Shown here: positions 1-64,000 of the stretch, one piece after another | How the letters are laid out: each line of letters opens with the position of its first letter | Position numbering within the stretch: the stretch's first letter is position 1 | From: Chryseobacterium sp. ISL-80 | Lineage (GTDB): Bacteria > Bacillota > Bacilli > Bacillales > Cytobacillaceae | Reading direction: 5' to 3' | NCBI GenBank assembly: GCA_018613055.1 | Contig: JAGGQZ010000007.1 | Coordinates: 48,565 to 112,564, forward strand | DNA length: 64,000 bases | The notes under the pieces: model-generated | What the model saw: only the letters and a program-made list of their open reading frames with translations | Databases searched by the model: none | What the model was told of the DNA's origin: nothing | Translations under genes and position numbers: made by a program

Positions 1-550
1 ACGCTTTGCTCCTCAAACCTGTCTGAATCCGAAGCTTTTTTTGACAGCTTTTACGCTTTGAACCTCAAACATGTCAGAATCCAGGGCCTTTTTTGACAGC
101 TTTTACTCTTTGAACCACAAACCTGTCTGAATCAAGGGGTTTTTTTGACAGCTTTGACACTTTGCACCTTAAACCTGTCTGAATCCAGAGGTTTTTTTGA
201 CAGCTTTGACGCTTTGCTCCTCAAACCTGTCTGAATCCAGGGCTTTTTTTGACAGCTTTTACGCTTTGAACCTCAAACCTGTCTGAATCCAGAGCTTTTT
301 TTGACAGCTTTTACGCCTTGCCCCTCAAACCTGTCTAAATCCAGAGGTTTTTTTGACAGCTTTTACGCTTTGCCCCTCAAACCTGTCTAAATCCAGTGGT
401 ATTTTTGACAGCTTTTACGCTTTGCACCTCAAACCTGTCTGAATCTGGAGCTTTTTTTGACAGCTTTTACGCTTTGCACTTCAAACCTGTCTAAATACCG
501 GACTAATTTTGACAGCTTTTAAGCTTTATCCCTGGAACCTGTCAAAATTC
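1..550. repeat. Tandem palindrome array 1, 52-bp period (at least 10.5 units, open at the window edge)
   Basis: The CTGTC arm recurs at 19, 71, 123, 175, 227, 279, 331, 383, 435, 487 and 539, exactly 52 bp apart with no indels. Each unit has CTGTC and TTGACAG arms spanning 29 bp (19-47 in the first unit), followed by a 23-bp linker of the type ACGCTTTGAACCTC. The block between the arms varies. The last half unit reads CTGTCAAAAT, which matches array 2 at 26.4-27.1 kb. The array lies downstream of the DsrE-like gene pair and contains no gene. It may continue left of the window. Function unknown. Confidence 0.95.
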
Positions 551-573
551 CTACCATCGCATCCAGCATCACC

Positions 574-954
574 TTAAAAATGCATGAATAAATTCGCGGT
601 TGCTGCCTCGTTTAATAGCCATTTGATTGGTACTTGTTCGGCTGGGTGGATGAACTCGAAGTCGTCTTTCACATCGAGATCCACGACATACAGCTGGGCA
701 CCCATCTCTACGGCTATTCCAAGGAGGTCATGGACGGATGATACTCCAAAGTCATTCAATGCGTTCGATAGATATTCCAGATTTTCAGACGGAACCGATA
801 CATACCGTTTATCAAGGATGTTCACTCCTTTGCGGGAAAAAGCAAGGATGACGTCTGCACCTGAGGAGGCAGCCCCAACCGCTACATTCAAGGGAGGATA
901 CGCAGACTCCAGTTCATCATGCAAGGCCATCACCACTACCTTCTTCTTCTCCAT
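574..954 (-). CDS. DsrE/DsrF-like family protein (paralog lacking the family cysteine)
   Basis: This 126-residue cytosolic protein has the alternating beta-alpha pattern of the DsrE/DsrF (peroxiredoxin-like) fold. It starts MEKKKVVVMAL and shares the LDKRY segment with the adjacent gene at 971-1318, so the two are tandem paralogs. Where the neighbour has FGCQMNV, this protein has YVVDLDV, so the usual redox cysteine is gone; I see no cysteine anywhere in it. The start is set by a strong GGAGGTGAA site just upstream. Only 16 nt separate it from the upstream gene, so the two form an operon. Sulfur-relay chemistry is known for the family, but a specific role here is not supported. Confidence 0.8.
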   Translation of the reverse strand: MEKKKVVVMALHDELESAYPPLNVAVGAASSGADVILAFSRKGVNILDKRYVSVPSENLEYLSNALNDFGVSSVHDLLGIAVEMGAQLYVVDLDVKDDFEFIHPAEQVPIKWLLNEAATANLFMHF

Positions 955-970
955 CAGCCCTTCACCTCCA

Positions 971-1318
971 TTAGTAACTTAGCACCGCGTCCGCCTGGTA
1001 GGCGGCCTCTAAAAAGGTGGCAACCCCTGACAATTCTGCTCCTTCAACAAGTTCCAGCCCATCAGCGATCAGCACATTCATCTGGCAGCCAAAAAACTTG
1101 ATTCCCAAATCCATCGCCTGCTGCATCAGTTTTTGCAAATCGATGTTGTGGGTTCTTTCCATGATCTTCAAATACCGTTTATCCAATACCCTGGCGCCAT
1201 CCAAATCAAAGAAAATCGCCACCTCATTTTCTTCCTCTGCTTTTTTCAGCGCTTTTTTCAAAACATAAGGAACATTGGAGCTCAATGAAACGAAATAAAC
1301 AAATTTCTTGTTGGCCAT
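971..1318 (-). CDS. DsrE/DsrF-like family protein with conserved cysteine
   Basis: This 115-residue protein of the DsrE-like fold contains one conserved cysteine in FFGCQMN (about residue 83), the position used for persulfide chemistry in DsrE/TusD-type proteins. A longer frame runs upstream to 1381, but the start at 1318 (MANKKF) is preferred because AGAAGGG sits just upstream. It is first in a two-gene operon with its cysteine-less paralog. The presence of one Cys-containing and one Cys-less member resembles the heteromeric arrangement of DsrEFH/TusBCD; that is an inference from family knowledge, not shown here. Confidence 0.8.
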   Translation of the reverse strand: MANKKFVYFVSLSSNVPYVLKKALKKAEEENEVAIFFDLDGARVLDKRYLKIMERTHNIDLQKLMQQAMDLGIKFFGCQMNVLIADGLELVEGAELSGVATFLEAAYQADAVLSY

Positions 1319-1430
1319 CGGCGACCCTTCTTTCGTTTGTTTGCTACAGCTATTTATTTTGTCCAAACGACAGTCTAGCATGAACAGTTTGCACTATTAT
1401 TATATACCCATTACCGTATTTTTAGAAACA

Positions 1431-1476
1431 ATAAAAAACAGGCAGCCTCGGGTTAGAACCCTTAAATGCTGCCTGT
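1431..1476 (-). terminator. Rho-independent terminator of the cupin gene
   Basis: The inverted repeat ACAGGCAGC ... GCTGCCTGT (1438-1476) is followed on the minus strand by a T-rich run. It lies about 10 bp after the cupin stop codon. A nested GGGTT/AACCC pair fills the loop. Confidence 0.85.
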
Positions 1477-1486
1477 CGATATATCC

Positions 1487-1984
1487 TTATTTTACCCATT
1501 TATGAAGAAGAGGTCCTGAATCCCCATATACCGGGTCTGTTTCCGGCACGGGTACGTTTTTAATTTGGGATAGTGCCTGTGCCCTTGTGCCAGGGTCTTC
1601 TGTTTTCAAATCTGGCTGCCTTCCGTTTGGATAGGCACCAACGACGGCAAAATCCTGGCTGCTGTCGATCTTCTTGTGCCCAGTTCCCGCCGGCAGGACG
1701 ACTACATCCCCAGCTTTCAGCTCAAGTCGTTCTCCGCTGTCACCGCCGATTTGCACGGTTGCGCTGCCTGACTTCACGCCTAACACCTCATGGGCATTGG
1801 TATGATAGTGGTGGTAATCGAAAATATCACCTGTCCAGGTTCCTGTCCAATTATGCTGCTCAAATTGTTCCTCCATGCTTAAGTTGTCGACAAAAACACC
1901 CTGGTAGACAATGACCGGCAATGTTGGATTGTTTGGAATACTACCTGTGTCCTGTGCAAAAAACGATTGTATTTGTGTTCCCAT
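1487..1984 (-). CDS. Cupin-domain protein (YjlB-like)
   Basis: This 165-residue single-domain cupin has the metal-binding pattern HYHTNAHEVLG (about residues 59-69) for motif 1 and PAGTGH (about 99-104) for motif 2, so a divalent metal site is likely. Length and motifs resemble the uncharacterised B. subtilis YjlB family. It is monocistronic: its own terminator lies immediately downstream, and a GGAAAGGAG-type ribosome site precedes the ATG. The substrate is unknown; cupins range from dioxygenases to sugar isomerases. Confidence 0.8.
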   Translation of the reverse strand: MGTQIQSFFAQDTGSIPNNPTLPVIVYQGVFVDNLSMEEQFEQHNWTGTWTGDIFDYHHYHTNAHEVLGVKSGSATVQIGGDSGERLELKAGDVVVLPAGTGHKKIDSSQDFAVVGAYPNGRQPDLKTEDPGTRAQALSQIKNVPVPETDPVYGDSGPLLHKWVK

Positions 1985-2068
1985 TGTGGAATTTGCTCCT
2001 TTCCTTTAAAAAGTTAAGTGCCACCCACAATGATGGCATCGGCCAGAAAGGCCTCTGCTTATCTCTAC

Positions 2069-2917
2069 CTAAAATCCTCGTGTGTTAAACGTGTCTCCCT
2101 GTTCAAGGTTGCCAGCTTTATAACCTTTGTAGAACCAGCTCTTCCTTTGCTCTGATGTACCATGCGTGAAGCTTTCTGGAACGACATAGCCCTGTGACCG
2201 TTTCTGGATGGTGTCATCTCCGACGGCACTTGCAGCATTCAGCGCTTCCTCAAGATCGCCTTCTTCAACTACACCCATTCCCTGGGCATGGTGTGCCCAT
2301 ACGCCTGCCAAATAATCGGCCTGCAGTTCAAAACGCACTTGATATTTATTGAATTCCGTCTGATCCAGCTTGCCGCGAAGTGAATTCAGTTTATCGGATG
2401 TTCCTAATAATGTTTGCACATGGTGGCCGACCTCATGGGCGATTACATATGCCATCGCGAAATCTCCAGGCGCCTGGAATTTAGTCTGGAGTTCATCATA
2501 AAAGCTCAGGTCAATATACAGCTTCTGGTCACCCGGACAGTAAAACGGCCCTACCTGTGAACCGGCCATTCCGCAGGCTGACTGGACACTGCCGGAATAT
2601 AGCACAAGAGTAGGCTCCTGATATTCCATGCCTTGTTCAGCGAATACATCGGACCACACTTCTTCTGTATCGGCCAGTACAACTGAAACGAATTGGGCCA
2701 GTTCCTCTTCCTCTGCTGTTTGCTGGTAGGGAGCAGGCGACTGGTTCCCGCTGTTCGTCATATTATTGAGGACATCACCCATATCGCCGCCTCCGAGGAA
2801 AGTCATGACGACCAATAGGATGATACCGCCAAGGCCGCCGCCCATGAGCATGCCTCCGCCGCCACTTCCTCTTCTATCTTCTACATTGCTGCTCGCTCTT
2901 CTGCCTTTCCATTCCAT
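2069..2917 (-). CDS. YpfJ-family neutral zinc metallopeptidase, membrane-anchored
   Basis: This 282-residue protein has a short basic, glycine-rich N-terminus, one membrane segment (GGIILLVVMTFL, about residues 29-40) and a C-terminal peptidase domain with HEVGHH, the HExxH zinc site. These are hallmarks of the neutral zinc metallopeptidase family (Zn_peptidase, YpfJ/KPN_02809). The start at 2917 (MEWKGR) is chosen over an 11-codon-longer frame because AGGGAGGAA lies just upstream. The catalytic domain is probably extracytoplasmic. No natural substrate is known for the family. Confidence 0.87.
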   Translation of the reverse strand: MEWKGRRASSNVEDRRGSGGGGMLMGGGLGGIILLVVMTFLGGGDMGDVLNNMTNSGNQSPAPYQQTAEEEELAQFVSVVLADTEEVWSDVFAEQGMEYQEPTLVLYSGSVQSACGMAGSQVGPFYCPGDQKLYIDLSFYDELQTKFQAPGDFAMAYVIAHEVGHHVQTLLGTSDKLNSLRGKLDQTEFNKYQVRFELQADYLAGVWAHHAQGMGVVEEGDLEEALNAASAVGDDTIQKRSQGYVVPESFTHGTSEQRKSWFYKGYKAGNLEQGDTFNTRGF

Positions 2918-3085
2918 GTTGATGGTTCCTCCCTGCTTTATAGTAAACAATGATTAGACATGCTTATTGAATTCCTTAGTGTTATACCCGCTATGAGGCG
3001 ATTTATTTGCGTTTCCAGGAATATTTTTTGCAGCAGCATGGTTTCCAGCAGTTCAAGGACAGCCTGCAGGGTTACTTTGAAAAAT

Positions 3086-3118
3086 AAAAAGGCAGAACAC
3101 CAAAAAAGTGTCCTGCTC
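3086..3118 (-). terminator. Terminator of the flavoprotein oxidoreductase gene
   Basis: The hairpin GCAG-A-ACAC / GTGT-C-CTGC (3092-3116) is followed on the minus strand by TTTTTATTTTT. It lies 14 bp after the stop codon of the gene at 3132. Confidence 0.75.
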
Positions 3119-3131
3119 CCTGTTTCATTGC

Positions 3132-4259
3132 CTAGGAAATATCCATTTCGATCGCTTCTGATAGATTATACAAGGCAAGATCGATTTCCAATTCTCTGCC
3201 TGATGCAAGTTGTGCAAGCTGGTAACCGAGGTAAGGTCCGACTGTCAGGCCTGAGGACCCGAGTCCATTTGCCAGGAAAAGATTCTCGAATCCCGGGACA
3301 TAGCCAATGATTGGGAGAAAGTTTGGAGCGACAGGGCGGAAGCCAACTTTCGTTTCAATAAAAGTTCCATCAGCCAGGCCAGGTGCCACCTCCAAGCCTG
3401 AATCGATGATTTCCTGCATACCGCCAAGGGTCGGCCTCCGATCAAATCCCATATCGTTTTCATGGGTAGCGCCAATCACTACTTTTCCACCATCGAATGC
3501 CACGATATATTGAGTATTCGGCGGCATCACAACAGGCCAGTCTCCTGTTTCCTCGGTTTCAAGCTGCAGATGGACGATCTGGGCTTTTTGCGGAGTGATC
3601 TTAAGTTCCATCCCAAGCGGCCTTAACAGCTCAGGCGCCCATGCACCTGCTGTGATGATCATCTTATCCGCTTCATATCTCGTTCCGCCGACAATAGCCC
3701 CTGTTACCTTGCCGCTGGAAACATCAAGGGCCGCGCTTCCTTCTATCCATCTGGCACCGTGTTTTTGTGCAGACGCTAATAATGCCTGCCGCAGCAGCCG
3801 GCCATTCACACGTGCTGCCCCGCTTACATGGACAGAGGAAAACTCCTCGGATAGCGGAGGGAACAACGCCCTTGTTTTCTTTGCATCAAGCTGCTCGATA
3901 TCGCCTATTTCAGGGGCCTCTTCCCTTCTTTGTATTGCTCTTTCTTCCATTTTGAGTAATTTTTCCGAAACGTTATGGAGGCTGATAGCACCTGTTTGCT
4001 TATAGCCGGTTTCATGTTCACCATCTTTTTCTAGCTGTTGTATCAGCGATTTATAATAGGCAGCACCATTTTTCGCCAGGAAATACCATGCCTTGTTCCG
4101 CCGCTGGCTCAGCCACGGACAGATGATGCCGGCTGCAGCGTCTGTTGCCTGCCCCGGCTCCCCTCGATCAATGATCGTCACACTGTTTCCAGCCTTCGCT
4201 AAATGATAAGCAGTAGAGGCACCCAGAATGCCTGCTCCAATGACCACATATTTTTTCAT
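3132..4259 (-). CDS. FAD-dependent oxidoreductase, DAO (D-amino-acid/glycine oxidase) family
   Basis: This 375-residue cytosolic flavoprotein opens with the Rossmann dinucleotide motif VVIGAGILGASTAYHL (GxGxxG). The C-terminus has the DAO-type segment GFRPVAPNFLPIIGYVPG followed by LGSSGLTVGP. Size and both motifs match DAO-family amine or amino-acid oxidases such as GlyOx/ThiO and B. subtilis YurR. The substrate cannot be read from the sequence. It is monocistronic with a clear downstream terminator. Confidence 0.85.
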   Translation of the reverse strand: MKKYVVIGAGILGASTAYHLAKAGNSVTIIDRGEPGQATDAAAGIICPWLSQRRNKAWYFLAKNGAAYYKSLIQQLEKDGEHETGYKQTGAISLHNVSEKLLKMEERAIQRREEAPEIGDIEQLDAKKTRALFPPLSEEFSSVHVSGAARVNGRLLRQALLASAQKHGARWIEGSAALDVSSGKVTGAIVGGTRYEADKMIITAGAWAPELLRPLGMELKITPQKAQIVHLQLETEETGDWPVVMPPNTQYIVAFDGGKVVIGATHENDMGFDRRPTLGGMQEIIDSGLEVAPGLADGTFIETKVGFRPVAPNFLPIIGYVPGFENLFLANGLGSSGLTVGPYLGYQLAQLASGRELEIDLALYNLSEAIEMDIS

Positions 4260-4334
4260 CCTTACACCTTTTTCTGTAAAAGTTTCCTGTTTACCATTCT
4301 ACAGAAATTCCGCAACAGACTCAAAAGGCTTATG

Positions 4335-4784
4335 TCAGTTCACCTCAAAGGTGTGAACAAAGGCTATTTCGTTCCCGTCAATTGCCAAGGAACCGTGATT
4401 ATTCGCATTCAGCGTAACCTTGAGTTTGTAGATCCCTTTATCCAATTCTCCCAAATTATAATACTTCCCGTACAATCGGTTGACTTTTTTCCCATCCAAA
4501 TAGATATGGGCATGTCCTTCGTTATAGCTGATCTTTGTTGAACCGGCCTTCTCTGGAGCAAATTCAAAATTCTCCGTTTCTATCGCTAGCAGCCATGAAC
4601 CTGATGGGTCCTTCATTACCTTCCCCCTGATTCCGGGGTTTTTTTCTCCCGCCGGGACGTTGATTAACTCATGTCCATGACTCCCTCCGTGATCGGATGC
4701 TTGGTAATGGCTATTTTGGCTGTGAAAGTAGAGCAGCAATGAGACAAAAGAGAATATGACAATAAAACTGATCGTTCTGTACAT
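4335..4784 (-). CDS. Membrane-anchored extracytoplasmic protein, His-rich N-terminal region
   Basis: This 149-residue protein has an N-terminal signal anchor (ISFIVIFSFVSLLLYF) followed by a histidine-rich stretch (SDHGGSHGHEL). An Ig-like beta domain follows, with EGHAHIYLDGKKV and LNANNHGSLAI. Similar domains occur in secreted proteins with metal-related neighbours, so metal binding is plausible but unproven. The gene follows the DUF2243 gene by 13 nt and is probably co-transcribed with it. I do not recognise a named family. Confidence 0.7.
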   Translation of the reverse strand: MYRTISFIVIFSFVSLLLYFHSQNSHYQASDHGGSHGHELINVPAGEKNPGIRGKVMKDPSGSWLLAIETENFEFAPEKAGSTKISYNEGHAHIYLDGKKVNRLYGKYYNLGELDKGIYKLKVTLNANNHGSLAIDGNEIAFVHTFEVN

Positions 4785-4797
4785 GATTTATCCCTCA

Positions 4798-5256
4798 TTA
4801 AACCTTGCCATTGGCAGGTCGTTTTCTTCGAATTGCCTCTCCGATGATCACCAGCAACAATCCTAAAGTCAGGAAGGCGATATCATAAAATAAGGCGTTA
4901 GGATCACCCGGTTTAACACGATGGATTTTTAAAAGGTGATGATTTACCAATCCCTCAACCAAATTGAATATGCCTGCTCCGGCTAAAAATCCGCCAACAA
5001 GCCGGCCAATCCCCCGTGATACCTCTGACGGCCTCCCTGCCAGCCATAAGAGGATCCCTCCGATGACCAGAGCAACTGTCACGCCAAAATGGAAGACCCC
5101 ATCACTTACTATCTGAGCTTGCCTGGTTGTATCCATTACAACGCTATGCCACTGGAGCAATTGATGAAAAATAATGCCGTCCATCGCCCCCATAAATCCA
5201 AAGCCAAGAATAAAACTGCCGATTCCAAGGAAATTCTTTTTCGTATTAGGGCTCAT
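4798..5256 (-). CDS. DUF2243 family integral membrane protein
   Basis: This 152-residue protein has four hydrophobic segments (about residues 10-28, 50-70, 82-100 and 124-140). Conserved histidines occur in FHQLLQWH near the first helix and in LVNHHLLKIH near the third. This is the DUF2243 (COG4329) pattern. The paired histidines suggest a heme or metal site in the membrane, as an inference. It is first in a probable operon with the anchored protein at 4335 and divergent from the MFS gene at 5457. Confidence 0.82.
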   Translation of the reverse strand: MSPNTKKNFLGIGSFILGFGFMGAMDGIIFHQLLQWHSVVMDTTRQAQIVSDGVFHFGVTVALVIGGILLWLAGRPSEVSRGIGRLVGGFLAGAGIFNLVEGLVNHHLLKIHRVKPGDPNALFYDIAFLTLGLLLVIIGEAIRRKRPANGKV

Positions 5257-5401
5257 TGTAAAACTCCTCTCGGGGTATATTTCAACTTTTGATTTATATA
5301 TCCAAACTGACCTGCAACTAACCTTTTATCAGGATAAAAAAGGTTTTCATGAAGGAAAAGTTTTTGGGACTCTCTTTTCGCTATACCCCCACGGTTTCTG
5401 A

Positions 5402-5448
5402 TATAATTTTCTTTATCGTTAAAAGTTATCGTTAAAATAATGGAGTGA
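5402..5448 (+). promoter_or_regulatory. MFS gene leader: TATAAT box, 13-bp direct repeat and RBS
   Basis: A TATAAT box at 5402-5407 is followed by TTATCGTTAAAA at 5413-5424 and again at 5426-5437 (13-bp period), then the ribosome site TGGAGTGA at 5441-5448. The repeat lies between the presumed transcription start and the start codon, which suits an operator for a local regulator. No regulator gene is adjacent and no good -35 was found. Confidence 0.45.
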
Positions 5449-5456
5449 ATGCGCAA

Positions 5457-6629
5457 ATGAATACAAAAAAGGCTCTGCCTATTTTATTTTTAGTCATGTT
5501 CCTTGTGATGGTCGGATTTGGGATCATCATTCCAGTCATCCCTTTTTATGCGGAGGAAATCGGAGCAACACCCACACAACTTGGACTGTTGATGGCTGTT
5601 TACTCACTGATGCAGTTTTTATTCGCGCCAATGTGGGGACGTATTTCAGACAGGATTGGAAGGAAGCCGGTCATCATGATTGGCATCCTTGGATTGTCTC
5701 TATCCTTCTTCCTGATGGCCATTTCCACCCAGCTTTGGATGCTGTTTGCTGCACGAATTATCGGCGGATTATTGTCATCGGCTAATATGCCGACGGTTAT
5801 GGCATATGTCGCGGACATCACCTCTGAAGAGGACCGCGGAAAAGGGATGGGAATCATCGGGGCTGCTGTTGGACTGGGCTTCATCTTCGGCCCAGCGATC
5901 GGCGGCGTATTTTCCAAAACGAGTTTGAGCACACCATTTTACATTGCTGGCGCCACTTCACTCATCACGTTCTTATTTGTCACCTTTGTATTAAAAGAGT
6001 CCCTCTCAGCAGATCAGCGCAATAATGAGGAACGGGAGCGCACTTCATTATTGAAAGCCTTCACTGGACCTTTGTCCATGTTGTTTTTGCTTCAGTTGTT
6101 CGTTTCTCTTTCGCTATCAGGACTTGAGGCAACTTTTGCCTATTTCGCTGCGGAAAAAGCTGGACTCGGTTCGGTTGAATTGGGCTATATTTTCATGATT
6201 ATGGGACTTGCCGGTGCGGTTGTGCAAGGCGGTTTAGTCGGCAGATTGACGAAGACACTCGGCGAAGGAAAGGTCATTCAGCTCGGCATTGTTATCTCTG
6301 CTATAGGTTTTGGCTTGATTCTTCTGACGAAAGGTTTTGGTACTGCCGCATTATTCCTGACCATTTTCGGTATCGGCAACGGATTGATCCGGCCAAGTGT
6401 TTCTTCCTTACTGACAAAAAAGTCGACGACTGGTCACGGCGGAACAACCGGGCTGCTCTCATCCTTCGACTCCCTCGGCAGGATTATCGGGCCTCCTTTA
6501 GGCGGATGGCTGTTCTCGCTTGCCATCGGGTTGCCGTATATTTCAGGGATTGTGCTATCAATTGTTGCTCTGATGTTATATCAAGTTTATCAGGCACGAA
6601 CAAAAAGATCCCATTCTTTAAACCAATAA
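5457..6629 (+). CDS. MFS drug/proton antiporter (Bmr/NorA-like, DHA1 family)
   Basis: This 390-residue protein has 12 predicted membrane segments. The DHA1 motif A is seen in the loop between helices 2 and 3 (GRISDRIGRKP), and an antiporter-type motif C occurs in helix 5 (GLGFIFGPAIGGVF). These features place it with proton-driven multidrug exporters such as Bmr, Blt and NorA. The ATG at 5457 is chosen over an upstream GTG (5445) because the GTG overlaps the TGGAGTGA ribosome site. The substrate is not predictable. A direct repeat in the leader suggests inducible control. Confidence 0.85.
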   Translation: MNTKKALPILFLVMFLVMVGFGIIIPVIPFYAEEIGATPTQLGLLMAVYSLMQFLFAPMWGRISDRIGRKPVIMIGILGLSLSFFLMAISTQLWMLFAARIIGGLLSSANMPTVMAYVADITSEEDRGKGMGIIGAAVGLGFIFGPAIGGVFSKTSLSTPFYIAGATSLITFLFVTFVLKESLSADQRNNEERERTSLLKAFTGPLSMLFLLQLFVSLSLSGLEATFAYFAAEKAGLGSVELGYIFMIMGLAGAVVQGGLVGRLTKTLGEGKVIQLGIVISAIGFGLILLTKGFGTAALFLTIFGIGNGLIRPSVSSLLTKKSTTGHGGTTGLLSSFDSLGRIIGPPLGGWLFSLAIGLPYISGIVLSIVALMLYQVYQARTKRSHSLNQ

Positions 6630-6634
6630 TGACA

Positions 6635-6670
6635 AAAAGGAGGATGGCATAGTTACCATCCTCCTTTTAT
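6635..6670. terminator. Bidirectional terminator between MFS and histidine kinase genes
   Basis: The hairpin AGGAGGATGG / CCATCCTCCT has an A-run before it and TTTTATTT after it, so it can serve the converging genes on both sides. Confidence 0.9.
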
Positions 6671-6679
6671 TTAACCTTC

Positions 6680-8305
6680 CTAACTTATTAAGGGCAGTCT
6701 GATTTCTACTAATGTTCCATGATCCAGCTTACTATGATAGAAAATAGCCCCATTATGCTGTTTAATGATTTTATGGCAAATCATCAATCCGAGTCCCGTC
6801 CCTTTTTCCTTCAATGTATAAAATGGCTCCCCTAAACGCGGAAGCAGTTCTTCTGGAATTCCGGACCCTTCATCTTGAACAGAGATAATACAATCATCAT
6901 TTATCCCTCTTTGTAGTTTTATATCAATATTTCCACCCTTGGGCATAGCCTCCATAGCATTCTTGAAAATATTCAGGAACACCTGTTTAATCTGGTTTTT
7001 CTCACATGTTATGAAGAAATCTGTGCCCAGATAACTGCGGCTGAATTGAATATTTTTCATATTGGCTTGCGGGGATAAGAATTCGACTGTATGATCGATC
7101 AAATCACATAAATTGGCCCGGTTGAGCTGAATAGCCTGCGGTTTCCCTAAAGAAAGCATTTCACTTGTGATCGTTTCGATTCTTTCTAGTTCGCTTAGAA
7201 GCAAATTGTTAATTTCGTTGGACTTACCTTCTTTTCCATATAGCTGGACAAACCCTTTTATTGTTGTAAGAGGATTCCGTATTTCATGGGCTACCCCTGC
7301 AGCCAGTTCCCCTACAATCGATAGCTTTTCAGATTGCAAAAGAATCTCTTCTGCTTTTTTGCGTTCAGATATATCCCGGCTTATTATAACAATGTGCTCA
7401 ATCACCTGCTCATCACTCATTACCGGCATCCAGCGGGACTCAAAATCTATCCATTTACCACTTTTATCTTGAAAGCGAAACTCTAATGGCATTGATTCTT
7501 TATTTTTCATAAGCTGTGTGATTGTTCCTCTGAACTTCACAACATCATCTGGATGAATCAACTTACAAATCTCCGTTTTTTCAAGCTCTTCAACCTTGAA
7601 TCCCAACACCATCTCATGAGAGGGTGAAAAATAAGTTATGGCATGCTCTTTATCCATTACCATGATGAGATCTGATGTATTCTCGGCTATGAGGCGGTAT
7701 TTTGATTCACTTTCCTCCAGTGTCTGCTCCATCCTTTTTCGTTCCTTAATAATTCTGTATAACTTTTCATATGACTCAATCAAGATTCCTCCAATAAGGA
7801 CTCCTATTGAAACAAACAATAAGTATTGAAGGTGGAAAACCGGATTGTCTCTAATGACGTTTAAAATGATTGGTACAGTAATAATATATGTGACTATATA
7901 AGAACAGAGCAAAATCATAACTCTTTTGGCTGGTTTCAAATGCATAGTAAATCTGTGAGCAATGACCAAAATGGTCATCACCAAAAACCAGCCAATTATC
8001 GCAGGAAACCAGTTTTCAGATTCCATTAACCTTGACGCCAACGCAATACTGCCGGTAATCATGCCTGCACCTGGTCCAAGATAAGCGAAGACCAAAATGA
8101 TGATCGAATACCGGATATCATATGAGTAACCTTGATCCTGGAATGAGAACATTACAAGTACAGAGGAAACAACACCCCCGTATAATCCTACCCAGAGCCA
8201 CAGTTGCTTGAGTGGCTTATGATTCAGGTAAGAGCGAATGACTAAAGGAGTACTGACCATTAAAGAAAGCATAGAGAGATTAATTATGTAGTCTATTAAA
8301 ATCAA
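6680..8305 (-). CDS. Membrane sensor histidine kinase: 5TM-LYT-like, PAS, HisKA, HATPase
   Basis: The 541 residues run in order: five or six membrane helices (1-175) of the 5TM LytS-YhcK type, a PAS domain (about 200-315, with YFSPSHEMVLGF), a dimerisation/phosphoacceptor helix with H340 in GVAHEIRNPLTTIKGF, and an ATPase domain with NIFKNAMEAM (N box), DEGSGIP (G1) and GTGLGLMI (G2). No response regulator is adjacent, so it is an orphan kinase. The domain order resembles sporulation-type kinases such as KinB, which feed Spo0F. That role is an inference. Confidence 0.88.
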   Translation of the reverse strand: MILIDYIINLSMLSLMVSTPLVIRSYLNHKPLKQLWLWVGLYGGVVSSVLVMFSFQDQGYSYDIRYSIIILVFAYLGPGAGMITGSIALASRLMESENWFPAIIGWFLVMTILVIAHRFTMHLKPAKRVMILLCSYIVTYIITVPIILNVIRDNPVFHLQYLLFVSIGVLIGGILIESYEKLYRIIKERKRMEQTLEESESKYRLIAENTSDLIMVMDKEHAITYFSPSHEMVLGFKVEELEKTEICKLIHPDDVVKFRGTITQLMKNKESMPLEFRFQDKSGKWIDFESRWMPVMSDEQVIEHIVIISRDISERKKAEEILLQSEKLSIVGELAAGVAHEIRNPLTTIKGFVQLYGKEGKSNEINNLLLSELERIETITSEMLSLGKPQAIQLNRANLCDLIDHTVEFLSPQANMKNIQFSRSYLGTDFFITCEKNQIKQVFLNIFKNAMEAMPKGGNIDIKLQRGINDDCIISVQDEGSGIPEELLPRLGEPFYTLKEKGTGLGLMICHKIIKQHNGAIFYHSKLDHGTLVEIRLPLIS

Positions 8306-8484
8306 CTGGCTCCCACCTATAATTTTCCGAATTTATTAATTATCATAAACCAGAGATTACACCTTTTCCATAAAATTTAATTCAAATAGGTCATTATTAT
8401 TTTTAAATTTTTAAAATAGTTAAATTATAACTTAAACTATTTCGGTATTCGTAGTAATATGAAAGGATAAAGGAGGAGTTAAAC

Positions 8485-10302
8485 ATGAATAAAACTGTTG
8501 AAAAACGTCTTGCCCGCTCAGAAGTTCATGAATCACTGACTTGGGACCTTAATGATTTATACCCGTCTGATCAAGTATGGGAGGATGCGCTGAAGGAGAT
8601 TGACGCCGAAGTTAAAAAATTTGACGGCTTCAGGGGAACTTTACATACAGGGCCGAAAGCTTTACTGGAATGCCTTACTGCCCAGGAAGAGTTAACAAAG
8701 AAATTGGTCAAGGTCCGTACATATGCAAGCTTGAAGCAATCCGCTGACGGCACTGACCCAGTGAATCAGGCTAATTCAGCAAAGGTCGGCGCAGTTGGCA
8801 CAAAAGCGATGGCTGCACTTTCCTTTATCTCGTCTGAAATTCTTGAACTTGAAGAAGGAAAAGTGGAAGAATTCGTCCAGGCTGAGGAAGGACTCCAGCC
8901 TTTCAAAAAGACTCTCCTGGAGCTTCTTGAAACGAAAAAGCATAAATTATCGCCTGAAACAGAGCAAGTCCTTGCTGCTTTAGGGGAAGTCCATTCAGCA
9001 CCTTATAACATATACAATATGGCCAAACTTGCGGATATGGAGTTTTCGCCAATCCGGGACGAGGAAGACAACGAATTGCCAGTTTCATTTGCGCTGTTCG
9101 AGAGCCGCCATGAATTTTCACCGGATACTTATGTCCGCAGAAAAGCCTATGAATCATTTGTTTCAACCCTTAAACAATATAAAAATACTATCGCTGCCAC
9201 CTATGCCACCGAGGTTAAAAAACAGGTGACCCTTGCAAAGCTGAGAAACTATGAATCCGTTACCGATATGCTTTTGGAGCCACAGCAGGTAACAAAGGAA
9301 ATGTACAATAACCAAATTGATATCATCTACAAGGAACTGGCCCCGCATATGCGCCGTTTTGCTCAGTTGAAAAAGAAGGTGCTGGGCCTCGATAAAATGA
9401 TGTTCTGTGACTTGAAGGCTCCATTTGATCCGGATTTTGACCCACAAATCACTTATGATGAGGCACGACAGCTGATTACTGATTCATTGAAGGTAATGGG
9501 TCAGGATTATACAGCAATGATTGAGAAGGGCTTTGAAGAGCGATGGGTTGACCTTGCTGATAATGTAGGGAAATCAACAGGTGCATTTTGCTCGAGCCCC
9601 TATGGGTCACACCCGTATATCCTGATTACCTGGGCGGACAATATGCGTGGCTGCTTCACGCTGGCACATGAATTCGGCCATGCGGGCCATTTTTACCTGG
9701 CCAATAAAAATCAGCGCATCATGAACGTACGTCCATCCATGTATTTCATCGAAGCACCATCTACGATGAATGAAATGCTTTTAGCTCAATATCTTCTTGA
9801 TCAAAATAAAGATAACCCGCAGATGATTCGCTGGGTCGTCCTGCAGCTGCTGGGAACTTATTATCATAACTTCGTGACCCACCTGCTGGAGGCTGAGTTC
9901 CAGCGCCGTGTATATGCCCATGCAGAAGCAGGCAATGCACTTACTGCTAAAACCCTTACTGAAATGAAAACAGATGTCCTGACAGGTTTCTGGGGCGATA
10001 CAGTCGAAATCGATGAAGGAGCAGGTCTCACATGGATGCGCCAGCCGCATTACTATATGGGCTTGTATCCATACACCTACTCTGCCGGCCTGACTGCATC
10101 GACCGCCGTTTCGCAGTTGATCCACGAGGAAGGGCAGCCGGCTGTTGACCGCTGGCTTGAGGTGCTCCGCGCAGGCGGAACCACGAAGCCGCTGGAATTG
10201 CTGAAGCATGCTGGTATCGATATGTCGACTCCAGAACCGGTACGTAAGGCTGTAGGTTATGTAGGATCATTGATTGACCAACTGGAGGCATCGTATAAAT
10301 AA
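8485..10302 (+). CDS. pepF: Oligoendopeptidase F (M3 family)
   Basis: This 605-residue cytosolic zinc metallopeptidase has the M3 catalytic motif HEFGHAGHFYL near residue 395, with a downstream glutamate in the IEAPSTMNEML segment completing the site. It cleaves short peptides of roughly 7-17 residues, as known for PepF. The start is preceded by an ideal AAAGGAGGAG. It is monocistronic with a strong hairpin after the stop. Length and motifs match the Bacillus PepF group (B. subtilis YjbG). Confidence 0.93.
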   Translation: MNKTVEKRLARSEVHESLTWDLNDLYPSDQVWEDALKEIDAEVKKFDGFRGTLHTGPKALLECLTAQEELTKKLVKVRTYASLKQSADGTDPVNQANSAKVGAVGTKAMAALSFISSEILELEEGKVEEFVQAEEGLQPFKKTLLELLETKKHKLSPETEQVLAALGEVHSAPYNIYNMAKLADMEFSPIRDEEDNELPVSFALFESRHEFSPDTYVRRKAYESFVSTLKQYKNTIAATYATEVKKQVTLAKLRNYESVTDMLLEPQQVTKEMYNNQIDIIYKELAPHMRRFAQLKKKVLGLDKMMFCDLKAPFDPDFDPQITYDEARQLITDSLKVMGQDYTAMIEKGFEERWVDLADNVGKSTGAFCSSPYGSHPYILITWADNMRGCFTLAHEFGHAGHFYLANKNQRIMNVRPSMYFIEAPSTMNEMLLAQYLLDQNKDNPQMIRWVVLQLLGTYYHNFVTHLLEAEFQRRVYAHAEAGNALTAKTLTEMKTDVLTGFWGDTVEIDEGAGLTWMRQPHYYMGLYPYTYSAGLTASTAVSQLIHEEGQPAVDRWLEVLRAGGTTKPLELLKHAGIDMSTPEPVRKAVGYVGSLIDQLEASYK

Positions 10303-10308
10303 GAAGCA

Positions 10309-10340
10309 AAGAAACCCCATGGAGGCCATGGGGTTTCTTC
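10309..10340. terminator. Bidirectional terminator between pepF and the ParR-like gene
   Basis: The near-perfect hairpin GAAACCCCATGG / CCATGGGGTTTC with an AGG loop lies between two converging stop codons (10302 and 10345). Confidence 0.8.
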
Positions 10341-10344
10341 ATGC

Positions 10345-10932
10345 TCACTTATTCATTTTGGCGAGGAAATCTCCCAGCAGGTCGTCCAGATCTTCTTCTG
10401 ACTCTTCCTGGTCCGGTGTTTCAGTTTGTTGGACTGATTCCCATTCAAATGAATCCAAATCATCATCCATCTCTTCAATTTCAGCACTAGAGGCCGTCTC
10501 CTGTGTTACCGGTGATTCCTCTTCTGATGCTGTCGGGTGCATGTTCCTATCATCTTCCTGCAGGTAAAGGGCTTCATCGATTTCAGTTGACTTGCTGTTT
10601 AATGAGGCCAGCAGTGCGGTTGCCCGTAATGGATCTGTCAACAGGTGATAGACGATATTGCCCAGCAAAGCCTCAGAATGCTCATGCTTGATCCAATCCC
10701 GCTGCGATTTGCTGAGACTTCGAGGGAGAGGGATGGTAATCGTTTCGCGTTCCCTTGAATAGGAATTCCCCACACCTTTGACGACAAACTCAGCAATCTT
10801 GCTCGAAAAGTTCCTTCGCTCTGTTTCCTTCAAGTTTTGAAGATGTCTTAAGATATGGTCAGGTGTATCAGAGGGCACACGAAATGACAATGCTTGTCCT
10901 CTCTTAATCTCATTTGGGTTGGTTTTTTTCAT
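10345..10932 (-). CDS. ParR-like centromere-binding adaptor of a type II (actin-like) partition system
   Basis: This 195-residue protein follows the ParM-like gene by 14 nt and has its own AAGGTGATC ribosome site. The N-terminal half (about residues 12-115) is basic with a short beta strand and helices (ALSFRVP, then FSSKIAEFVVKG), consistent with a ribbon-helix-helix DNA-binding adaptor. The C-terminal third (about 120-190) is strongly acidic (EEMDDDLDSFEWE, EESEEDLDDLL), suited to contact the actin-like filament. No strong sequence signature was relied on; assignment rests on operon position, size and charge layout. Function: links DNA sites to the filament ends. Confidence 0.75.
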   Translation of the reverse strand: MKKTNPNEIKRGQALSFRVPSDTPDHILRHLQNLKETERRNFSSKIAEFVVKGVGNSYSRERETITIPLPRSLSKSQRDWIKHEHSEALLGNIVYHLLTDPLRATALLASLNSKSTEIDEALYLQEDDRNMHPTASEEESPVTQETASSAEIEEMDDDLDSFEWESVQQTETPDQEESEEDLDDLLGDFLAKMNK

Positions 10933-10946
10933 AGGATCACCTTATT

Positions 10947-12122
10947 TTAGCTTTTAACAGGTTCAGAAGCGGCTTTGCTGCTCTTCTCTGATTTCTTCAC
11001 ATAATCCATGATGAGCTTATAGTAAGCGTTCGCCATCATCCAGATGCTTTCTTTTTCATCCTCGAAAAATTCGATGTTATAGCCATCAAGATTATTGTTT
11101 AATGTTTTGATATATTCTTTTAAAACTGTTGCGCCACCGCCGACAAAATAGCAGATTTCAGTCTGGGAATTCTTTGCCCACACATTGCGAAGCAGGCGGT
11201 ATTGCTTTTTAGCCAGTTCAAGCAGGATACGGTCCGTGATGTCATGGACGCTTGTACGGCTTCCCTTGACCATGATATGGTTGCGGTCATTCTTGCGCGT
11301 AATGATTTCTACAACGTCTGTGCGGCTGTCTAACTCGACGCCATGCTTGCTGCGGATTTCTTCCCTGATTTGTTCAAGCGCTTCAGAAACACCAAGGTTG
11401 AAGCCCTGTGCCTTGTCATCATCGACATTGCGGTTCTTGATGACAGCGATATCTGTAGATAATCCGCCGATATCCTGGATCAGGATTCTTCTATCAATTA
11501 AATCCTTGTTGATGATTTTCAGGCTGTTGTCCATTACTAGATTGATATAAGCAGCGAAGCCTTCTGGATAAACCTTCACTTCATCAAATTTGATATTTAC
11601 TTTCAGTCCCTGGTATTTAGGAGTAACAAGGAATTCTACCTGGTGAACGGACCCTACCAGCTTGGAACGGTAGCCAGCATCTTTTCCTTCTTTAACTTCA
11701 CGAAGCGGAAGGCCAGTACCAAGCGTATAATTCGCATCAATGACATTCTTGCTTTTCGGGAATAGCTTGGCATTGTCTTCATTGACAGCATCCAATGCAA
11801 GAGTAGCGAAAAGCATGATCAAGGTCTGGTCTTCCTCCGACTTGCTGCTTCCAGGATCAAGTTCTGTTGCATTATCGCTTTTAGTTGCCAGGTTTCCGAC
11901 ACGATAGATCGCGTTATTTTCTTTCAGGGCAGGGGAGTGGACACGAATATGGATTCCATCAAGCGGATCCTTCGTATCAAGCTCCTCGATACCGATTACA
12001 GGACGGTCTTCAGTGTCCCTTGCCACAATATTAGGGATATTCAGTTCGTTATCAAATTCTCCAAAAATAGCTTTAATAGAATCGTTACCAACATCAACTG
12101 CTGCAATTCTTGATTTCGTCAT
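10947..12122 (-). CDS. ParM/AlfA-type actin-like ATPase (filament-forming DNA segregation motor)
   Basis: This 391-residue protein shows the actin/Hsp70 nucleotide-binding motifs in order. Phosphate 1 is AAVDVGNDSIKAI (D10). Phosphate 2 is IQDIGGLSTDIAVI (about residues 215-228). The adenosine motif is YFVGGGATVLKEYI (about 328-341). Length and motif spacing match ParM/StbA-family plasmid segregation ATPases rather than MreB or FtsA. It heads an operon with the ParR-like gene, and its upstream region carries the repeat cluster expected of a parC centromere. No plasmid replication gene or integrase is present nearby, so the cassette appears to be part of the chromosome. Confidence 0.88.
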   Translation of the reverse strand: MTKSRIAAVDVGNDSIKAIFGEFDNELNIPNIVARDTEDRPVIGIEELDTKDPLDGIHIRVHSPALKENNAIYRVGNLATKSDNATELDPGSSKSEEDQTLIMLFATLALDAVNEDNAKLFPKSKNVIDANYTLGTGLPLREVKEGKDAGYRSKLVGSVHQVEFLVTPKYQGLKVNIKFDEVKVYPEGFAAYINLVMDNSLKIINKDLIDRRILIQDIGGLSTDIAVIKNRNVDDDKAQGFNLGVSEALEQIREEIRSKHGVELDSRTDVVEIITRKNDRNHIMVKGSRTSVHDITDRILLELAKKQYRLLRNVWAKNSQTEICYFVGGGATVLKEYIKTLNNNLDGYNIEFFEDEKESIWMMANAYYKLIMDYVKKSEKSSKAASEPVKS

Positions 12123-12144
12123 TCATATCATTCCTTTTCATTTA

Positions 12145-12400
12145 TGTATACTTACCTACTATTCTAAAGGTAAAGGGAAATAATAGATACTGCAAGATTT
12201 ACGAGTAAAAAGAAATGTAAATGTAAACATGTAAACAAGATGTAAACCTCACGCTCATTGTATACATAATTGTACACAATGAATACAAATCTGTATACAT
12301 CCCTATAATTCAATATGTGTACGCGTTTGTATACATGTAAACGTAATTGTGTACGCGTTGTTTACAAAACGTATACATGTCTACATTATTGTATACAACA
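12145..12400. promoter_or_regulatory. Candidate parC centromere: phased TGTATACA/TGTAAACA sites
   Basis: At least fourteen near-palindromic octamers of the form TGTAWACA occur. TGTAAAC starts at 12222, 12230 and 12241. TGTATACA or close variants start at 12145, 12259, 12271, 12280, 12292, 12316, 12328, 12336, 12348, 12359, 12370, 12378 and 12390. The last eight average 10.6 bp apart, one helical turn. TGTGTACGCGT occurs twice (12316 and 12348). The cluster lies directly upstream of the ParM-like gene, where parC of R1-type systems serves as both centromere and autoregulated promoter. That dual role is inferred. Confidence 0.75.
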
Positions 12401-12837
12401 ATATTTTTACCGTATTTTACCTATTGATAGACCTATCAGTTCCCCCTCCCCTGCAGTTGAAAAGAAATTATTTGTTTAGGAGAGAGTCCTAAAAAAAGAG
12501 GCAATGTAAATATTGAATTTAATTGGCAAGAATTAAAGATAAGATAGAAGGCGATGTTAATAACAAACGGACGTGAACAAAGCTCCAAAACGTAAATACC
12601 CATTTCTTAAAATAAGCATGTGGAACAGGGATGATCTTTTAAACGGGTTCAAATGTACATAAATATGAAGCCCCCTCCCCTACTCAAGACACTCGATAAA
12701 AAGAAGGTGAAAAAAGCAGAGAATTGTCGGAACATGGTGAAAGAGGAAGGAAGAAAGAAGAACAGGAGCTTTTCCTAGATTTTCCTGCACAAAATTGGTT
12801 TCCTTTTGTTCACTAACCACCAAGGAGAAAGGTATTA
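12401..12837. other. Intergenic stretch, no gene seen
   Basis: This AT-rich interval lies between the candidate centromere and the RND terminator. A 61-codon frame on the minus strand (12680-12865) runs into the terminator hairpin, has no ribosome site and looks spurious. I found no RNA gene or convincing promoter. Confidence 0.6.
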
Positions 12838-12877
12838 TAAAAGCCCCCTGTGGACGACTGGTCATCCAAGGGGGCTA
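12838..12877 (-). terminator. Terminator of the RND exporter gene
   Basis: The inverted repeat AGCCCCCT / AGGGGGCT, with inner pairing TGGATGAC / GTCGTCCA, is followed on the minus strand by TTTTATAA, just after the stop codon at 12882. Confidence 0.85.
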
Positions 12878-12881
12878 AGTA

Positions 12882-15800
12882 TTAATCTTCTCGTATTTCC
12901 CGGCGATTCTTTTTAAAGATTCTCGATAGAACTTCATAAACTATTGGCACAACAATCAGTGTTAACAGTGTTGAACTTGTTAAACCGCCAATTACCGTAA
13001 TGGCAAGGCCTTTTGAAATCAAGCCTCCGCCTCCTGAGCCCATGGCCAATGGAATCAGGGCACCAACAGTAGCAATGGCTGTCATAAGGATTGGACGTAA
13101 GCGCGTTGCTCCTGCCTCTAGAACGGCTTCACGCATCGTCAATCCATCACGTTCCATATGGATGATCCGGTCAACGAGTACGATTGCATTCGTTACAACA
13201 ATACCAATCAGCATCAACAGACCCATCATGACCGAGACGGAAATCGTTTCGCCACCAATAAGTAAGCCAACAAACGAGCCAATTACTGCAAATGGAAGCG
13301 AGAATAGAATGGCAAATGGTGCAACACCTTCACGGAAGGTTACAACAAGGATGAAGTATACAATCGCAATTGCTGCAAGCATCGCGGCCCCTAGCTGTGT
13401 GAATGTTTCGGTCATGTCTGCCTGGACACCGGCAACACCGACCTCAACACCCTTAGGCATGTCTAAAGCATCGATTGCCTTCTGAGTTTTAGCAGATGCT
13501 TTTGAAATATCGTCATCTGTAACCGTTCCTGAAACGGATGCATAGTACTGCCCTTTACTGCGGGCAAGTGTATTCATCGTTGTTCCTTTTTCAACGGTTA
13601 CCAGTTCTGATAACCGCATGGTTGTTCCCGTGGCTGTTGGAACTTCTGTACCCAGGATATCATCAACTGACTTCGGCTGCTTTGCCTGCGCCTGCTGGAC
13701 GATGACATCAAGTGATTCACCATCTTTTTCTATTGTCGTCAATACATCCTTTGTTTTGTTAGGGTTCAACATCATGACGATTTGACCTGCTGTTAAGCCA
13801 TATTGCAGCAATTCGTCCTGTTCAACTTTAAAGGTGTATTCTACGTATGCTTCCTCTGCACTGGAACTTACATCTTCTAAACCTTTAATCCCTTTCATCT
13901 CATCCTCAGCCATTTTCACAGCGTCAGTAAGTTTATCTAAATCTTCACTGTAGAATGTGTAGCTGATTTCGTTCTCCGGCATCGACATGCCGCCGAAATT
14001 CTGGCTCTTCCATTCTCCGCTCTGTCCGATATTGAAGACATACTCTTCGATTTCTTCCCTGACTTCCGGGAAATTCTCCATATCTGGGTCAAAGATCAGG
14101 TACATCAACGCGCCGCCAGACCCTGTGCCCATCATCGCTGACATTTGATCCGCTTCTTCCGTAACGGAGATTTGGACGATGTCAATATCGTCACGTTTCA
14201 GCATTTCTTCTTCCACTTTTTCTACGTTTGATAAAGTGTCATCCTTAAGCTCACCTGGTCCTGGCGTATAGGTTAAATACATGACCTTGTCTTCCTCGCT
14301 GCCCATGAAGCTGAATCCAATAATCGGTGTGAGCGCAAGGCTTCCAGCTAATAGTACAACAGCAATAAGGGAGGTGATGATTTTATGGTTAAGCACCTTA
14401 TTCAAAATGCCTTTATACCAGCTTGCCAGTTTGCCAACTTCTTTGTGGCTGCTTTCTGTTTTTTCACCATATAATTTCTTTTTGAACAGGAAGTGTGACA
14501 AAGCCGGAACGATCGTAATGGCAACAATCAATGAAGCACCAAGGGCAAAAGTCATCGTCAATGCAAATGGCGCGAACAATTCGCCTACCATGCCGCCAAC
14601 AAAAATCAACGGTGCAAAAACAGCAACCGTAACAAGTGTAGATGACAAAATTGGCTTGAACATTTCAATGGTTGCTTCACGTACTAGTGCACGCCCTGTT
14701 AATTTTTCTTCCTTCAAATGAAGTCGTCGATATATATTCTCCACCACGACGATCGAGTCATCTATTACACGCCCAATGGCAACAGTAATTGCGCCAAGTG
14801 TCATGATGTTAAGCGTGATTTCCATCCAATTCAGCAGCAGCAATGCCATGAAAATGGAGACCGGAATTGATACAATTGATATAATCGTAGACTTGAAATC
14901 TCGTAAAAATAGCAGGATAACCAAAACCGCAATCAATCCGCCAAATAAAGCTTTTTCAATCATTGTTGTTACAGATTCTTCAATTGGCTTACCCTGGTCC
15001 AATGAAACCTCGATGGACAAGCCATCTATTTTGTCCTGTTCTTCTTTGATTAAATCCTTTACCTCATTCACAACATCAACAGTGTTTGCCTGCTGTTCTT
15101 TGACAATCTGGATGGCGATCGCATCATTGCCGTTTGTACGGGAAATGGATTGCACTTTGCCTACCAGCTCAATCTCAGCAATATCACTAAGTTTTACAAA
15201 AGGTGAAGGATTTGCTTCTGATGGAGTTACTGGAATCAGCATGTTCTTCAGCTGTTCAGCAGTGGTGAACTTGCCATCAACCGCAACTGCCTGCTCACCT
15301 TCCTTAAATTCAAAAAGTCCAAGGGAGACGCCTAAATTGCTCGCCTGGATCATTTCTTTCACTTTGTCTTCCGTCAAACCGAATTTAGTCATTTTCGCTT
15401 CATCATACGCAAGATTTACTTCTTCTATATGCTGTCCCGTAATCGTTACGGAAGCGACACCATCGATTTTATCAATCTTCGGAAGCAGGATCTCCTCGAC
15501 TGTGGATGTTAGCTCAACAATATCCTCTTTCGTGCTGCTGACACTCAGTGCTGCAATCGGCATCATGTTCATGCTGATTGCCGTAACGGTCGGCTCCTGT
15601 GCTCCTTCCGGAAGCTGAACCGTATCCAATGCTGACTGTAAAGCCCGCTTGGCTTCATCCATATCAATGCCGTATTCATACTCAACCTGGATACTGGACA
15701 TGTTGGAATATGAATTGGAATAGACGTATTTTACATCTTCCAGTCCTTCCACCGCTTTTTCAATCGGGATGGACACATCATCCATTACTTTTTCAGGAGT

Positions 15801-15965
15801 GGCCCCAGGATAAACATCCATGACCATTAAATACGGTATGGAGATATTCGGGATCGTCTCCATGTTCATTCGCGTACCTGAATAAATTCCTGATACTGTA
15901 ATGATAATCGTAAGCAGCCAAACCGCCAGTTTATTTCCAAGCACAAAATTGACCAGATTTTTCAC
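12882..15965 (-). CDS. RND-family efflux permease (HAE/SwrC-like)
   Basis: This 1027-residue inner-membrane pump has the RND layout: TM1 near residues 10-30, a large extracytoplasmic loop, TM2-6 (about 335-530), a second loop, and TM7-12 (about 850-1010). The helix-4 proton relay region reads TVAIGRVIDDSIVVVENIYRR, with the paired aspartates of RND pumps. Size and loops resemble B. subtilis SwrC (YerP), which exports surfactin and drugs. No membrane-fusion partner gene is adjacent, as usual for Gram-positive members. The start is GTG with AGGTAGGTG upstream, and a TetR-type palindrome lies over the promoter region. Confidence 0.88.
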   Translation of the reverse strand: MKNLVNFVLGNKLAVWLLTIIITVSGIYSGTRMNMETIPNISIPYLMVMDVYPGATPEKVMDDVSIPIEKAVEGLEDVKYVYSNSYSNMSSIQVEYEYGIDMDEAKRALQSALDTVQLPEGAQEPTVTAISMNMMPIAALSVSSTKEDIVELTSTVEEILLPKIDKIDGVASVTITGQHIEEVNLAYDEAKMTKFGLTEDKVKEMIQASNLGVSLGLFEFKEGEQAVAVDGKFTTAEQLKNMLIPVTPSEANPSPFVKLSDIAEIELVGKVQSISRTNGNDAIAIQIVKEQQANTVDVVNEVKDLIKEEQDKIDGLSIEVSLDQGKPIEESVTTMIEKALFGGLIAVLVILLFLRDFKSTIISIVSIPVSIFMALLLLNWMEITLNIMTLGAITVAIGRVIDDSIVVVENIYRRLHLKEEKLTGRALVREATIEMFKPILSSTLVTVAVFAPLIFVGGMVGELFAPFALTMTFALGASLIVAITIVPALSHFLFKKKLYGEKTESSHKEVGKLASWYKGILNKVLNHKIITSLIAVVLLAGSLALTPIIGFSFMGSEEDKVMYLTYTPGPGELKDDTLSNVEKVEEEMLKRDDIDIVQISVTEEADQMSAMMGTGSGGALMYLIFDPDMENFPEVREEIEEYVFNIGQSGEWKSQNFGGMSMPENEISYTFYSEDLDKLTDAVKMAEDEMKGIKGLEDVSSSAEEAYVEYTFKVEQDELLQYGLTAGQIVMMLNPNKTKDVLTTIEKDGESLDVIVQQAQAKQPKSVDDILGTEVPTATGTTMRLSELVTVEKGTTMNTLARSKGQYYASVSGTVTDDDISKASAKTQKAIDALDMPKGVEVGVAGVQADMTETFTQLGAAMLAAIAIVYFILVVTFREGVAPFAILFSLPFAVIGSFVGLLIGGETISVSVMMGLLMLIGIVVTNAIVLVDRIIHMERDGLTMREAVLEAGATRLRPILMTAIATVGALIPLAMGSGGGGLISKGLAITVIGGLTSSTLLTLIVVPIVYEVLSRIFKKNRREIRED

Positions 15966-16010
15966 TATTGCACCTACCTTAACTATTCATTTATATACAT
16001 TATAATGTTA

Positions 16011-16034
16011 ATGACTGACCGGTCATTTGTCAAT
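16011..16034 (-). promoter_or_regulatory. TetR-type operator overlapping the RND promoter
   Basis: The palindrome TGACCGGTCA (16016-16025), extended by AATGAC/GTCATT flanks, lies 50 bp upstream of the GTG start. On the minus strand a TTGACA (16027-16032) and a TAACAT, 17 bp apart, bracket it, so a bound repressor would block the promoter. ACCGGT-centred palindromes are typical of TetR-family repressors of drug pumps. No TetR gene lies in the window. Confidence 0.55.
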
Positions 16035-16046
16035 TCTGTATGTACA

Positions 16047-16078
16047 ATAAAAGACCCACTCAACATGATAAGTGGGTC
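16047..16078 (-). terminator. Terminator of the small lipoprotein gene
   Basis: The hairpin AAAGACCCACT / AGTGGGTCTTT is followed on the minus strand by TTTTATTG, just downstream of the lipoprotein stop codon. Confidence 0.8.
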
Positions 16079-16085
16079 TTTGGTA

Positions 16086-16235
16086 TTATTCATCATCTAT
16101 TTCGCCATCGCCAATCTCATCTTCTTCTTCAACATCTTCCAGCTGTTCATCATCTTCAGGAGGAGCATCGTTGCCGCACCCTGTAACAGAGAACATGGAG
16201 ATTGCCAGTAATACCATCATCAAAAACTTTCTCAT
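16086..16235 (-). CDS. Small acidic lipoprotein (49 residues)
   Basis: This short gene encodes MRKFLMMVLLAISMFSVTGC followed by an almost entirely acidic tail (runs such as PPEDDEQ and EEEDE). It has a basic start, a hydrophobic core and a lipobox VTGC with C20 as the lipidation site, so the mature 30-residue lipoprotein is surface-exposed. An ideal AAAGGAGG lies 7 nt before the ATG, and a terminator follows 8 bp after the TAA. It lies between the RND pump and the DUF3231 gene as its own unit. Function unknown; the acidic tail could bind cations. Confidence 0.75.
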   Translation of the reverse strand: MRKFLMMVLLAISMFSVTGCGNDAPPEDDEQLEDVEEEDEIGDGEIDDE

Positions 16236-16363
16236 TACATAACCTCCTTTTGAAAAGTATTTCCACTCTCAAAAGGTTCTATGTAACTTGGATAAAAATC
16301 ACAAATCATTTGTAATAATTTTCTTCATAAGACAAACAATAACGGGAAAGGAGTGACTGATCG

Positions 16364-17356
16364 ATGGGAGAAGCAAATATAGGCCTAACCTCAACAGAAA
16401 TATCGAATATCTGGGCATCTTACCTGAAAAGCAGTATGGAATTGCGCTTTTTTCAATATTTCTATGAGACAGCAGATGATGAGGAAGTGAAGAAGATTGC
16501 TGAAAAGATGGTCGGATTTTCAGAGAAAAGTCTCAACGACTTGAAGGATATTTTCCGAAAAGAAAGCCTTACCATCCCTCTAGGCTTTACCGAGAAAGAT
16601 GTAAGGCTTGATGCAGATAAAGTTTTTTCTGACACGTTCATTTTATATATTTGCCATGATATAACGATGCTCTCACTAAGTACATATCCCAGCGCCTTGC
16701 CTGATTGCACAAGAAAGGAAATCCGGGATTACTTTCAGGGGGCAATAGAATTTGCTGTCGAGATCCAAAACGACATCACCGACCTGATGCTGCAACAGGG
16801 CATTTTTCTTAAGTCCCCGCAGGTAGCGATGGACCACACCGTCGATCTGGTGGATGAGATGAAATATCTCAATGGCCTATTTGGCGGTTCAAGACCTGTA
16901 AATGCAGCAGAAATCGCCAACCTGTCGAGAGTCATTCACCGCGCCCGCTTTTCAAAGATGGTCCTCGTGACCTTCAGCAAGCTCGCCACGCATAAGGATG
17001 TAAAGGAACATTTCACCAAAGGAGTGGATGCCCTTAAAAAAGTGCTGGATACGCTCGAGGATGTATTGGATAAAGAAAACATCCCCTATTCAGCTTCAGG
17101 CGATTTCAACTTTTTCGAGGTAAAAAACTCACCCTTTTCCGATAAACTTATGCTGTTTTTCGTCAATACCTGTCTCGGAATGTTCTGCTTCATCATGATC
17201 AACCAGGCCCTTACATCAAGCCTGCGGTCAGACATCGTCACCAAATTCACGATGGTCTCCACCCAAATGAAAAAATACTACGGAAAAGGCCTGCTCCTGA
17301 CCATCACCGAAAAATGGCTCGAACAGCCGCCACAGGCATTGGATCGGAAGGTGTAA
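16364..17356 (+). CDS. DUF3231 family protein
   Basis: This 330-residue, mostly helical soluble protein is built from two similar halves (about residues 8-160 and 175-325), each beginning with a helix rich in aromatic residues (ELRFFQYF; ARFSKMVLV). This is the duplicated ferritin-like layout of DUF3231, a family found mainly in spore-forming Bacilli. AAAGGAGTG lies before the ATG. No catalytic motif is visible. It is monocistronic with a terminator that also serves the facing protease gene. Confidence 0.8.
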   Translation: MGEANIGLTSTEISNIWASYLKSSMELRFFQYFYETADDEEVKKIAEKMVGFSEKSLNDLKDIFRKESLTIPLGFTEKDVRLDADKVFSDTFILYICHDITMLSLSTYPSALPDCTRKEIRDYFQGAIEFAVEIQNDITDLMLQQGIFLKSPQVAMDHTVDLVDEMKYLNGLFGGSRPVNAAEIANLSRVIHRARFSKMVLVTFSKLATHKDVKEHFTKGVDALKKVLDTLEDVLDKENIPYSASGDFNFFEVKNSPFSDKLMLFFVNTCLGMFCFIMINQALTSSLRSDIVTKFTMVSTQMKKYYGKGLLLTITEKWLEQPPQALDRKV

Positions 17357-17358
17357 AA

Positions 17359-17400
17359 AAAGGATTCCAGCTGGAGTGATCCAGAGGAATCCTTTTTGGT
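17359..17400. terminator. Bidirectional terminator between DUF3231 and Vpr-like genes
   Basis: The stem AAAGGATTCC / GGAATCCTTT carries an A-run on one side and TTTTT on the other. It lies between converging stop codons. Confidence 0.85.
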
Positions 17401-17404
17401 GTTT

Positions 17405-19804
17405 TTATTCTTTTGTTACCAGGTAGGCTTTGTATTCTTTAACGCCTGCTTCTTCTACGTATACAGCCAGTACCCAGTCTCCATTAGGAAGTTCAATACC
17501 ATTTTGGACTGTGCCATCCCATTGGAATTCGTGGTATGGCACTGGAGCATTGGTGAATGAACCGATTGTGTCAACAAAGCCACCAATGGTGCCATTTGGA
17601 TTGAATGCATACAGATCATATTCTAGAACTTCTGCCCCGCCCGGCAAATAGGCACCAACATAATAACCATCTTCCGCTTTATCCATGTATGCACCGGTTA
17701 CACGAGGATAATCCGGCTCGCCGACAAACAGGATGGTCGGAACGTCAATGGTCTGTGTACCATCGTCAATTACGATTGTTCCTTCGTAATAGCCAGGATC
17801 TAATTTAGATGTATCAACTTGAACATTGAAGTTCACTTGCTGGGACTTGCCAGCGTTAACCTTTAAATTCTTACTAGTCATAACTTTAATGCCGTCAGGA
17901 TTTCCGGCAAATTCTACATCAAAGCTATAAGTCTTGCTTTTTCCTGAAAGGTTTTTGATTTCAAAGCTATTCCTTTCAACTTGCTTGCCGCTATCCTTCA
18001 CAAACTTGCCGAATGAATGGCTTCCAGGAGCGATAAGCGTCTTTGTATTCAAGGCATCAACAACACGGATACTACCTGCACCTTGCGTGTTATGGGCATA
18101 AACTTTGCCCGTAGCAGGGTCAATGACATCATCTGCTGTGTTCATCAATGCAGCCTTTACATCTTCGGTACTCCATTGAGGATGCTTTTCTAAAAGCAAT
18201 GCTGCAGCGCCTGCTACGTGAGGAGATGCCATGCTCGTGCCTTGCAATGCTGCATACCCATTGCCAGGGTAGGTACTTACGATATTCACGCCAGGAGCAG
18301 AAACATCCGGCTTGATCATCCATGTGAGTGTAACCGGACCGCGAGAAGAGAAGTCGGCCATTGTTTCGCCGATTTCCTTGTCGAACTCAATATTGAACGA
18401 TACTTTGTTATTCCCCGCTTCTAACTCATCGAGCAGCTTTTGACCGTCCGAAAGTTCTGTTTTGATGGTTGGTACCGCCATTCCCGGAACATCCGCATGC
18501 TCACCAGCAACATTATTGAAAATAATCGCACCTACAGCTCCAGCATTTTTGGCATTTTCCGCTTTGTCAACGAACGCAAATTCTCCGCGGCTGATCAACG
18601 CGATTTTTCCTTCAAGGTCCTTGCCTTCAAAGTCCTCTGGAGATCCAAGCCCTACATATACAAACTCATATTCTTTACCATTCAATGCAAGTAATTCTTC
18701 ATCTGATGGGAAACCCATTACTTTTGCTGTCGGATAATCGACACCTTCTGAGGTAGAGATTGCAGCAGTATATTGATTGAATGGCAGCTGTGTAGCCCCT
18801 ACTGAAATCGCCTCACGGGAAGTACCCGGAGATCCGACTGTCCAGTTGTTCGGACCTGCATTCCCGTTGGAAGTAACAGCTACTACACCCTCAGCCATTG
18901 CCCAATCCAGCGCAATGGAAGTCGCCCAGTCAGGGTTATTGAGTGAGTTTCCAAGAGACAGGTTCATGACGTCAGCCCCATCCTGAACAGCCATTTCAAT
19001 TCCTGCCACTACATCTTCTGTTGTACCGCCTTCCGCACCAAGAACGCGGTAGCCCAATAATTTCGAATCAGGAGCGACCCCCTTAATCGCACCATTCGCC
19101 GCTACTGTACCAGATACGTGAGTTCCGTGATATTGGCCCGTACCTTCCATTGGGTCATTGTCATCGTCAACGAAATCATGCCCTTTGTACTCACCAAAGG
19201 CATGCGCAAGATCAGGATGAGTATAATCAACACCAGTATCAATAACTGCTACTGTAACACCCTCTCCAGTAAAGCCTGCATTCCATGCATCGTTCGCACC
19301 AATAAATGGAGCGCTGTTCATCATGTTCGGACTGAATTCCTCAGCGGAAACTTCCTCTGCAGAGATTACTTCAGCAGTGTAATGAACATTCGGATAAACC
19401 GCCTTTACGCCAGGCAGCGCCATTAGTTTAATAATTTCATTTGCTGGTAGTTTCGCAGAAAATCCTGAAAATACATAGTCGTATTCCCGCTTCACTTCTG
19501 CCCCTTTCACCGAGTTCTTAAGTGCGCCAATAACTTTGTTTCTTTCCGTCCTCAGGCTCGCCTTGGTCTGCTTCTTTCCTTTATGCTTCGCTTCCACAAT
19601 CGATTCTGCTTTCAGTTCAACAATGACTGATGTCGGTCTTTTTGAGGAAAGCTCAATATCCCCGAACAATTCCGCTAACGGCAATTCAGTCAGTTTGGTC
19701 CTGGAAGCTGTTCCTTCATTTGCCGCTGCTCCAAAGCCAAATGTTGATAAAATTAAAACGAAAGCTACTAACGTGAGTAAAAACCTTGGAAAATACTTCT
19801 TCAT
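17405..19804 (-). CDS. vpr: Secreted subtilisin-family serine protease (Vpr-like)
   Basis: The 799 residues run in order: Sec signal peptide (1-28, ending GAAANE), I9 inhibitor propeptide (about 57-143), S8 catalytic domain with D189 (AVIDTG), H226 (YHGTHV), oxyanion N315 and S524 (QGTSMASPH), an inserted PA domain (about 375-470), and a C-terminal beta region (about 590-799) with Fn3-like repeats. This architecture and length match B. subtilis Vpr (about 806 aa), a minor extracellular protease. All catalytic residues are present. It is transcribed alone. Orthology to vpr rather than another PA-containing subtilase is probable, not proven. Confidence 0.85.
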   Translation of the reverse strand: MKKYFPRFLLTLVAFVLILSTFGFGAAANEGTASRTKLTELPLAELFGDIELSSKRPTSVIVELKAESIVEAKHKGKKQTKASLRTERNKVIGALKNSVKGAEVKREYDYVFSGFSAKLPANEIIKLMALPGVKAVYPNVHYTAEVISAEEVSAEEFSPNMMNSAPFIGANDAWNAGFTGEGVTVAVIDTGVDYTHPDLAHAFGEYKGHDFVDDDNDPMEGTGQYHGTHVSGTVAANGAIKGVAPDSKLLGYRVLGAEGGTTEDVVAGIEMAVQDGADVMNLSLGNSLNNPDWATSIALDWAMAEGVVAVTSNGNAGPNNWTVGSPGTSREAISVGATQLPFNQYTAAISTSEGVDYPTAKVMGFPSDEELLALNGKEYEFVYVGLGSPEDFEGKDLEGKIALISRGEFAFVDKAENAKNAGAVGAIIFNNVAGEHADVPGMAVPTIKTELSDGQKLLDELEAGNNKVSFNIEFDKEIGETMADFSSRGPVTLTWMIKPDVSAPGVNIVSTYPGNGYAALQGTSMASPHVAGAAALLLEKHPQWSTEDVKAALMNTADDVIDPATGKVYAHNTQGAGSIRVVDALNTKTLIAPGSHSFGKFVKDSGKQVERNSFEIKNLSGKSKTYSFDVEFAGNPDGIKVMTSKNLKVNAGKSQQVNFNVQVDTSKLDPGYYEGTIVIDDGTQTIDVPTILFVGEPDYPRVTGAYMDKAEDGYYVGAYLPGGAEVLEYDLYAFNPNGTIGGFVDTIGSFTNAPVPYHEFQWDGTVQNGIELPNGDWVLAVYVEEAGVKEYKAYLVTKE

Positions 19805-20213
19805 TCCTTAGCGTCATCCTCTCGAATTTTAATAATATAAATCCTCACTCCTTTGTCTTATTCGGCACCTCCTTTAGTAAAAAGAGTGAGTAAGTATCTA
19901 AAAATCCCCTACCTATTACTAATTAACTAATCTCTCAACATTACCTTCATCTAGTTATCCAAAAATTCTGATTAATTACGCCAAATTAATGAACACGAAC
20001 GCACACAATAATTTAGAAATAGACAAAACGAGATTATTTTCTTAAAGATTCATCAAAAACCGATTCTCCAACTAACATTACTTGTCTGGACACTCTTTCC
20101 AATTTCACTATTGTCTGTTTCAGTTAACAGGTGTAGTTTATAATTAAGTGCATTTTCTTCATTCTTATATGAGTTATGAGAGAAACAATTTAATAAAAAG
20201 GGCGGTACATAAA
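19805..20213. other. Divergent promoter region of the Vpr-like and symporter genes
   Basis: The region is AT-rich and separates two divergent genes. A GAGAGGATG ribosome site precedes the protease. One TTATCCAAA at about 19956, a near-match to a DnaA box, is isolated and I give it no weight. No open frame here has a credible ribosome site and no RNA was found. Confidence 0.5.
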
Positions 20214-21446
20214 GTGAATCTATGGAATTCATACAAAAATTCATCATTTATTTTAAAAATGACCATCGGCTTTGTTCTGGGGATTTTGGCTGGTGTTTTG
20301 CTGGGGGCGGATGCGGAGGCCTTGAAGCCTTTTGGCACGCTGTTGATCAAGCTGCTTAGTCTGATCGCCACTCCGGTTGTGTTCCTGACCGTAGTGCTGG
20401 CAGTCAATCAAATGAACCCTGCACAGCTTGGCAGGACCGGAGGGAAATTGATTCTGTATTATGGGGCGACAACGGCTGCAGCGGTGTTGATTGGTCTGGG
20501 TCTTGCGTTATGGATCAATCCCGGGAAGTCGCTGACACTCCCGACTACAACCGTAGAGAAGCCTGCGACACCTTCCATATCTGATGTCATTTTCAGCATT
20601 GTCCCGGATAATTTCTTTTCGGCTTTCACATCGGGGAACTTAATGGCGATTATGTTTCTGGCGATCATCATCGGCTTCACGATTTCAGGCATGAGGTTTT
20701 CCGACGAGGAAAAAATCGAGCAATACGGGACGCAGCTGCAAACTTTCCTTGAAGCAGCCAATGAGCTGTTCTTCAGGATTTTGAAGGGAATCCTTCTTTA
20801 CGCACCAATCGGTATTTTTGCGATCAGCGCATCCACTTTTGGCACCCAGGGGTGGGACACCTTAACGTCACTTCTCGAATTTACAGCTGTATTTTATATA
20901 GGAATCATCATCCTCTGGGTTTTCGTGTACAGTGGCACACTCAAACTGTTCAGAATCCCGGTCAGGAGCTTTTTCGCGAATACAAAGGATGCCTATACAA
21001 CAGCTTTCTTTACTTCAAGCAGCATCGCTTCCCTGCCGGTGGCAATCGAAAGTGCGAAAAAGGCTGGCATTTCCGAGAAGATGGTTAATTTCAGTTTGCC
21101 GCTGGGCGCGGTGTTCAACTCTGATGGCGGAGCGCTAAGGATGGGCGCATCGATTGTTTTTGCCGCCAATGTGACTGGTGCCAATTTCACACTGATAGAT
21201 TTTGTTACCATCATCCTTGTTGGTACATTGCTTTCAATCGGAACAGCAGGCATTCCTGCCGCTGGGCTTGTTACCCTGTCTGTGGTACTGACGATGTTCG
21301 ATCTGCCGCTTGAAGTTGTTGCCCTGATCGCGGGCGTCGATGCAATCATCGGCATGGCCGGCACAGCTTCAAATGTCGTCGGGGACGTGGTAGGTGCAGC
21401 TGTAGTTGACCAATCTGAAAAGAAAGCAGAATTGGCTCGATCCTAG
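20214..21446 (+). CDS. Dicarboxylate/amino acid:cation symporter (DAACS/SLC1 family)
   Basis: This roughly 410-residue protein has eight transmembrane helices and two re-entrant loops. Signature motifs are the serine-rich hairpin TSSSIASLP (HP1), NSDGGALRMG (helix 7, normally NMDGTALY), GIPAAG (HP2) and DAIIGMAGTASNVVGD (helix 8). These mark sodium- or proton-coupled glutamate/aspartate, C4-dicarboxylate or cystine carriers. The variant NSDGGALRM in helix 7 makes the ligand uncertain. A GTG at 20214 is preferred over upstream ATGs because AAGGGCGG precedes it by 8 nt and it leaves a normal-length N-terminus. Confidence 0.85.
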   Translation: MNLWNSYKNSSFILKMTIGFVLGILAGVLLGADAEALKPFGTLLIKLLSLIATPVVFLTVVLAVNQMNPAQLGRTGGKLILYYGATTAAAVLIGLGLALWINPGKSLTLPTTTVEKPATPSISDVIFSIVPDNFFSAFTSGNLMAIMFLAIIIGFTISGMRFSDEEKIEQYGTQLQTFLEAANELFFRILKGILLYAPIGIFAISASTFGTQGWDTLTSLLEFTAVFYIGIIILWVFVYSGTLKLFRIPVRSFFANTKDAYTTAFFTSSSIASLPVAIESAKKAGISEKMVNFSLPLGAVFNSDGGALRMGASIVFAANVTGANFTLIDFVTIILVGTLLSIGTAGIPAAGLVTLSVVLTMFDLPLEVVALIAGVDAIIGMAGTASNVVGDVVGAAVVDQSEKKAELARS

Positions 21447-21461
21447 CAAACATCGTAAACA

Positions 21462-21500
21462 ACTAGAAAACCGCATCAAATAGGATGCGGTTTTTCTATT
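21462..21500. terminator. Bidirectional terminator between the symporter and the reductase gene
   Basis: The hairpin AAAACCGCATC / GATGCGGTTTT with an AAATAG loop carries T-runs in both directions and lies between converging stops. Confidence 0.88.
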
Positions 21501-21502
21501 TT

Positions 21503-22462
21503 CTATAAATCTAATACTAAATGCCCTTCCCCCCGGGAAACACAGCATAGCATCGTTTGATTGGCATTCTGCTGTTCTTCTGTCAGGAAGGAATCGAAAT
21601 GGGCGACTTCTCCCTCTGCCACTTTCACTTCGCAAGTCCCACAGCCGCCAACCCTGCAGGAATAAGGCAGATTTATCCCATTTTCACGGATTACATCCAG
21701 CAATGAACGATCCTTTGGAATTTCCAGCTCCATCCCGCTATTTTTCAGAGTCACGGTAAATGGCTTAGCCTCTCTATTCTGTGGTGGAGCAAATCGCTCG
21801 AAATGGATATTGAAAGAAGGATATCCATAGCTTTTTGCCGCTTTAGTGAATTCTTCAATCATGTTTTCAGGTCCGCAAAAATAAACATGGGTTCCGATTC
21901 GGTGATCTTGAAGAGAAACTGGAGACAATCTGTTCGAATTCTCATCCTTTGAAAAATAAAAATGGCATTGTTCTGGATATCGTTCCCTTAACACATTGAA
22001 AAAAGCGCATTGTTCCTTTGTTTTCGCTCCATAATGCAGCTCGAACGATTGATTCTTTTCCGCAAGTTCCGCCATCATCGATAAAAAAGGTGTGATCCCA
22101 ATGCCGGCTGCATAAAAAACATGGTGCTTAGCCTGAAAACTCATTGGAAAATGGTTTTTCGGATAGCTGATATTAACGATATTCCCTTCGCTGACATTAT
22201 GATGCCAGTAAGCGGAGCCGCCATTTGATGGCTCGGCCAAACGTACGGCGATCTCCATGACACCTGGCTCTGAAAGGTTAAAAACTGAATAATGTCTTTC
22301 CGTATTTCTTGAAGATTGCTCCAAATAAGTGATAATGTGGGAACCGCCGCCAAATGGCGGGAGCTTGCCGCCGTCAACTGCCTCCAGCGTGAACCTTTTA
22401 ATGGTTTCCGTTTCTATTTTTATCGATTTCACTCGCACTTCAATTGTATTGCCCTGCTGCAA
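21503..22462 (-). CDS. Phthalate-dioxygenase-reductase-type flavoprotein with 2Fe-2S domain (electron donor of the N-demethylase operon)
   Basis: The 319 residues contain an FR-type flavin domain with RHYSVFN (about residue 55), an NAD(P)-binding domain (about 105-220, AAGIGITPFLSM and FCGPENM), and a C-terminal plant-type 2Fe-2S domain with CRVGGCGTC (three cysteines) and a later CCVSRG. This is the class IA reductase order of phthalate dioxygenase and vanillate demethylase reductases. It is third in an operon behind a DUF3445 heme protein and a DmmA-like protein, so it probably passes NAD(P)H electrons to that oxygenase. The start is TTG with GGGGGGCTG upstream. Confidence 0.87.
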   Translation of the reverse strand: MQQGNTIEVRVKSIKIETETIKRFTLEAVDGGKLPPFGGGSHIITYLEQSSRNTERHYSVFNLSEPGVMEIAVRLAEPSNGGSAYWHHNVSEGNIVNISYPKNHFPMSFQAKHHVFYAAGIGITPFLSMMAELAEKNQSFELHYGAKTKEQCAFFNVLRERYPEQCHFYFSKDENSNRLSPVSLQDHRIGTHVYFCGPENMIEEFTKAAKSYGYPSFNIHFERFAPPQNREAKPFTVTLKNSGMELEIPKDRSLLDVIRENGINLPYSCRVGGCGTCEVKVAEGEVAHFDSFLTEEQQNANQTMLCCVSRGEGHLVLDL

Positions 22463-22478
22463 TTTCAGCCCCCCTGTC

Positions 22479-22934
22479 TCATTTGATCGTTACATAACCC
22501 AGGTAAGCATCCAAACGGCGGGAATAATGATCCGAAACCTCGAGTTCCTGCCCGCAAAGCCTGCATATAACAAACTTGTTTTCCCCGGCTTCATTCTCGC
22601 CATGACAAGTACAGCATATTAATTTTTTCGGTAAAAAACCCCTCATCGCAGTCTGGATTTCCTGTTCGGAAAAGCCTGCTCCAAATGCCAGCTCCTTGAC
22701 CATTTTTATAAATTCCGCCGAACCAGATATGTATAGATAGGTCCCCATTTTTTGCGTGCTGAACCAGTTTTTCAGCATGGATTCCTGTCCTTCTGTGAAA
22801 ATATGAAAATCAAAAGGGATTTTTTCAGACAATGCTCTTTGTAAAAGATCATAAAAATCCCCGGCACCTTCCGAATCAGTACAAAACAAGAACTTTCTTT
22901 TCCCACTCACTATTTTAAAGCTGCTTCCACTCAT
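22479..22934 (-). CDS. DmmA-like subunit of a heme-dependent N-demethylase (dimethylamine monooxygenase-like)
   Basis: This 151-residue protein has an N-terminal alpha/beta part (about 10-95) resembling a flavoprotein-reductase nucleotide domain. A cysteine-rich C-terminus follows, with C107, C108, C110, C124 and C127 and then SDHYSRRLDAYLGY. A CxC/CxxC cluster followed by DHYSRRL is what I associate with the DmmA subunit of dimethylamine monooxygenase. It probably carries an Fe-S or zinc centre between reductase and heme subunit. Its ATG overlaps the stop of the DUF3445 gene (4-nt overlap), indicating translational coupling. Confidence 0.75.
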   Translation of the reverse strand: MSGSSFKIVSGKRKFLFCTDSEGAGDFYDLLQRALSEKIPFDFHIFTEGQESMLKNWFSTQKMGTYLYISGSAEFIKMVKELAFGAGFSEQEIQTAMRGFLPKKLICCTCHGENEAGENKFVICRLCGQELEVSDHYSRRLDAYLGYVTIK

Positions 22935-23881
22935 CTCTTTTTCAATTCCTCCTCCAGATATTCAAGGACTGCATTCCTGTACATGGAAATGCCTTTATAT
23001 TCTGCGATGAATTCAGGAAGCTCTTTGAGGATCGCCGAAAATTGCTTCAGCCAAGGTGTATACTGGATGAACGATTTAAGCGGCAGCATATGTGTATGGA
23101 TGGTAAATAAAATCCCATTGCTTTTGGGCAGCCGGAAAAGTTTCTGTACCTCTACCCTCAGGTGGACAAGTTCACCTGCATTTTCTTTCGTCACTTTTTT
23201 TCGTGCCTTGCCCCATTCGGCGAATGTCTCAAGTGAGGTATCCAGACGATTCCCTGCCATAAGCGACCAATTTTTTCGCCACCATGGACTGCCAGCCTCG
23301 ATTCTCATTAAAAACTGGAGAATGCGCTCATCAAGTGAACCAGACTTGAACCCGGGGATTGGCGTATGGATTTCTTTGAAGGACATTCCAGCGTCAAAAT
23401 ACAACGACCAATTGGCCGGAAAGCAGAGCTGCCCTGCATCCAGGAATAAATCCCCGTCCCGCTGCATCATCAAAATCAAATCTTCCTGGACATGCCGGCC
23501 GACAAAATCCAGCGGCTCAACGTCAAGTGTTGCCTGGTTCCCAAATGTGAAGGAATGATTCTCACCTGTTAGATGGTTAGTGAAAATCCAATGATCATTA
23601 TTTGTTACAAGCTGGTAGTTCTCAGGATAGAAACTGGCCAGCTGGTGCAGGACTAAATCCAGCACTTCCCACTGGGCATCCATTGTATGAGACATGGAGT
23701 GGTAACAGCATTCGGGGTTATTTGTCAGCAATTCTCTCTTCAGGTTGATTTCCTCTAAATAAGATTCCGTCACTTCGATGGCAATTGGTGGATTTAATGG
23801 TACTGCATTGTTAGAATATCTATATACATCCTGTTCACCAAAAGGATAAGGAAATGTGTGCCTATTCTCAATAGAGACCAT
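22931..23881 (-). CDS. DUF3445 heme-dependent oxidative N-demethylase, catalytic subunit
   Basis: This 316-residue soluble protein has the DUF3445 hallmark blocks: QEDLILMMQRDG followed by LCFPANWSLYFDAGMSF, then the IHTPIPGF stretch, WWRKNWSL, and LVHLRVEVQKLFRLPKSN. The family includes the heme subunit of heme-dependent oxidative N-demethylase and dimethylamine monooxygenase, which remove methyl groups from secondary amines as formaldehyde. With the DmmA-like and reductase genes it makes a three-gene operon. A separate fourth subunit described in Proteobacteria is not seen. The start has a strong AAAGGAGGAA. The substrate is inferred only. Confidence 0.82.
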   Translation of the reverse strand: MVSIENRHTFPYPFGEQDVYRYSNNAVPLNPPIAIEVTESYLEEINLKRELLTNNPECCYHSMSHTMDAQWEVLDLVLHQLASFYPENYQLVTNNDHWIFTNHLTGENHSFTFGNQATLDVEPLDFVGRHVQEDLILMMQRDGDLFLDAGQLCFPANWSLYFDAGMSFKEIHTPIPGFKSGSLDERILQFLMRIEAGSPWWRKNWSLMAGNRLDTSLETFAEWGKARKKVTKENAGELVHLRVEVQKLFRLPKSNGILFTIHTHMLPLKSFIQYTPWLKQFSAILKELPEFIAEYKGISMYRNAVLEYLEEELKKR

Positions 23882-24046
23882 CCAATTCCTCCTTTTCAGA
23901 ATTTTTCATCTAATTATTACTATACCGAAGTTTACTGAAGAATTCATTAACCGAGGAAAAGTTGGACATGCTTATATGGTGCAAACGGTATAAATCCGTC
24001 TTTTATTTGAAATAATTATTAAGAACGAAAAGCCGGGGTTTATCAC

Positions 24047-24100
24047 TTGACACTTATTAAGTTTTATATAATAATCGTTACTGTATTAGAATTATTCTAG
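24047..24100 (+). promoter_or_regulatory. ahpC promoter with PerR/Fur-like box
   Basis: A TTGACA at 24047-24052 is followed about 16 bp later by the TAATAA region. A near-perfect 7-1-7 palindrome TTAGAATTATTCTAG lies at 24086-24100, close to the PerR box consensus TTATAATNATTATAA. PerR control of ahpCF by peroxide is established in B. subtilis; applying it here is an inference. Confidence 0.6.
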
Positions 24101-24177
24101 TTTACCGAATAGTTAACTGAATCGCTCAGTGAAACTATTTAAAAAATAATTCAACCATTTTAAGGAGGAAATCAATC

Positions 24178-24741
24178 ATGGCATTAATCGGTACTCAAGT
24201 TTTACCATTCACAGCAAACGCATTCCACAACGGAGAATTCATCACTGTTTCTGAAGAGAACTTCAAAGGCAAGTGGAGCGTAGTCGTATTCTATCCAGCA
24301 GACTTCACATTCGTATGCCCAACTGAGCTTGAAGACATGCAAAACCAATATGCAACACTAAAAGAAATGGGAGCAGAAGTATACTCTGTATCAACTGATA
24401 CTCACTTCACTCACAAAGCATGGCATGACCACTCAGAAGCAATCGGCAAAATCGAGTACATCATGATCGGCGACCCTTCTCAGAAGATCTCTCGCAACTT
24501 CGATGTATTGAATGAAGAAGATGGTCTTGCAGAGCGCGGAACTTTCATCATCGATCCAGACGGCGTTATCCAGACTGTTGAAATCAACGCAAGCGGAATC
24601 GGCCGTGACGCTAGCCAGGTAGTAAACAAGCTGAAAGCAGCACAATATGTACGCAACAACCCAGGCGAAGTTTGCCCTGCTAAATGGAAAGAAGGCGGCG
24701 AAACTCTTAAGCCAAGCCTTGATCTTGTAGGAAAGATTTAA
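24178..24741 (+). CDS. ahpC: Alkyl hydroperoxide reductase subunit C (2-Cys peroxiredoxin)
   Basis: This 187-residue AhpC-type typical 2-Cys peroxiredoxin has the peroxidatic cysteine in FTFVCPTEL (C47) and the resolving cysteine in GEVCPAKW near the C-terminus. It reduces hydrogen peroxide and organic hydroperoxides using electrons from AhpF. TAAGGAGG precedes the ATG. It is followed by ahpF after 12 nt in the same operon. Codon use is strongly biased, as expected for an abundant protein. Confidence 0.97.
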
Positions 24742-24753
24742 GGAGTAACCTCC

Positions 24754-26283
24754 ATGTTATTAGATGCAGAAATTAAAGCACAATTAGCCCAATATCTTCA
24801 AATGATGGAGGGCGATGTGCTGCTTAAAGTTAGCGCAGGATCGGATGATGTATCACGAGACATGCTGGCTTTAGTTGATGAATTGGCAACAATGTCATCC
24901 CACATTAAAGTGGAGCATGCAGAATTAAACAGAACACCCAGCTTTAGTGTCAACCGTGTTGGCGAAGACACCGGAGTGACTTTCGCAGGCATCCCTTTAG
25001 GACATGAATTCACTTCATTAGTCCTTGCCCTGCTCCAGGTCAGCGGCAGAGCGCCAAAGGTAGACCAGGCAGTCATTGACCAGATTAAAGCGATTAAAGA
25101 CGAATATCGTTTTGAGACATATGTCAGCCTTAGCTGCCATAACTGCCCTGATGTGGTACAAGCCTTGAATGTGATGAGCACTTTAAATCCTGGCATTTCA
25201 CATACCATGATTGATGGTGCAGCGTACAAGGAAGAAGTTGAAAGCAAGGATATCATGGCCGTGCCAACGGTATTCCTGAATGGTGAGCCATTCGGAAGCG
25301 GACGTATGTCCCTTGAAGAAATCCTTGCAAAATTGGGTTCAGGTCCCGATGCTTCCGAGCTGGCTGACAAGGACCCTTACGATGTCCTTGTTGTTGGCGG
25401 CGGACCAGCTGGTTCCAGTGCAGCCATCTATGCAGCGCGTAAAGGCATCCGTACAGGAATCGTTGCTGAGCGTTTCGGTGGTCAGGTAATGGATACTTTA
25501 GGCATCGAGAACTTCATCAGTGTCAAGCACACTGAAGGCCCTAAGCTTGTTGCCAGCCTTGAAGAGCATGTGAAAGAGTATGGCGTCGATATCATGAACC
25601 TTCAGCGTGCGACACGCCTGGAGAAGAAAGATCTGATCGAGCTAGAACTTGAAAATGGTGCAGTCCTTAAGAGTAAAACTGTCATCATTTCGACTGGTGC
25701 CCGCTGGCGTAATGTCAACGTACCAGGAGAAGCTGAATTCAAGAACAAAGGCGTTGCCTACTGCCCTCACTGTGATGGACCATTGTTTGAAGGAAAAGAT
25801 GTAGCTGTCATCGGCGGAGGAAACTCTGGCGTTGAAGCAGCAATCGACCTTGCAGGTATCGTAAAACATGTAACAGTAATTGAGTTCAATCCTGAACTCA
25901 AAGCTGATGCTGTTCTACAAGACCGCCTGCACAGCCTTCCGAACGTCACAGTTGTGACGAACGCACAGACAAGCGAAATTACCGGAACTGACAAAGTGAA
26001 CGGTATTACGTACATTGACCGTGCATCTGGCGAAGAACACCATGTTGAATTACAAGGTGTATTCGTCCAGATCGGCCTCGTACCAAACACAGAATGGCTC
26101 GGTGACACGCTTGAACGCACTCGCTTCGGTGAGATCGTCGTAGACAAGCACGGTGCCACAGACCTGCCTGGCGTCTTCGCTGCAGGCGACTGCACAGACA
26201 GTGCATACAAACAAATCATCATTTCAATGGGATCAGGTGCAACCGCAGCATTGGGTGCGTTTGATTACATGATTCGTAACTAA
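24754..26283 (+). CDS. ahpF: Alkyl hydroperoxide reductase subunit F (NADH:peroxiredoxin reductase)
   Basis: The 509 residues comprise an N-terminal double thioredoxin-like domain (1-200) with the redox pair in [10 protein letters not shown], an FAD domain ([14 protein letters not shown], near 211), an NADH domain ([15 protein letters not shown], near 350) and the thioredoxin-reductase-type active site CPHCDG. Electrons flow from NADH through FAD and both disulfides to AhpC. All four redox cysteines are present. It is co-transcribed with ahpC. Confidence 0.97.
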
Positions 26284-26291
26284 TAGGGAAG

Positions 26292-26330
26292 CCGCTTTAC
26301 TGCCTGGATTGGCAGTGGAGCGGTTTTTTT
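26292..26330 (+). terminator. ahpCF terminator
   Basis: The stem CCGCTTTACTGCC / GGCAGTGGAGCGG is followed by seven T, 10 bp after the ahpF stop. Confidence 0.93.
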
Positions 26331-26337
26331 GTGGACT

Positions 26338-27111
26338 GATGACAGCTTTGGTCAATTTTTAAGCACAGTGGTCAAAATAACGATGGTTTCTTGACAACTT
26401 TCCACTCTTCAATCCCAAACCTGTCAAAATAACGATGGTTTCTTGACAGCTTTTCGCTCTCTACCTTCAAACCTGTCAAAATAACGATGGTTTCTTGACA
26501 ACTTTCCACTCTTCAATCCCAAACCTGTCAAAATAACGATGGTTTCTTGACAGCTTTTCGCTCTCTACTTCCAAACCTGTCAAAATAACGGTGGTTTCTT
26601 GACAGCTTTTCACTCTCTACCTTCAAACCTGTCAAAATAACGGTGGTTTCTTGACAGCTTTACCTCCTACACCTCCTAACCTGTCAAAATAACGATGGTT
26701 TCTTGACAGCTTTACCTCCTACACCTCCTAACCTGTCAAAATAACGATGGTTTCTTGACAGTTTTTCGCTCTCTACCTTCAAACCTGTCAAAATAACGGT
26801 GGTTTCTTGACAACTTTCCACTCTTCGCCTCCAAACCTGTCAAAATAACGGCTGATTCTTGACAGCTTTACCTCCTGCACCTCCAAACCTGTCAAAATAA
26901 CGACGGATTCTTGACAGCTTTACCTCCTACACCTTCAAACCTGTCAAAATAACGATGGTTTCTTGACAGCTTTTCGCTCTCTACCTCCAAACCTGTCAAA
27001 ATAACGATGGATTCTTGACAGCTTTACACTCCTCTCTTTCAAACCTGTCAAAATAACGGCTGATTCTTGACAGCTTTACCTCCTGCACCTCCTAACCTGT
27101 CAAAATACCAA
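26338..27111. repeat. Tandem palindrome array 2, exact 52-bp period (14 full copies plus one degenerate)
   Basis: CTGTCAAAATA starts at 26421, 26473, 26525, 26577, 26629, 26681, 26733, 26785, 26837, 26889, 26941, 26993, 27045 and 27097, exactly 52 bp apart. A decayed copy lies at 26369. Each unit pairs CTGTCAA with TTGACAG (29 bp outer span, about 15-bp gap filled by AATAACGATGGTTTC variants), then a 23-bp linker in three or four recurring versions. Arm sequence and period match array 1. It fills the space between the converging ahpF and mqo genes. Function unknown. Confidence 0.95.
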
Positions 27112-27172
27112 AATCAAAATCTCCACTTATCAGCCCGATCCCAAGCGAATGCCTAATTAATCTCCTGACCAA

Positions 27173-27210
27173 CAAAAAAACCTTCAATCCCATCCCGGAT
27201 CGAAGGTTTT
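27173..27210 (-). terminator. mqo terminator
   Basis: The stem AAAACCTTC / GAAGGTTTT is followed on the minus strand by seven T. It lies just beyond array 2 and 14 bp from the mqo stop. Confidence 0.85.
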
Positions 27211-27223
27211 AATCTAATATATA

Positions 27224-28723
27224 TTAGCTATAAACTCGCTCTTTATCGCTCAATCCCAGGGCTTGTGCTGTGGATTCATGGATTTCATGGAATAGCTCAG
27301 GGTTGGCCGCTAAAGATACCCCATATGAAGGGACCATTTCCTTGATTTTATCTTTCCATTCGAACATTTTCTCTGGGAAGCATTTTTCCAGCACTTCAAG
27401 CATGACGTTTACGGCAGTTGATGCACCTGGGGATGCGCCCAGTAATGCAGCAACGGATCCATCTGAAGCTGTGACGACTTCTGTGCCGAACTGAAGTGTG
27501 CCTTTGCTGGATTCTGTGTCTTTGATGACTTGTACACGTTGTCCAGCGACCACTACTCCCCATTCCTCGCTCTTGGCGTTCGGAATGAATTCACGCAGTT
27601 CTTCCATGCGCTTTTCATGGGAAAGCATTACTTGCTCAATCAGATATTTCGTCAGGGCCATTTCCTTCATCCCTGCAGCAAGCATGGTCACGACATTATT
27701 CGGCTTTACAGAACCAATCAAATCCAGATTCGATCCTGTCTTCAAGAATTTAGGCGAGAAGCCGGCAAAAGGTCCAAACAACAAGGACTTTTTATTATCG
27801 ATGAATCTTGTATCCAGGTGCGGCACAGACATCGGTGGTGCCCCCACCTTCGCTTTTCCGTAAACTTTCGCGTGGTGGCGCTCGACAACTTCAGGGTTGT
27901 TGCATACCAAGAATAAGCCGCTCACAGGGAATCCGCCAACCTGCTTTGATTCTGGAATGCCTGTTTTTTGCAGCAATGGCAGACTTCCTCCCCCGCCTCC
28001 GATGAAGACGAACTTGGTTTTGTGGAGTTCCACTTTGCCGCTATCAAGATTTTTGACCTTGACTTCCCATGAGCCGTCGCTGGCACGTTTGATATCTTTC
28101 ACACTATGCTTATAGTTAATCTCGACATTCTGGTTCTCCAAATGCTCAAATAACATCCGCGTCAAGGCACCAAAGTTAACATCCGTCCCTGAGTCGATTT
28201 TGGTTGCCGCTATCGGATCATTAGTTGTGCGTCCCTCCATGATTAAAGGAATCCACTCCTTCAGCTTTTCCGGGTCTTCTGAGTACTCCATTCCCTCGAA
28301 CATCGGAATAGCTGAAAGCGCTTTAAATCGATTTTTCAAGAAGGTAACATTTTTCTCCCCTTCTACCAGACTCATATGTGGCAGCGGCCTGATGAAATCC
28401 TGGGGATTGCGAATTAAATTGCTCTTTACAAGATAAGACCAAAATTGTCTTGAAAGCTGAAATTGTTCATTTACATTGATGGCCTTGGTAATATCAATCG
28501 AGCCGTCAGGTTTTTCAGGTGTATAGTTCAACTCACAAAGGGCTGCATGTCCAGTACCCGCATTATTCCACTCATTAGAGCTCTCTTCACCTGCTGAAGG
28601 AAGTTTCTCAAAAACTTTGATTTCCCACTCTGGTGCTAACTCTTTCAATAATGACCCCAACGTCGCACTCATGACTCCGGCACCAATTAAGATAACGTCT
28701 GTAGCTTTCTGTACGTTGCTCAT
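27224..28723 (-). CDS. mqo: Malate:quinone oxidoreductase
   Basis: This 499-residue FAD-dependent peripheral membrane dehydrogenase oxidises malate to oxaloacetate and passes electrons to menaquinone. The N-terminus has the dinucleotide motif [14 protein letters not shown]. Mqo-typical segments follow ([22 protein letters not shown] in pieces, [27 protein letters not shown]). The start at 28723 (MSNVQK) with GGAAGGA upstream gives the usual family length; a 17-codon-longer frame exists. It is monocistronic. Confidence 0.95.
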
Positions 28724-29235
28724 TTTATCCTTCCTTGTCCCATATATTTGAGTAGGCGCGTCGGATTGGGACACACCTTCTGCCTTTGTTAAAACCGTAA
28801 CATAATCTATTATAATGATTTGAGGATTAAAATTCCTACTATTTACTGATAATTATAAACTATTTTGCCACTGTAAAAAAGTGTGAAGTCCCTCAGATCT
28901 CCACAAAAAGCAAAACCAATGCTTTAATTTTCTTCCAAATTGAGGACTTTCCCGAAATCGATTGATAATCTGCCCCAGATAAATAGTCCTGTTGAAAACT
29001 TAGATTTCCAAGAGTAGAGCTTGATTAAATTTACTTAGCGAGTGTACTTTGAAAAGAATTTTGTTATAAAAGCTTTTCGGTACATTAGTCTAGAAGAATT
29101 TTTTCATTTGCACATTAGAAAGTTAAGCATCCACTTCACTTATCGAAGATAATAAAGAAATTTCGTCTATCTAATCTTGAAAGACGTCTAATATTAATAA
29201 TAAGCATTTTACAAATTAATGAGTAATTTATAGAA
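28724..29235. other. AT-rich intergenic region, no gene seen
   Basis: About 510 bp of markedly AT-rich sequence lies between the mqo start and the terminator of the unknown two-gene unit. The right part probably holds the mqo promoter (TATAAT-like motifs near 28810). No open frame with a ribosome site, RNA gene or repeat was found. The base composition resembles the unit at 29.3-31.9 kb rather than mqo. Confidence 0.55.
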
Positions 29236-29268
29236 AAAGGATTGAGCAAGCCTACTCAATCCCTCATT
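29236..29268 (-). terminator. Terminator of the unknown two-gene unit
   Basis: The hairpin GGATTGAG / CTCAATCC with an 8-nt loop is followed on the minus strand by TTTTTC. Confidence 0.8.
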
Positions 29269-29326
29269 TTTACGAAAGGCCACGAAATTTGATCGCCTCT
29301 AGTTATCCTCTTAGCTATAACTTCGT

Positions 29327-31711
29327 TTACATACTTTCTCCAGACTTTCTATACCTCTTCCTGAAAATATTCGTGGTGGTGATACTTATTAATCCTGTGA
29401 AGATCGTTCCTATAGTTTTTAAAAGATCTACTTTATATTTATTATAAAAGTCAATCATATCCAAAAATGCTTTGTGGTTATTGATCATATAAACTGCAAT
29501 AAACACTAAGGTAAGTGTTGAGACAATACCGAGAACAATAATGATTTTCCAGAAACTTAAACGGAAAACGTGTTTTCCTATCTGATCCTCATATTCATCA
29601 TTTTTGTTCACTAATTGGTCATTCTTAACTAACAGCTTTTGTTTTACTTCTTCTAGTTCTGATTTCCTTCGGATCTCCTCTTTAAGCTGCTTCTCCAGTT
29701 CGGTGTTTTTTTGATTCAATATTGATATGTCTTTTCTGTAATCTTCAATTATGTTCAGTGCAGTTTTATTGTCTATTATTTGATGGCCTGTCTGAGAGTA
29801 ACTAACCAGCGATTGAACCATTTCTGTTACTGGGATATCCATTAACTCTTCAAAGTTTAAAATGGCACTTACACATTTTAATGTAGTATTAGCCTTATTA
29901 TCCCAATGAAATTCATTATCTGTTTCAGGTTGTTTGGACAGCTTCTGCATGATTATTATGGTTGGAAATACTAAATTCTCGATGGTTTTCTCTAAATCTT
30001 CTGTGCTATCCTCGTGTTCCTTTAATATAATCAACGCTTCAAGCAGTAAATTGACGATATTTGCTGATATCGATATATCAATCCATAGATTTTCTTGATT
30101 TCTTTTTGACTCCAAAGCGGTGACAAACTGCCTGATTAGATGGATGTCTCTTAATAATATTGCTGCTTTAATGCAATGAATAGTTTCGATTTCATTTAAG
30201 CTCTTAAAATCCCTATGGGATATTAGTTTTCTTAGTTTTTCTGTGGCAAATTCTGTCTCTATCTTTAGCTCTAAAAAAGTATTGCAGGCCACTATGCATT
30301 CAGACTCTATTTCATCACCGCTGACTAGGGCTTCTTTTATCCAATTGATGGTTTGAAGGCATTGAACTTGATTAACACTATAATTAGCCCGCAGCCATAA
30401 TAACGCTGAAGTCGGTACCAACAGTCCGAGATAGGAATCCGAAGTCACACTATCCAAGATTGGCTGAACTAAATCATTGGTAAACCTTGTAAAGGCAAGA
30501 TTGTGATCTTCCAATGATTTATGAACCTTTAAAGTATCGACTGAGTTCCAGAAGCTGTCGTCAATTAGTTTTCCTTCTTTAAGAATGCCATGAATCTTGA
30601 TTTCTGTGTCCTGTAGTATCTTTAACGCTGATTTTTCTCTTCCCGCTACAAAAAATTGTTTTAAACTCTTTTCATTGGATTCAATCCCAATATATTTAAT
30701 TTTTCCAGAAGTTATGTATGGTTGAAGGAAGTCGTCGATTCCCTCTATCAGTTCTTTCTTTCCCTGGTTCTCACCGTTCAATTCGGTGGGTGCTAACACA
30801 ACAATCGAGTGGGTACCTTGATGTATTTGTTTTTTGAAATCATCCATCTCCGTATTGGATAATTCATATTCTTGATAACGATAATTTAGAGAATTAAGGG
30901 TTTCTATGAAGAATTCAAATGCCATGTTCTTATTTGTTTTATCCCTTATTATAGCTGTATTGCATTTTCCATCGATTACAAACTTAATTAAATTTTTAAG
31001 TAAATTCGTTTCCTTTTGCCAATCAAGATTTAAAGAAGAAATCACCACTCGATACTTGGAGGATTCCCTCGTGGCCATCAGCAAAGCTCTGCCAGCTTGA
31101 TTATTGGACTCATCGTGCAATAAGGTTTCCCATTCTGCTCTTGGTTCAGAGTTATCCAGGTAATGCCAATATAATCCCTTCTTTTTAATACAAAATTGCT
31201 TAAGCTCGTCCAGGGATACAGTATTTGGATAATGAAAAAGAGGGTGATTTTCTGATAATCTTGTATTCTTTATATCTCCACTAGTTGCATCTTCTCTTCT
31301 ACGAACAGCCTTTGGCGATTCGATGGGTAAAAAATCAAACGAAGGAAATGGCTCATAAACATTTTTAGGGACTGAATTTAATTGGTGTAAGATCAAGCAC
31401 CCTTTTCCTTGTGCAAGAAAACCATCAAAAATATGCTTAAACCCTTCGGATCCAACCTCTTCCTTAATCGTTTTCTCACTTAAAGAATTAGAGGAGAAAA
31501 TAACGGCTGAAATCTCCCGGTCAGTAAGATCATGCTTAAGTCTAGAAATATTATGGGCAGTATATAAAATGAGATCTTCCGATTTAATTAAATCAAAACT
31601 CTCCAGCAAAGGACGGATGTCTGTTTTGGTTGAGTAAGACATATAGACCTGGCTTTGAATAAGTGCAATTTTCCCCAAACGATCACCTTTTTTCAGGTTT
31701 TGAAATTTCAT
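29327..31711 (-). CDS. Large protein of unknown function: GATase/ThuA-like region, helical middle, coiled coil, C-terminal membrane anchor
   Basis: I do not recognise this 794-residue protein as a named family. The N-terminal ~240 residues look like a flavodoxin/GATase1 or ThuA-type Rossmann fold (GKIALIQSQVY; ENHPLFHYPNTVSLDEL). A second alpha/beta segment follows (about 255-370). A long helical region resembling HEAT/ARM repeats spans about 400-630. A coiled coil (about 635-700, NTELEKQLKEEIRRKSELEE) precedes two hydrophobic helices (WKIIIVLGIVSTLTLVFIAVY and TIGTIFTGLISITTTNIF). The ATG at 31711 overlaps the TGA of the small upstream gene. Composition is AT-rich compared with flanking genes, suggesting acquisition. 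Confidence 0.65.
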   Translation of the reverse strand: MKFQNLKKGDRLGKIALIQSQVYMSYSTKTDIRPLLESFDLIKSEDLILYTAHNISRLKHDLTDREISAVIFSSNSLSEKTIKEEVGSEGFKHIFDGFLAQGKGCLILHQLNSVPKNVYEPFPSFDFLPIESPKAVRRREDATSGDIKNTRLSENHPLFHYPNTVSLDELKQFCIKKKGLYWHYLDNSEPRAEWETLLHDESNNQAGRALLMATRESSKYRVVISSLNLDWQKETNLLKNLIKFVIDGKCNTAIIRDKTNKNMAFEFFIETLNSLNYRYQEYELSNTEMDDFKKQIHQGTHSIVVLAPTELNGENQGKKELIEGIDDFLQPYITSGKIKYIGIESNEKSLKQFFVAGREKSALKILQDTEIKIHGILKEGKLIDDSFWNSVDTLKVHKSLEDHNLAFTRFTNDLVQPILDSVTSDSYLGLLVPTSALLWLRANYSVNQVQCLQTINWIKEALVSGDEIESECIVACNTFLELKIETEFATEKLRKLISHRDFKSLNEIETIHCIKAAILLRDIHLIRQFVTALESKRNQENLWIDISISANIVNLLLEALIILKEHEDSTEDLEKTIENLVFPTIIIMQKLSKQPETDNEFHWDNKANTTLKCVSAILNFEELMDIPVTEMVQSLVSYSQTGHQIIDNKTALNIIEDYRKDISILNQKNTELEKQLKEEIRRKSELEEVKQKLLVKNDQLVNKNDEYEDQIGKHVFRLSFWKIIIVLGIVSTLTLVFIAVYMINNHKAFLDMIDFYNKYKVDLLKTIGTIFTGLISITTTNIFRKRYRKSGESM

Positions 31712-31896
31712 GTATATTTTATCATAAATGCTTCCCATTTTTTTCTATAATTAAAGGTTTTATATGTTCCATACTCCTGTTTTGAACTATATTTATCAGG
31801 AATATGAAATGAATAAAAAAAGGAAACTATTATCTTATACATTAACAAAGCCAAAGGTGACAGTTCGAAATGCTTACTGAAAAATTCCTCGTTCAT
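31708..31896 (-). CDS. Small protein of unknown function, translationally coupled to the 794-residue protein
   Basis: This 62-residue protein starts MNEEFFSKHFELSPLALL, aromatic-rich with a hydrophobic centre (LMYKIIVSFFYSF) and a basic C-terminus. A strong GAGGAGGATTTGG lies before its ATG, and its TGA overlaps the ATG of the large downstream gene (ATGA). Without this ORF the large gene would lack a ribosome site, which supports it as real. A TATAAT-like box lies about 45 bp upstream. No family recognised. Confidence 0.6.
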   Translation of the reverse strand: MNEEFFSKHFELSPLALLMYKIIVSFFYSFHIPDKYSSKQEYGTYKTFNYRKKWEAFMIKYT

Positions 31897-32002
31897 CCAA
31901 ATCCTCCTCATTTCCTAAAAATAGGATATATTGTAATTATATAATCCCGCTAATTGCCAGAATACTTATTGAGTAAAGAGTAAATCAGTTGGAGTGAGAC
32001 CC

Positions 32003-33086
32003 ATGTCATTTTCTTTGCATGTTTCGAATTTGTCCCCCGAACAAGTTGCCTTCAGTTATTCAGCTGCCCATGAAGCCATGATGGCGCTTCATGTCTTTCA
32101 TGACAGCAAGCATCATCCTCTCCATATCCAATGGGTCATCAATGCCAGGAAAAATATTAATCCTGCCTTAAAACAGGAAATAGATGCATTCAGTTTTCTA
32201 TTTAAAAGGCCCGTGGTGACGTTTTGGGCCCTTCAGGGGGCTTTCTGCCTTCCAATCATTTGAAGATGGCCTGGCTGAGCTAAATGACAGCCCTCCCGCC
32301 TCTTTCTCCCGTACGATTATGGAAACGATTTTGAATCATAGAGGAGAAGCATCCGACCTGCAGCTGCAAAGCGATTTTATCCAGTACACAAACAATCGAT
32401 ATCCGCAGTCAAAGGAGATTATTCTGGAATTGGTCAATAAACCTGACTTCATTCGTCAGCGTTTTATTGACATGCTGGGGGCCTTTTGGACTCATGCTGT
32501 AAAACGTGAGTGGAATATGATTGAAGATCTTTTTTTGAAAGATATCGCCTTCCGGGGTAAGAAGCTGATGAATGATGGAGTTTTCGCCTTACTGGGCAGC
32601 CTTTCACAAGAAATAGACATTAATCTGACTGAAAAGAAGGTGGTCATAAGGAGAATCTCAAAAGCGGAGATTCATTTTGATGAGGATGAAGAGTTGCTTT
32701 TGATTCCGACATACTTCGCCTGGCCTCACCTATTTGTTAACCTGTATCCTTCTGTAGGAATTAACTACTCTGTCAGGGAGAATGAGCGTGAGGCAACAAG
32801 ACCCATGCCGCCGGAAGATCTGCTGCGGTTCTTCCACTCACTTGGCGACTACAGCAGGCTGCAGATCGTCAAATATTTAGCCCAAAAGCCGCGTTCGACC
32901 AGGCAATTGGCTGAATTGATGGGCATGACTGAAGGAGCAATATCGAAACATATTAAATTGCTGAAAGATGCTGGTTTAGCAGAATCGAAACGGGAGAGTT
33001 ACTATGTGTTCCATTATTTGCTGCAACAGCCCTTCCATGATTTTTCGATGGGATTGTCCGAGTATATTAAAAGGACAGATCCGTAA
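32003..33086 (+). pseudogene. DUF5937/ArsR-type HTH regulator, interrupted by a +1 frameshift
   Basis: Two adjacent frames encode one protein. The first (32003-32263) ends shortly after VTFWALQGAF. The second, read through from before its first ATG (32319), continues LSAFQSFEDGLAELND and then METILNHRGE to a C-terminal ArsR-type winged helix (QIVKYLAQKPRSTRQLAELM, near residue 300 of the joined protein). Removing one G from the GGGGG run at 32236-32240 joins them as WALQGLSAFQSFEDG, giving about 360 residues. The start has GGAG upstream of ATG 32003. This is either a real inactivating or phase-variable mutation or a sequencing error. Confidence 0.8.
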
Positions 33087-33126
33087 GAGACCCGTCCTTT
33101 CTGATAGAGGTTATTGCAGGATTAAC

Positions 33127-33684
33127 TCATTTATCTCTGAATTTAAGCATTAACTTTGTAAACCAATATGCGGTGTACACAATGCCAATATCAATCAGTA
33201 AAATATAAAATTGATGCATCCCTCTCTCGATTTTCACCAAACCTATATACTTTTCGAAAGAAGCAAACACAAATGCAAAAACAGCACTTAGCAACGCGGA
33301 ATATATATAAAAGTTCTTATTATGATTCGTACAATATTGATATACAAGCAAAAAACCCACTGGCAAGGCAGAGGCCGTCATACTAAGGGCTGGAGGAAAC
33401 CAGGGAGAGAGAAAGTATGTATGAATGAAATGACTGTAATTTGCAAGGATCTGTTCGGTATAGGTCCACAGAATATGAACTGTATAGCCGAAGAAAAAAA
33501 TCTCGAATAATCTTTTTCGATCGATTAAAAAATATAATAAAATCAATGGCAGCAGCAGAAAAGCTAAAACCATCCAGAACTGCCAGTTCCCCATATCGGA
33601 GTATTGATGCCAATAGGAGGAAATTAACTTTGTCAGCTCATCATTTTTTTCAGTTATTTGCTTCCAATAATCCTGGTAACTCAA
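33127..33684 (-). CDS. Multi-pass membrane protein of unknown function
   Basis: This protein of about 185 residues has a soluble N-terminal 35 residues and about five hydrophobic helices (FWMVLAFLLLPLILLYFL; FEIFFFGYTVHILW; ALSMTASALPVGFLLVY; IYSALLSAVFAFVFASF; FYILLIDIGIVYTAYW). No ATG lies near the start. TTG at 33684 is preferred because GGGGGT precedes it by 7 nt; a TTG at 33699 is the alternative. The layout recalls small Bacillus membrane proteins of the CBO0543-like kind, but I am not sure of this. Confidence 0.65.
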   Translation of the reverse strand: MSYQDYWKQITEKNDELTKLISSYWHQYSDMGNWQFWMVLAFLLLPLILLYFLIDRKRLFEIFFFGYTVHILWTYTEQILANYSHFIHTYFLSPWFPPALSMTASALPVGFLLVYQYCTNHNKNFYIYSALLSAVFAFVFASFEKYIGLVKIERGMHQFYILLIDIGIVYTAYWFTKLMLKFRDK

Positions 33685-33853
33685 TGAAATAACCCCCAAT
33701 CCATACAGGCAATATTTCTTTTTTAGTAAGTTTCCGCTAAAGAGGGAGGTTATATACCAAGCTCAGACATAATTCCATGTATCGCTAACTATTTTTTCAT
33801 GCTGGCATCCATTTTTCAATCGTTTGGTAAGGTCCCCTTCCGCTCAAGCGAGT

Positions 33854-34576
33854 TCACATTAACCCAGAACCCTCAATCAGCAAGTAAATCCCTGTAAACA
33901 ACAAAATGAGATAGGTCAGAATCCGAAAAACATTTTGATTAACCCATTTGAACAATACTTGTCCCAAAAGCAGCCCAATAGAAACCAAAGGCAACGCCCA
34001 CAGACTGGATACCCAGACGGTCTTATTGGTTCCGACGAATATAACCTGTATCAATAAACTGACAAGGTAGATAAATAAGTAAAAGGCTAGTGTAGTGCCC
34101 CTTAATTTTTCTTTTTCGGCCTGTGTTCCTGAAAAGTATAATAATATCGGTGGCCCTGGCATGCCTATGCTGGTTGTGAGAGATCCTGAGAGCCCTCCAA
34201 CAAACATGTCCCTCGTCTTATTTTGGCGAATACGGAATTGAAGGATCAGCATCAAAGTTAACACTAAAATGATCAAGCTAATTCCCAGCTTTAATCTATT
34301 CATATCGATTAACAAAAAGACGATAATTCCAACAGGCAGACCGAGAACACTCCCTGCCACGAACCTTCTAAGTGTTCCAAAATCAATATCCTTCCTGATT
34401 TTCATGATCAAGGCACTGCATATGACTAAAGATAGGATTAAGTTTATTTGAATAGCCTCACCCGGTTCAAACAGCAGCAGAAGAAATGGCGTAGCCAAGA
34501 TTGAAAACCCAAATCCTGTACTTGTTTGAAGAACGGACGCGACAAGTATGATGATGATAAAAGCGATTGTCTCCAT
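33854..34576 (-). CDS. TauE/SafE-family sulfite/organic anion exporter
   Basis: This 240-residue protein has eight membrane helices in two similar halves. The glycine/proline motifs of the TauE/SafE family are seen in QTSTGFGFSIL near the start of half 1 and SIGMPGPPILLY in half 2. Members export sulfite, sulfoacetate or similar anions. A strong AGGAGGGG lies before the ATG. It follows the M20 peptidase gene on the same strand, but a terminator lies between them. Confidence 0.85.
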   Translation of the reverse strand: METIAFIIIILVASVLQTSTGFGFSILATPFLLLLFEPGEAIQINLILSLVICSALIMKIRKDIDFGTLRRFVAGSVLGLPVGIIVFLLIDMNRLKLGISLIILVLTLMLILQFRIRQNKTRDMFVGGLSGSLTTSIGMPGPPILLYFSGTQAEKEKLRGTTLAFYLFIYLVSLLIQVIFVGTNKTVWVSSLWALPLVSIGLLLGQVLFKWVNQNVFRILTYLILLFTGIYLLIEGSGLM

Positions 34577-34611
34577 ATAGGCCCCTCCTTCTTCGCTTCA
34601 AAAATGACAGA

Positions 34612-34643
34612 AAAAAAAGATACCGTTTTTAAACAGTATCTCC
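34612..34643 (-). terminator. Terminator of the M20 amidohydrolase gene
   Basis: The stem AGATAC-GTTT / AAAC-GTATCT is followed on the minus strand by eight T. Confidence 0.8.
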
Positions 34644-34712
34644 TCAATAGCTATTTTAGCATTTCATTCCTGCTTCTGTAACAGTATCAATTTAATTTAA
34701 AATCACTGCATA

Positions 34713-35876
34713 CTACTTGGCCAACGGCTTTTGCGGCACAAGGAGTGCATCTTCATCGATATCAAATTTAGGATGATGATTGAAATATGGGGTTTCTACT
34801 CCCTTTGGTGTACAAGCGATGTAAAAGAAGCAGGCAGGAAATTTTTCTGCATAATATGCAAAGTCTTCAGATGGAGACATGACCGGGAATTCCTTCACTT
34901 CTTTAATATCTTTGTCATTCATGGCGCGCAGACTTTGTGCAACCTTTGCTGTAAGCTCCGGATTATTGTATAAAGGAGGATAATCTGGAGTGTAAGTCAA
35001 CTCACAGGTTACGTCAAATTCTTCTGCAATCCCCCTGGCAATCCGCTTCACTTCTTTTTCTATCTTTTCTTTTGTTTCTATGGCCATATAGCGAATATCG
35101 CCTTCAAGCTCCACGCTATCCTTAATTACGTTAAAAGTACCTTTTCCATCAAAAGACCCGATCGTAATCACGCCGTTTTCGAACGGGCTTAATCTACGGC
35201 TGATAATGGTCTGGGATGCTGTTACGAAATGCGCAGCAGCTACAATCGCATCGTTTGCGAGATGAGGAGAGGAACCGTGCCCACCCCTTCCCTGCACCTT
35301 CAATTTCATGTAGGCCCGTCCATTAAAAGAGTAGCCCGAATGGTATCCGACTGTTCCCGCAGGCCCCATCGGCAGCAGATGAATACCATAAATCGCATCT
35401 AAATCATCAATCAATCCAGATTCAACAATACTTTTGGCTCCTCCTGGAGGAACCTCTTCAGCATGCTGGTGAATGACTTTGATTGTACCAGGGATAGAGT
35501 CTTTTAGTTGAATTAAGCAATCAGCTAATACCAACAGATATGCCGTGTGTCCATCGTGAGCACAAGCATGCATGACACCTTCATTCATTGATTTAAACGG
35601 TACATCCGTTTCTTCCGGAATTGGGAGTGCGTCAAAATCAGCCCGAAGGCCAATGGTTTTACCAGGCTTTCCACCATTTATGGTGACTATGATTCCATAA
35701 CCATTCCCAACATTCGTGTGGATCTCTACATCCTTGCCTTTATAAAAATCTACGATGTACTGAGCCGTTTTCTCTTCTTTGAATGATACCTCAGGATATT
35801 GATGTAAATGCCGGCGGATTTTGATCATTTCATCTTTACGTGATTCTAACATGGTCATTAATTTGTTTTTCAACAT
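34713..35876 (-). CDS. M20-family amidohydrolase (N-acyl amino acid hydrolase-like)
   Basis: This 387-residue cytosolic metallohydrolase is of the amidohydrolase/carboxypeptidase branch. Metal-binding motifs are CAHDGHTAYLL (about residue 104), the HQHAEEVPPGG acidic pair (about 138) and a final HHPKFDIDEDAL. A dimerisation domain is inserted at about 180-290 (GRGGHGSSPH). The branch cleaves N-acetyl, hippurate or gamma-glutamyl-type amides; which one is not decidable. It has its own terminator. Confidence 0.87.
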   Translation of the reverse strand: MLKNKLMTMLESRKDEMIKIRRHLHQYPEVSFKEEKTAQYIVDFYKGKDVEIHTNVGNGYGIIVTINGGKPGKTIGLRADFDALPIPEETDVPFKSMNEGVMHACAHDGHTAYLLVLADCLIQLKDSIPGTIKVIHQHAEEVPPGGAKSIVESGLIDDLDAIYGIHLLPMGPAGTVGYHSGYSFNGRAYMKLKVQGRGGHGSSPHLANDAIVAAAHFVTASQTIISRRLSPFENGVITIGSFDGKGTFNVIKDSVELEGDIRYMAIETKEKIEKEVKRIARGIAEEFDVTCELTYTPDYPPLYNNPELTAKVAQSLRAMNDKDIKEVKEFPVMSPSEDFAYYAEKFPACFFYIACTPKGVETPYFNHHPKFDIDEDALLVPQKPLAK

Positions 35877-36003
35877 TTTTCAAGTCCTTTCTGACAGTAC
35901 AGAATTGGAAATATTCCATTACACTAGAAATTCTACTGCTATCGATGCTTTATTTCTTTTTAATTACCTATCCTTAAATATAAAATAAATTTCACTTATA
36001 ACC

Positions 36004-36046
36004 TAGAAAAGGGAGTCAAGTACTAGACCGGTACCAGACTCCCTCT
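36004..36046 (-). terminator. Terminator of the prolyl 4-hydroxylase-like gene
   Basis: The long stem GGGAGTC / GACTCCC with inner GGTAC / GTAC pairing is followed on the minus strand by TTTTCT, about 155 bp after the stop at 36201. The rest of 35877-36200 is AT-rich and otherwise featureless. Confidence 0.7.
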
Positions 36047-36200
36047 TCAATTTTCTTACGTTACAGTTCACCCTATTGATATAACTTGCACTTTATAATA
36101 TATCTCGGAACTCTTTTACTTATATCAGGAAGCCCAAGAATATCCTTACCAATCATGATTTCGTTATTATTAGTCCGTTATTATCTTCAATAGCTAATAT

Positions 36201-36806
36201 TCAATACTGTGGTTTTTCTCGAAACCATAAGGTCGCAATCCATTTCTCTCCATCTATTAATGGACGAGATCCATGCTTTGAGAGTAATTGGACTTGATTT
36301 GTTTCTTTATTAAAATTTTCAAAAACCAATAAGTTTCCCTGGATTGGGGAAATGTCGAGAGAAAGTGCTGGGAAGAAAGTTTCTCCTCCAGCATCCACAC
36401 TATTTAAATAAAGAAGGGCTGTATAGGTTCGTTGTCCGCCTTTAAGTAAGTACTCTTTCCCAAGTTTGCTAGAAGATTGAAAAGTATCGAAATGCGCATT
36501 GAACTTACCTCCAGGCTGGTATCTGACAATTTGCAGCTTCTCCGCATGGTAAAGTGGCTGTCCCACAATGGAAGCAATCCGCTCAGATATTTGCAGGACA
36601 TTTTCGTTGATATTGTGATGTAACCAGGCATGTTCTGACTTCCGTGCGCTGGAAAATGACTTTTTCGAGTCTCCCACAACAGCTGACGGCTTTAGCTTTC
36701 CTTTGGCTAAATCTATCAGCTCTTTACATTCTTTCTCGTTTACTACATTTTCATAATAAGCTATAAAGGGGCTTTTATCATGGTAAATAATAGCCGGCTC
36801 CTTCAT
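36201..36806 (-). CDS. 2-oxoglutarate/Fe(II) dioxygenase, prolyl 4-hydroxylase-like
   Basis: This 201-residue cytosolic dioxygenase has the iron-binding triad H105, D107 (FNAHFDTF) and H178 (SKHGSRP), and K188 in GEKWIATLWFRE as the 2-oxoglutarate anchor. The double-stranded beta-helix and its motifs match the prolyl 4-hydroxylase alpha-subunit family, including the Bacillus anthracis enzyme. Collagen-like or ribosomal/EF-Tu prolines are known substrates in other species; none is indicated here. The start at 36806 has GGAGGTG upstream. Confidence 0.88.
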   Translation of the reverse strand: MKEPAIIYHDKSPFIAYYENVVNEKECKELIDLAKGKLKPSAVVGDSKKSFSSARKSEHAWLHHNINENVLQISERIASIVGQPLYHAEKLQIVRYQPGGKFNAHFDTFQSSSKLGKEYLLKGGQRTYTALLYLNSVDAGGETFFPALSLDISPIQGNLLVFENFNKETNQVQLLSKHGSRPLIDGEKWIATLWFREKPQY

Positions 36807-36903
36807 TAAATGCACCTCCATTGTCATTAATCTATTCTTTAAATTATGTAGTGGAAGTGTTTAATGTGAATATACTTTACAACTTAATGAAACCCCCTAT
36901 CCC

Positions 36904-36940
36904 AATAAAAAAGAGAGCAATATAATTACTGCTCTCTTGT
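36904..36940 (-). terminator. Terminator of the MBL-fold hydrolase gene
   Basis: The stem AGAGAGCA / TGCTCTCT is followed on the minus strand by TTTTTTATT, about 57 bp downstream of the stop. Confidence 0.85.
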
Positions 36941-36996
36941 CCAGTATGAATTCTATTCGTACCTCAGTATAAAGCGATTGCTGATTGAATCAACAT

Positions 36997-37845
36997 CTAA
37001 TAACCATTTACAAAATCAGCAATTGTTTCTCTTTCGTCTTCTGTAAGTTCCCTTTTTACATGCTTTTCGTATTCCCCAATGATTTTTTGTTGATTACCAC
37101 CGCAAATATCTGTATAGTTCGCAATGGTTCTAAGCATAGCAGCTTCCTTATTAAATTCATTTTTTGAAATCGCCTTTTGATGCGAAAGTATATATGTTTC
37201 TGCATCAAATGCTTCTAATTCATCTAATAGCCGAAGCGTTTCCTTGATTGTGTAGTTTTGTTTTTCGGAAAAAATATCAGGATAAATACAGTCACCAAGA
37301 AAGAGGATTTTTTCTTCTTTAATATACACGATCACTGAATCGGCAGCGTGATCCCCTCCAACGTGCTGTATGATACACGTAACACCACCAAGGTCAATTT
37401 CCACGCGTTTTTCAAAAGTTAAATCTGGCAAGACAATGGTGATATCTCGGTGATCTGGGAATTCCTCCTTGATTGCCTTCGCACAAAATTCAATTTCCGA
37501 TCCTTCCTCCACTCGTGCATCTATTGCTTCATCTGACCATGAAAGCGGGATTAGCTTCTCCATTTCTTGTTTCGTTTTTTTAGAAGCAAGAGAAACGATA
37601 TCAGGGAATGCTGAAAGACCAAAAATATGATCCCAATGCCAGTGAGTAAGAACAACCATATCAGGATTAGGGACTTCCCTTTTTAAAAGTTCGCTCAGAA
37701 AATAATTTGCATGGTCTTCCGAGTTGCCTGCATCGATCATTAATGTCTTTTTATTGCCCACTACCATCCCCAGAATGGGCCGGTCGGTTACCGATACGGG
37801 GGTGATGTACCAAAAACTCCTGCCTATCTTGTTTATTGAATGCAT
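36997..37845 (-). CDS. MBL-fold metallo-hydrolase
   Basis: This 282-residue protein has the metallo-beta-lactamase signature LTHWHWDHIFG (about residue 68; HxHxDH), a third-site histidine in QHVGGDHAADS (about 160) and the aspartate in LFLGDCIYPD (about 182), so the binuclear zinc site is complete. The C-terminal helical extension is not diagnostic. It is monocistronic. The substrate is unknown; the family covers thioesterases, lactonases and many others. Confidence 0.82.
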   Translation of the reverse strand: MHSINKIGRSFWYITPVSVTDRPILGMVVGNKKTLMIDAGNSEDHANYFLSELLKREVPNPDMVVLTHWHWDHIFGLSAFPDIVSLASKKTKQEMEKLIPLSWSDEAIDARVEEGSEIEFCAKAIKEEFPDHRDITIVLPDLTFEKRVEIDLGGVTCIIQHVGGDHAADSVIVYIKEEKILFLGDCIYPDIFSEKQNYTIKETLRLLDELEAFDAETYILSHQKAISKNEFNKEAAMLRTIANYTDICGGNQQKIIGEYEKHVKRELTEDERETIADFVNGY

Positions 37846-38065
37846 ATAGGGTTGCCTACCTTCTTTATTTAGTGAATTTTCCCTAGCCCATTTGTGGCAT
37901 TCAGCAACTACACTTTTTTTAAAAAATGAAACCCCAATTATTTAGGAAATAGTTCATCGCAATCTACTACATGAGGTTTTATAATTTAAAACTCATCTCT
38001 TGTTCTATAATACATAAATGTTAAGCAAATACTAAATGCAACTTGTTTTTAATGGAGTGATTTTA

Positions 38066-38689
38066 ATGTCACATAAAATGAATAGTTCTTCGATTCATTT
38101 TCTCTTGTTATTGGTGGCTTTACTTGTATTTATTTGGTCCCTGACTAAACCGGAGGAAGGATATATGGTTTTGTTGGTGGAGGTTTTACCTTCAGTATTG
38201 GCAATACTATTTTTAGTATTAACATACAATCAGTTTCGCCTTACCACTGTTTCCTATATCATCATTACCTTTCTTGTCATTTTAACGTTTGTAGGGGGGC
38301 ATTATTCTTATTCTAAAGTTCCTCTCTTTACATGGATCAAAAATTATTTCGATTTACAGAGAAACCACTACGATCGGTTTGGTCATTTTCTTAAGGGGTC
38401 TATTGTAATAGTGATAATAGAGATATTATTAAGGAAAACAGCTTTATCGAAAAGTAAAACCACAAATTTTATTGCTTTATGTATAACCCTAGCAATCGGG
38501 GCTTTCTACGAAATCATTGAGTGGACAAGTGCAAAAATAGGGAAAGAAGGGAAAGTTACAAAAGATTTTTTAGGTATGCAGGGAGACATATGGGATGCCC
38601 AGTGGGATATGGCACTTTTACTGGTAGGTTCCATTCTTTCACTTTTTATTATAAAAATCCTTTATAAGGAATTAGAAAGATCCAGATAA
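38066..38689 (+). CDS. DUF2238 (YjdF-like) inner membrane protein
   Basis: This 207-residue protein has six hydrophobic helices. DUF2238 features are GGHYSYSKVPLFTW and NHYDRFGHFLKG in the centre, then AFYEIIEWTSAKIGK and GDIWDAQWDM near the C-terminus. The start at 38066 (MSHKMN) has TGGAGTGA upstream; a frame 10 codons longer exists. It is transcribed alone with a terminator. The family has no established function. Confidence 0.82.
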   Translation: MSHKMNSSSIHFLLLLVALLVFIWSLTKPEEGYMVLLVEVLPSVLAILFLVLTYNQFRLTTVSYIIITFLVILTFVGGHYSYSKVPLFTWIKNYFDLQRNHYDRFGHFLKGSIVIVIIEILLRKTALSKSKTTNFIALCITLAIGAFYEIIEWTSAKIGKEGKVTKDFLGMQGDIWDAQWDMALLLVGSILSLFIIKILYKELERSR

Positions 38690-38756
38690 TGGGTTGATAT
38701 CTATTTAAAATAATGCAGGTGCAACATTGGAGCAACAAGATAGATGGCCAAATAAG

Positions 38757-38785
38757 CCGAGTTATTATTCATAACTTGGCTTTTT
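38757..38785 (+). terminator. Terminator of the DUF2238 gene
   Basis: The stem AAGCC-AGTTAT / ATAACT-GGCTT is followed by TTTT. Confidence 0.8.
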
Positions 38786-38822
38786 GGATACTGTTATTAT
38801 TTTCATACATCTAAAACCTCAT

Positions 38823-39302
38823 TTACTTATGATACGGTTCATTCCGGTTTATCCTGAAAGCACGATAAATCTGCTCAACAAGGATCAATCGCATTAGCTG
38901 ATGAGGGAAAGTCATTTTCGAGAAAGACAGCTGCTCATCTGCCCTTTTCAAAACTTCATCACTCAGTCCAAGCGACCCGCCGATTACAAAGGCAATTTTA
39001 CTTTTTCCGTAGGTGGCGAGTTTATCGAGTCTGTCTGCAAGTTCTTCTGACGATTTCAGCTTGCCGTTTATGGCCAGGGCAATGACATAGGTATCCTGGC
39101 CGATTTTAGAGAGGATTCGCTCGCCTTCTTTTTGCTTAACCTGGACCATTTCTGTTTCACTTAATTCCTCTGGTGCTTTTTCATCTGGTACTTCGAAAAC
39201 TTCTACTTTTGCGTAGCTTCCGAGTCGTTTAAGATATTCTTCTATTCCCTGTTTGAGGTATTTTTCTTTCAATTTGCCAACCGTTACGATTGAGATATTC
39301 AC
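38823..39302 (-). CDS. rlmH: 23S rRNA (pseudouridine1915-N3)-methyltransferase RlmH
   Basis: This 159-residue SPOUT methyltransferase (B. subtilis YydA) has the trefoil-knot SAM site [13 protein letters not shown] (about residue 104) and the conserved C-terminus [21 protein letters not shown]. It methylates pseudouridine 1915 in helix 69 of 23S rRNA. GTG at 39302 fits the family N-terminus ([15 protein letters not shown]). It lies between the accessory stretch and the Wal region, as in B. subtilis. A DnaA-box cluster lies just upstream. Confidence 0.95.
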
Positions 39303-39313
39303 AGGCAGCCCCA

Positions 39314-39634
39314 CTTTACAAACAGATTACAAACAGTTTACAAACAATCTATCCACAAAAGTTATCCACATATTCACATCGATATCCACATTTAGTAGGC
39401 GATCATTCGTTCGCCACAATATATACAGCGGGTTGTCCACAGTATCCACAGACAAACTCCGACTTATCAACAGCCTCTAATTTCGTTAATTGAGGTGCAA
39501 CTTCAAATTCATCCACCGCTTCATCCAGTGCCAACTCTACATGTTCAGCACAGCAATACTTCATTATTCTCATCCTTTCAGCTTCTTTTAATATGATTAT
39601 CATTTGCTTAAATTCATTAATAAATTTATCCACA
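39314..39634. other. DnaA-box cluster upstream of rlmH, with an 11-bp iteron triplet
   Basis: The 9-mer TTATCCACA occurs perfectly at 39362 and 39626. One-mismatch versions lie at 39349 (CTATCCACA), 39382 (ATATCCACA), 39433 (TTGTCCACA) and 39442 (GTATCCACA), all in the same orientation. Next to them TTACAAACA repeats at 39316, 39327 and 39338, exactly 11 bp apart. B. subtilis has a DnaA-binding cluster at the equivalent yydA locus, as I recall it. The cluster overlaps the small CxxH/CxxC gene. Confidence 0.75.
39403..39564 (-). CDS. CxxH/CxxC zinc-binding-like small protein (YyzF-type)
   Basis: This 53-residue protein starts MKYCCAEHVELALDEAVDEF and ends with FVCGYCGQPAVYIV. CxEH near the start and CxxC near the end make a plausible zinc site. 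This is the Bacillaceae CxxH/CxxC family that neighbours rlmH/htrC. The ATG at 39564 has AAAGGATGA upstream; the longer frame to 39642 has no ribosome site. Its coding region overlaps DnaA-box-like sites. Function unknown. Confidence 0.8.
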   Translation of the reverse strand: MKYCCAEHVELALDEAVDEFEVAPQLTKLEAVDKSEFVCGYCGQPAVYIVANE

Positions 39635-39652
39635 AGGACCATTTTAACATAC

Positions 39653-39772
39653 GAAAAGCGGAAGCGCCTTGGTCAATCCCGACAAGCGCTGGAGGACCTG
39701 ACAGTGAAGTCGTTCTTTGACTTCATTGGCAGGTCTGAAGCGTCTCGAGGGGTTAGGCGCTAGAGCTAGACA
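39653..39772. repeat. Dispersed structured repeat, about 120 bp (complete-looking copy)
   Basis: The element begins GAAAAGCGGAAGCGCCT and ends AGGCGCTAGAGCTAGACA, with outer pairing AGCGCCT / AGGCGCT and an inner hairpin TGAAGTC / GACTTCA. A partial copy sharing its first ~37 bp lies at 56304. I recall similar sequences as frequent intergenic repeats in Bacillus genomes. No coding potential. Confidence 0.7.
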
Positions 39773-39804
39773 CTATTCTTAATACAAACTTTATACTTCT
39801 TATC

Positions 39805-39842
39805 AGAAAAAAACAGGAAGCTTTCATTCCGCCTCCTGTTTT
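39805..39842 (-). terminator. htrC terminator
   Basis: The stem ACAGGA / TCCTGT with an inner GC pair is followed on the minus strand by seven T, 13 bp past the htrC stop. Confidence 0.8.
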
Positions 39843-39854
39843 TATTCACAACGA

Positions 39855-41093
39855 CTATAAGGTTTCTCCGCCCAGCTTCATTGTTGTTTCTTCTAGCTGG
39901 CCATTCCGATAGTACTTGACCTGCATATCGTCGCCGACCTTCTTTTTGTTATACAGATGCTTTCGGAGATCGACTACATCGCGAATTTCCTCGCCATCCA
40001 TTTCGACAATGACATCATATTCCTTCAGTCCTGCCTTGTCTGCCGGTGAATTCGGCTCTACGCCTCTGATTGCAACGCCGTAATTCACTTCCTTAGGAAG
40101 CTTTAATGTATTCTGTTGGTGATAGGATGAAATCTCATTAACAGAAGCCAATTCAACGCCCATGAATGGTCTTTTCACTTCACCGGTCTTCTCAAGGTCA
40201 TCAATGATGGGAGCTGCATAATTGATAGGAATGGATAATCCAATTCCTTCTACAGCACTCTGGGCAATTTTCATCGAGTTGATGCCGATCACTTGCCCTT
40301 CGATATTGATCAAGGCCCCGCCACTATTGCCGGGGTTGATGGCTGCATCGGTCTGAAGCACTTCAGCCTGCCAGTCAGGTGTCCCGTCCTGGTTGACGTC
40401 GACCGGGATGGCACGCTCCAGGCCTGAGATAATACCCTGGGTAACGGATCCAGAAAAAGTTAGGCCCAGTGGATTTCCGATGGCGATGACTGGTTCACCA
40501 GGCTTCAGTTTTTCAGAATTCCCAAACTCAGCTACGACCTTAATCTGCTCCGCAGGCACTTCCAACACCGCCAGGTCCGTCCAAATATCGCTTCCTAAAA
40601 GCTTTGCTGGGATTTTTGTCCCGTCGCTAAGGCTGACCTCAAGCTCAGAAGCCTCTGCTACAACATGGTGATTCGTAACAATATAGGCTTTGTCTCCTGC
40701 CTTTTTATAAACCACACCAGATCCTGTTCCTCCAGATTCCTGGGTTTGTCCCCAGAAGTTCGTGCTTTCCTGGATATTCGTAATGCCGACAACTGCATCT
40801 CCAGCCTTGTCGACAGCATCGGTAATCTGGGAATAAACATCAACAGAAACATTTTTTTTCGCAGTAATATCTTCTTTGTCGTCTTCCGACCGTTCATCAT
40901 CTGTTACGGCTGATTGATTATTTGGTTGAATTTTATATGGCAGCACATCCAAGTTCGATAACAGGGGAATCGAGAAAATCACCAATAACGCCCCAATGAC
41001 TGCGCCTGCCAGGCTGGCCCAGAAAAAGCCGCCTTTCCTGCTGTTTTGCGGTTTATACCGACCTTGATAATCCTGATCATCGTAATAACCCAA
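39855..41093 (-). CDS. htrC: HtrA-type membrane-anchored serine protease (HtrC/YycK)
   Basis: The 412 residues comprise a short cytosolic N-terminus, one membrane helix (about 24-46), an acidic linker, a trypsin-like domain with H143 (TNHHVV), D173 (WTDLAV) and S257 (GNSGGA), and one C-terminal PDZ domain (about 310-400). It degrades misfolded envelope proteins. The position directly after walJ is that of B. subtilis htrC. The start is TTG, with GGTTGGTGG upstream. A MITE-like element separates it from walJ. Confidence 0.93.
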   Translation of the reverse strand: MGYYDDQDYQGRYKPQNSRKGGFFWASLAGAVIGALLVIFSIPLLSNLDVLPYKIQPNNQSAVTDDERSEDDKEDITAKKNVSVDVYSQITDAVDKAGDAVVGITNIQESTNFWGQTQESGGTGSGVVYKKAGDKAYIVTNHHVVAEASELEVSLSDGTKIPAKLLGSDIWTDLAVLEVPAEQIKVVAEFGNSEKLKPGEPVIAIGNPLGLTFSGSVTQGIISGLERAIPVDVNQDGTPDWQAEVLQTDAAINPGNSGGALINIEGQVIGINSMKIAQSAVEGIGLSIPINYAAPIIDDLEKTGEVKRPFMGVELASVNEISSYHQQNTLKLPKEVNYGVAIRGVEPNSPADKAGLKEYDVIVEMDGEEIRDVVDLRKHLYNKKKVGDDMQVKYYRNGQLEETTMKLGGETL

Positions 41094-41137
41094 TGTCCAC
41101 CAACCCTTTCATTGACCACTAGATACATCGTTTTTAT

Positions 41138-41325
41138 AAGGCTCTTTTCTCAAACTTTGTTGCTATTGACTACAAAATGGAATTGAATGACCTAATTTTT
41201 TTCATAAAATTAAAGCTTATTATGAGAAAAGAGCTTGTACACTTAGAAACGAACTGCATAATGGCTTTATAGCACGTTAAAATCGGCTATAAGATTTTAA
41301 CAACAATCTTTACGAAAACAGCCTT
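41138..41325. mobile_element. MITE-like element, copy 1 (188 bp)
   Basis: The ends AAGGCTCTTTTC and GAAAACAGCCTT are imperfect terminal inverted repeats. TTAT flanks both sides (possible 4-bp target duplication). Inside are the pair GCTCTTTTCTCA / TGAGAAAAGAGC and the hairpin GTTAAAATC / GATTTTAAC. A second copy at 57909-58095 shares both ends and both hairpins. It has no ORF, so any mobility would need a transposase elsewhere. It lies between walJ and htrC. Confidence 0.75.
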
Positions 41326-41386
41326 TTATACAAAATATTATACTACCTGTCATGATATTTTCTAAATCATAAGCCTTTTTAAGCAT

Positions 41387-41430
41387 TGAAAAAGGAGTAA
41401 AGACGTTGTTCATGCCTTTACTCCTTTACC
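41387..41430 (-). terminator. Terminator of the wal operon
   Basis: The stem AAAGGAGTAAAG / CTTTACTCCTTT is followed on the minus strand by TTTTTC, 25 bp after the walJ stop. Confidence 0.9.
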
Positions 41431-41454
41431 TATAAATCTATTTCCATAAACGCT

Positions 41455-42249
41455 TTAAATCGCTGTTAGAGGCGTCGGAGTCTTAGGATCCGTGTCAATC
41501 AAATCGAATTGTTCGCCTACAATGATCCCTTTTTCCTCCAACGTTTGTGCGACTGACATCCTTGCAAGGTCCTTCATATTGTTATCCTTGCTCAAATGGG
41601 CAAGATATATCCGTTTTGTATTATCTCCAGCCACTTCGCTCATCGCCACCGCAGCATCTTCATTACAAACATGTCCGTAATCACTCAGGATGCGGCGCTT
41701 TACGCTCCATGGATAACGGCCCATTCTCAGCATCTGTACATCATGATTGCTTTCAAATACATAGGCATCAGCGTTGCTGATAATCCCTTTCATCCTGTCG
41801 CTGACATAGCCTGTATCGGTGATCAGCGCCAATTTCTTCCCTTCTTTATGGAACACGTAAAACATTGGTTCCGCCGCGTCATGGGAAACGCCAAAGGATT
41901 CAATATCCAGGCCGCCAAATGACTTTACCGTTTCCATGTCAAAAGAAAACTTTTGGTCCAGCGGGACTTCCCCAATCAATCCGTCCATCGCCTTCCACGT
42001 CTTTTCATTCGCATAGATTGGCAGTTTATATTTACGGGCAACGATTCCTATGCCTTTTATATGATCGCTATGTTCATGCGTCACTAGTATTCCAGAGAGG
42101 TCTTTCATATCGCGGCCGATTTGCTTGAATAAAGCCTCCATCTGTTTGCCGCTCAATCCGGCATCTACCAAAAAGGATTGGCCCTCCGTCTCCACATAGA
42201 TCGCATTTCCCGTACTCCCGCTTGCGAGAACACTAAAATGCAAACTCAT
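41455..42249 (-). CDS. walJ: WalJ (YycJ) MBL-fold nuclease-like protein
   Basis: This 264-residue cytosolic beta-lactamase-fold protein has [11 protein letters not shown] (about residue 57) and further metal ligands around ITDTGYVSD and [10 protein letters not shown]. WalJ is implicated in coordinating cell division with replication in Firmicutes and resembles 5'-exonucleases of the family. It is last in the wal operon, 6 nt after walI. Confidence 0.95.
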
Positions 42250-42255
42250 ATTTCT

Positions 42256-43050
42256 TCACTCCGTCGTTTTATTTTCTCCGTCTGTCAACGGGATGACCCG
42301 ACCTTCGAATGCATGTACAAACAGGTTTTCCTTGCCATTGACTTCAATCCTCCATGTTGGCGTCACCACATGGGAAGCTGTCAGGGATACCAACGTGGAA
42401 TATCCCAGTTCAAAATCGGTAATTTTGCTTTTTGGCTTAAGCAAACCTTTTTTATAAAGGGTTTCCAGTGCCCTCAGCGGCGGCAGCAATTCCTCTGCAT
42501 CCGAAAGCTCATCAATGATTTCCAAATAGGTCTGCTTGTACGAAGTCACTTCAAGATCTTCATTAAAATAAAAAGTCAATTTTGCGTTGCTGTTATAGTA
42601 AAACGTTTTTTGGTCATGCTCCTGATAGTACGTAATCGTTCCGGCCTCATCATTTTTGCTCCAGAACTTATACTGCTCTCCGGCAAAAATATTCGCTTTT
42701 ATAAAGGCAGACAGTTCAGCAGGCTGGAATTTGCTCGTCAATTTCAGCGGCTTTTCGAGCTTAGCTTCCATTGATGTACCATCCCCGAGACTGATGGACT
42801 GCCCCTTGACCTTCTCCGTATCCTCTGTGGTGAATACCTTGGCCCTCACACTAAGATATTGTTCTTTATTTTTCGCCTCAGGGAGTTCACCATAGGTGAT
42901 ATCATCATTCTTCAGTTTTTCCTCAAGCGGTGCTTCTCGCGGAATTTCATACTGCGCTGCATCCCTCGTATTCATGAACTGATATACAAGGTAAATATCG
43001 AGGACGAGGAACGTCAGAATAAAGATTGTCTTAATCCTACTCCAATCCAT
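42256..43050 (-). CDS. walI: WalI (YycI), membrane regulator of WalK
   Basis: This 264-residue protein has one N-terminal membrane helix (TIFILTFLVLDIYLVYQF) and an extracytoplasmic alpha/beta domain. WalI and WalH contact the WalK transmembrane helices and restrain its kinase activity, as known in B. subtilis. Its start overlaps the 3' end of walH by 14 nt, indicating coupling. Confidence 0.93.
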   Translation of the reverse strand: MDWSRIKTIFILTFLVLDIYLVYQFMNTRDAAQYEIPREAPLEEKLKNDDITYGELPEAKNKEQYLSVRAKVFTTEDTEKVKGQSISLGDGTSMEAKLEKPLKLTSKFQPAELSAFIKANIFAGEQYKFWSKNDEAGTITYYQEHDQKTFYYNSNAKLTFYFNEDLEVTSYKQTYLEIIDELSDAEELLPPLRALETLYKKGLLKPKSKITDFELGYSTLVSLTASHVVTPTWRIEVNGKENLFVHAFEGRVIPLTDGENKTTE

Positions 43051-44350
43051 TATTCAATTCCTCCTCCCATATGAGCTGCCGCCATTCCTGGTCGTACAAA
43101 TAGAACCAGCCTGGCTCTAGCAGAATTACTGAATTGTCAGGCCCCTGCGACATATAGTAACCCGGCATCATATTCTGCAGCAAAGATGGTTTGAAATCTT
43201 TTTTTCGCTGGAGATAATCAAGTGCCTGATAACCGGAAGGCAGTGTTTTCGTAACGACTTCCGGGTTCAAAGGGAGCTCCAAATGGAATCCGGGTCGTAA
43301 ATACCGGCTGATTTCCGATTGCCTCCACTGCTGGTAAATCTCCGACATGCCGATCTGATTGAACACAGGATATCCTTCCTTGCTGTACAGACGGAAAAGG
43401 ACATTCTGGTTAAAATCATCCTTATAAACGTAACGGTACATTTCCGTCCAGCCGCCATGCTCGTTAACGAACTCGATGCTTTTCTGTAAAACATTGTTCG
43501 TGCCGATGACCGAATCCCCGCTCCGGACAGGATTCACATAGTTAATCATATTTGTTTGCGTATCCACGATCATTTTGCTGGCATCATCGGTATATTCCTC
43601 AATGCCATCCACCACACTCCGCTGCACAAAGCTTGGGTCCGTGAAAAGAGCTTCTTTGAACTGGTCTGAATCCAAAGGGTTTTGATAATAGGTATGCATG
43701 ACCATTTCAACTTTTTCAGTTGGCAAATAGATCTTCTTGATATCAGATACCGTATAAAGGAAATATGGTGTCAGCCTTTTGGCAGACTCATAGAATTTGT
43801 CAGTAAAATCATTTATATAGGTTGGACTGACATTGCTGACATAGACTTCCTGGTTTTTTTGTGAAAAAAAGTAGACAATTCCTTCCTGCTTTTGCTGTGT
43901 CTCGGAATTGATGATAATACGGTCGAAATCAAATTTTGGGATATCCTTTTCGGTAATATTCAATACCCTTTTATAGAGCTCTATAGGAACCTCATCCGGG
44001 AAAATAATTTCGGTGTTGCCCCCCTGGACCATTCTTTCGTTAAATTCACTGACTCTCCCAGGATACTTTTCAACATCAAAGTACTTCCATTTGGCAATAA
44101 CACCAATAATCCCATCAATGTAAGCATTGTCCACAGAACCAAACTGCTTGCCTCCCACATGATAAATAATCTGATGTGGCTTGACGATTTTCTTGAGTTC
44201 TTTCTGGGTAGCAATATTTATTTCTTCAACCGTCTTTTGATTATTGACTAACTCATAATCTGGCTGATAGGTCCATATATTCCAGGTTAATAAACCACTC
44301 AATGCTACAAGGAATGTTAAAATAACAGATTTTATATTTTCATATGTCAT
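43037..44350 (-). CDS. walH: WalH (YycH), membrane regulator of WalK
   Basis: This 437-residue protein has one N-terminal membrane helix (VILTFLVALSGLLTWNIWTY) and a large extracytoplasmic region. It acts with WalI to modulate WalK. ATG at 44350 is preferred over the TTG two codons earlier: AGGTGATG lies upstream and the ATG overlaps the walK stop (ATGA). Confidence 0.94.
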   Translation of the reverse strand: MTYENIKSVILTFLVALSGLLTWNIWTYQPDYELVNNQKTVEEINIATQKELKKIVKPHQIIYHVGGKQFGSVDNAYIDGIIGVIAKWKYFDVEKYPGRVSEFNERMVQGGNTEIIFPDEVPIELYKRVLNITEKDIPKFDFDRIIINSETQQKQEGIVYFFSQKNQEVYVSNVSPTYINDFTDKFYESAKRLTPYFLYTVSDIKKIYLPTEKVEMVMHTYYQNPLDSDQFKEALFTDPSFVQRSVVDGIEEYTDDASKMIVDTQTNMINYVNPVRSGDSVIGTNNVLQKSIEFVNEHGGWTEMYRYVYKDDFNQNVLFRLYSKEGYPVFNQIGMSEIYQQWRQSEISRYLRPGFHLELPLNPEVVTKTLPSGYQALDYLQRKKDFKPSLLQNMMPGYYMSQGPDNSVILLEPGWFYLYDQEWRQLIWEEELNNGLE

Positions 44351-46179
44351 GACCAATCATCACCTGCACTTCGGTCATATGGAAGAGTGAATTGAACGGT
44401 TGTTCCTTTGCCTTCCACACTTTCTGCCCATATTCTTCCTCCGTGGGCATTGACCATTTCCTTGGCAATCGCCAGTCCAAGTCCGGTTCCGCCAAGTTTT
44501 CGTGTCCTGGCCTTATCGACTCGGTAGAAACGATCAAAAATCTTATCAAGATTATCCTTAGGAATCCCGACACCTTCATCAGAGATGCTTGCGACAATCT
44601 GATCGTCCAGTTCTTTCACCTTGAACGTGATGGTCCCGCCCTCTGGTGAGTATTTCATTGCATTGGAAATGATATTGTCCAGCACCTGGGTGATTTTGTC
44701 TTCGTCTATCTCTACAAAAATGGCTTCGGTTGGTATTTCCCTCACGAAGGATACATTTTGTTCCTTTGTCATTTCAAAACGATCTATGATTCGGTTAAAG
44801 AACACCGGGAAGTCCACCCATTCTTTTGAAAGCCTGTAATCCACACTGTCCAGCTTGGATAGCTGCAGCAAATCATTGACCAGACGGATCATGCGCTCTG
44901 TTTCTCCTCTGGTAGTCTCAAGGAAATTCGGAGCAATCTCTTCATCACGCCACGCTCCATCAGCCAAGGCCTCCAGGTAGCTGCGCATCGTCGTCAATGG
45001 AGTCCGCAATTCATGGGATACATTCGCAACGAATTCCCGTCTTTCTATATCGATTTTTTCCTGTTCGGTAACATCATAAAGAACAGCAATCAATCCATTT
45101 ACAAAGCCGCTTTCTTTCTGGATGACCGAAAAATTTGCACGAAGGATGAATGGCTTGCTTTTCGTACTGTAATCAAGGACGATTGAATCCTTCTCCTGCA
45201 GTAAATCTTCAAATGTATAGTTTTCATCCAGACCAAGTACAGAAACCAATGGCTGTGAAAGCACTGTTTCACGTGAAACACCCAGCATTTGCTCAGCAGG
45301 ATCATTGATCAGGATGATCCGCCCTTTGCGGTCCGTTGAAATGACGCCATCTGTCATATAGGAAATAACGGAGCTGAGCTTTCTTTTCTCGCCTTCCGTA
45401 GTGGCCTGTGCCTCTTGCAGCTTTTTCGTCAGATTGTTAAAAGTAATCGCGAGCTGGCCTATTTCATCGTAGCCATACACTTTAACCTTCCTGGAAAAAT
45501 TGCCTCTTGTCATCGCCAGTGCCTGTTTACGCATATCGGAAATCGGCCTCGTGATCGTCTGTGCCAGTAAAATCCCCAAAACGGCCGTAAATATCAGAGC
45601 AATCGCCGTTCCGGTAGCCAGGATTTTATTGATATCATTCATCTGGTCAAAGATATCATCAATCCTTGCTACAAGATAGACAGCGCCTATCGCTTCACTG
45701 TTATGCATGATAGGGGTGGATAGTACCCAGACTCTTTTATTCGATTTCGGATCCAGCTGGATGACATCTTCATCTTCTTCAAAGATGATCGAACGCTTAA
45801 TCTTGACGTCAGGTGTTCTTTGGCCAACCAGCCCCTGATTGCTCGTACTTGATGTTCCAAGTATTTTGAAACTGCTGCCATCAATTACCCGGATTTCCGA
45901 AATATCACTGGTTCTAAAATTATATTCTTTTAATATTTCTCTAATCGCTTCCTCTTTCGTAGGATCTTCCTTCCCACGTTCCTTGACCATCTCCTCCTGG
46001 ACGTCATACACCAGCAGGTCCACTCGGGATTTAACAGATTCCTGATAATTAGTCATCAGTGTTGTCTCAAGCTTACGGACAAAATAAACCCCGATAATCT
46101 GCATTGCTACGAGGATAAGCAGGACATATATAAGCACAAATTTAAGGTGTATGGAGCGAAAAAAACCTACTTTTTTCAT
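44347..46179 (-). CDS. walK: WalK sensor histidine kinase
   Basis: The 610 residues run in order: TM1 (about 14-34), extracytoplasmic PAS-like sensor (35-183), TM2 (about 184-206), HAMP (207-258), cytosolic PAS (about 265-370), phosphoacceptor H389 in NVSHELRTPLTTMRSY, and ATPase domain with NAMKYSPEGG, DEGVGIP and GTGLGLAI. It is the essential cell-wall-homeostasis kinase of low-GC Gram-positives. It follows walR by 8 nt. Confidence 0.97.
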   Translation of the reverse strand: MKKVGFFRSIHLKFVLIYVLLILVAMQIIGVYFVRKLETTLMTNYQESVKSRVDLLVYDVQEEMVKERGKEDPTKEEAIREILKEYNFRTSDISEIRVIDGSSFKILGTSSTSNQGLVGQRTPDVKIKRSIIFEEDEDVIQLDPKSNKRVWVLSTPIMHNSEAIGAVYLVARIDDIFDQMNDINKILATGTAIALIFTAVLGILLAQTITRPISDMRKQALAMTRGNFSRKVKVYGYDEIGQLAITFNNLTKKLQEAQATTEGEKRKLSSVISYMTDGVISTDRKGRIILINDPAEQMLGVSRETVLSQPLVSVLGLDENYTFEDLLQEKDSIVLDYSTKSKPFILRANFSVIQKESGFVNGLIAVLYDVTEQEKIDIERREFVANVSHELRTPLTTMRSYLEALADGAWRDEEIAPNFLETTRGETERMIRLVNDLLQLSKLDSVDYRLSKEWVDFPVFFNRIIDRFEMTKEQNVSFVREIPTEAIFVEIDEDKITQVLDNIISNAMKYSPEGGTITFKVKELDDQIVASISDEGVGIPKDNLDKIFDRFYRVDKARTRKLGGTGLGLAIAKEMVNAHGGRIWAESVEGKGTTVQFTLPYDRSAGDDWS

Positions 46180-46187
46180 TCCTGTTC

Positions 46188-46898
46188 TTACTCCTGCTCA
46201 GAGTTTCTTAAATAGTAGCCTACTCCTCGTCTTGTCACGATCCACGTTGGATGACTAGGATTATCTTCGATTTTTTCGCGAAGACGTCTTACAGTAACGT
46301 CCACGGTACGAACATCACCATAATAGTCATAACCCCAAACCGTTTGAAGAAGATGCTCCCTTGTCATAACTTGTCCAATATGCTTGGCAAGATAGTGAAG
46401 TAGCTCGAATTCACGGTGCGTCAATTCAATTGTTTCTCCCCTTTTGGAAACAACATAAGCATCAGGATGGATTGTCAAAGAACCAACGCTAATTTCATTT
46501 GATTCCTCTTGCTCATCCTCTTTGACTGCATTTGCTTGATGGCGGCGAAGATTTGCTTTTACCCTTGCAATCAATTCCCTCGTACTGAATGGCTTCGTCA
46601 CATAGTCATCCGCCCCAAGCTCAAGGCCGAGAACCTTATCAATCTCAGAGTCCTTTGCCGTCAACATGATAATTGGCATTTCGTGCTTCTTGCGGACTTC
46701 ACGGCAGACTTCCATGCCATCACGCATCGGCAGCATGATATCAAGCAGAATCAAATCAGGCTGAACTTCCTCGACCATCTCTACTGCTTGATTTCCATCG
46801 TATGCACAGTAAACATCATAACCTTCTTTTTTTAAATTGAACTGCAGAATATCTGCAATTGGTTTCTCATCATCTACAACCAGGATTTTTTTCTCCAT
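46188..46898 (-). CDS. walR: WalR response regulator (OmpR family)
   Basis: The 236 residues comprise a receiver domain with D9/D10, phosphoacceptor D53 (LLDIMLP), T/K residues (MLTAKD, VTKPFS) and an OmpR-type winged helix (about 135-232, [16 protein letters not shown]). It is the master regulator of autolysin and wall genes, binding TGTWAH-N5-TGTWAH. It is first gene of walRKHIJ. Such a box lies upstream of the neighbouring M23 gene. Confidence 0.98.
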
Positions 46899-47107
46899 AC
46901 CAATTCTCCTTTTAAAAACATATTATCATTCGTATATGAAAAAACTTCTCTTTTTAAAAATGCTATCTTATCTATTTTACTGTAAATCAGAGAAAAACTG
47001 AATTTTTCTGTTATACAACTTCTATTCTTCTCTTCCCAATTGTACCAATCCTGCCCATAACATTAAAATAACTGGCTTATATCGGTACTATACAAAGAGG
47101 GACCTGT

Positions 47108-47146
47108 AATAAAAAAAGTCTCTAGTTTGGCTAGAGACTTTTCTTA
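47108..47146 (-). terminator. Terminator of the M23 peptidase gene
   Basis: The perfect stem AAAAGTCTCTAG / CTAGAGACTTTT is followed on the minus strand by a T run, just past the stop. Confidence 0.92.
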
Positions 47147-47158
47147 TAAGTTTTAATT

Positions 47159-48646
47159 TTATCTACTTACCTTAGACAAAGGGTCAATAATCTTGCCATT
47201 TTGATAAACTTCAAAATGAAGATGAATGCCAGTGGAGTTTCCTGTTCTTCCCATGATGCCGATTTGTGAACCGCGAGAAACGGTTTGGCCTACGCTTACT
47301 GAGATGGAAGCAAGGTGAGCATACATGGTGCGGTAGCCGTTATTGTGATCGACGATGATTTTGTTGCCGTATCCATCGCCCTTGTTACCAGCATAGACTA
47401 CTGTTCCATTATCAGCTGCCTTGATTGTATAATTGCTTGGCCTTGCGATATCGATACCTTTGTGCATCCTGCTCCAGCGGTAACCCTGACGGCTTGAGAT
47501 GTAACCGCCATTGGTCGGCCATGCAAAAGTACCATCTCCACGGGAAGGCATAACCTTGGTTCCTTTGACGATAATTTCCTTCACTGGCTCCTCAAGGACA
47601 GACTCTTTGATGACTTCCTTCTTGATTACCTTGCCATTTCGTTCAGTCAGTGAGTAGGTCATGCCCTTCATACCGACCTTGCCTTCCTGCTTCTTCTTTG
47701 TATCACCCTTAGGCATTGTAGGGTCTTCAATGACTTCTTTTTCAAAAGCCACTTCTTCCTTAGCATATACCTGACGGTCAACGATAACTTCAACGAAAGG
47801 CTTCAAAACCGTTACATTAAGTTCTTGACCAGGCTTGAGGATTGAATTTTCCTCCAACCCTTCATTTAAGGAAAGCAATTGGGCAAGCTCAAGGTTGTGG
47901 TCACTTGCAATGCTTCCCAATACATCTCCTTCTTTAACCTGATACTTCTGTTCTTCAAGAGTACCCTTTTTAAGAAGCTCTACAGCTTCCTTGACAGAAA
48001 GGACTTTCTCAGGAGCAACTTTTTCTTCTGATTGTGAAACTTCTTTGGTGAAACTAGCGTCTAATAAACGAGTTTCATTTTCTTTCACTTCGGGTAATGG
48101 TAGATTAGAAGAATTTTCTCTACTCTCCACTTCTGCCAATTCTTCTTCAGTAATGTATTCAAGCATTAAGGTTTGGAGTACTTCATCGGCAGCTTTTTGG
48201 TCTTTTAAATAAGCAACAGGTTTGTCGCCAATGATTAAAGCCGAAGCTTCTGCCTGGACATTGATCTGGTTCTTAAGCTCAGCCAATACTTCACTTGTAT
48301 TGGAGTCTGTGGCTGAACTGAACACTTGCTCAGGAATATAAGATACATCCACGCCCAGGTCGACATCCAGGTCAGCATAGTCCTTCTTGGCAGCTGCTAA
48401 TTCAGCTTCTACCAGTTTCTCTACTTGCGTTTTATCTGCTACAGTGCCTACAAATTTATCATTTACATACACATAAAATACAGTCGTTGTTGTTAATTTA
48501 GATTCTGCCGCATGTGCCGCACTTCCCGCACCAAAAGACAATGCAGCTACAGTAACCGCAGCCATGATTGACTTTTTTATTGCTGGCTTCATCTCTTTAG
48601 ATGTTTTGCCGGCAAGATTGGACAGCCTATGTTTTAAATTATTCAT
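47159..48646 (-). CDS. Secreted M23 peptidoglycan endopeptidase with LysM and G5 domains
   Basis: The 495 residues comprise a long signal peptide (about 1-45, ending AAHAAES), a region of about 180 residues with repeated helices, LysM (about 225-275, YQVKEGDVLGSIASDHN), G5 (about 280-365) and a C-terminal M23 LytM domain with HKGIDIA, MYAHL and HLHFEVY, so the zinc ligands are intact. It should cut peptidoglycan cross-bridges at the cell surface. ATG at 48646 has GTAGGAGGAT upstream. It sits between walR and the tRNA cluster with WalR-like boxes upstream. Confidence 0.9.
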   Translation of the reverse strand: MNNLKHRLSNLAGKTSKEMKPAIKKSIMAAVTVAALSFGAGSAAHAAESKLTTTTVFYVYVNDKFVGTVADKTQVEKLVEAELAAAKKDYADLDVDLGVDVSYIPEQVFSSATDSNTSEVLAELKNQINVQAEASALIIGDKPVAYLKDQKAADEVLQTLMLEYITEEELAEVESRENSSNLPLPEVKENETRLLDASFTKEVSQSEEKVAPEKVLSVKEAVELLKKGTLEEQKYQVKEGDVLGSIASDHNLELAQLLSLNEGLEENSILKPGQELNVTVLKPFVEVIVDRQVYAKEEVAFEKEVIEDPTMPKGDTKKKQEGKVGMKGMTYSLTERNGKVIKKEVIKESVLEEPVKEIIVKGTKVMPSRGDGTFAWPTNGGYISSRQGYRWSRMHKGIDIARPSNYTIKAADNGTVVYAGNKGDGYGNKIIVDHNNGYRTMYAHLASISVSVGQTVSRGSQIGIMGRTGNSTGIHLHFEVYQNGKIIDPLSKVSR

Positions 48647-48763
48647 CCTGATCCTCCTACAACGGTCAAACACTATTAGTCTAGTTCTATATAACTATTA
48701 TCTGATAATTGTACCTTTATACTTTACCATATAATGTATCGCAGGAAAGACTAGTCTTCATTA

Positions 48764-48990
48764 TGTAACAAAAATGTATAATAGCTGACATTTTATTACG
48801 TTTTTTGTCAGATAAATGCCATTTTATATCGATCTATTTTCCTATCCTCCTGATGAAAAATAAGTCGAAAACCTAGTAATATCAGGGTATTCCCCTACTT
48901 TCGGATGAATGTTTTTGAACCTTCTTGTTAAATCCAATACAAACATGTTAAAAATAGGAAGATTACTGACTTTATTACAAAACTGTTACA
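48764..48990 (-). promoter_or_regulatory. WalR-like boxes upstream of the M23 gene
   Basis: On the minus strand TGTAAC-AGTTT-TGTAAT (48974-48990) matches the WalR consensus TGTWAH-N5-TGTWAH without mismatch. On the plus strand TGTAAC-N5-TGTATA (48764-48780) has one mismatch. The perfect box lies about 330 bp upstream of the start, far for an activator, so the site is a candidate only. Confidence 0.5.
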
Positions 48991-48991
48991 A

Positions 48992-49029
48992 AAAAAAGAG
49001 AGCATGTCATTAGACACGCTCCCTTTTTT
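48992..49029 (-). terminator. Terminator of the tRNA cluster
   Basis: The stem GAGC-TGTC / GACA-GCTC is followed on the minus strand by seven or more T. It lies directly after tRNA-Phe. Confidence 0.88.
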
Positions 49030-49031
49030 AA

Positions 49032-49104
49032 TGGCTCAGGACGGAATCGAACCGCCGACACAAGGATTTTCAGTCCTTTGCTCTACCGACTGAGCTACTG
49101 AGCC
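49032..49104 (-). tRNA. tRNA-Phe (anticodon GAA)
   Basis: This 73-nt cloverleaf starts GGCTCAGTAGCTC and has the anticodon loop CTGAAAA, the T-arm GGTTCGATTCC and the acceptor end CTGAGCC-A. CCA is not encoded. It is last in the Lys-Glu-Phe cluster. Confidence 0.97.
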
Positions 49105-49141
49105 ATGATAATATAAAGTTCCCTAAACATTGTGTTGATTA

Positions 49142-49241
49142 AGTCCTTTGCTCGAATGACCTCTCGGTCTTTCTCGCAGGTTGCCGCTGGAGCTTAGTCG
49201 AGGATGTGAGCAACCTGCTCTACCGACTGAGCTACTGAGCC
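49142..49241 (-). pseudogene. tRNA-Phe 5' half split by a 62-bp palindromic insert
   Basis: The minus strand starts with 26 nt identical to the 5' part of tRNA-Phe (49216-49241, to GGTAGAGCA). It then has 62 bp (49154-49215) containing GGTTGC / GCAACC and GACC-GAGA-GGTC hairpins, and resumes with GAGCAAAGGACT (49142-49153), again identical to tRNA-Phe, before diverging. The GAGCA pentamer is duplicated at both insert borders. It cannot fold as a tRNA. It lies between tRNA-Glu and the intact tRNA-Phe. Confidence 0.85.
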
Positions 49242-49272
49242 ATGATACTATTCAATTAAATATGTAATAAAG

Positions 49273-49344
49273 TGACCCCTACGGGATTCGAACCCGTGTT
49301 ACCGCCGTGAAAGGGCGGTGTCTTAACCGCTTGACCAAGGGGCC
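49273..49344 (-). tRNA. tRNA-Glu (anticodon TTC)
   Basis: This 72-nt cloverleaf starts GGCCCCTTGGTC and has the anticodon stem CCGCC / GGCGG with loop CTTTCAC, the T-arm GGGTTCGAATCCC and the acceptor end AGGGGTC-A. CCA is not encoded. Confidence 0.97.
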
Positions 49345-49385
49345 ATATAAAAAAGCAAAACAAAATGATTTTCGTTAAAAAGCAA

Positions 49386-49461
49386 TGGTGAGCCATGAAG
49401 GACTCGAACCTTCGACCCTCTGATTAAAAGTCAGATGCTCTACCGACTGAGCTAATGGCTC
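49386..49461 (-). tRNA. tRNA-Lys (anticodon TTT)
   Basis: The cloverleaf starts GAGCCATTAGCTC and has the anticodon loop CTTTTAA, the T-arm GGTTCGAGTCC and an encoded CCA tail (49386-49388). It is the first intact tRNA of the cluster. Confidence 0.97.
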
Positions 49462-49498
49462 GTAAATTTATTTTATACCCTAAATGAATTTTGTTTGG

Positions 49499-49594
49499 AA
49501 CCTGTGCTCAAAAGACCTTCGGTATTTCTCGCAGGTTGCCGATGAAGAAGATTCGATGAAGCTAGCAACCCTCTACCGACTGAGCTAATGGCTC
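49499..49594 (-). pseudogene. tRNA-Lys 5' half joined to a 61-bp palindromic insert
   Basis: The minus strand begins with 24 nt identical to the 5' end of tRNA-Lys (49571-49594, to GGTAGAG). It then has 61 bp (49510-49570) with GGTTGC / GCAACC and ACC-GAA-GGT hairpins, then GAGCA and AGGTT. The insert matches the one in the tRNA-Phe half in position and in its right part (GCAACCTGCGAGAAA, then ACCG and AGGTC). It is not a functional tRNA. Confidence 0.83.
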
Positions 49595-49785
49595 TTAATG
49601 AAAATTTATCGTTTTTTGTCGAATTAGTGACAACGTTGTTTATATTACCATAGCATTTTATCTTTTGTATATATTTTTAATAAAACTTTTTTTCTTTTTT
49701 CTTTTATCCTGCAATTTGCCCCCGAATTCAGTGGCCATTCCTCTAATTTGGAATGATTCATGCTCGAAAATTACATAGTTACTGG

Positions 49786-49863
49786 TTAATTCCGCGAATT
49801 TATGGACTATTCCCGCGAATCACACTGTCATTTCCGCGCAATACCACTTTAATTCCGCGACTT
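49786..49863. repeat. Short tandem array, exact 21-bp period, CCGCG core
   Basis: CCGCG starts at 49792, 49813, 49834 and 49855, exactly 21 bp apart, each in a TTCCGCG context, with variable 14-16-bp linkers. It lies between the purA terminator and the tRNA cluster in a region without genes; the rest of 49595-49893 holds nothing I recognise. Confidence 0.85.
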
Positions 49864-49893
49864 GGAAAATACTGGATAACCGCCCTGGTAACA

Positions 49894-49930
49894 AAACAAG
49901 CCCCCGATCTCCATGATCAGGGGCTTTATT
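49894..49930 (-). terminator. purA terminator
   Basis: The stem AAGCCCC-GATC / GATC-GGGGCTT is followed on the minus strand by TTGTTTTG, just after the purA stop. Confidence 0.85.
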
Positions 49931-49938
49931 AATATTAG

Positions 49939-51228
49939 TTATGATCTCCAAGGGCTGCGCACGACGTTTGTCTGGGTGCGGTCAGGGCCGACGGAGAAGA
50001 TGGATAATGGAATACCTGTCAGCTGTGAAATGCGCTCAAGATAGTGTCTTGCATTTTCCGGCAGTTGATCGAGTGATTTCACGCCTGTGATGTCTTCGGT
50101 CCAGCCTGGCAGTTCTTCGTAGACTGGTTCGCATTCAGCGAGGGCCTTCAGGCTAGCCGGGAACTCTTCGATCAGTTCGCCTTTATAGCGATAGGCCACA
50201 CAAATTTTAAGCGTTTCAATCCCAGTCAGAACATCGATGGAATTCAATGATAGGTCCGTGATTCCACTGACGCGGCGAGCATGGCGGACGACGACGCTGT
50301 CGAACCAGCCAACGCGGCGCGGGCGGCCTGTTGTTGTACCATACTCACGTCCTACTTCACGAATCTGGTTGCCAATTTCATTATCCAGTTCAGTTGGGAA
50401 GGGACCATCACCAACACGGGTCGTATAAGCTTTTGAAACACCAACAATATGAGTGATTTTCGTTGGCCCTACTCCAGATCCGATTGTCACTCCGCCAGCG
50501 ACTGGGTTGGAAGATGTGACAAATGGATATGTACCCTGGTCGATATCAAGCATTACTCCCTGGGCGCCTTCAAACAGCACTCGGCGGCCTTCGTCCAAAG
50601 CATCATTCAACACGACGGAAGTGTCAACAACATAATGCTTTATTTGCTGGCCAAATTCATAATACTCATCCAAAATGTCCTCAAGCTTGAATCCTTCTGT
50701 TTCATAGATTCTTTCAAACAGGCGATTTTTTTCTTCAAGGTTGCGGGCAAGCTTTTCTTCAAATACTTCACGATCCAGTAAGTCAGCAATCCGAATTCCT
50801 GTACGGGCAGCCTTGTCCATGTAAGCTGGGCCGATTCCCTTTTTTGTAGTGCCGATCTTATTGGCACCCTTGCTTGCTTCCTCCACTTCATCCAGCTTCA
50901 AATGATATGGAAGGATGACATGTGCGCGGTTGCTGATTCGAAGATTGTCAGTGGACACGTCCTTATCGTGAAGATAGGCAAGTTCCTGTACAAGTGCTTT
51001 TGGATCGACAACCATTCCGTTCCCGATGACGCTGATTTTCTCTTTATAAAAAATTCCTGATGGAATCAAATGCAGTTTATATGTTTCACCATTGAACTTG
51101 ATCGTATGGCCTGCGTTGTTTCCCCCCTGGTAACGGGCAATCACTTCGGCATTTTCTGAAAGGAAGTCTGTGATCTTCCCTTTTCCTTCGTCTCCCCATT
51201 GTGTTCCAACTACTACTACGGATGACAT
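49939..51228 (-). CDS. purA: Adenylosuccinate synthetase
   Basis: This 429-residue cytosolic enzyme converts IMP, aspartate and GTP to adenylosuccinate, the first committed AMP step. The GTP-binding [14 protein letters not shown] at residues 8-21 and the IMP site blocks ([20 protein letters not shown]) are intact, and length is standard. It is monocistronic, between dnaC and the tRNA cluster as in B. subtilis. PurBox-like motifs lie upstream. Confidence 0.98.
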
Positions 51229-51313
51229 ATAAAAAGCACCTCCAAAGGTAATACGGTTATTTTTCCGTTTGAAACATATAAAGTTTACCAGTAAACATGG
51301 GTGTAAGTCAATA

Positions 51314-51358
51314 AAACACGAACATTAAATTTATATAATAATTCATTCGTTCGTAAAA
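51314..51358 (-). promoter_or_regulatory. Inverted PurBox-like pair upstream of purA
   Basis: An ACGAACATT on the plus strand (CGAAC core 51319-51323) faces ACGAACGAAT on the minus strand (core 51349-51353). PurR boxes in Bacillus are AWWWCCGAACWWT in inverted pairs. Both copies have one or more mismatches and the gap is slightly longer than usual. Confidence 0.4.
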
Positions 51359-51381
51359 TAAACTTGTTTAGTTGCGCGACT

Positions 51382-51418
51382 ATAAAAAAAGAGAATCAAC
51401 CAAACTGGTCAATTCTCA
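51382..51418 (-). terminator. dnaC terminator
   Basis: The stem GAGAATTGACC / GGTTGATTCTC is followed on the minus strand by seven T. It starts right at the dnaC stop codon. Confidence 0.85.
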
Positions 51419-52783
51419 TTATGCCCCTGGTGGAGCGTACGATTCGTCATATCGGTTCTCAATGTTGACGAATTTATTATATTCTTTTACAAAGGCGAGC
51501 TTTACAGTTCCTACCGGGCCGTTACGCTGCTTGGCAATGATGATTTCGATGATATTCTTGTCCTCAGATTCCTTGTCATAGTAATCATCACGATACAGGA
51601 ACGCAACGATATCGGCATCTTGCTCAATTGATCCGGATTCACGGATATCGGACATCATCGGACGCTTGTCCTGACGTTGTTCCACGCCACGGGACAGCTG
51701 CGACAGGGCGATGACCGGAACCTGCAGTTCACGTGCCAGCTGCTTAAGGGAACGTGAGATTTCCGATACTTCCTGCTGGCGGTTTTCGCCGGCACGGCCG
51801 CTTCCAAGGATCAGCTGCAGGTAGTCGATCATGATCATGCCAAGTCCATGTTCCTGCTTTAAACGGCGGCATTTTGAGCGGATGTCGGTGATCTTCACAC
51901 CTGGAGTATCATCGATGAAAATACCTGTGTTGGACAGGCTGCCCATCGCCATCGTAAGCTTTCCCCAATCCTCATCGGTCAAAGAACCGGTACGCAGTCT
52001 CTGGGCATCAATGTTTCCTTCAGCACATAGGACACGCATGACGAGTTGTTCTGCCCCCATCTCCAAACTGAAAATCGCGACATTCTCTCCTGTCTTTTTT
52101 GCAACATTCTGGGCGATGTTCAAGGCGAACGCTGTTTTACCAACAGAAGGACGGGCACCAACGATGATCAGGTCATTTCGCTGGAAGCCAGCAGTTATAC
52201 GATCAAGCTCGGTAAATCCAGTCTCCAGCCCGGTGATATCCCCTTTACGGTTATGCATTTCCTCGATATTATCATAAGTCCTGACTAGGACATCTTTTAT
52301 ATTGTGAAAGGCCCCGCCGCCTTTGCGCTGGGCAACCTCCATAATGTTCTTTTCTGCTTCGGCCAGCAATGCTTCGACTTCATCTTCACGCATATAGCCA
52401 TCTTCGGCAATGCCTGAAGCTGTTCGGATCAGCCTTCTCAGCAGCGATTTTTCTTCTACGATTCTAGCATAATACTCTATGTTTGCTGCAGTCGGCACGG
52501 ACGCAGCCAATTCGCTTAGATAGCTGACCCCTCCAACATCCTCAATCAGCTTGGAAGATGCCAGGTTTTCTGTGACGGTCACGAGGTCGATTGCTTTCCC
52601 TTTATCACTCAAATCCAGCATGACGCTGAATATTTTCTGGTGTGCTACACGATAAAAGTCATCTGGTAACAGGATTTCTGAAGCAAGAGTTAAAGCTGAT
52701 GGCTCTAAAAAAATTGCACCAAGTACGGCTTGTTCCGCTTCCATATTTTGCGGCGGAAGTCGATCCGCGAATAATTCACTCAT
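51419..52783 (-). CDS. dnaC: Replicative DNA helicase (DnaB-type; DnaC in Bacillus naming)
   Basis: The 454 residues comprise an N-terminal helical primase-binding domain (1-150) and a RecA-type helicase domain with Walker A GARPSVGKTAFAL (near 210), Walker B MIMIDYLQLI and the arginine-finger region near the C-terminus. It is the hexameric fork helicase. No intein is present. It lies between rplI and purA. Confidence 0.98.
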   Translation of the reverse strand: MSELFADRLPPQNMEAEQAVLGAIFLEPSALTLASEILLPDDFYRVAHQKIFSVMLDLSDKGKAIDLVTVTENLASSKLIEDVGGVSYLSELAASVPTAANIEYYARIVEEKSLLRRLIRTASGIAEDGYMREDEVEALLAEAEKNIMEVAQRKGGGAFHNIKDVLVRTYDNIEEMHNRKGDITGLETGFTELDRITAGFQRNDLIIVGARPSVGKTAFALNIAQNVAKKTGENVAIFSLEMGAEQLVMRVLCAEGNIDAQRLRTGSLTDEDWGKLTMAMGSLSNTGIFIDDTPGVKITDIRSKCRRLKQEHGLGMIMIDYLQLILGSGRAGENRQQEVSEISRSLKQLARELQVPVIALSQLSRGVEQRQDKRPMMSDIRESGSIEQDADIVAFLYRDDYYDKESEDKNIIEIIIAKQRNGPVGTVKLAFVKEYNKFVNIENRYDESYAPPGA

Positions 52784-52810
52784 CTGCCAGCCCCCTTACA
52801 AAATTACTGT

Positions 52811-52846
52811 AATTGAAAAAAAGTGATCAGAAGAACCGATCACCTA
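52811..52846 (-). terminator. rplI terminator
   Basis: The stem GTGATC / GATCAC with a short inner pair is followed on the minus strand by seven T, between rplI and dnaC. Confidence 0.82.
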
Positions 52847-52897
52847 TTTCTGTAACTATATTATTTTATCATGTTTATGACTTTATGGAACTGTAAA

Positions 52898-53347
52898 TTA
52901 TTTTCCTTCTTTTACATGGACATTCAATGTTGCCTGAACTTCTTTATGAAGCTTCACAGGAACTTTTGTGTATCCTAGCGTGCGGATGGCATCCTGCATC
53001 TCGATTTTGCGCTTATCAAGTTTGATTTTATGGTTTTTTTGCAATTCATCGGCAATCTGCTTGCTTGTGATCGAACCGAAGAGACGGCCGTCTTCACCGG
53101 ACTTTGCAGACAATTCAACCGTTACTTTTTCCAGCTTTTCCTTCAACGCCTTCGCATCCTCAAGCTCTTGCTCTGCCATTTTCTCTTCTTTCTTCTGCTG
53201 TGCGTTCAAGGAACTCATAGCGGCCTGATTAGCTTCTACAGCAAGTCCCTGCTTGATCAGGAAGTTATGAGCATAGCCATCTGCCACATTTTTGATTTCG
53301 CCTTTTTTGCCTTTTCCTTTAACGTCTTTCAAAAAGATTACTTTCAT
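52898..53347 (-). CDS. rplI: 50S ribosomal protein L9
   Basis: The 149 residues form the two-domain L9 with a long connecting helix. The N-terminal signature is [16 protein letters not shown] and [16 protein letters not shown]. The ATG overlaps the gdpP stop by 4 nt, a coupled arrangement found in many Bacilli. Confidence 0.98.
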
Positions 53348-55317
53348 TCTTTTTGTCCCCCTTCTAAATAATCATCTATCGCATTTTGTAAAAGTGTTTC
53401 TGCCTCGTCCGTTGAAAGATCGTACATTTGCGTTGCTGCATTGGTCAAATGCCCGCCGCCTTCGAGATTTTCCATGATGACCTGGACATTGACTTCACCT
53501 AATGATCTTGCGCTGATGCCAATCGTGTCTTCGGCTCTCCGGGATATAACAAATGACGCCTGTACACCATCCATAGTCAAAAGCGTGTCTGCGGCCTGAG
53601 CAATCAGGACATGGTCACATTGAACATCATCCGAGCCTTTTGCAATGACAATGCCATCACGGTAAAAATAAACATTCTCAATGATTCTTGCTCTTTTAAT
53701 ATAGGTATTGATATCTTCTTTTAAAAACTTTTGGACCAAAACAGTATCCGCACCATGGCTGCGCAGGTAGGAAGCGGCATCGAATGTCCGCGCCCCAGTC
53801 CTTAAGGTGAAGCTTTTCGTATCGACGATGATCCCAGCCAATAAAGCAGTGGCTTCTAGCATCTGGATTCTTCCATTCTTCGGCTGGTATTCAAGCAATT
53901 CCGTAACAAGCTCTGCCGTCGAGGAAGCATAGGGCTCCATGTAGACAAGCAGCGGGTTTTTGATAAACTCCTCGCCCCTGCGATGGTGGTCGATGACGAT
54001 GACATTCTCAATCTTGCTCAAAAGCTTCTCATCGATCACCAGTGACGGCTTATGAGTATCGACAACGACCAGCAAAGTGTCATCGGAGGCGATTTCATAT
54101 GCCTGTTCCGGTGTGATGAAACGGGAGTAGAGATCCTCGTTTTGTTTAATCTCATCCATCAGGCGTTGTACACCAGTATCAATCTCGTTTTTATTATAGA
54201 CTATGAACCCTTCACGCTTGTTCAGTTGGGCAACTTTAAGGATTCCGATTGCCGAACCGATCGCATCCATATCCGGGTTCTTGTGGCCCATGATCAAGAC
54301 CTTGTCACTTTCGATGACGAGTTCCTTTAGCGCGTGGGATATGACTCGTGCCCTTACCCTTGTGCGCTTTTCAACAGGATTGGTCTTTCCTCCATAAAAC
54401 TTGACCTTTCCATTAGGCTGCTTGATTGCCACCTGGTCTCCGCCACGTCCCAGAGCAAGGTCCAAACTGGATTGTGCTTGTGTACCTAGCTCGGGAAGAG
54501 AGGAATATCCAGTGCCGACACCAATGCTTAAAGTTAAAGGGACATTTTGCTTCGATGTCGTCTCCCTTACCTCATCAAGGATAGTGAATTTGCCTTTTTC
54601 CAGCAGCCGGAGGATATGCTCATTGAATACCGCGATAAAGCGCTCTGACGAAACCCTTTTGAGGAAAACACCATTATTGGTAGCCCATTTGTTCAAAATC
54701 GAGGTAACCAAACTGTTCAGACTGCTTTTTGTCTGGTCATCCATCCCCTGCGTCACTTCTTCATAATTATCTAGATAAATGATGGAGATGACCGTCCGCT
54801 CATCATGATACATTTTTTCGATTTCGGCCTGCTCGGTCACATCGAAAAAGTAGAGCAACCGCTCCTCAGGTTTGTGGATGATCCTGAATTTCTGATCATG
54901 AAGAGTGATGATTTCCGTTTCAACCTCTTGCTTGATCAATGGAATGACAGCATCGGCTACATCATACAGAGACTTTCCGACAAGCGAGTCTTCATTGAAA
55001 CAGGAGGCAATGAACGGGTTCGTCCACTCAATATAATAGTCATCATTGATTAGCATGATCCCGATCGGCATTTCCATCAAAGCTTCTTCGCCGACCTTTT
55101 TCACGCGGTAAGAAAGGGTGGAAATATACTCTTCCGTTTCTTCCTTAATTTTATGATTCACTTGAAAAATCAAATATATCAACAGGCCAGTGAGAATGAA
55201 CCCTGCAGCCCCTATAATCCAGTTATAGAAAGACAGAAATCCAATTAGCACCAGTGTTACGGCCATCAATCCATACAATGGATAACGTATTTGCCGCCTC
55301 TCTAAATAAGAAGGCAT
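53344..55317 (-). CDS. gdpP: Cyclic-di-AMP phosphodiesterase GdpP (YybT)
   Basis: The 657 residues comprise two membrane helices (about 10-55), a degenerate heme-binding-type PAS domain (about 85-155), a degenerate GGDEF domain (about 170-300) and DHH/DHHA1 (about 340-655) with [23 protein letters not shown] and VIDHHRRG. All metal-binding DHH motifs are intact, so it should hydrolyse c-di-AMP to pApA. It forms an operon with yybS upstream and rplI downstream. Confidence 0.97.
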
Positions 55318-55347
55318 GTGCTCAGCTCCTAAAGCGTTAGTTTCTGA

Positions 55348-56289
55348 TTACTTCTTCTCTCCCAGACGTTTTCTTAAATCAAACCCTAAATCAATTATAC
55401 CTAATAACCTCACAATATAAAGAATAAATGGCAGGAGGAACATCAGGACAATCACGATAATGGGGACAGCTTTCGTGTACCCTTTTATATGTGTGAAATA
55501 AAAAACGAACGAAATCCCCTGAAGGACCATCAGCATCTGCAGGATGAACGATAGATTGGAAATCACCCAGAACCAATATGTCCCTTGTTCAGGCTGCATC
55601 ACCAGTGCAACGATCATCGTGATCAGATAATACCATAGAATGCTTTTTGGCAGATTCAATTCCCGGAACGGACGCCATACTGGCACCTTGATGCCGAACC
55701 GTTTCATGAACGGAAATGAAGCAAGCTGCAGCAGGAACACGATTAAAAAGGAAGACATGACGAACATGCTTGGCACAAGTACTTCAATCATATCAACCAT
55801 TGTTTCAAATTGGCTGACCAGCTTCTCATCAGGTGTCTGGCCCATTTGTTCAAGCATCTTAATCGCCTGGTCCACAGAGGAACGGAACACTGTCACCATT
55901 TCATCAATGAAATTGATATTGAATAGAACAATCGACAAAGCATATTGTGCCACTAAATTCACCAGAAACACGACGGAGCCGGCGATATAAACAGCAAACC
56001 TGCTTTTCCCTTCCCTCACCATATAACCCATGACAGCTCCTGTCGTTCCAAAAGCCAAAGCCAGCGGAATCGCCAGGAACGAGCCAAGAATCATCGATAG
56101 CAAAACAGCCGCCAGCGTAAAAACAGCGGTGCTTTTCCAGTCATGCTTAGCCCCGAACATCAGGAACGGCAAGGATAAAAAGAAGTTCACAATCATCCCC
56201 AATCCGGGAATATACAAAGTAATTAACAACATAACAGCAAAAATCGCCAACAGGATCGCACCCTCTGTCAGCTTGTATGTATTTTTCAT
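55348..56289 (-). CDS. yybS: YybS, DUF2232 membrane protein
   Basis: This 313-residue protein has about eight hydrophobic helices and no catalytic motif. DUF2232 members lie upstream of gdpP across Bacilli; the fold resembles ECF-type S components. The ATG has GAGGTGAA upstream. It lies 30 nt before gdpP and is probably co-transcribed. Confidence 0.92.
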   Translation of the reverse strand: MKNTYKLTEGAILLAIFAVMLLITLYIPGLGMIVNFFLSLPFLMFGAKHDWKSTAVFTLAAVLLSMILGSFLAIPLALAFGTTGAVMGYMVREGKSRFAVYIAGSVVFLVNLVAQYALSIVLFNINFIDEMVTVFRSSVDQAIKMLEQMGQTPDEKLVSQFETMVDMIEVLVPSMFVMSSFLIVFLLQLASFPFMKRFGIKVPVWRPFRELNLPKSILWYYLITMIVALVMQPEQGTYWFWVISNLSFILQMLMVLQGISFVFYFTHIKGYTKAVPIIVIVLMFLLPFILYIVRLLGIIDLGFDLRKRLGEKK

Positions 56290-56303
56290 ATTTCACCTCA
56301 TCT

Positions 56304-56341
56304 AAAAGCGTAAGCGCCTCGGTCAGCCATGACAAGCGTTC
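56304..56341. repeat. Partial copy of the dispersed repeat seen at 39653
   Basis: AAAAGCG-AAGCGCCT-GGTCA-...-GACAAGCG matches the first ~37 bp of the element at 39653, in the same orientation. The rest is missing or decayed. The remaining sequence to 56516 holds nothing recognisable. Confidence 0.6.
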
Positions 56342-56516
56342 AAAGCGTCAGCCTCATGATTATGCCTGACTATATCTCCAGGATAAACACTTTCGGGCCA
56401 GACTAAATCTAAATTAACCGATAAGAACTATTTTATCCTGTAAATTACGGACAAGCAACCAAAGCGGCATATAGCTTGCAGAAAGGCAGAAGCAACTTAT
56501 TTTGGCTCTCTGTAAT

Positions 56517-56553
56517 ATAAAAGGCAGCGGGAAGCCCCGCTGCCTTTTAAAAC
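56517..56553 (-). terminator. Terminator of the rpsF-ssbA-rpsR operon
   Basis: The perfect stem AAAAGGCAGCGGG / CCCGCTGCCTTTT has a 3-4-nt loop and lies just after the rpsR stop. Confidence 0.93.
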
Positions 56554-56559
56554 CGATCA

Positions 56560-56820
<261 letters not shown>

Positions 56821-56846
56821 TTATTAAAGTTCATGTCCGAGTTATA

Positions 56847-57338
56847 TTAGAATGGAAGATCATCATCTGAAATGTCGATTTGGCCGCCACCTGCAAATGG
56901 ATCTTCATCTACTTTTGTATAACCTTGGTTCTGGCGTTGATTCTGATTTTGATTCCCGAATGGGGAACCTTGATCATTTTGACGGGAATAACCGCTATCC
57001 CCTCTGTCTGAAGACTGCCCTTTTGGCTCAAGGAACTGAACACTCTCAGCAAGAACTTCTGTAACGTATACACGCTTACCATCTTGTCCTTCATAGCTGC
57101 GAGTCTGGACACGTCCGTCTACACCTGCAAGGCTGCCTTTCTTCAAGAAGTTAGCAACGTTTTCAGCTGGACGGCGCCATACCACGCAGTTAATGAAGTC
57201 TGCTTCTCTTTCCCCCTGCTGGTTGGTAAATGAACGATTTACCGCAAGCGTGAAAGTAGCAACTGCAACTCCATTCGGTGTGAAACGCAATTCAGGATCC
57301 TTGGTCAAACGGCCGACAAGAACGACACGATTCATCAT
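56847..57338 (-). CDS. ssbA: Single-stranded DNA-binding protein SsbA
   Basis: This 163-residue protein has an N-terminal OB fold (1-105; [27 protein letters not shown]), a Gln/Asn/Gly-rich linker and the protein-interaction tail DISDDDLPF. It is the essential SSB. It is the middle gene of the rpsF-ssbA-rpsR operon. The start at 57338 fits the family; an upstream in-frame ATG at 57347 is possible. Confidence 0.97.
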
Positions 57339-57416
57339 CAGAATCAACTCCTTCCCCCCAGCATGGATGTTCCATGTGAAACACCTTCCGCTGAAAGTTT
57401 ATATTTGTATCATTTA

Positions 57417-57704
57417 TTATTCTTCTTCTTTAATAACGATGTGGCGAATGATATCTTCGCTGATCTTAGCAAGACGAGAGAATTCCTCAACTGCTGCCGG
57501 AGTAGCGTTTACCTTAACAAGCTGGTAGTAGCCATCACGGAAATCATTGATTTCATAAGCTAGGCGGCGTTTGCCCCATTCCTTAGCTTCTGCAACTTCC
57601 GCACCGTTGTCTGTAAGGATTGTGCTGAAACGCTCAGTAAGAGCCTTTTTAGCTTCCTCTTCAATGTTTGGGCGGATGATGTACATAATTTCGTACTTTC
57701 TCAT
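57417..57704 (-). CDS. rpsF: 30S ribosomal protein S6
   Basis: This 95-residue S6 has the ferredoxin-like fold with [12 protein letters not shown] at the start and [17 protein letters not shown] in the centre. ATG 57704 has AGGAGG 8 nt upstream. It is first gene of the operon, and S6:S18 binds the mRNA leader for feedback in many bacteria. Confidence 0.97.
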
Positions 57705-57780
57705 CACTGTCACCTCCTTTTGGTCTAAACGGCCCCATTACAGGGCAAGGAGTAATTGTTTAATTACTCACAAGATGAAA
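57705..57780 (-). promoter_or_regulatory. rpsF leader: possible S6:S18-binding RNA motif
   Basis: The leader contains a hairpin GAGTAATT-AAAC-AATTACTC. A second fold follows in which CCCTGTAATGGGG is next to CCGTTTAGACC and the ribosome site. A CCG in this context is a feature of the known S6:S18 leader motif. The match is by eye only. Confidence 0.45.
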
Positions 57781-57908
57781 TTATATCACAGAACCTATCC
57801 AAAAGCAACGCAATATGAAATGAACCTACTTTTGCTGTTTCTTTGTTATAGATTTCTATAATAAAATACTAACATATGTTCGTATTTTTGTCCAAGCTAT
57901 TTTTAGCT

Positions 57909-58095
57909 AAGGCTCTTTTCTCAAACTTTGTTGCTTTTGAATACAAAATGGTTTGAATTGGCTGTATTCCTTCGTATAGTAGACACTTTTTATGAGAAAA
58001 GAGCATGCAAACTTGATAACGACCTCCAAAATAGGGGTCTATTACGTTAAAATCGGCTTTAGGATTTTAACAACAATTCTTACGAAAACAGCCTT
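57909..58095. mobile_element. MITE-like element, copy 2 (187 bp)
   Basis: It has the same ends (AAGGCTCTTTTC ... GAAAACAGCCTT), the same internal pair GCTCTTTTCTCA / TGAGAAAAGAGC and the same GTTAAAATC / GATTTTAAC hairpin as the copy at 41138. AGCT flanks both sides (possible 4-bp target duplication, though AGCT is itself a palindrome). The segment between the pairs has diverged. It lies between ychF and rpsF. No ORF. Confidence 0.75.
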
Positions 58096-58102
58096 AGCTA
58101 AA

Positions 58103-58141
58103 TAAAAAAATCAGCCCGCATCTCGGCAGGGCTGATTTTTG
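58103..58141 (-). terminator. ychF terminator
   Basis: The stem AAATCAGCCC / GGGCTGATTT is followed on the minus strand by TTTTATTT, immediately after the stop. Confidence 0.9.
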
Positions 58142-58142
58142 A

Positions 58143-59243
58143 TTATACATTAAAGCGGAAGTGGATGATGTCCCCGTCTTTCACTTCGTATTCTTTACCT
58201 TCAAGGCGGACTTTTCCGGCTTCCTTGGCAGCTGTCATGGATCCCGCTGCAAGAAGGTCATCGTAGTGGACTGTTTCTGCCCTGATGAATCCTCGCTCAA
58301 AGTCGGAGTGGATGACGCCAGCACATTGAGGTGCTTTCATTCCGTGACGGAATGTCCATGCGCGTACTTCCTGGACACCGGCTGTGAAGTAGGTAGCCAG
58401 TCCAAGCAGGCTGTATGCCGCACGGATCAACTGGTCCAGACCTGATTCTTCTATTCCCAGCTCTTCAAGGAACATTTCTTTTTCTTCGCCTTCAAGCTCA
58501 GCAATTTCTTCCTCGATTTTCGCACTGATGACAATGACTTCCGCATTGTCCTTTTCTGCGAACTCGCGGACTTTTTGGACATACTCATTGCCACTAGGGT
58601 CTGCAACATCTTCTTCACCGACGTTGGCAACATATAGCATTGGCTTGATCGTCAATAAGTGAAGATGCTTGACGATTTTCATTTCTTCTTCCGTAAATTC
58701 AACTGCACGAGCCGGCTGTTCGGCTTCAAACGCTTCACGCAGACGTGCCAGAATCGGAAACTCAAAAGAAGCTTCCTTATCCTTTTGCTTAGCCAATTTC
58801 TCAACACGACTGATTCTTTTTTCAACAGATTCCATGTCAGCCAGAATCAATTCCAGGTTGATAACCTCAATATCAGAAATAGGGTCTACCTTACCCGCAA
58901 CGTGAGTAATATTGTCATCTGCAAAACAACGAACAACCTGACAGATTGCATCTACCTGGCGGATATGGGAAAGGAACTTATTTCCAAGTCCTTCACCCTT
59001 GCTCGCACCTTTAACGATACCGGCAATATCAGTAAATTCGAAAGCAGTCGGTACCGTCTTTTTCGGCTGGACCAGCTCAGTCAATTTAGTTAAACGATGA
59101 TCAGGAACCTCAACGATTCCAACATTCGGGTCAATCGTACAGAACGGATAGTTGGCTGATTCAGCACCAGCCTGTGTGATCGCATTAAACAATGTTGACT
59201 TCCCAACGTTAGGAAGTCCAACAATACCTGCTGTTAAAGCCAT
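58143..59243 (-). CDS. ychF: Redox-regulated ATPase YchF (Obg family)
   Basis: The 366 residues comprise a P-loop GLPNVGKSTLFNAIT (near residue 8), a switch region DIAGIVKGASKGEGLGN, a helical insert (about 120-200) and a C-terminal TGS domain (about 280-366). It prefers ATP over GTP and associates with ribosomes. The start at 59243 (MALTAG) has GAGGAGTGA upstream. It precedes rpsF in the conserved order. Confidence 0.96.
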   Translation of the reverse strand: MALTAGIVGLPNVGKSTLFNAITQAGAESANYPFCTIDPNVGIVEVPDHRLTKLTELVQPKKTVPTAFEFTDIAGIVKGASKGEGLGNKFLSHIRQVDAICQVVRCFADDNITHVAGKVDPISDIEVINLELILADMESVEKRISRVEKLAKQKDKEASFEFPILARLREAFEAEQPARAVEFTEEEMKIVKHLHLLTIKPMLYVANVGEEDVADPSGNEYVQKVREFAEKDNAEVIVISAKIEEEIAELEGEEKEMFLEELGIEESGLDQLIRAAYSLLGLATYFTAGVQEVRAWTFRHGMKAPQCAGVIHSDFERGFIRAETVHYDDLLAAGSMTAAKEAGKVRLEGKEYEVKDGDIIHFRFNV

Positions 59244-59397
59244 CCATGTCACTCCTCTATTTTAAAAATATATCTATTCAAGCAATAATCACCTAAACGA
59301 TTTTTTCCTCTCACAATTATAGAGATTACAGGGGGAAAAGACAAGCTTGTAAAAAATCGCAAGCTGCTTGGTACTCTTATGGCGGTGGATTTGCTTG

Positions 59398-59785
59398 CAT
59401 AAGGGTATCTTTCCGACTGAATGGTGCCCTTATAGAGATGGAACTCCCTGCATAAGGGTATCTTTCCACTTGAATGGTGCCCTTATAGAGCTGAAAATGC
59501 CTGCATAAGGATATCTTTTCGCCTAAATGGTGCCCTTATAGAGATGGAACTCCCTGCATAAGGGTATCTTTCCACTTGAATGGTGCACTTATAGAGCTGA
59601 AAATGCCTGCATAAGGGTATCTTTCCGCCTAAATGGTGCCCTTATAGAGATGGAACTCCCTGCATATTGGTATCTTTCCGCTTGAATGGTGCACTTATAG
59701 AGCTGAAAAGGCCTCCATAAGGGTATCTTTCTGCCTGAATGGTGCCCTTATAGAGATCCAAATGCGCGCATAAGGGTATCTTTCC
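59398..59785. repeat. Tandem palindrome array 3, exact 53-bp period (8 units, alternating A/B types)
   Basis: CATAAGGGTATCTTTCC starts at 59398, 59451, 59504, 59557, 59610, 59663 (mutated arm), 59716 and 59769, exactly 53 bp apart. Each unit pairs ATAAGGG with CCCTTAT (35 bp outer span). Linkers alternate: GAGATGGAACTCCCTG (A) and GAGCTGAAAATGCCTG (B), giving an ABABABA order with a 106-bp super-period. It lies between yyaE (end) and ychF (start). The flanking 59244-59397 holds no feature. Confidence 0.95.
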
Positions 59786-59846
59786 TGATACGTTTTCCAA
59801 TGAATAACCAAGAGCTCATATGTATTGCTGCTCTTCACCAAAAAGA

Positions 59847-59874
59847 AAAACCGCACCCTATCAAAGTGCGGCCA
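59847..59874 (-). terminator. yyaE terminator
   Basis: The stem CCGCAC / GTGCGG is followed on the minus strand by TTTTTCTTTTT, right after the stop codon. Confidence 0.85.
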
Positions 59875-61875
59875 TCATTCTTTATCTACCTTTTCAATAT
59901 TCACCAGGCAATCATAAAGGGTGCTGCCTAGGCCGTTGTCTGATTCCCGACTGGATGTCAGCTGGTTGACTGAGCCGCCGAATCTGGCGCTCAAGCCTTC
60001 ATCTATATTCACCGTTCCCGGATGGGCCATTTTAAAAATCGAAACGGTCCCTTTCACTTCTCCTCTGTCATTCCATACACGCACATGGTCCTGGTCCTTC
60101 AAGCCTTTTTCGGCAGCGACGCTTTCGGCGATTTCCACTTTTACATATGGTTCTGGCTGGAACAGGTGGAAATGCTGCGAATGGTTCGAACGCAGCGGGT
60201 GAATTGTCAGCAATGTATAAGGGTATTTTTCAGCAAGCTTGGGATTGGTCCATTTTGTTTCTGTCGGGAGCGACAGCTTGATTTTGCCGTCTGCAACGGC
60301 GGATGAAGTGAATTCATACTTGCCGCTCGGCGTTTTAAAGCTTCTGTCTGCCCAGGGAATTTTATCGACGGGTAACTCAGCGAACTTTTCGACACGAATT
60401 TTATCAAGGCTGATTCCCTTTTCAGCCAAGGATGCGAGCCCCATTCCGATGAATTCTTCCCTGGTAAAATTGAATTCGTCTCCAAACCCTAATCTCGTTG
60501 CCAGTTCTCCCCAGATCCAGGCGTCTGGCTTTGCCTCACCTGGCGGTTCAACAAGCTTGGGACCATGGTTCACATAATGATGGTACATCGACGAATAATA
60601 TACATCCTCCACTTCAAAAGCGGTAGCAGCTGGCAGAACATAATCAGCAAGTTCAGCTGTATCCGTCATGAACTGGTCGATCACGACAAGAGTTTCGAGT
60701 GATTCAAAAGCCTCTCGAACCCGATTTGTATCAGGAACCTGCGTCAGCGGGTTGCCGCAAGTGACAATTCCCATTTTAATTTCTGGATTGACAGCGCTAA
60801 GAATCTCCTCGGCCTGTCTCATCATCGTGAACGTACGCAATGACTTTTTCCGTTCAGGCATCATCATGTTCTGATAGTCAAAGCTCTGCCCTACCTGTTT
60901 GTTGGCATAATTGGCTCCGCCGCCGGCAATTCCGATATTGCCGCTGATTGCGACCAGTGCGTCTAGCAGCCTGATCGTGTTGCCGCCATTTTCATAGCGC
61001 TGCATTCCCAGACCCATGATCGTGGAAACTGGGCGGTCAGCATAAACCTCGGCAAGATGGGTGATGACTTCGGCCGGAACCTCTGTCACTTCGCTGATAT
61101 AATCTAACGTCACACTATCCAGGATGTCCTTCAAGTCTTCGAACCCAACAGTCTGATTTGCCAAAAACTCAAAATCCTGCAGTTCCATCCGGAGCAATTC
61201 CTTCATGATTCCCGCCGCTAAAAGCCCGTCAAATCCAGGCTTAATGGAGATATATTCATTCGCCAGCTTGGCAGTTGCATTATAAATTGGATCAATGACA
61301 TATATCTTCGTGCCATTCTTTTTCACAGCCTGCAGGTTTTGAAAAAGATGCATATTCGTCCGTGCGACATTCCTGCCCCAGATGACGACATGCTTGCTAT
61401 TTTTCAAATCCTCAGGCGCATGGCTGTACGCATCACCGAAATCCCAGTTCTGTGCTTCAATACCGGACCCCCAGCAGATTGAACCTGTCAATTCAGTCAC
61501 TCCGCCATAAAGATTGAAAAAGCGGCTGTCTAAATTGGAAAGTAAACCACTGTTGGAATAATCATGGCTGTGCAAAACGGAAATGGTCCCGAAGTTTTCT
61601 TTATAAAAGGCCAGTTTTTCAGCAATTTCATCTAACGCCTGCTCCCATGAAATCTGCTTGAATCTTCCTTCGACTTTTTTCAGTGGATAAAGCAATCGAT
61701 CTTCAGAATTCGCCCTGTTCTCAAGCATCCTGCCGCGGCCGCAAATTTTCCCCTGGGTAATAGGGTGCTCGGGATTGCCTTCAACCTTTGTTACTTTTCC
61801 GTCCTCCACGGTAACAAGGAACCCGCAGCTGTCCCAGCAATTCAACGGACAGGCTGAATGATGTACTGTTGCCAT
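59875..61875 (-). CDS. yyaE: Molybdopterin (bis-MGD) oxidoreductase, YyaE family
   Basis: This 666-residue member of the DMSO-reductase superfamily has an N-terminal 4Fe-4S motif (HHSACPLNCWDSCG followed by KICGRG), molybdopterin domains (WGRNVARTNMH, GLGMQRYENGGN) and a C-terminal barrel (LTIHPLRSNHSQH, VRVWNDRGEVKG). There is no Tat signal, so it is cytosolic. ATG 61875 with GGGGAGATGAGG upstream gives the length of B. subtilis YyaE. The substrate is not known. Confidence 0.92.
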   Translation of the reverse strand: MATVHHSACPLNCWDSCGFLVTVEDGKVTKVEGNPEHPITQGKICGRGRMLENRANSEDRLLYPLKKVEGRFKQISWEQALDEIAEKLAFYKENFGTISVLHSHDYSNSGLLSNLDSRFFNLYGGVTELTGSICWGSGIEAQNWDFGDAYSHAPEDLKNSKHVVIWGRNVARTNMHLFQNLQAVKKNGTKIYVIDPIYNATAKLANEYISIKPGFDGLLAAGIMKELLRMELQDFEFLANQTVGFEDLKDILDSVTLDYISEVTEVPAEVITHLAEVYADRPVSTIMGLGMQRYENGGNTIRLLDALVAISGNIGIAGGGANYANKQVGQSFDYQNMMMPERKKSLRTFTMMRQAEEILSAVNPEIKMGIVTCGNPLTQVPDTNRVREAFESLETLVVIDQFMTDTAELADYVLPAATAFEVEDVYYSSMYHHYVNHGPKLVEPPGEAKPDAWIWGELATRLGFGDEFNFTREEFIGMGLASLAEKGISLDKIRVEKFAELPVDKIPWADRSFKTPSGKYEFTSSAVADGKIKLSLPTETKWTNPKLAEKYPYTLLTIHPLRSNHSQHFHLFQPEPYVKVEIAESVAAEKGLKDQDHVRVWNDRGEVKGTVSIFKMAHPGTVNIDEGLSARFGGSVNQLTSSRESDNGLGSTLYDCLVNIEKVDKE

Positions 61876-61943
61876 TTCCTCATCTCCCCACTGCTTCTCT
61901 ATATCGTTCATTAATTTTAATAATAAGGATAATACAATATTGA

Positions 61944-61976
61944 TAAAAAAAGAAGCAGGATTATTCTCCCTGCTTC
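61944..61976 (-). terminator. Terminator overlapping the yyzM stop codon
   Basis: The stem GAAGCAGG / CCTGCTTC is followed by seven T on the minus strand. Its 5' arm lies inside the last codons of yyzM and the TAA is in the loop, which separates the mscS-yyzM unit from yyaE. Confidence 0.88.
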
Positions 61977-62161
61977 GATAAAACCTTCTTCACTTTTCGT
62001 GTGAACTCTTTTCGTGGAATTAAGACACTGTGCTCGCAGCCTTCACATTTGATTCGGATATCCATGCCAAGACGGATGATTTTCCACTTGTTGGTGCCGC
62101 AAGGATGTGGTTTTTTCATTTCAACAACATCATTCAGTTGAAACTCATGCTCCAATTTCAA
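61961..62161 (-). CDS. yyzM: YyzM, DUF951 small zinc-ribbon-like protein
   Basis: This 66-residue protein has C21 in KKPHPCGTNKWK and the CEGCEHS pair (about residues 39-42), with a basic C-terminus. The DUF951 layout suggests nucleic-acid or zinc binding. It lies 11 nt after the MscS gene and is probably co-transcribed with it. Confidence 0.9.
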   Translation of the reverse strand: MKLEHEFQLNDVVEMKKPHPCGTNKWKIIRLGMDIRIKCEGCEHSVLIPRKEFTRKVKKVLSKQGE

Positions 62162-62172
62162 AACCTCCTTGT

Positions 62173-63081
62173 TTAGTTACCGAATTCTTTCTGCTCTCCG
62201 CCTTCCTGGCGTGAGTACATGACCATTCTTGGGAATGGTATCTCAATTCCGTGCTGGTCAAGAAGCAGCTTGATGTCCTTGCGCAGCTGTCTTCCGATAT
62301 ACCAGTGCTTCATTGGCAGGGTTTCTGCGACGATCCGCAGCACTACCTCTGAGGCCCCAAATTGCTGGACACCTAAAAGCTCTGGTGTCTTCACCAATTC
62401 AGGATACTTTTCTGTCGTCGTTTCCAGATATTCCTGCAGTACTTTTTCAGCGTATTCAATATCCCCTTCATAAGCAATTCCGATGTCCAGGACCGAAACA
62501 CTGTTATATAGCGAGAAATTGGTGACTTCTACGATGCTTCCATTGGGCAAAATATTAATTTCCCCTGTAAAGCTTTTAATCTTCGTCGTCCGCAGCCCGA
62601 TTTCCTCCACCGTTCCTTCAAATTGGCCAATTCTTACATAATCGCCCACTGAAAACTGATCTTCAAAAATAATAAAGAAACCGGTGATAATGTCTTTCAC
62701 AAGACTCTGCGCCCCGAAACCGACGGCCAAACCGACAATCCCTGCACCAGCGAGCATGGCCTTGACATCAATGGTCAAAGCAGACAGGATTGTCATAATA
62801 GAAATAAAGTAGACCACATACGTGAGAATATTTTCAAGCAGCTTCTGCAGCGTGGTTTCCCGCCGCTCCGAAACCCTTATCGGCCCCTTCGTTCTAATCC
62901 TGAAAAAATTATGAATCGCAAGCTTGCCAATTCGGATTAGCAATCCAGAGATGATCAGGATTGCAATGATTTTCAGGGTACTTTCCCCAATGGCAAACCA
63001 GAGTTCTTCATCCATTAGCTTTTGACTCATTTTATTTAAAAACGCCTGTGTTCTAGTCAGACTCTCTTCTGTTTTCGTCAT
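62173..63081 (-). CDS. Small-conductance mechanosensitive channel (MscS family)
   Basis: The 302 residues comprise three membrane segments (about 27-47, 80-98 and 100-130, the last pore-lining GAGIVGLAVGFGAQSLVKDI), the beta domain (GDYVRIGQFEGTVEEIGLRTT) and a C-terminal alpha/beta vestibule (to about 290). It releases solutes on hypo-osmotic shock. It heads the mscS-yyzM unit, divergent from yyaC. Confidence 0.93.
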   Translation of the reverse strand: MTKTEESLTRTQAFLNKMSQKLMDEELWFAIGESTLKIIAILIISGLLIRIGKLAIHNFFRIRTKGPIRVSERRETTLQKLLENILTYVVYFISIMTILSALTIDVKAMLAGAGIVGLAVGFGAQSLVKDIITGFFIIFEDQFSVGDYVRIGQFEGTVEEIGLRTTKIKSFTGEINILPNGSIVEVTNFSLYNSVSVLDIGIAYEGDIEYAEKVLQEYLETTTEKYPELVKTPELLGVQQFGASEVVLRIVAETLPMKHWYIGRQLRKDIKLLLDQHGIEIPFPRMVMYSRQEGGEQKEFGN

Positions 63082-63386
63082 TTTTACACCTGCCCGTTAA
63101 ATTCATCCATCTATCAAACGTTATGTAACAAAGTAGAAAATTTCATACAAACACATTCATTTTAACAAGTTTTATAATGTAGATAAAGAAGACTGTTTGC
63201 CCGATGGCACAACTTCAATCGAAAAAAGATTGGTCCTTCATATTTCATTATATTAATATAACATCAATGCTTTTTGAAAGGGCCGATAACATCAAAAACC
63301 TGCGTTGGTAAAAATAAGACCTTATACCTCTATAAAAGATTCACTGCTCCAAAAGACCTTGTTTAGATCTTTCTGTTTACAGGTAT

Positions 63387-63416
63387 GTATAGATTACAAA
63401 TAAAGTCCGTATACTG
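63387..63416 (+). promoter_or_regulatory. Sigma-F-like promoter of yyaC
   Basis: GTATA (63387-63391), a 15-bp spacer, then CCGTATACTG (63407-63416) fits the sigma-F pattern GYWTA / nnnrAnAnTR apart from its leading GG. It is 28 bp upstream of the yyaC ATG. The rest of 63082-63386 holds the mscS promoter side and no gene. Confidence 0.5.
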
Positions 63417-63444
63417 ATAGTACGAATTTTAAGGAGTTGATCCA

Positions 63445-64000
63445 ATGAATCTCAAAAACCATTTTTTCGAGCGGAAAAACAGTGTGGCGAAAATCAATCA
63501 TGAGGATGAGCTGGCGGCCGAGAAGCTGGCTTCTGAAATCCTGGACCTTCTTCCTAGTTTCAGCACCAGGCCCATTGTTTTTGTCTGCATTGGAACTGAC
63601 CGCTCTACCGGTGATTCATTGGGTCCGCTGATCGGAACACTGCTGGAAGAAAAGGATATCACTCCTTACCATGTGTATGGGACGCTCGATGATCCGATTC
63701 ATGCTGTCAATATGGATGCCAAACTGACGGAAATCAAGCAAAAACACCTCAATCCATTCATCATCGGCATAGACGCATGTCTTGGCCGTTTGAAAAGCGT
63801 CGGCTCGATCCAGGTAGCCAATGGGCCTGTCAAGCCTGGCGCCGGAGTGAACAAGGAGCTGCCGGAGGTCGGGGATATGCATATTACCGGGATCGTCAAT
63901 GTCAGCGGGTTCATGGAGTTCTTCGTTTTACAAAACACCCGATTGAATCTCGTATTAAAAATGGCCAAAACGATTGCGAACGGCATTTTCGAGAGCAGCC
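63445..64000 (+). CDS. yyaC: YyaC, spore protease-like (DUF1256), 3' end beyond the window
   Basis: The frame is open from ATG 63445 (AAGGAGTTGATCC upstream) to the window edge, 185 codons, so the C-terminus is missing. The protein shows FVCIGTDRSTGDSLGPLIG, GTLDDPIHA and IGIDACLGR, the GPR-fold features of the sporulation protein family DUF1256/YyaC. It is expected to act in the forespore. The sigma-F-like promoter is consistent with that. Confidence 0.93.
   Translation, partial: MNLKNHFFERKNSVAKINHEDELAAEKLASEILDLLPSFSTRPIVFVCIGTDRSTGDSLGPLIGTLLEEKDITPYHVYGTLDDPIHAVNMDAKLTEIKQKHLNPFIIGIDACLGRLKSVGSIQVANGPVKPGAGVNKELPEVGDMHITGIVNVSGFMEFFVLQNTRLNLVLKMAKTIANGIFESS

Follow-up and report, generated by a model that had tools for sequence, protein, structure and literature searches.

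The window (the whole stretch of 64,000 nucleotides that was analysed) carries on its minus strand a complete ParMRC layout which reads, in the order of transcription, as an array of GTNNAC palindromes (12396 to 12223), the gene parM for an actin-like ATPase of 391 residues (10947-12122, with its ATG at 12122), a gap of 14 nt, the gene parR for an adaptor of 195 residues (10345-10932) and a terminator-like stem-loop behind parR (10307-10341, a consensus match only). The parC-like array and an extra GTATAC near the parM start (12146-12151, minus strand), which is a possible operator site, are both assigned from sequence only. A scan for sigma-A promoters returned 8 sites, against 6.4 in shuffles, and therefore no excess. 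The flanks are pepF and an RND pump, both recovered by family search, and no mobile-element gene was found with Pfam and NCBIfam among the six window proteins scanned (the cassette and its neighbours), nor does ParM match any phage record at E 1e-5. The preliminary description, which had recognised a complete chromosomal cassette between these same flanks and away from plasmid and phage genes, is upheld in these respects, and hundreds of genomes share the layout.

ParM passes the Pfam cut-offs of Alp7A_like_C, MreB-like_C, ALP_N and the ParM model PF21523 (accessions PF22128, PF21522, PF17989 and PF21523), with 132.4 bits for PF22128 (cut-off 22, E 1.6e-38) and an E-value of 7.4e-10 for ALP_N. 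The three nucleotide motifs, already noted before, are read in the window as DVGNDSIKA, DIGGLSTD and VGGGATV; among the 80 ParM orthologs from named loci the exact strings DIGGLSTD, DVGNDSIKA and GGGA are present in 80, 71 and 51, respectively, and the core residues (in the phosphate and adenosine motifs of the actin fold) are invariant in 21 aligned orthologs. The protein stays below the NCBIfam equivalog cut-offs for FcmB (32.5 against 300 bits) and plasmid ParM (29.8 against 417 bits), and profile searches in the PDB give weak ParM matches (E about 0.005), with CorM also matching weakly. One protein of the window's genome matches PF22128, as does none in the 14 control genomes (B. subtilis included). 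A second, distant actin-like protein (G000:C13:268962-269792, L280:2397-3638) matches ALP_N only and is 28% identical to ParM (28-32% in the genus); its gene, which adjoins a second DUF7852 gene and one of the CsxC family, is distant from the origin in those genomes of the genus that are complete.

ParR has no match at E 0.001 in either Pfam or NCBIfam (at E 10, Pfam returns chance-level matches only), its best PHROGs match is at chance level (E 0.063) and no solved ParR structure is matched by sequence in a PDB profile search. Its first ~98 residues are homologous (hhalign 99.7%, E 5.6e-27, 36% identity) to proteins whose genes follow parM on plasmids and which likewise have no Pfam family; this agrees with the adaptor that had been proposed from the size and place of the reading frame. 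As judged by eye, with no library match, the N-terminal part looks like a ribbon-helix-helix, the domain with which adaptors of type II systems usually bind DNA. Across 27 sequences the N-terminal half is conserved, the acidic linker is variable and the end, LLGDFLAxMNK, is conserved again; the pattern LG[DG]FLxxMN[KR] fits 78 of 80 orthologs and the remaining two deviate in the last residue only. The gene after parM is parR, in the same orientation, in every one of the 80 named loci, with 5-31 nt (median 13) up to the first possible parR start.

The 14 palindromes of the array succeed each other at 12, 8, 11, 11, 12, 8, 12, 24, 21, 12, 18, 11 and 8 bp, that is, mostly at 8-12 bp. The cluster of sites reported upstream of parM in the preliminary description lies far above expectation, since the 300 bp upstream of the gene hold 15 GTNNAC, against 2.1 +/- 1.3 (maximum 7) in 2000 dinucleotide shuffles. 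Arrays of 8-18 sites per 220 bp, at most 1 kb upstream of parM, are present in 80/80 named loci (only 282 bp of upstream sequence being available for the count in L105), and the background is 2 of 1088 1-kb chunks with at least 7 sites. A sequence model of the array (R1), built from 17 arrays including that of the window, was used to score in each of 20 genomes 150 of the 757-2,475 first-look candidates. Its best genome-wide match (E-values from 8e-6 to 4e-22 over the 20) is directly upstream of parM in 19 of them, the exception being G069, where it is just behind parR and the upstream match is weaker; no further array was found elsewhere in the 20 genomes, all R1 matches below E 0.008 being in or beside the cassette. 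Additionally, the densest GTNNAC cluster is the one at parM in 13/13 origin-left regions, while a stricter pattern puts first, in G069, the cluster behind parR. Second arrays adjoin the cassette in G069 (C1:3264692, behind parR) and in G388 (C1:1725428, ~1 kb upstream of parM), and in Cytobacillus citreus (L057) unrelated sequence separates parM from an array that is intact further upstream. No comparable array was seen at six plasmid parM promoters, where, by eye, about four half-sites (like GCATRC, GTATAC or GGATAC) are visible in five cases and slightly more in the remaining one (L243).

Distribution and conservation of the cassette

Type II partition systems are known as plasmid machines. 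Orthologs of the ParM described here, with at least 79% identity, are present in 63 of 101 relatives (five further genomes have weak matches only), and all 21 genomes of the window's genus (its own and 20 others) carry one; the absence from all close relatives, which the preliminary description had regarded as evidence against its reading, is therefore not what was found. ParM has matches in 201 of the 397 genomes sampled from the order (limit E 1e-40), and the best E-values listed do not exceed about 1e-201. The class sample yields 43 matching genomes out of 398, 24 at 76% identity or more, 19 at 43% or less and none between, and in the phylum sample the matches at E 1e-60 are four of 398, namely the window's own genome and one each of its genus, family and order. 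The nearest named records, among the best 80 of 453 matches, come from Mesobacillus boroniphilus, M. subterraneus and Bacillus sp. ISL strains, which makes Mesobacillus the probable genus of the window. It had also been suggested that plasmids be searched for the same ParM clade: of 72,556 plasmid records 37 match, and none exceeds 43.3% identity.

Nevertheless, the cassette is dispensable and not essential, because genomes of one and the same genus may differ in it (G057 has it, G038 does not). Sporulation separates nothing here, since Spo0A passes its cut-off in 99 of the 101 relatives, with and without the cassette; the two misses are G010, which is 66% complete and has the cassette, and G072, which has none.

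The level of conservation of ParM is about that of WalR or Soj. In 12 genomes the mean pairwise identity is 0.835 for ParM, 0.809 for WalR, 0.805 for Soj and 0.797 for DnaC (PurA, in 11 genomes, has 0.858), whereas ParR is at 0.580, like WalK at 0.579. A tree of 41 chromosomal and five plasmid ParMs splits the chromosomal from the plasmid proteins at 100/100, subject to a long-branch warning. Within it, the sequences of Lysinibacillus and Ureibacillus are nested among Robertmurraya, Neobacillus and Cytobacillus, so that some horizontal transfer is likely; ParM distances track core-gene distances weakly (r 0.10-0.48), and neither these correlations nor the tree prove vertical descent.

Position of the cassette relative to dnaA

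The window adjoins the replication origin, a circumstance overlooked in the preliminary description: rlmH, walK, walR, purA and dnaC are found at 38.8-52.8 kb of the window, and dnaA starts 63.8 kb to the right of the parM start (L153:11922). The positions 38826-59252 correspond to a conserved origin-left block (rlmH, walK, walR, purA, dnaC, ychF), and spo0J, soj and dnaA come immediately after this block. The origin-left position of this chromosomal ParMRC cassette, held while its neighbours differ, is the main new result of this work, and a literature search, in which subscription journals were thinly covered, returned no description of an origin-linked chromosomal parMRC cassette.

The positions of dnaA and parM were determined for 57 genomes, from which G036 (different contigs) and G064 (no ortholog) were dropped. 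Of the remaining 55, which have the two genes on the same contig, 54 have parM to the left of dnaA and within 350 kb of it (median 90 kb), as do 31 of the 32 single-contig genomes (median 70 kb), and the strand of parM is opposite to that of dnaA in 55/55. The exception in position is G039 (L088), with parM at +765 kb in an assembly that is a shotgun scaffold. Distances were taken with exact genome lengths (which put G370 at -287 kb), except for six single-contig genomes with rounded ones. Out of 33 named genomes tested, nine have dnaA and parM on separate contigs, and 22 of the other 24 have parM on the left and on the opposite strand (for example Lysinibacillus fusiformis S4 at 82 kb, L. halotolerans at 49 kb, L. 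composti at 58 kb and Ureibacillus galli at 58 kb), the two exceptions being L088 and Neobacillus kokaensis (L098, at +131 kb on the right side). Among the Lysinibacillus and Ureibacillus genomes of the ParM tree, the position could be determined in four, and all four have kept the cassette to the left of the origin. The genomes in all these counts are not phylogenetically independent.

Two genes of the window served as controls for this position. For pepF, 42 genomes were considered, with six of the window's genus (in which pepF is beside the cassette) and 20 with matches of 37% or less left out; its orthologs outside the genus (58-69% identity) are in the origin-left zone in 0 of 14 genomes, against 14/14 for parM in the same genomes, and two more matches at 51% are also outside it (-894 and -937 kb). 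For ahpF (24754-26280), six genomes of the genus were left out and 21 had no match; in the 15 used, ahpF is in the zone in six and parM in all 15. In a genome of the same genus (G015:C1:4482134-4483153), the best pepF match covers residues 2-341 only and has an internal TGA, so that pepF may be decaying there while parMR stays.

The turnover around the cassette was followed from one genome (G018), in which the stretch from dnaA to rlmH (-37 kb) is the shared block. The zone from -37 to -140 kb has 91 ORFs of at least 100 residues in a mechanical list, of which parM (84%) and parR (56%) are the only ones with orthologous matches in 11/11 other genomes; a response regulator of this zone also scores 11/11, its matches being to walR (-25 to -35 kb), and the runners-up are two ABC ATPases (8/11, at 32-36%), the next best reaching 5/11. 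All 11 genomes had been selected for carrying the cassette and for a contig with dnaA in its interior, and in each of them parM is no more than 140 kb from dnaA; the result therefore concerns the turnover of everything else in the zone. In the 80 named loci, the commonest neighbour family after parM and parR is present in 21.

Possible roles of the cassette

The segment that the B. subtilis prespore captures has its centre slightly to the left of oriC, and the RacA sites lie mainly in the 250 kb to the left of oriC, according to the accessible text of PMC4949633. Based on this zone, together with the conserved ATPase and adaptor, the nearly single array and the origin-left place, we propose that the cassette serves in moving or anchoring the origin-left region, and we consider it rather probable that it works as a type II partition system of the chromosome, linked to the replication origin. 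In the proposed mechanism, ParR would bind the palindrome array upstream of parM (in this genome about 64 kb to the left of dnaA), forming a single centromere-like complex per chromosome, and its conserved C-terminal end would contact ParM. The latter would polymerise with ATP, and the filament would push apart, pull or anchor the origin-left regions of the sister chromosomes, during growth, sporulation or both; ParR would probably also limit its own expression. The system would act beside Soj-Spo0J, as a functional counterpart, in the same zone, of the RacA/ram anchoring of B. subtilis. As the soj and spo0J genes adjoin the origin in 12/12 genomes compared, the cassette would be an addition to ParABS, and not a substitute for a missing one. 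The segregation of a nucleoid region, one of the roles suggested in the preliminary description, receives in this way strong circumstantial support from the origin linkage and the conserved array. A more specific version, for which we would put the chances somewhat short of even, is that many Bacillaceae have a working actin mitotic apparatus, with an array 35-300 kb to the left of oriC, a bound adaptor and a ParM filament that separates sister origins or anchors them at the poles, alongside ParABS and possibly replacing RacA. The position itself may reflect inertia or gene dosage, given that ahpF also stays in part of the genomes.

One alternative is that ParM has become a domesticated actin cytoskeleton, acting in cell shape, spore formation or polarity, with its gene kept on the leading strand close to the origin for the sake of dosage and with the array as an over-sized operator. 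Origin-proximal, co-directional genes do have high dosage, and ParM weakly matches the FcmB model (32.5 bits). In filamentous cyanobacteria, FcmB and FcmC, which derive from a plasmid partition system, control cell shape (PMC12645912, accessible text). Nevertheless, that score is far from the FcmB cut-off of 300 bits, the adaptor retains an N-terminus of the plasmid-adaptor type, and the array, kept in 80/80 loci, is much larger than the roughly four half-sites (by eye) at most related plasmid promoters, all of which makes this explanation unlikely.

Another alternative holds that an old chromosomal cassette simply never moved, and that it partitions co-resident plasmids in trans or works without any effect on the chromosome. 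The 6/15 genomes with ahpF in the zone, the conservation of the adjoining rlmH-dnaA block and the evidence for some transfer between genera all speak for such inertia. Against it, all the other genes of the variable zone turned over between families, the place of pepF being kept in 0/14 genomes, and ParR would be titrated at the chromosome because the array is there; we regard this second alternative as quite unlikely.

The preliminary description had also raised a plasmid-incompatibility trap, which would capture incoming plasmids with a similar centromere. Related plasmids are indeed found in the same families, but none of their ParMs exceeds 43.3% identity, the half-sites differ at most of the plasmid promoters that were read, and ParM shows a conservation close to that of WalR and Soj, with no sign of rapid change, so that a trap seems highly improbable. 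The relic of an integrated plasmid, which was the remaining suggestion, is hardly credible, since, although related systems sit on plasmids, parM, parR and the array are intact in 80/80 named loci, the identity across families is at least 79% and the neighbours identified in the window include no plasmid genes.

With an origin-linked, array-bearing ParMRC in about half of the sampled genomes of the order, a chromosomal role of ParM becomes testable in culturable spore formers. If the proposed partition role is true, an actin-driven route to origin segregation would join those of ParABS, SMC and RacA.

Comparison with known systems

Among plasmid systems, the closest likeness is to Alp7A/Alp7R of pLS20 and to the ParM-adaptor pairs of Bacillaceae and Paenibacillaceae plasmids (pBM69 and others). 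The former likeness is drawn from the family model (ParM matches PF22128, the Alp7A C-terminal model, at E 1.6e-38), and the latter from the same gene order and the homologous adaptor N-terminus in the plasmid pairs that were read. Unlike these pairs, the cassette is chromosomal, its ParM is at most 43% identical to theirs, its ParR has 195 residues, against about 139-149, with a different C-terminal end, and its array has 14 sites where most of the plasmids have about four half-sites. The parMRC of pSK41 (PMC4911067, accessible text) also has its repeats directly upstream of parM-parR, and the C-terminus of its adaptor is thought to recruit ParM, but it belongs to a plasmid and its repeats are direct and of 10 bp, whereas those described here are GTNNAC palindromes.

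Chromosomal ParMs from Desulfitobacterium, C. botulinum, B. tropicus and others were recently described by Ali et al. (2025; PMC12270681), with filaments for two of them and, in the accessible text, their role left open. Dh-cParM1, Cb-cParM and Bt-cParM resemble the present system in having intact parMR on chromosomes and in being conserved within genera, and Bt-cParM may or may not belong to the ParM clade of the window. The clade described here differs in spanning families of an order and in having its origin linkage and array conservation measured; in the main text of that paper, oriC, origin of replication and dnaA occur only in one reference title.

Like the FcmB/FcmC pair of filamentous cyanobacteria, the cassette would be a plasmid partition actin settled on the chromosome, but those proteins control cell shape (PMC12645912, in the portion available), while the partner here keeps the plasmid-adaptor type of N-terminus and the array. 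Salactin of Halobacterium, likened here by description, is a cellular actin homolog proposed to segregate chromosomes, although an archaeal one (PMC10746226, accessible text); together with FcmB, it indicates that actins of this kind can take part in shaping the cell or in distributing chromosomes. Finally, the cassette shares with RacA/ram and Soj-Spo0J of B. subtilis (PMC4949633, as far as its accessible text goes) an action on the origin-left region, which for the cassette is proposed from its position. Those systems work without actin, and RacA, which is specific to sporulation, has many sites spread over about 250 kb, whereas the cassette would act through an actin-like ATPase and essentially one array.
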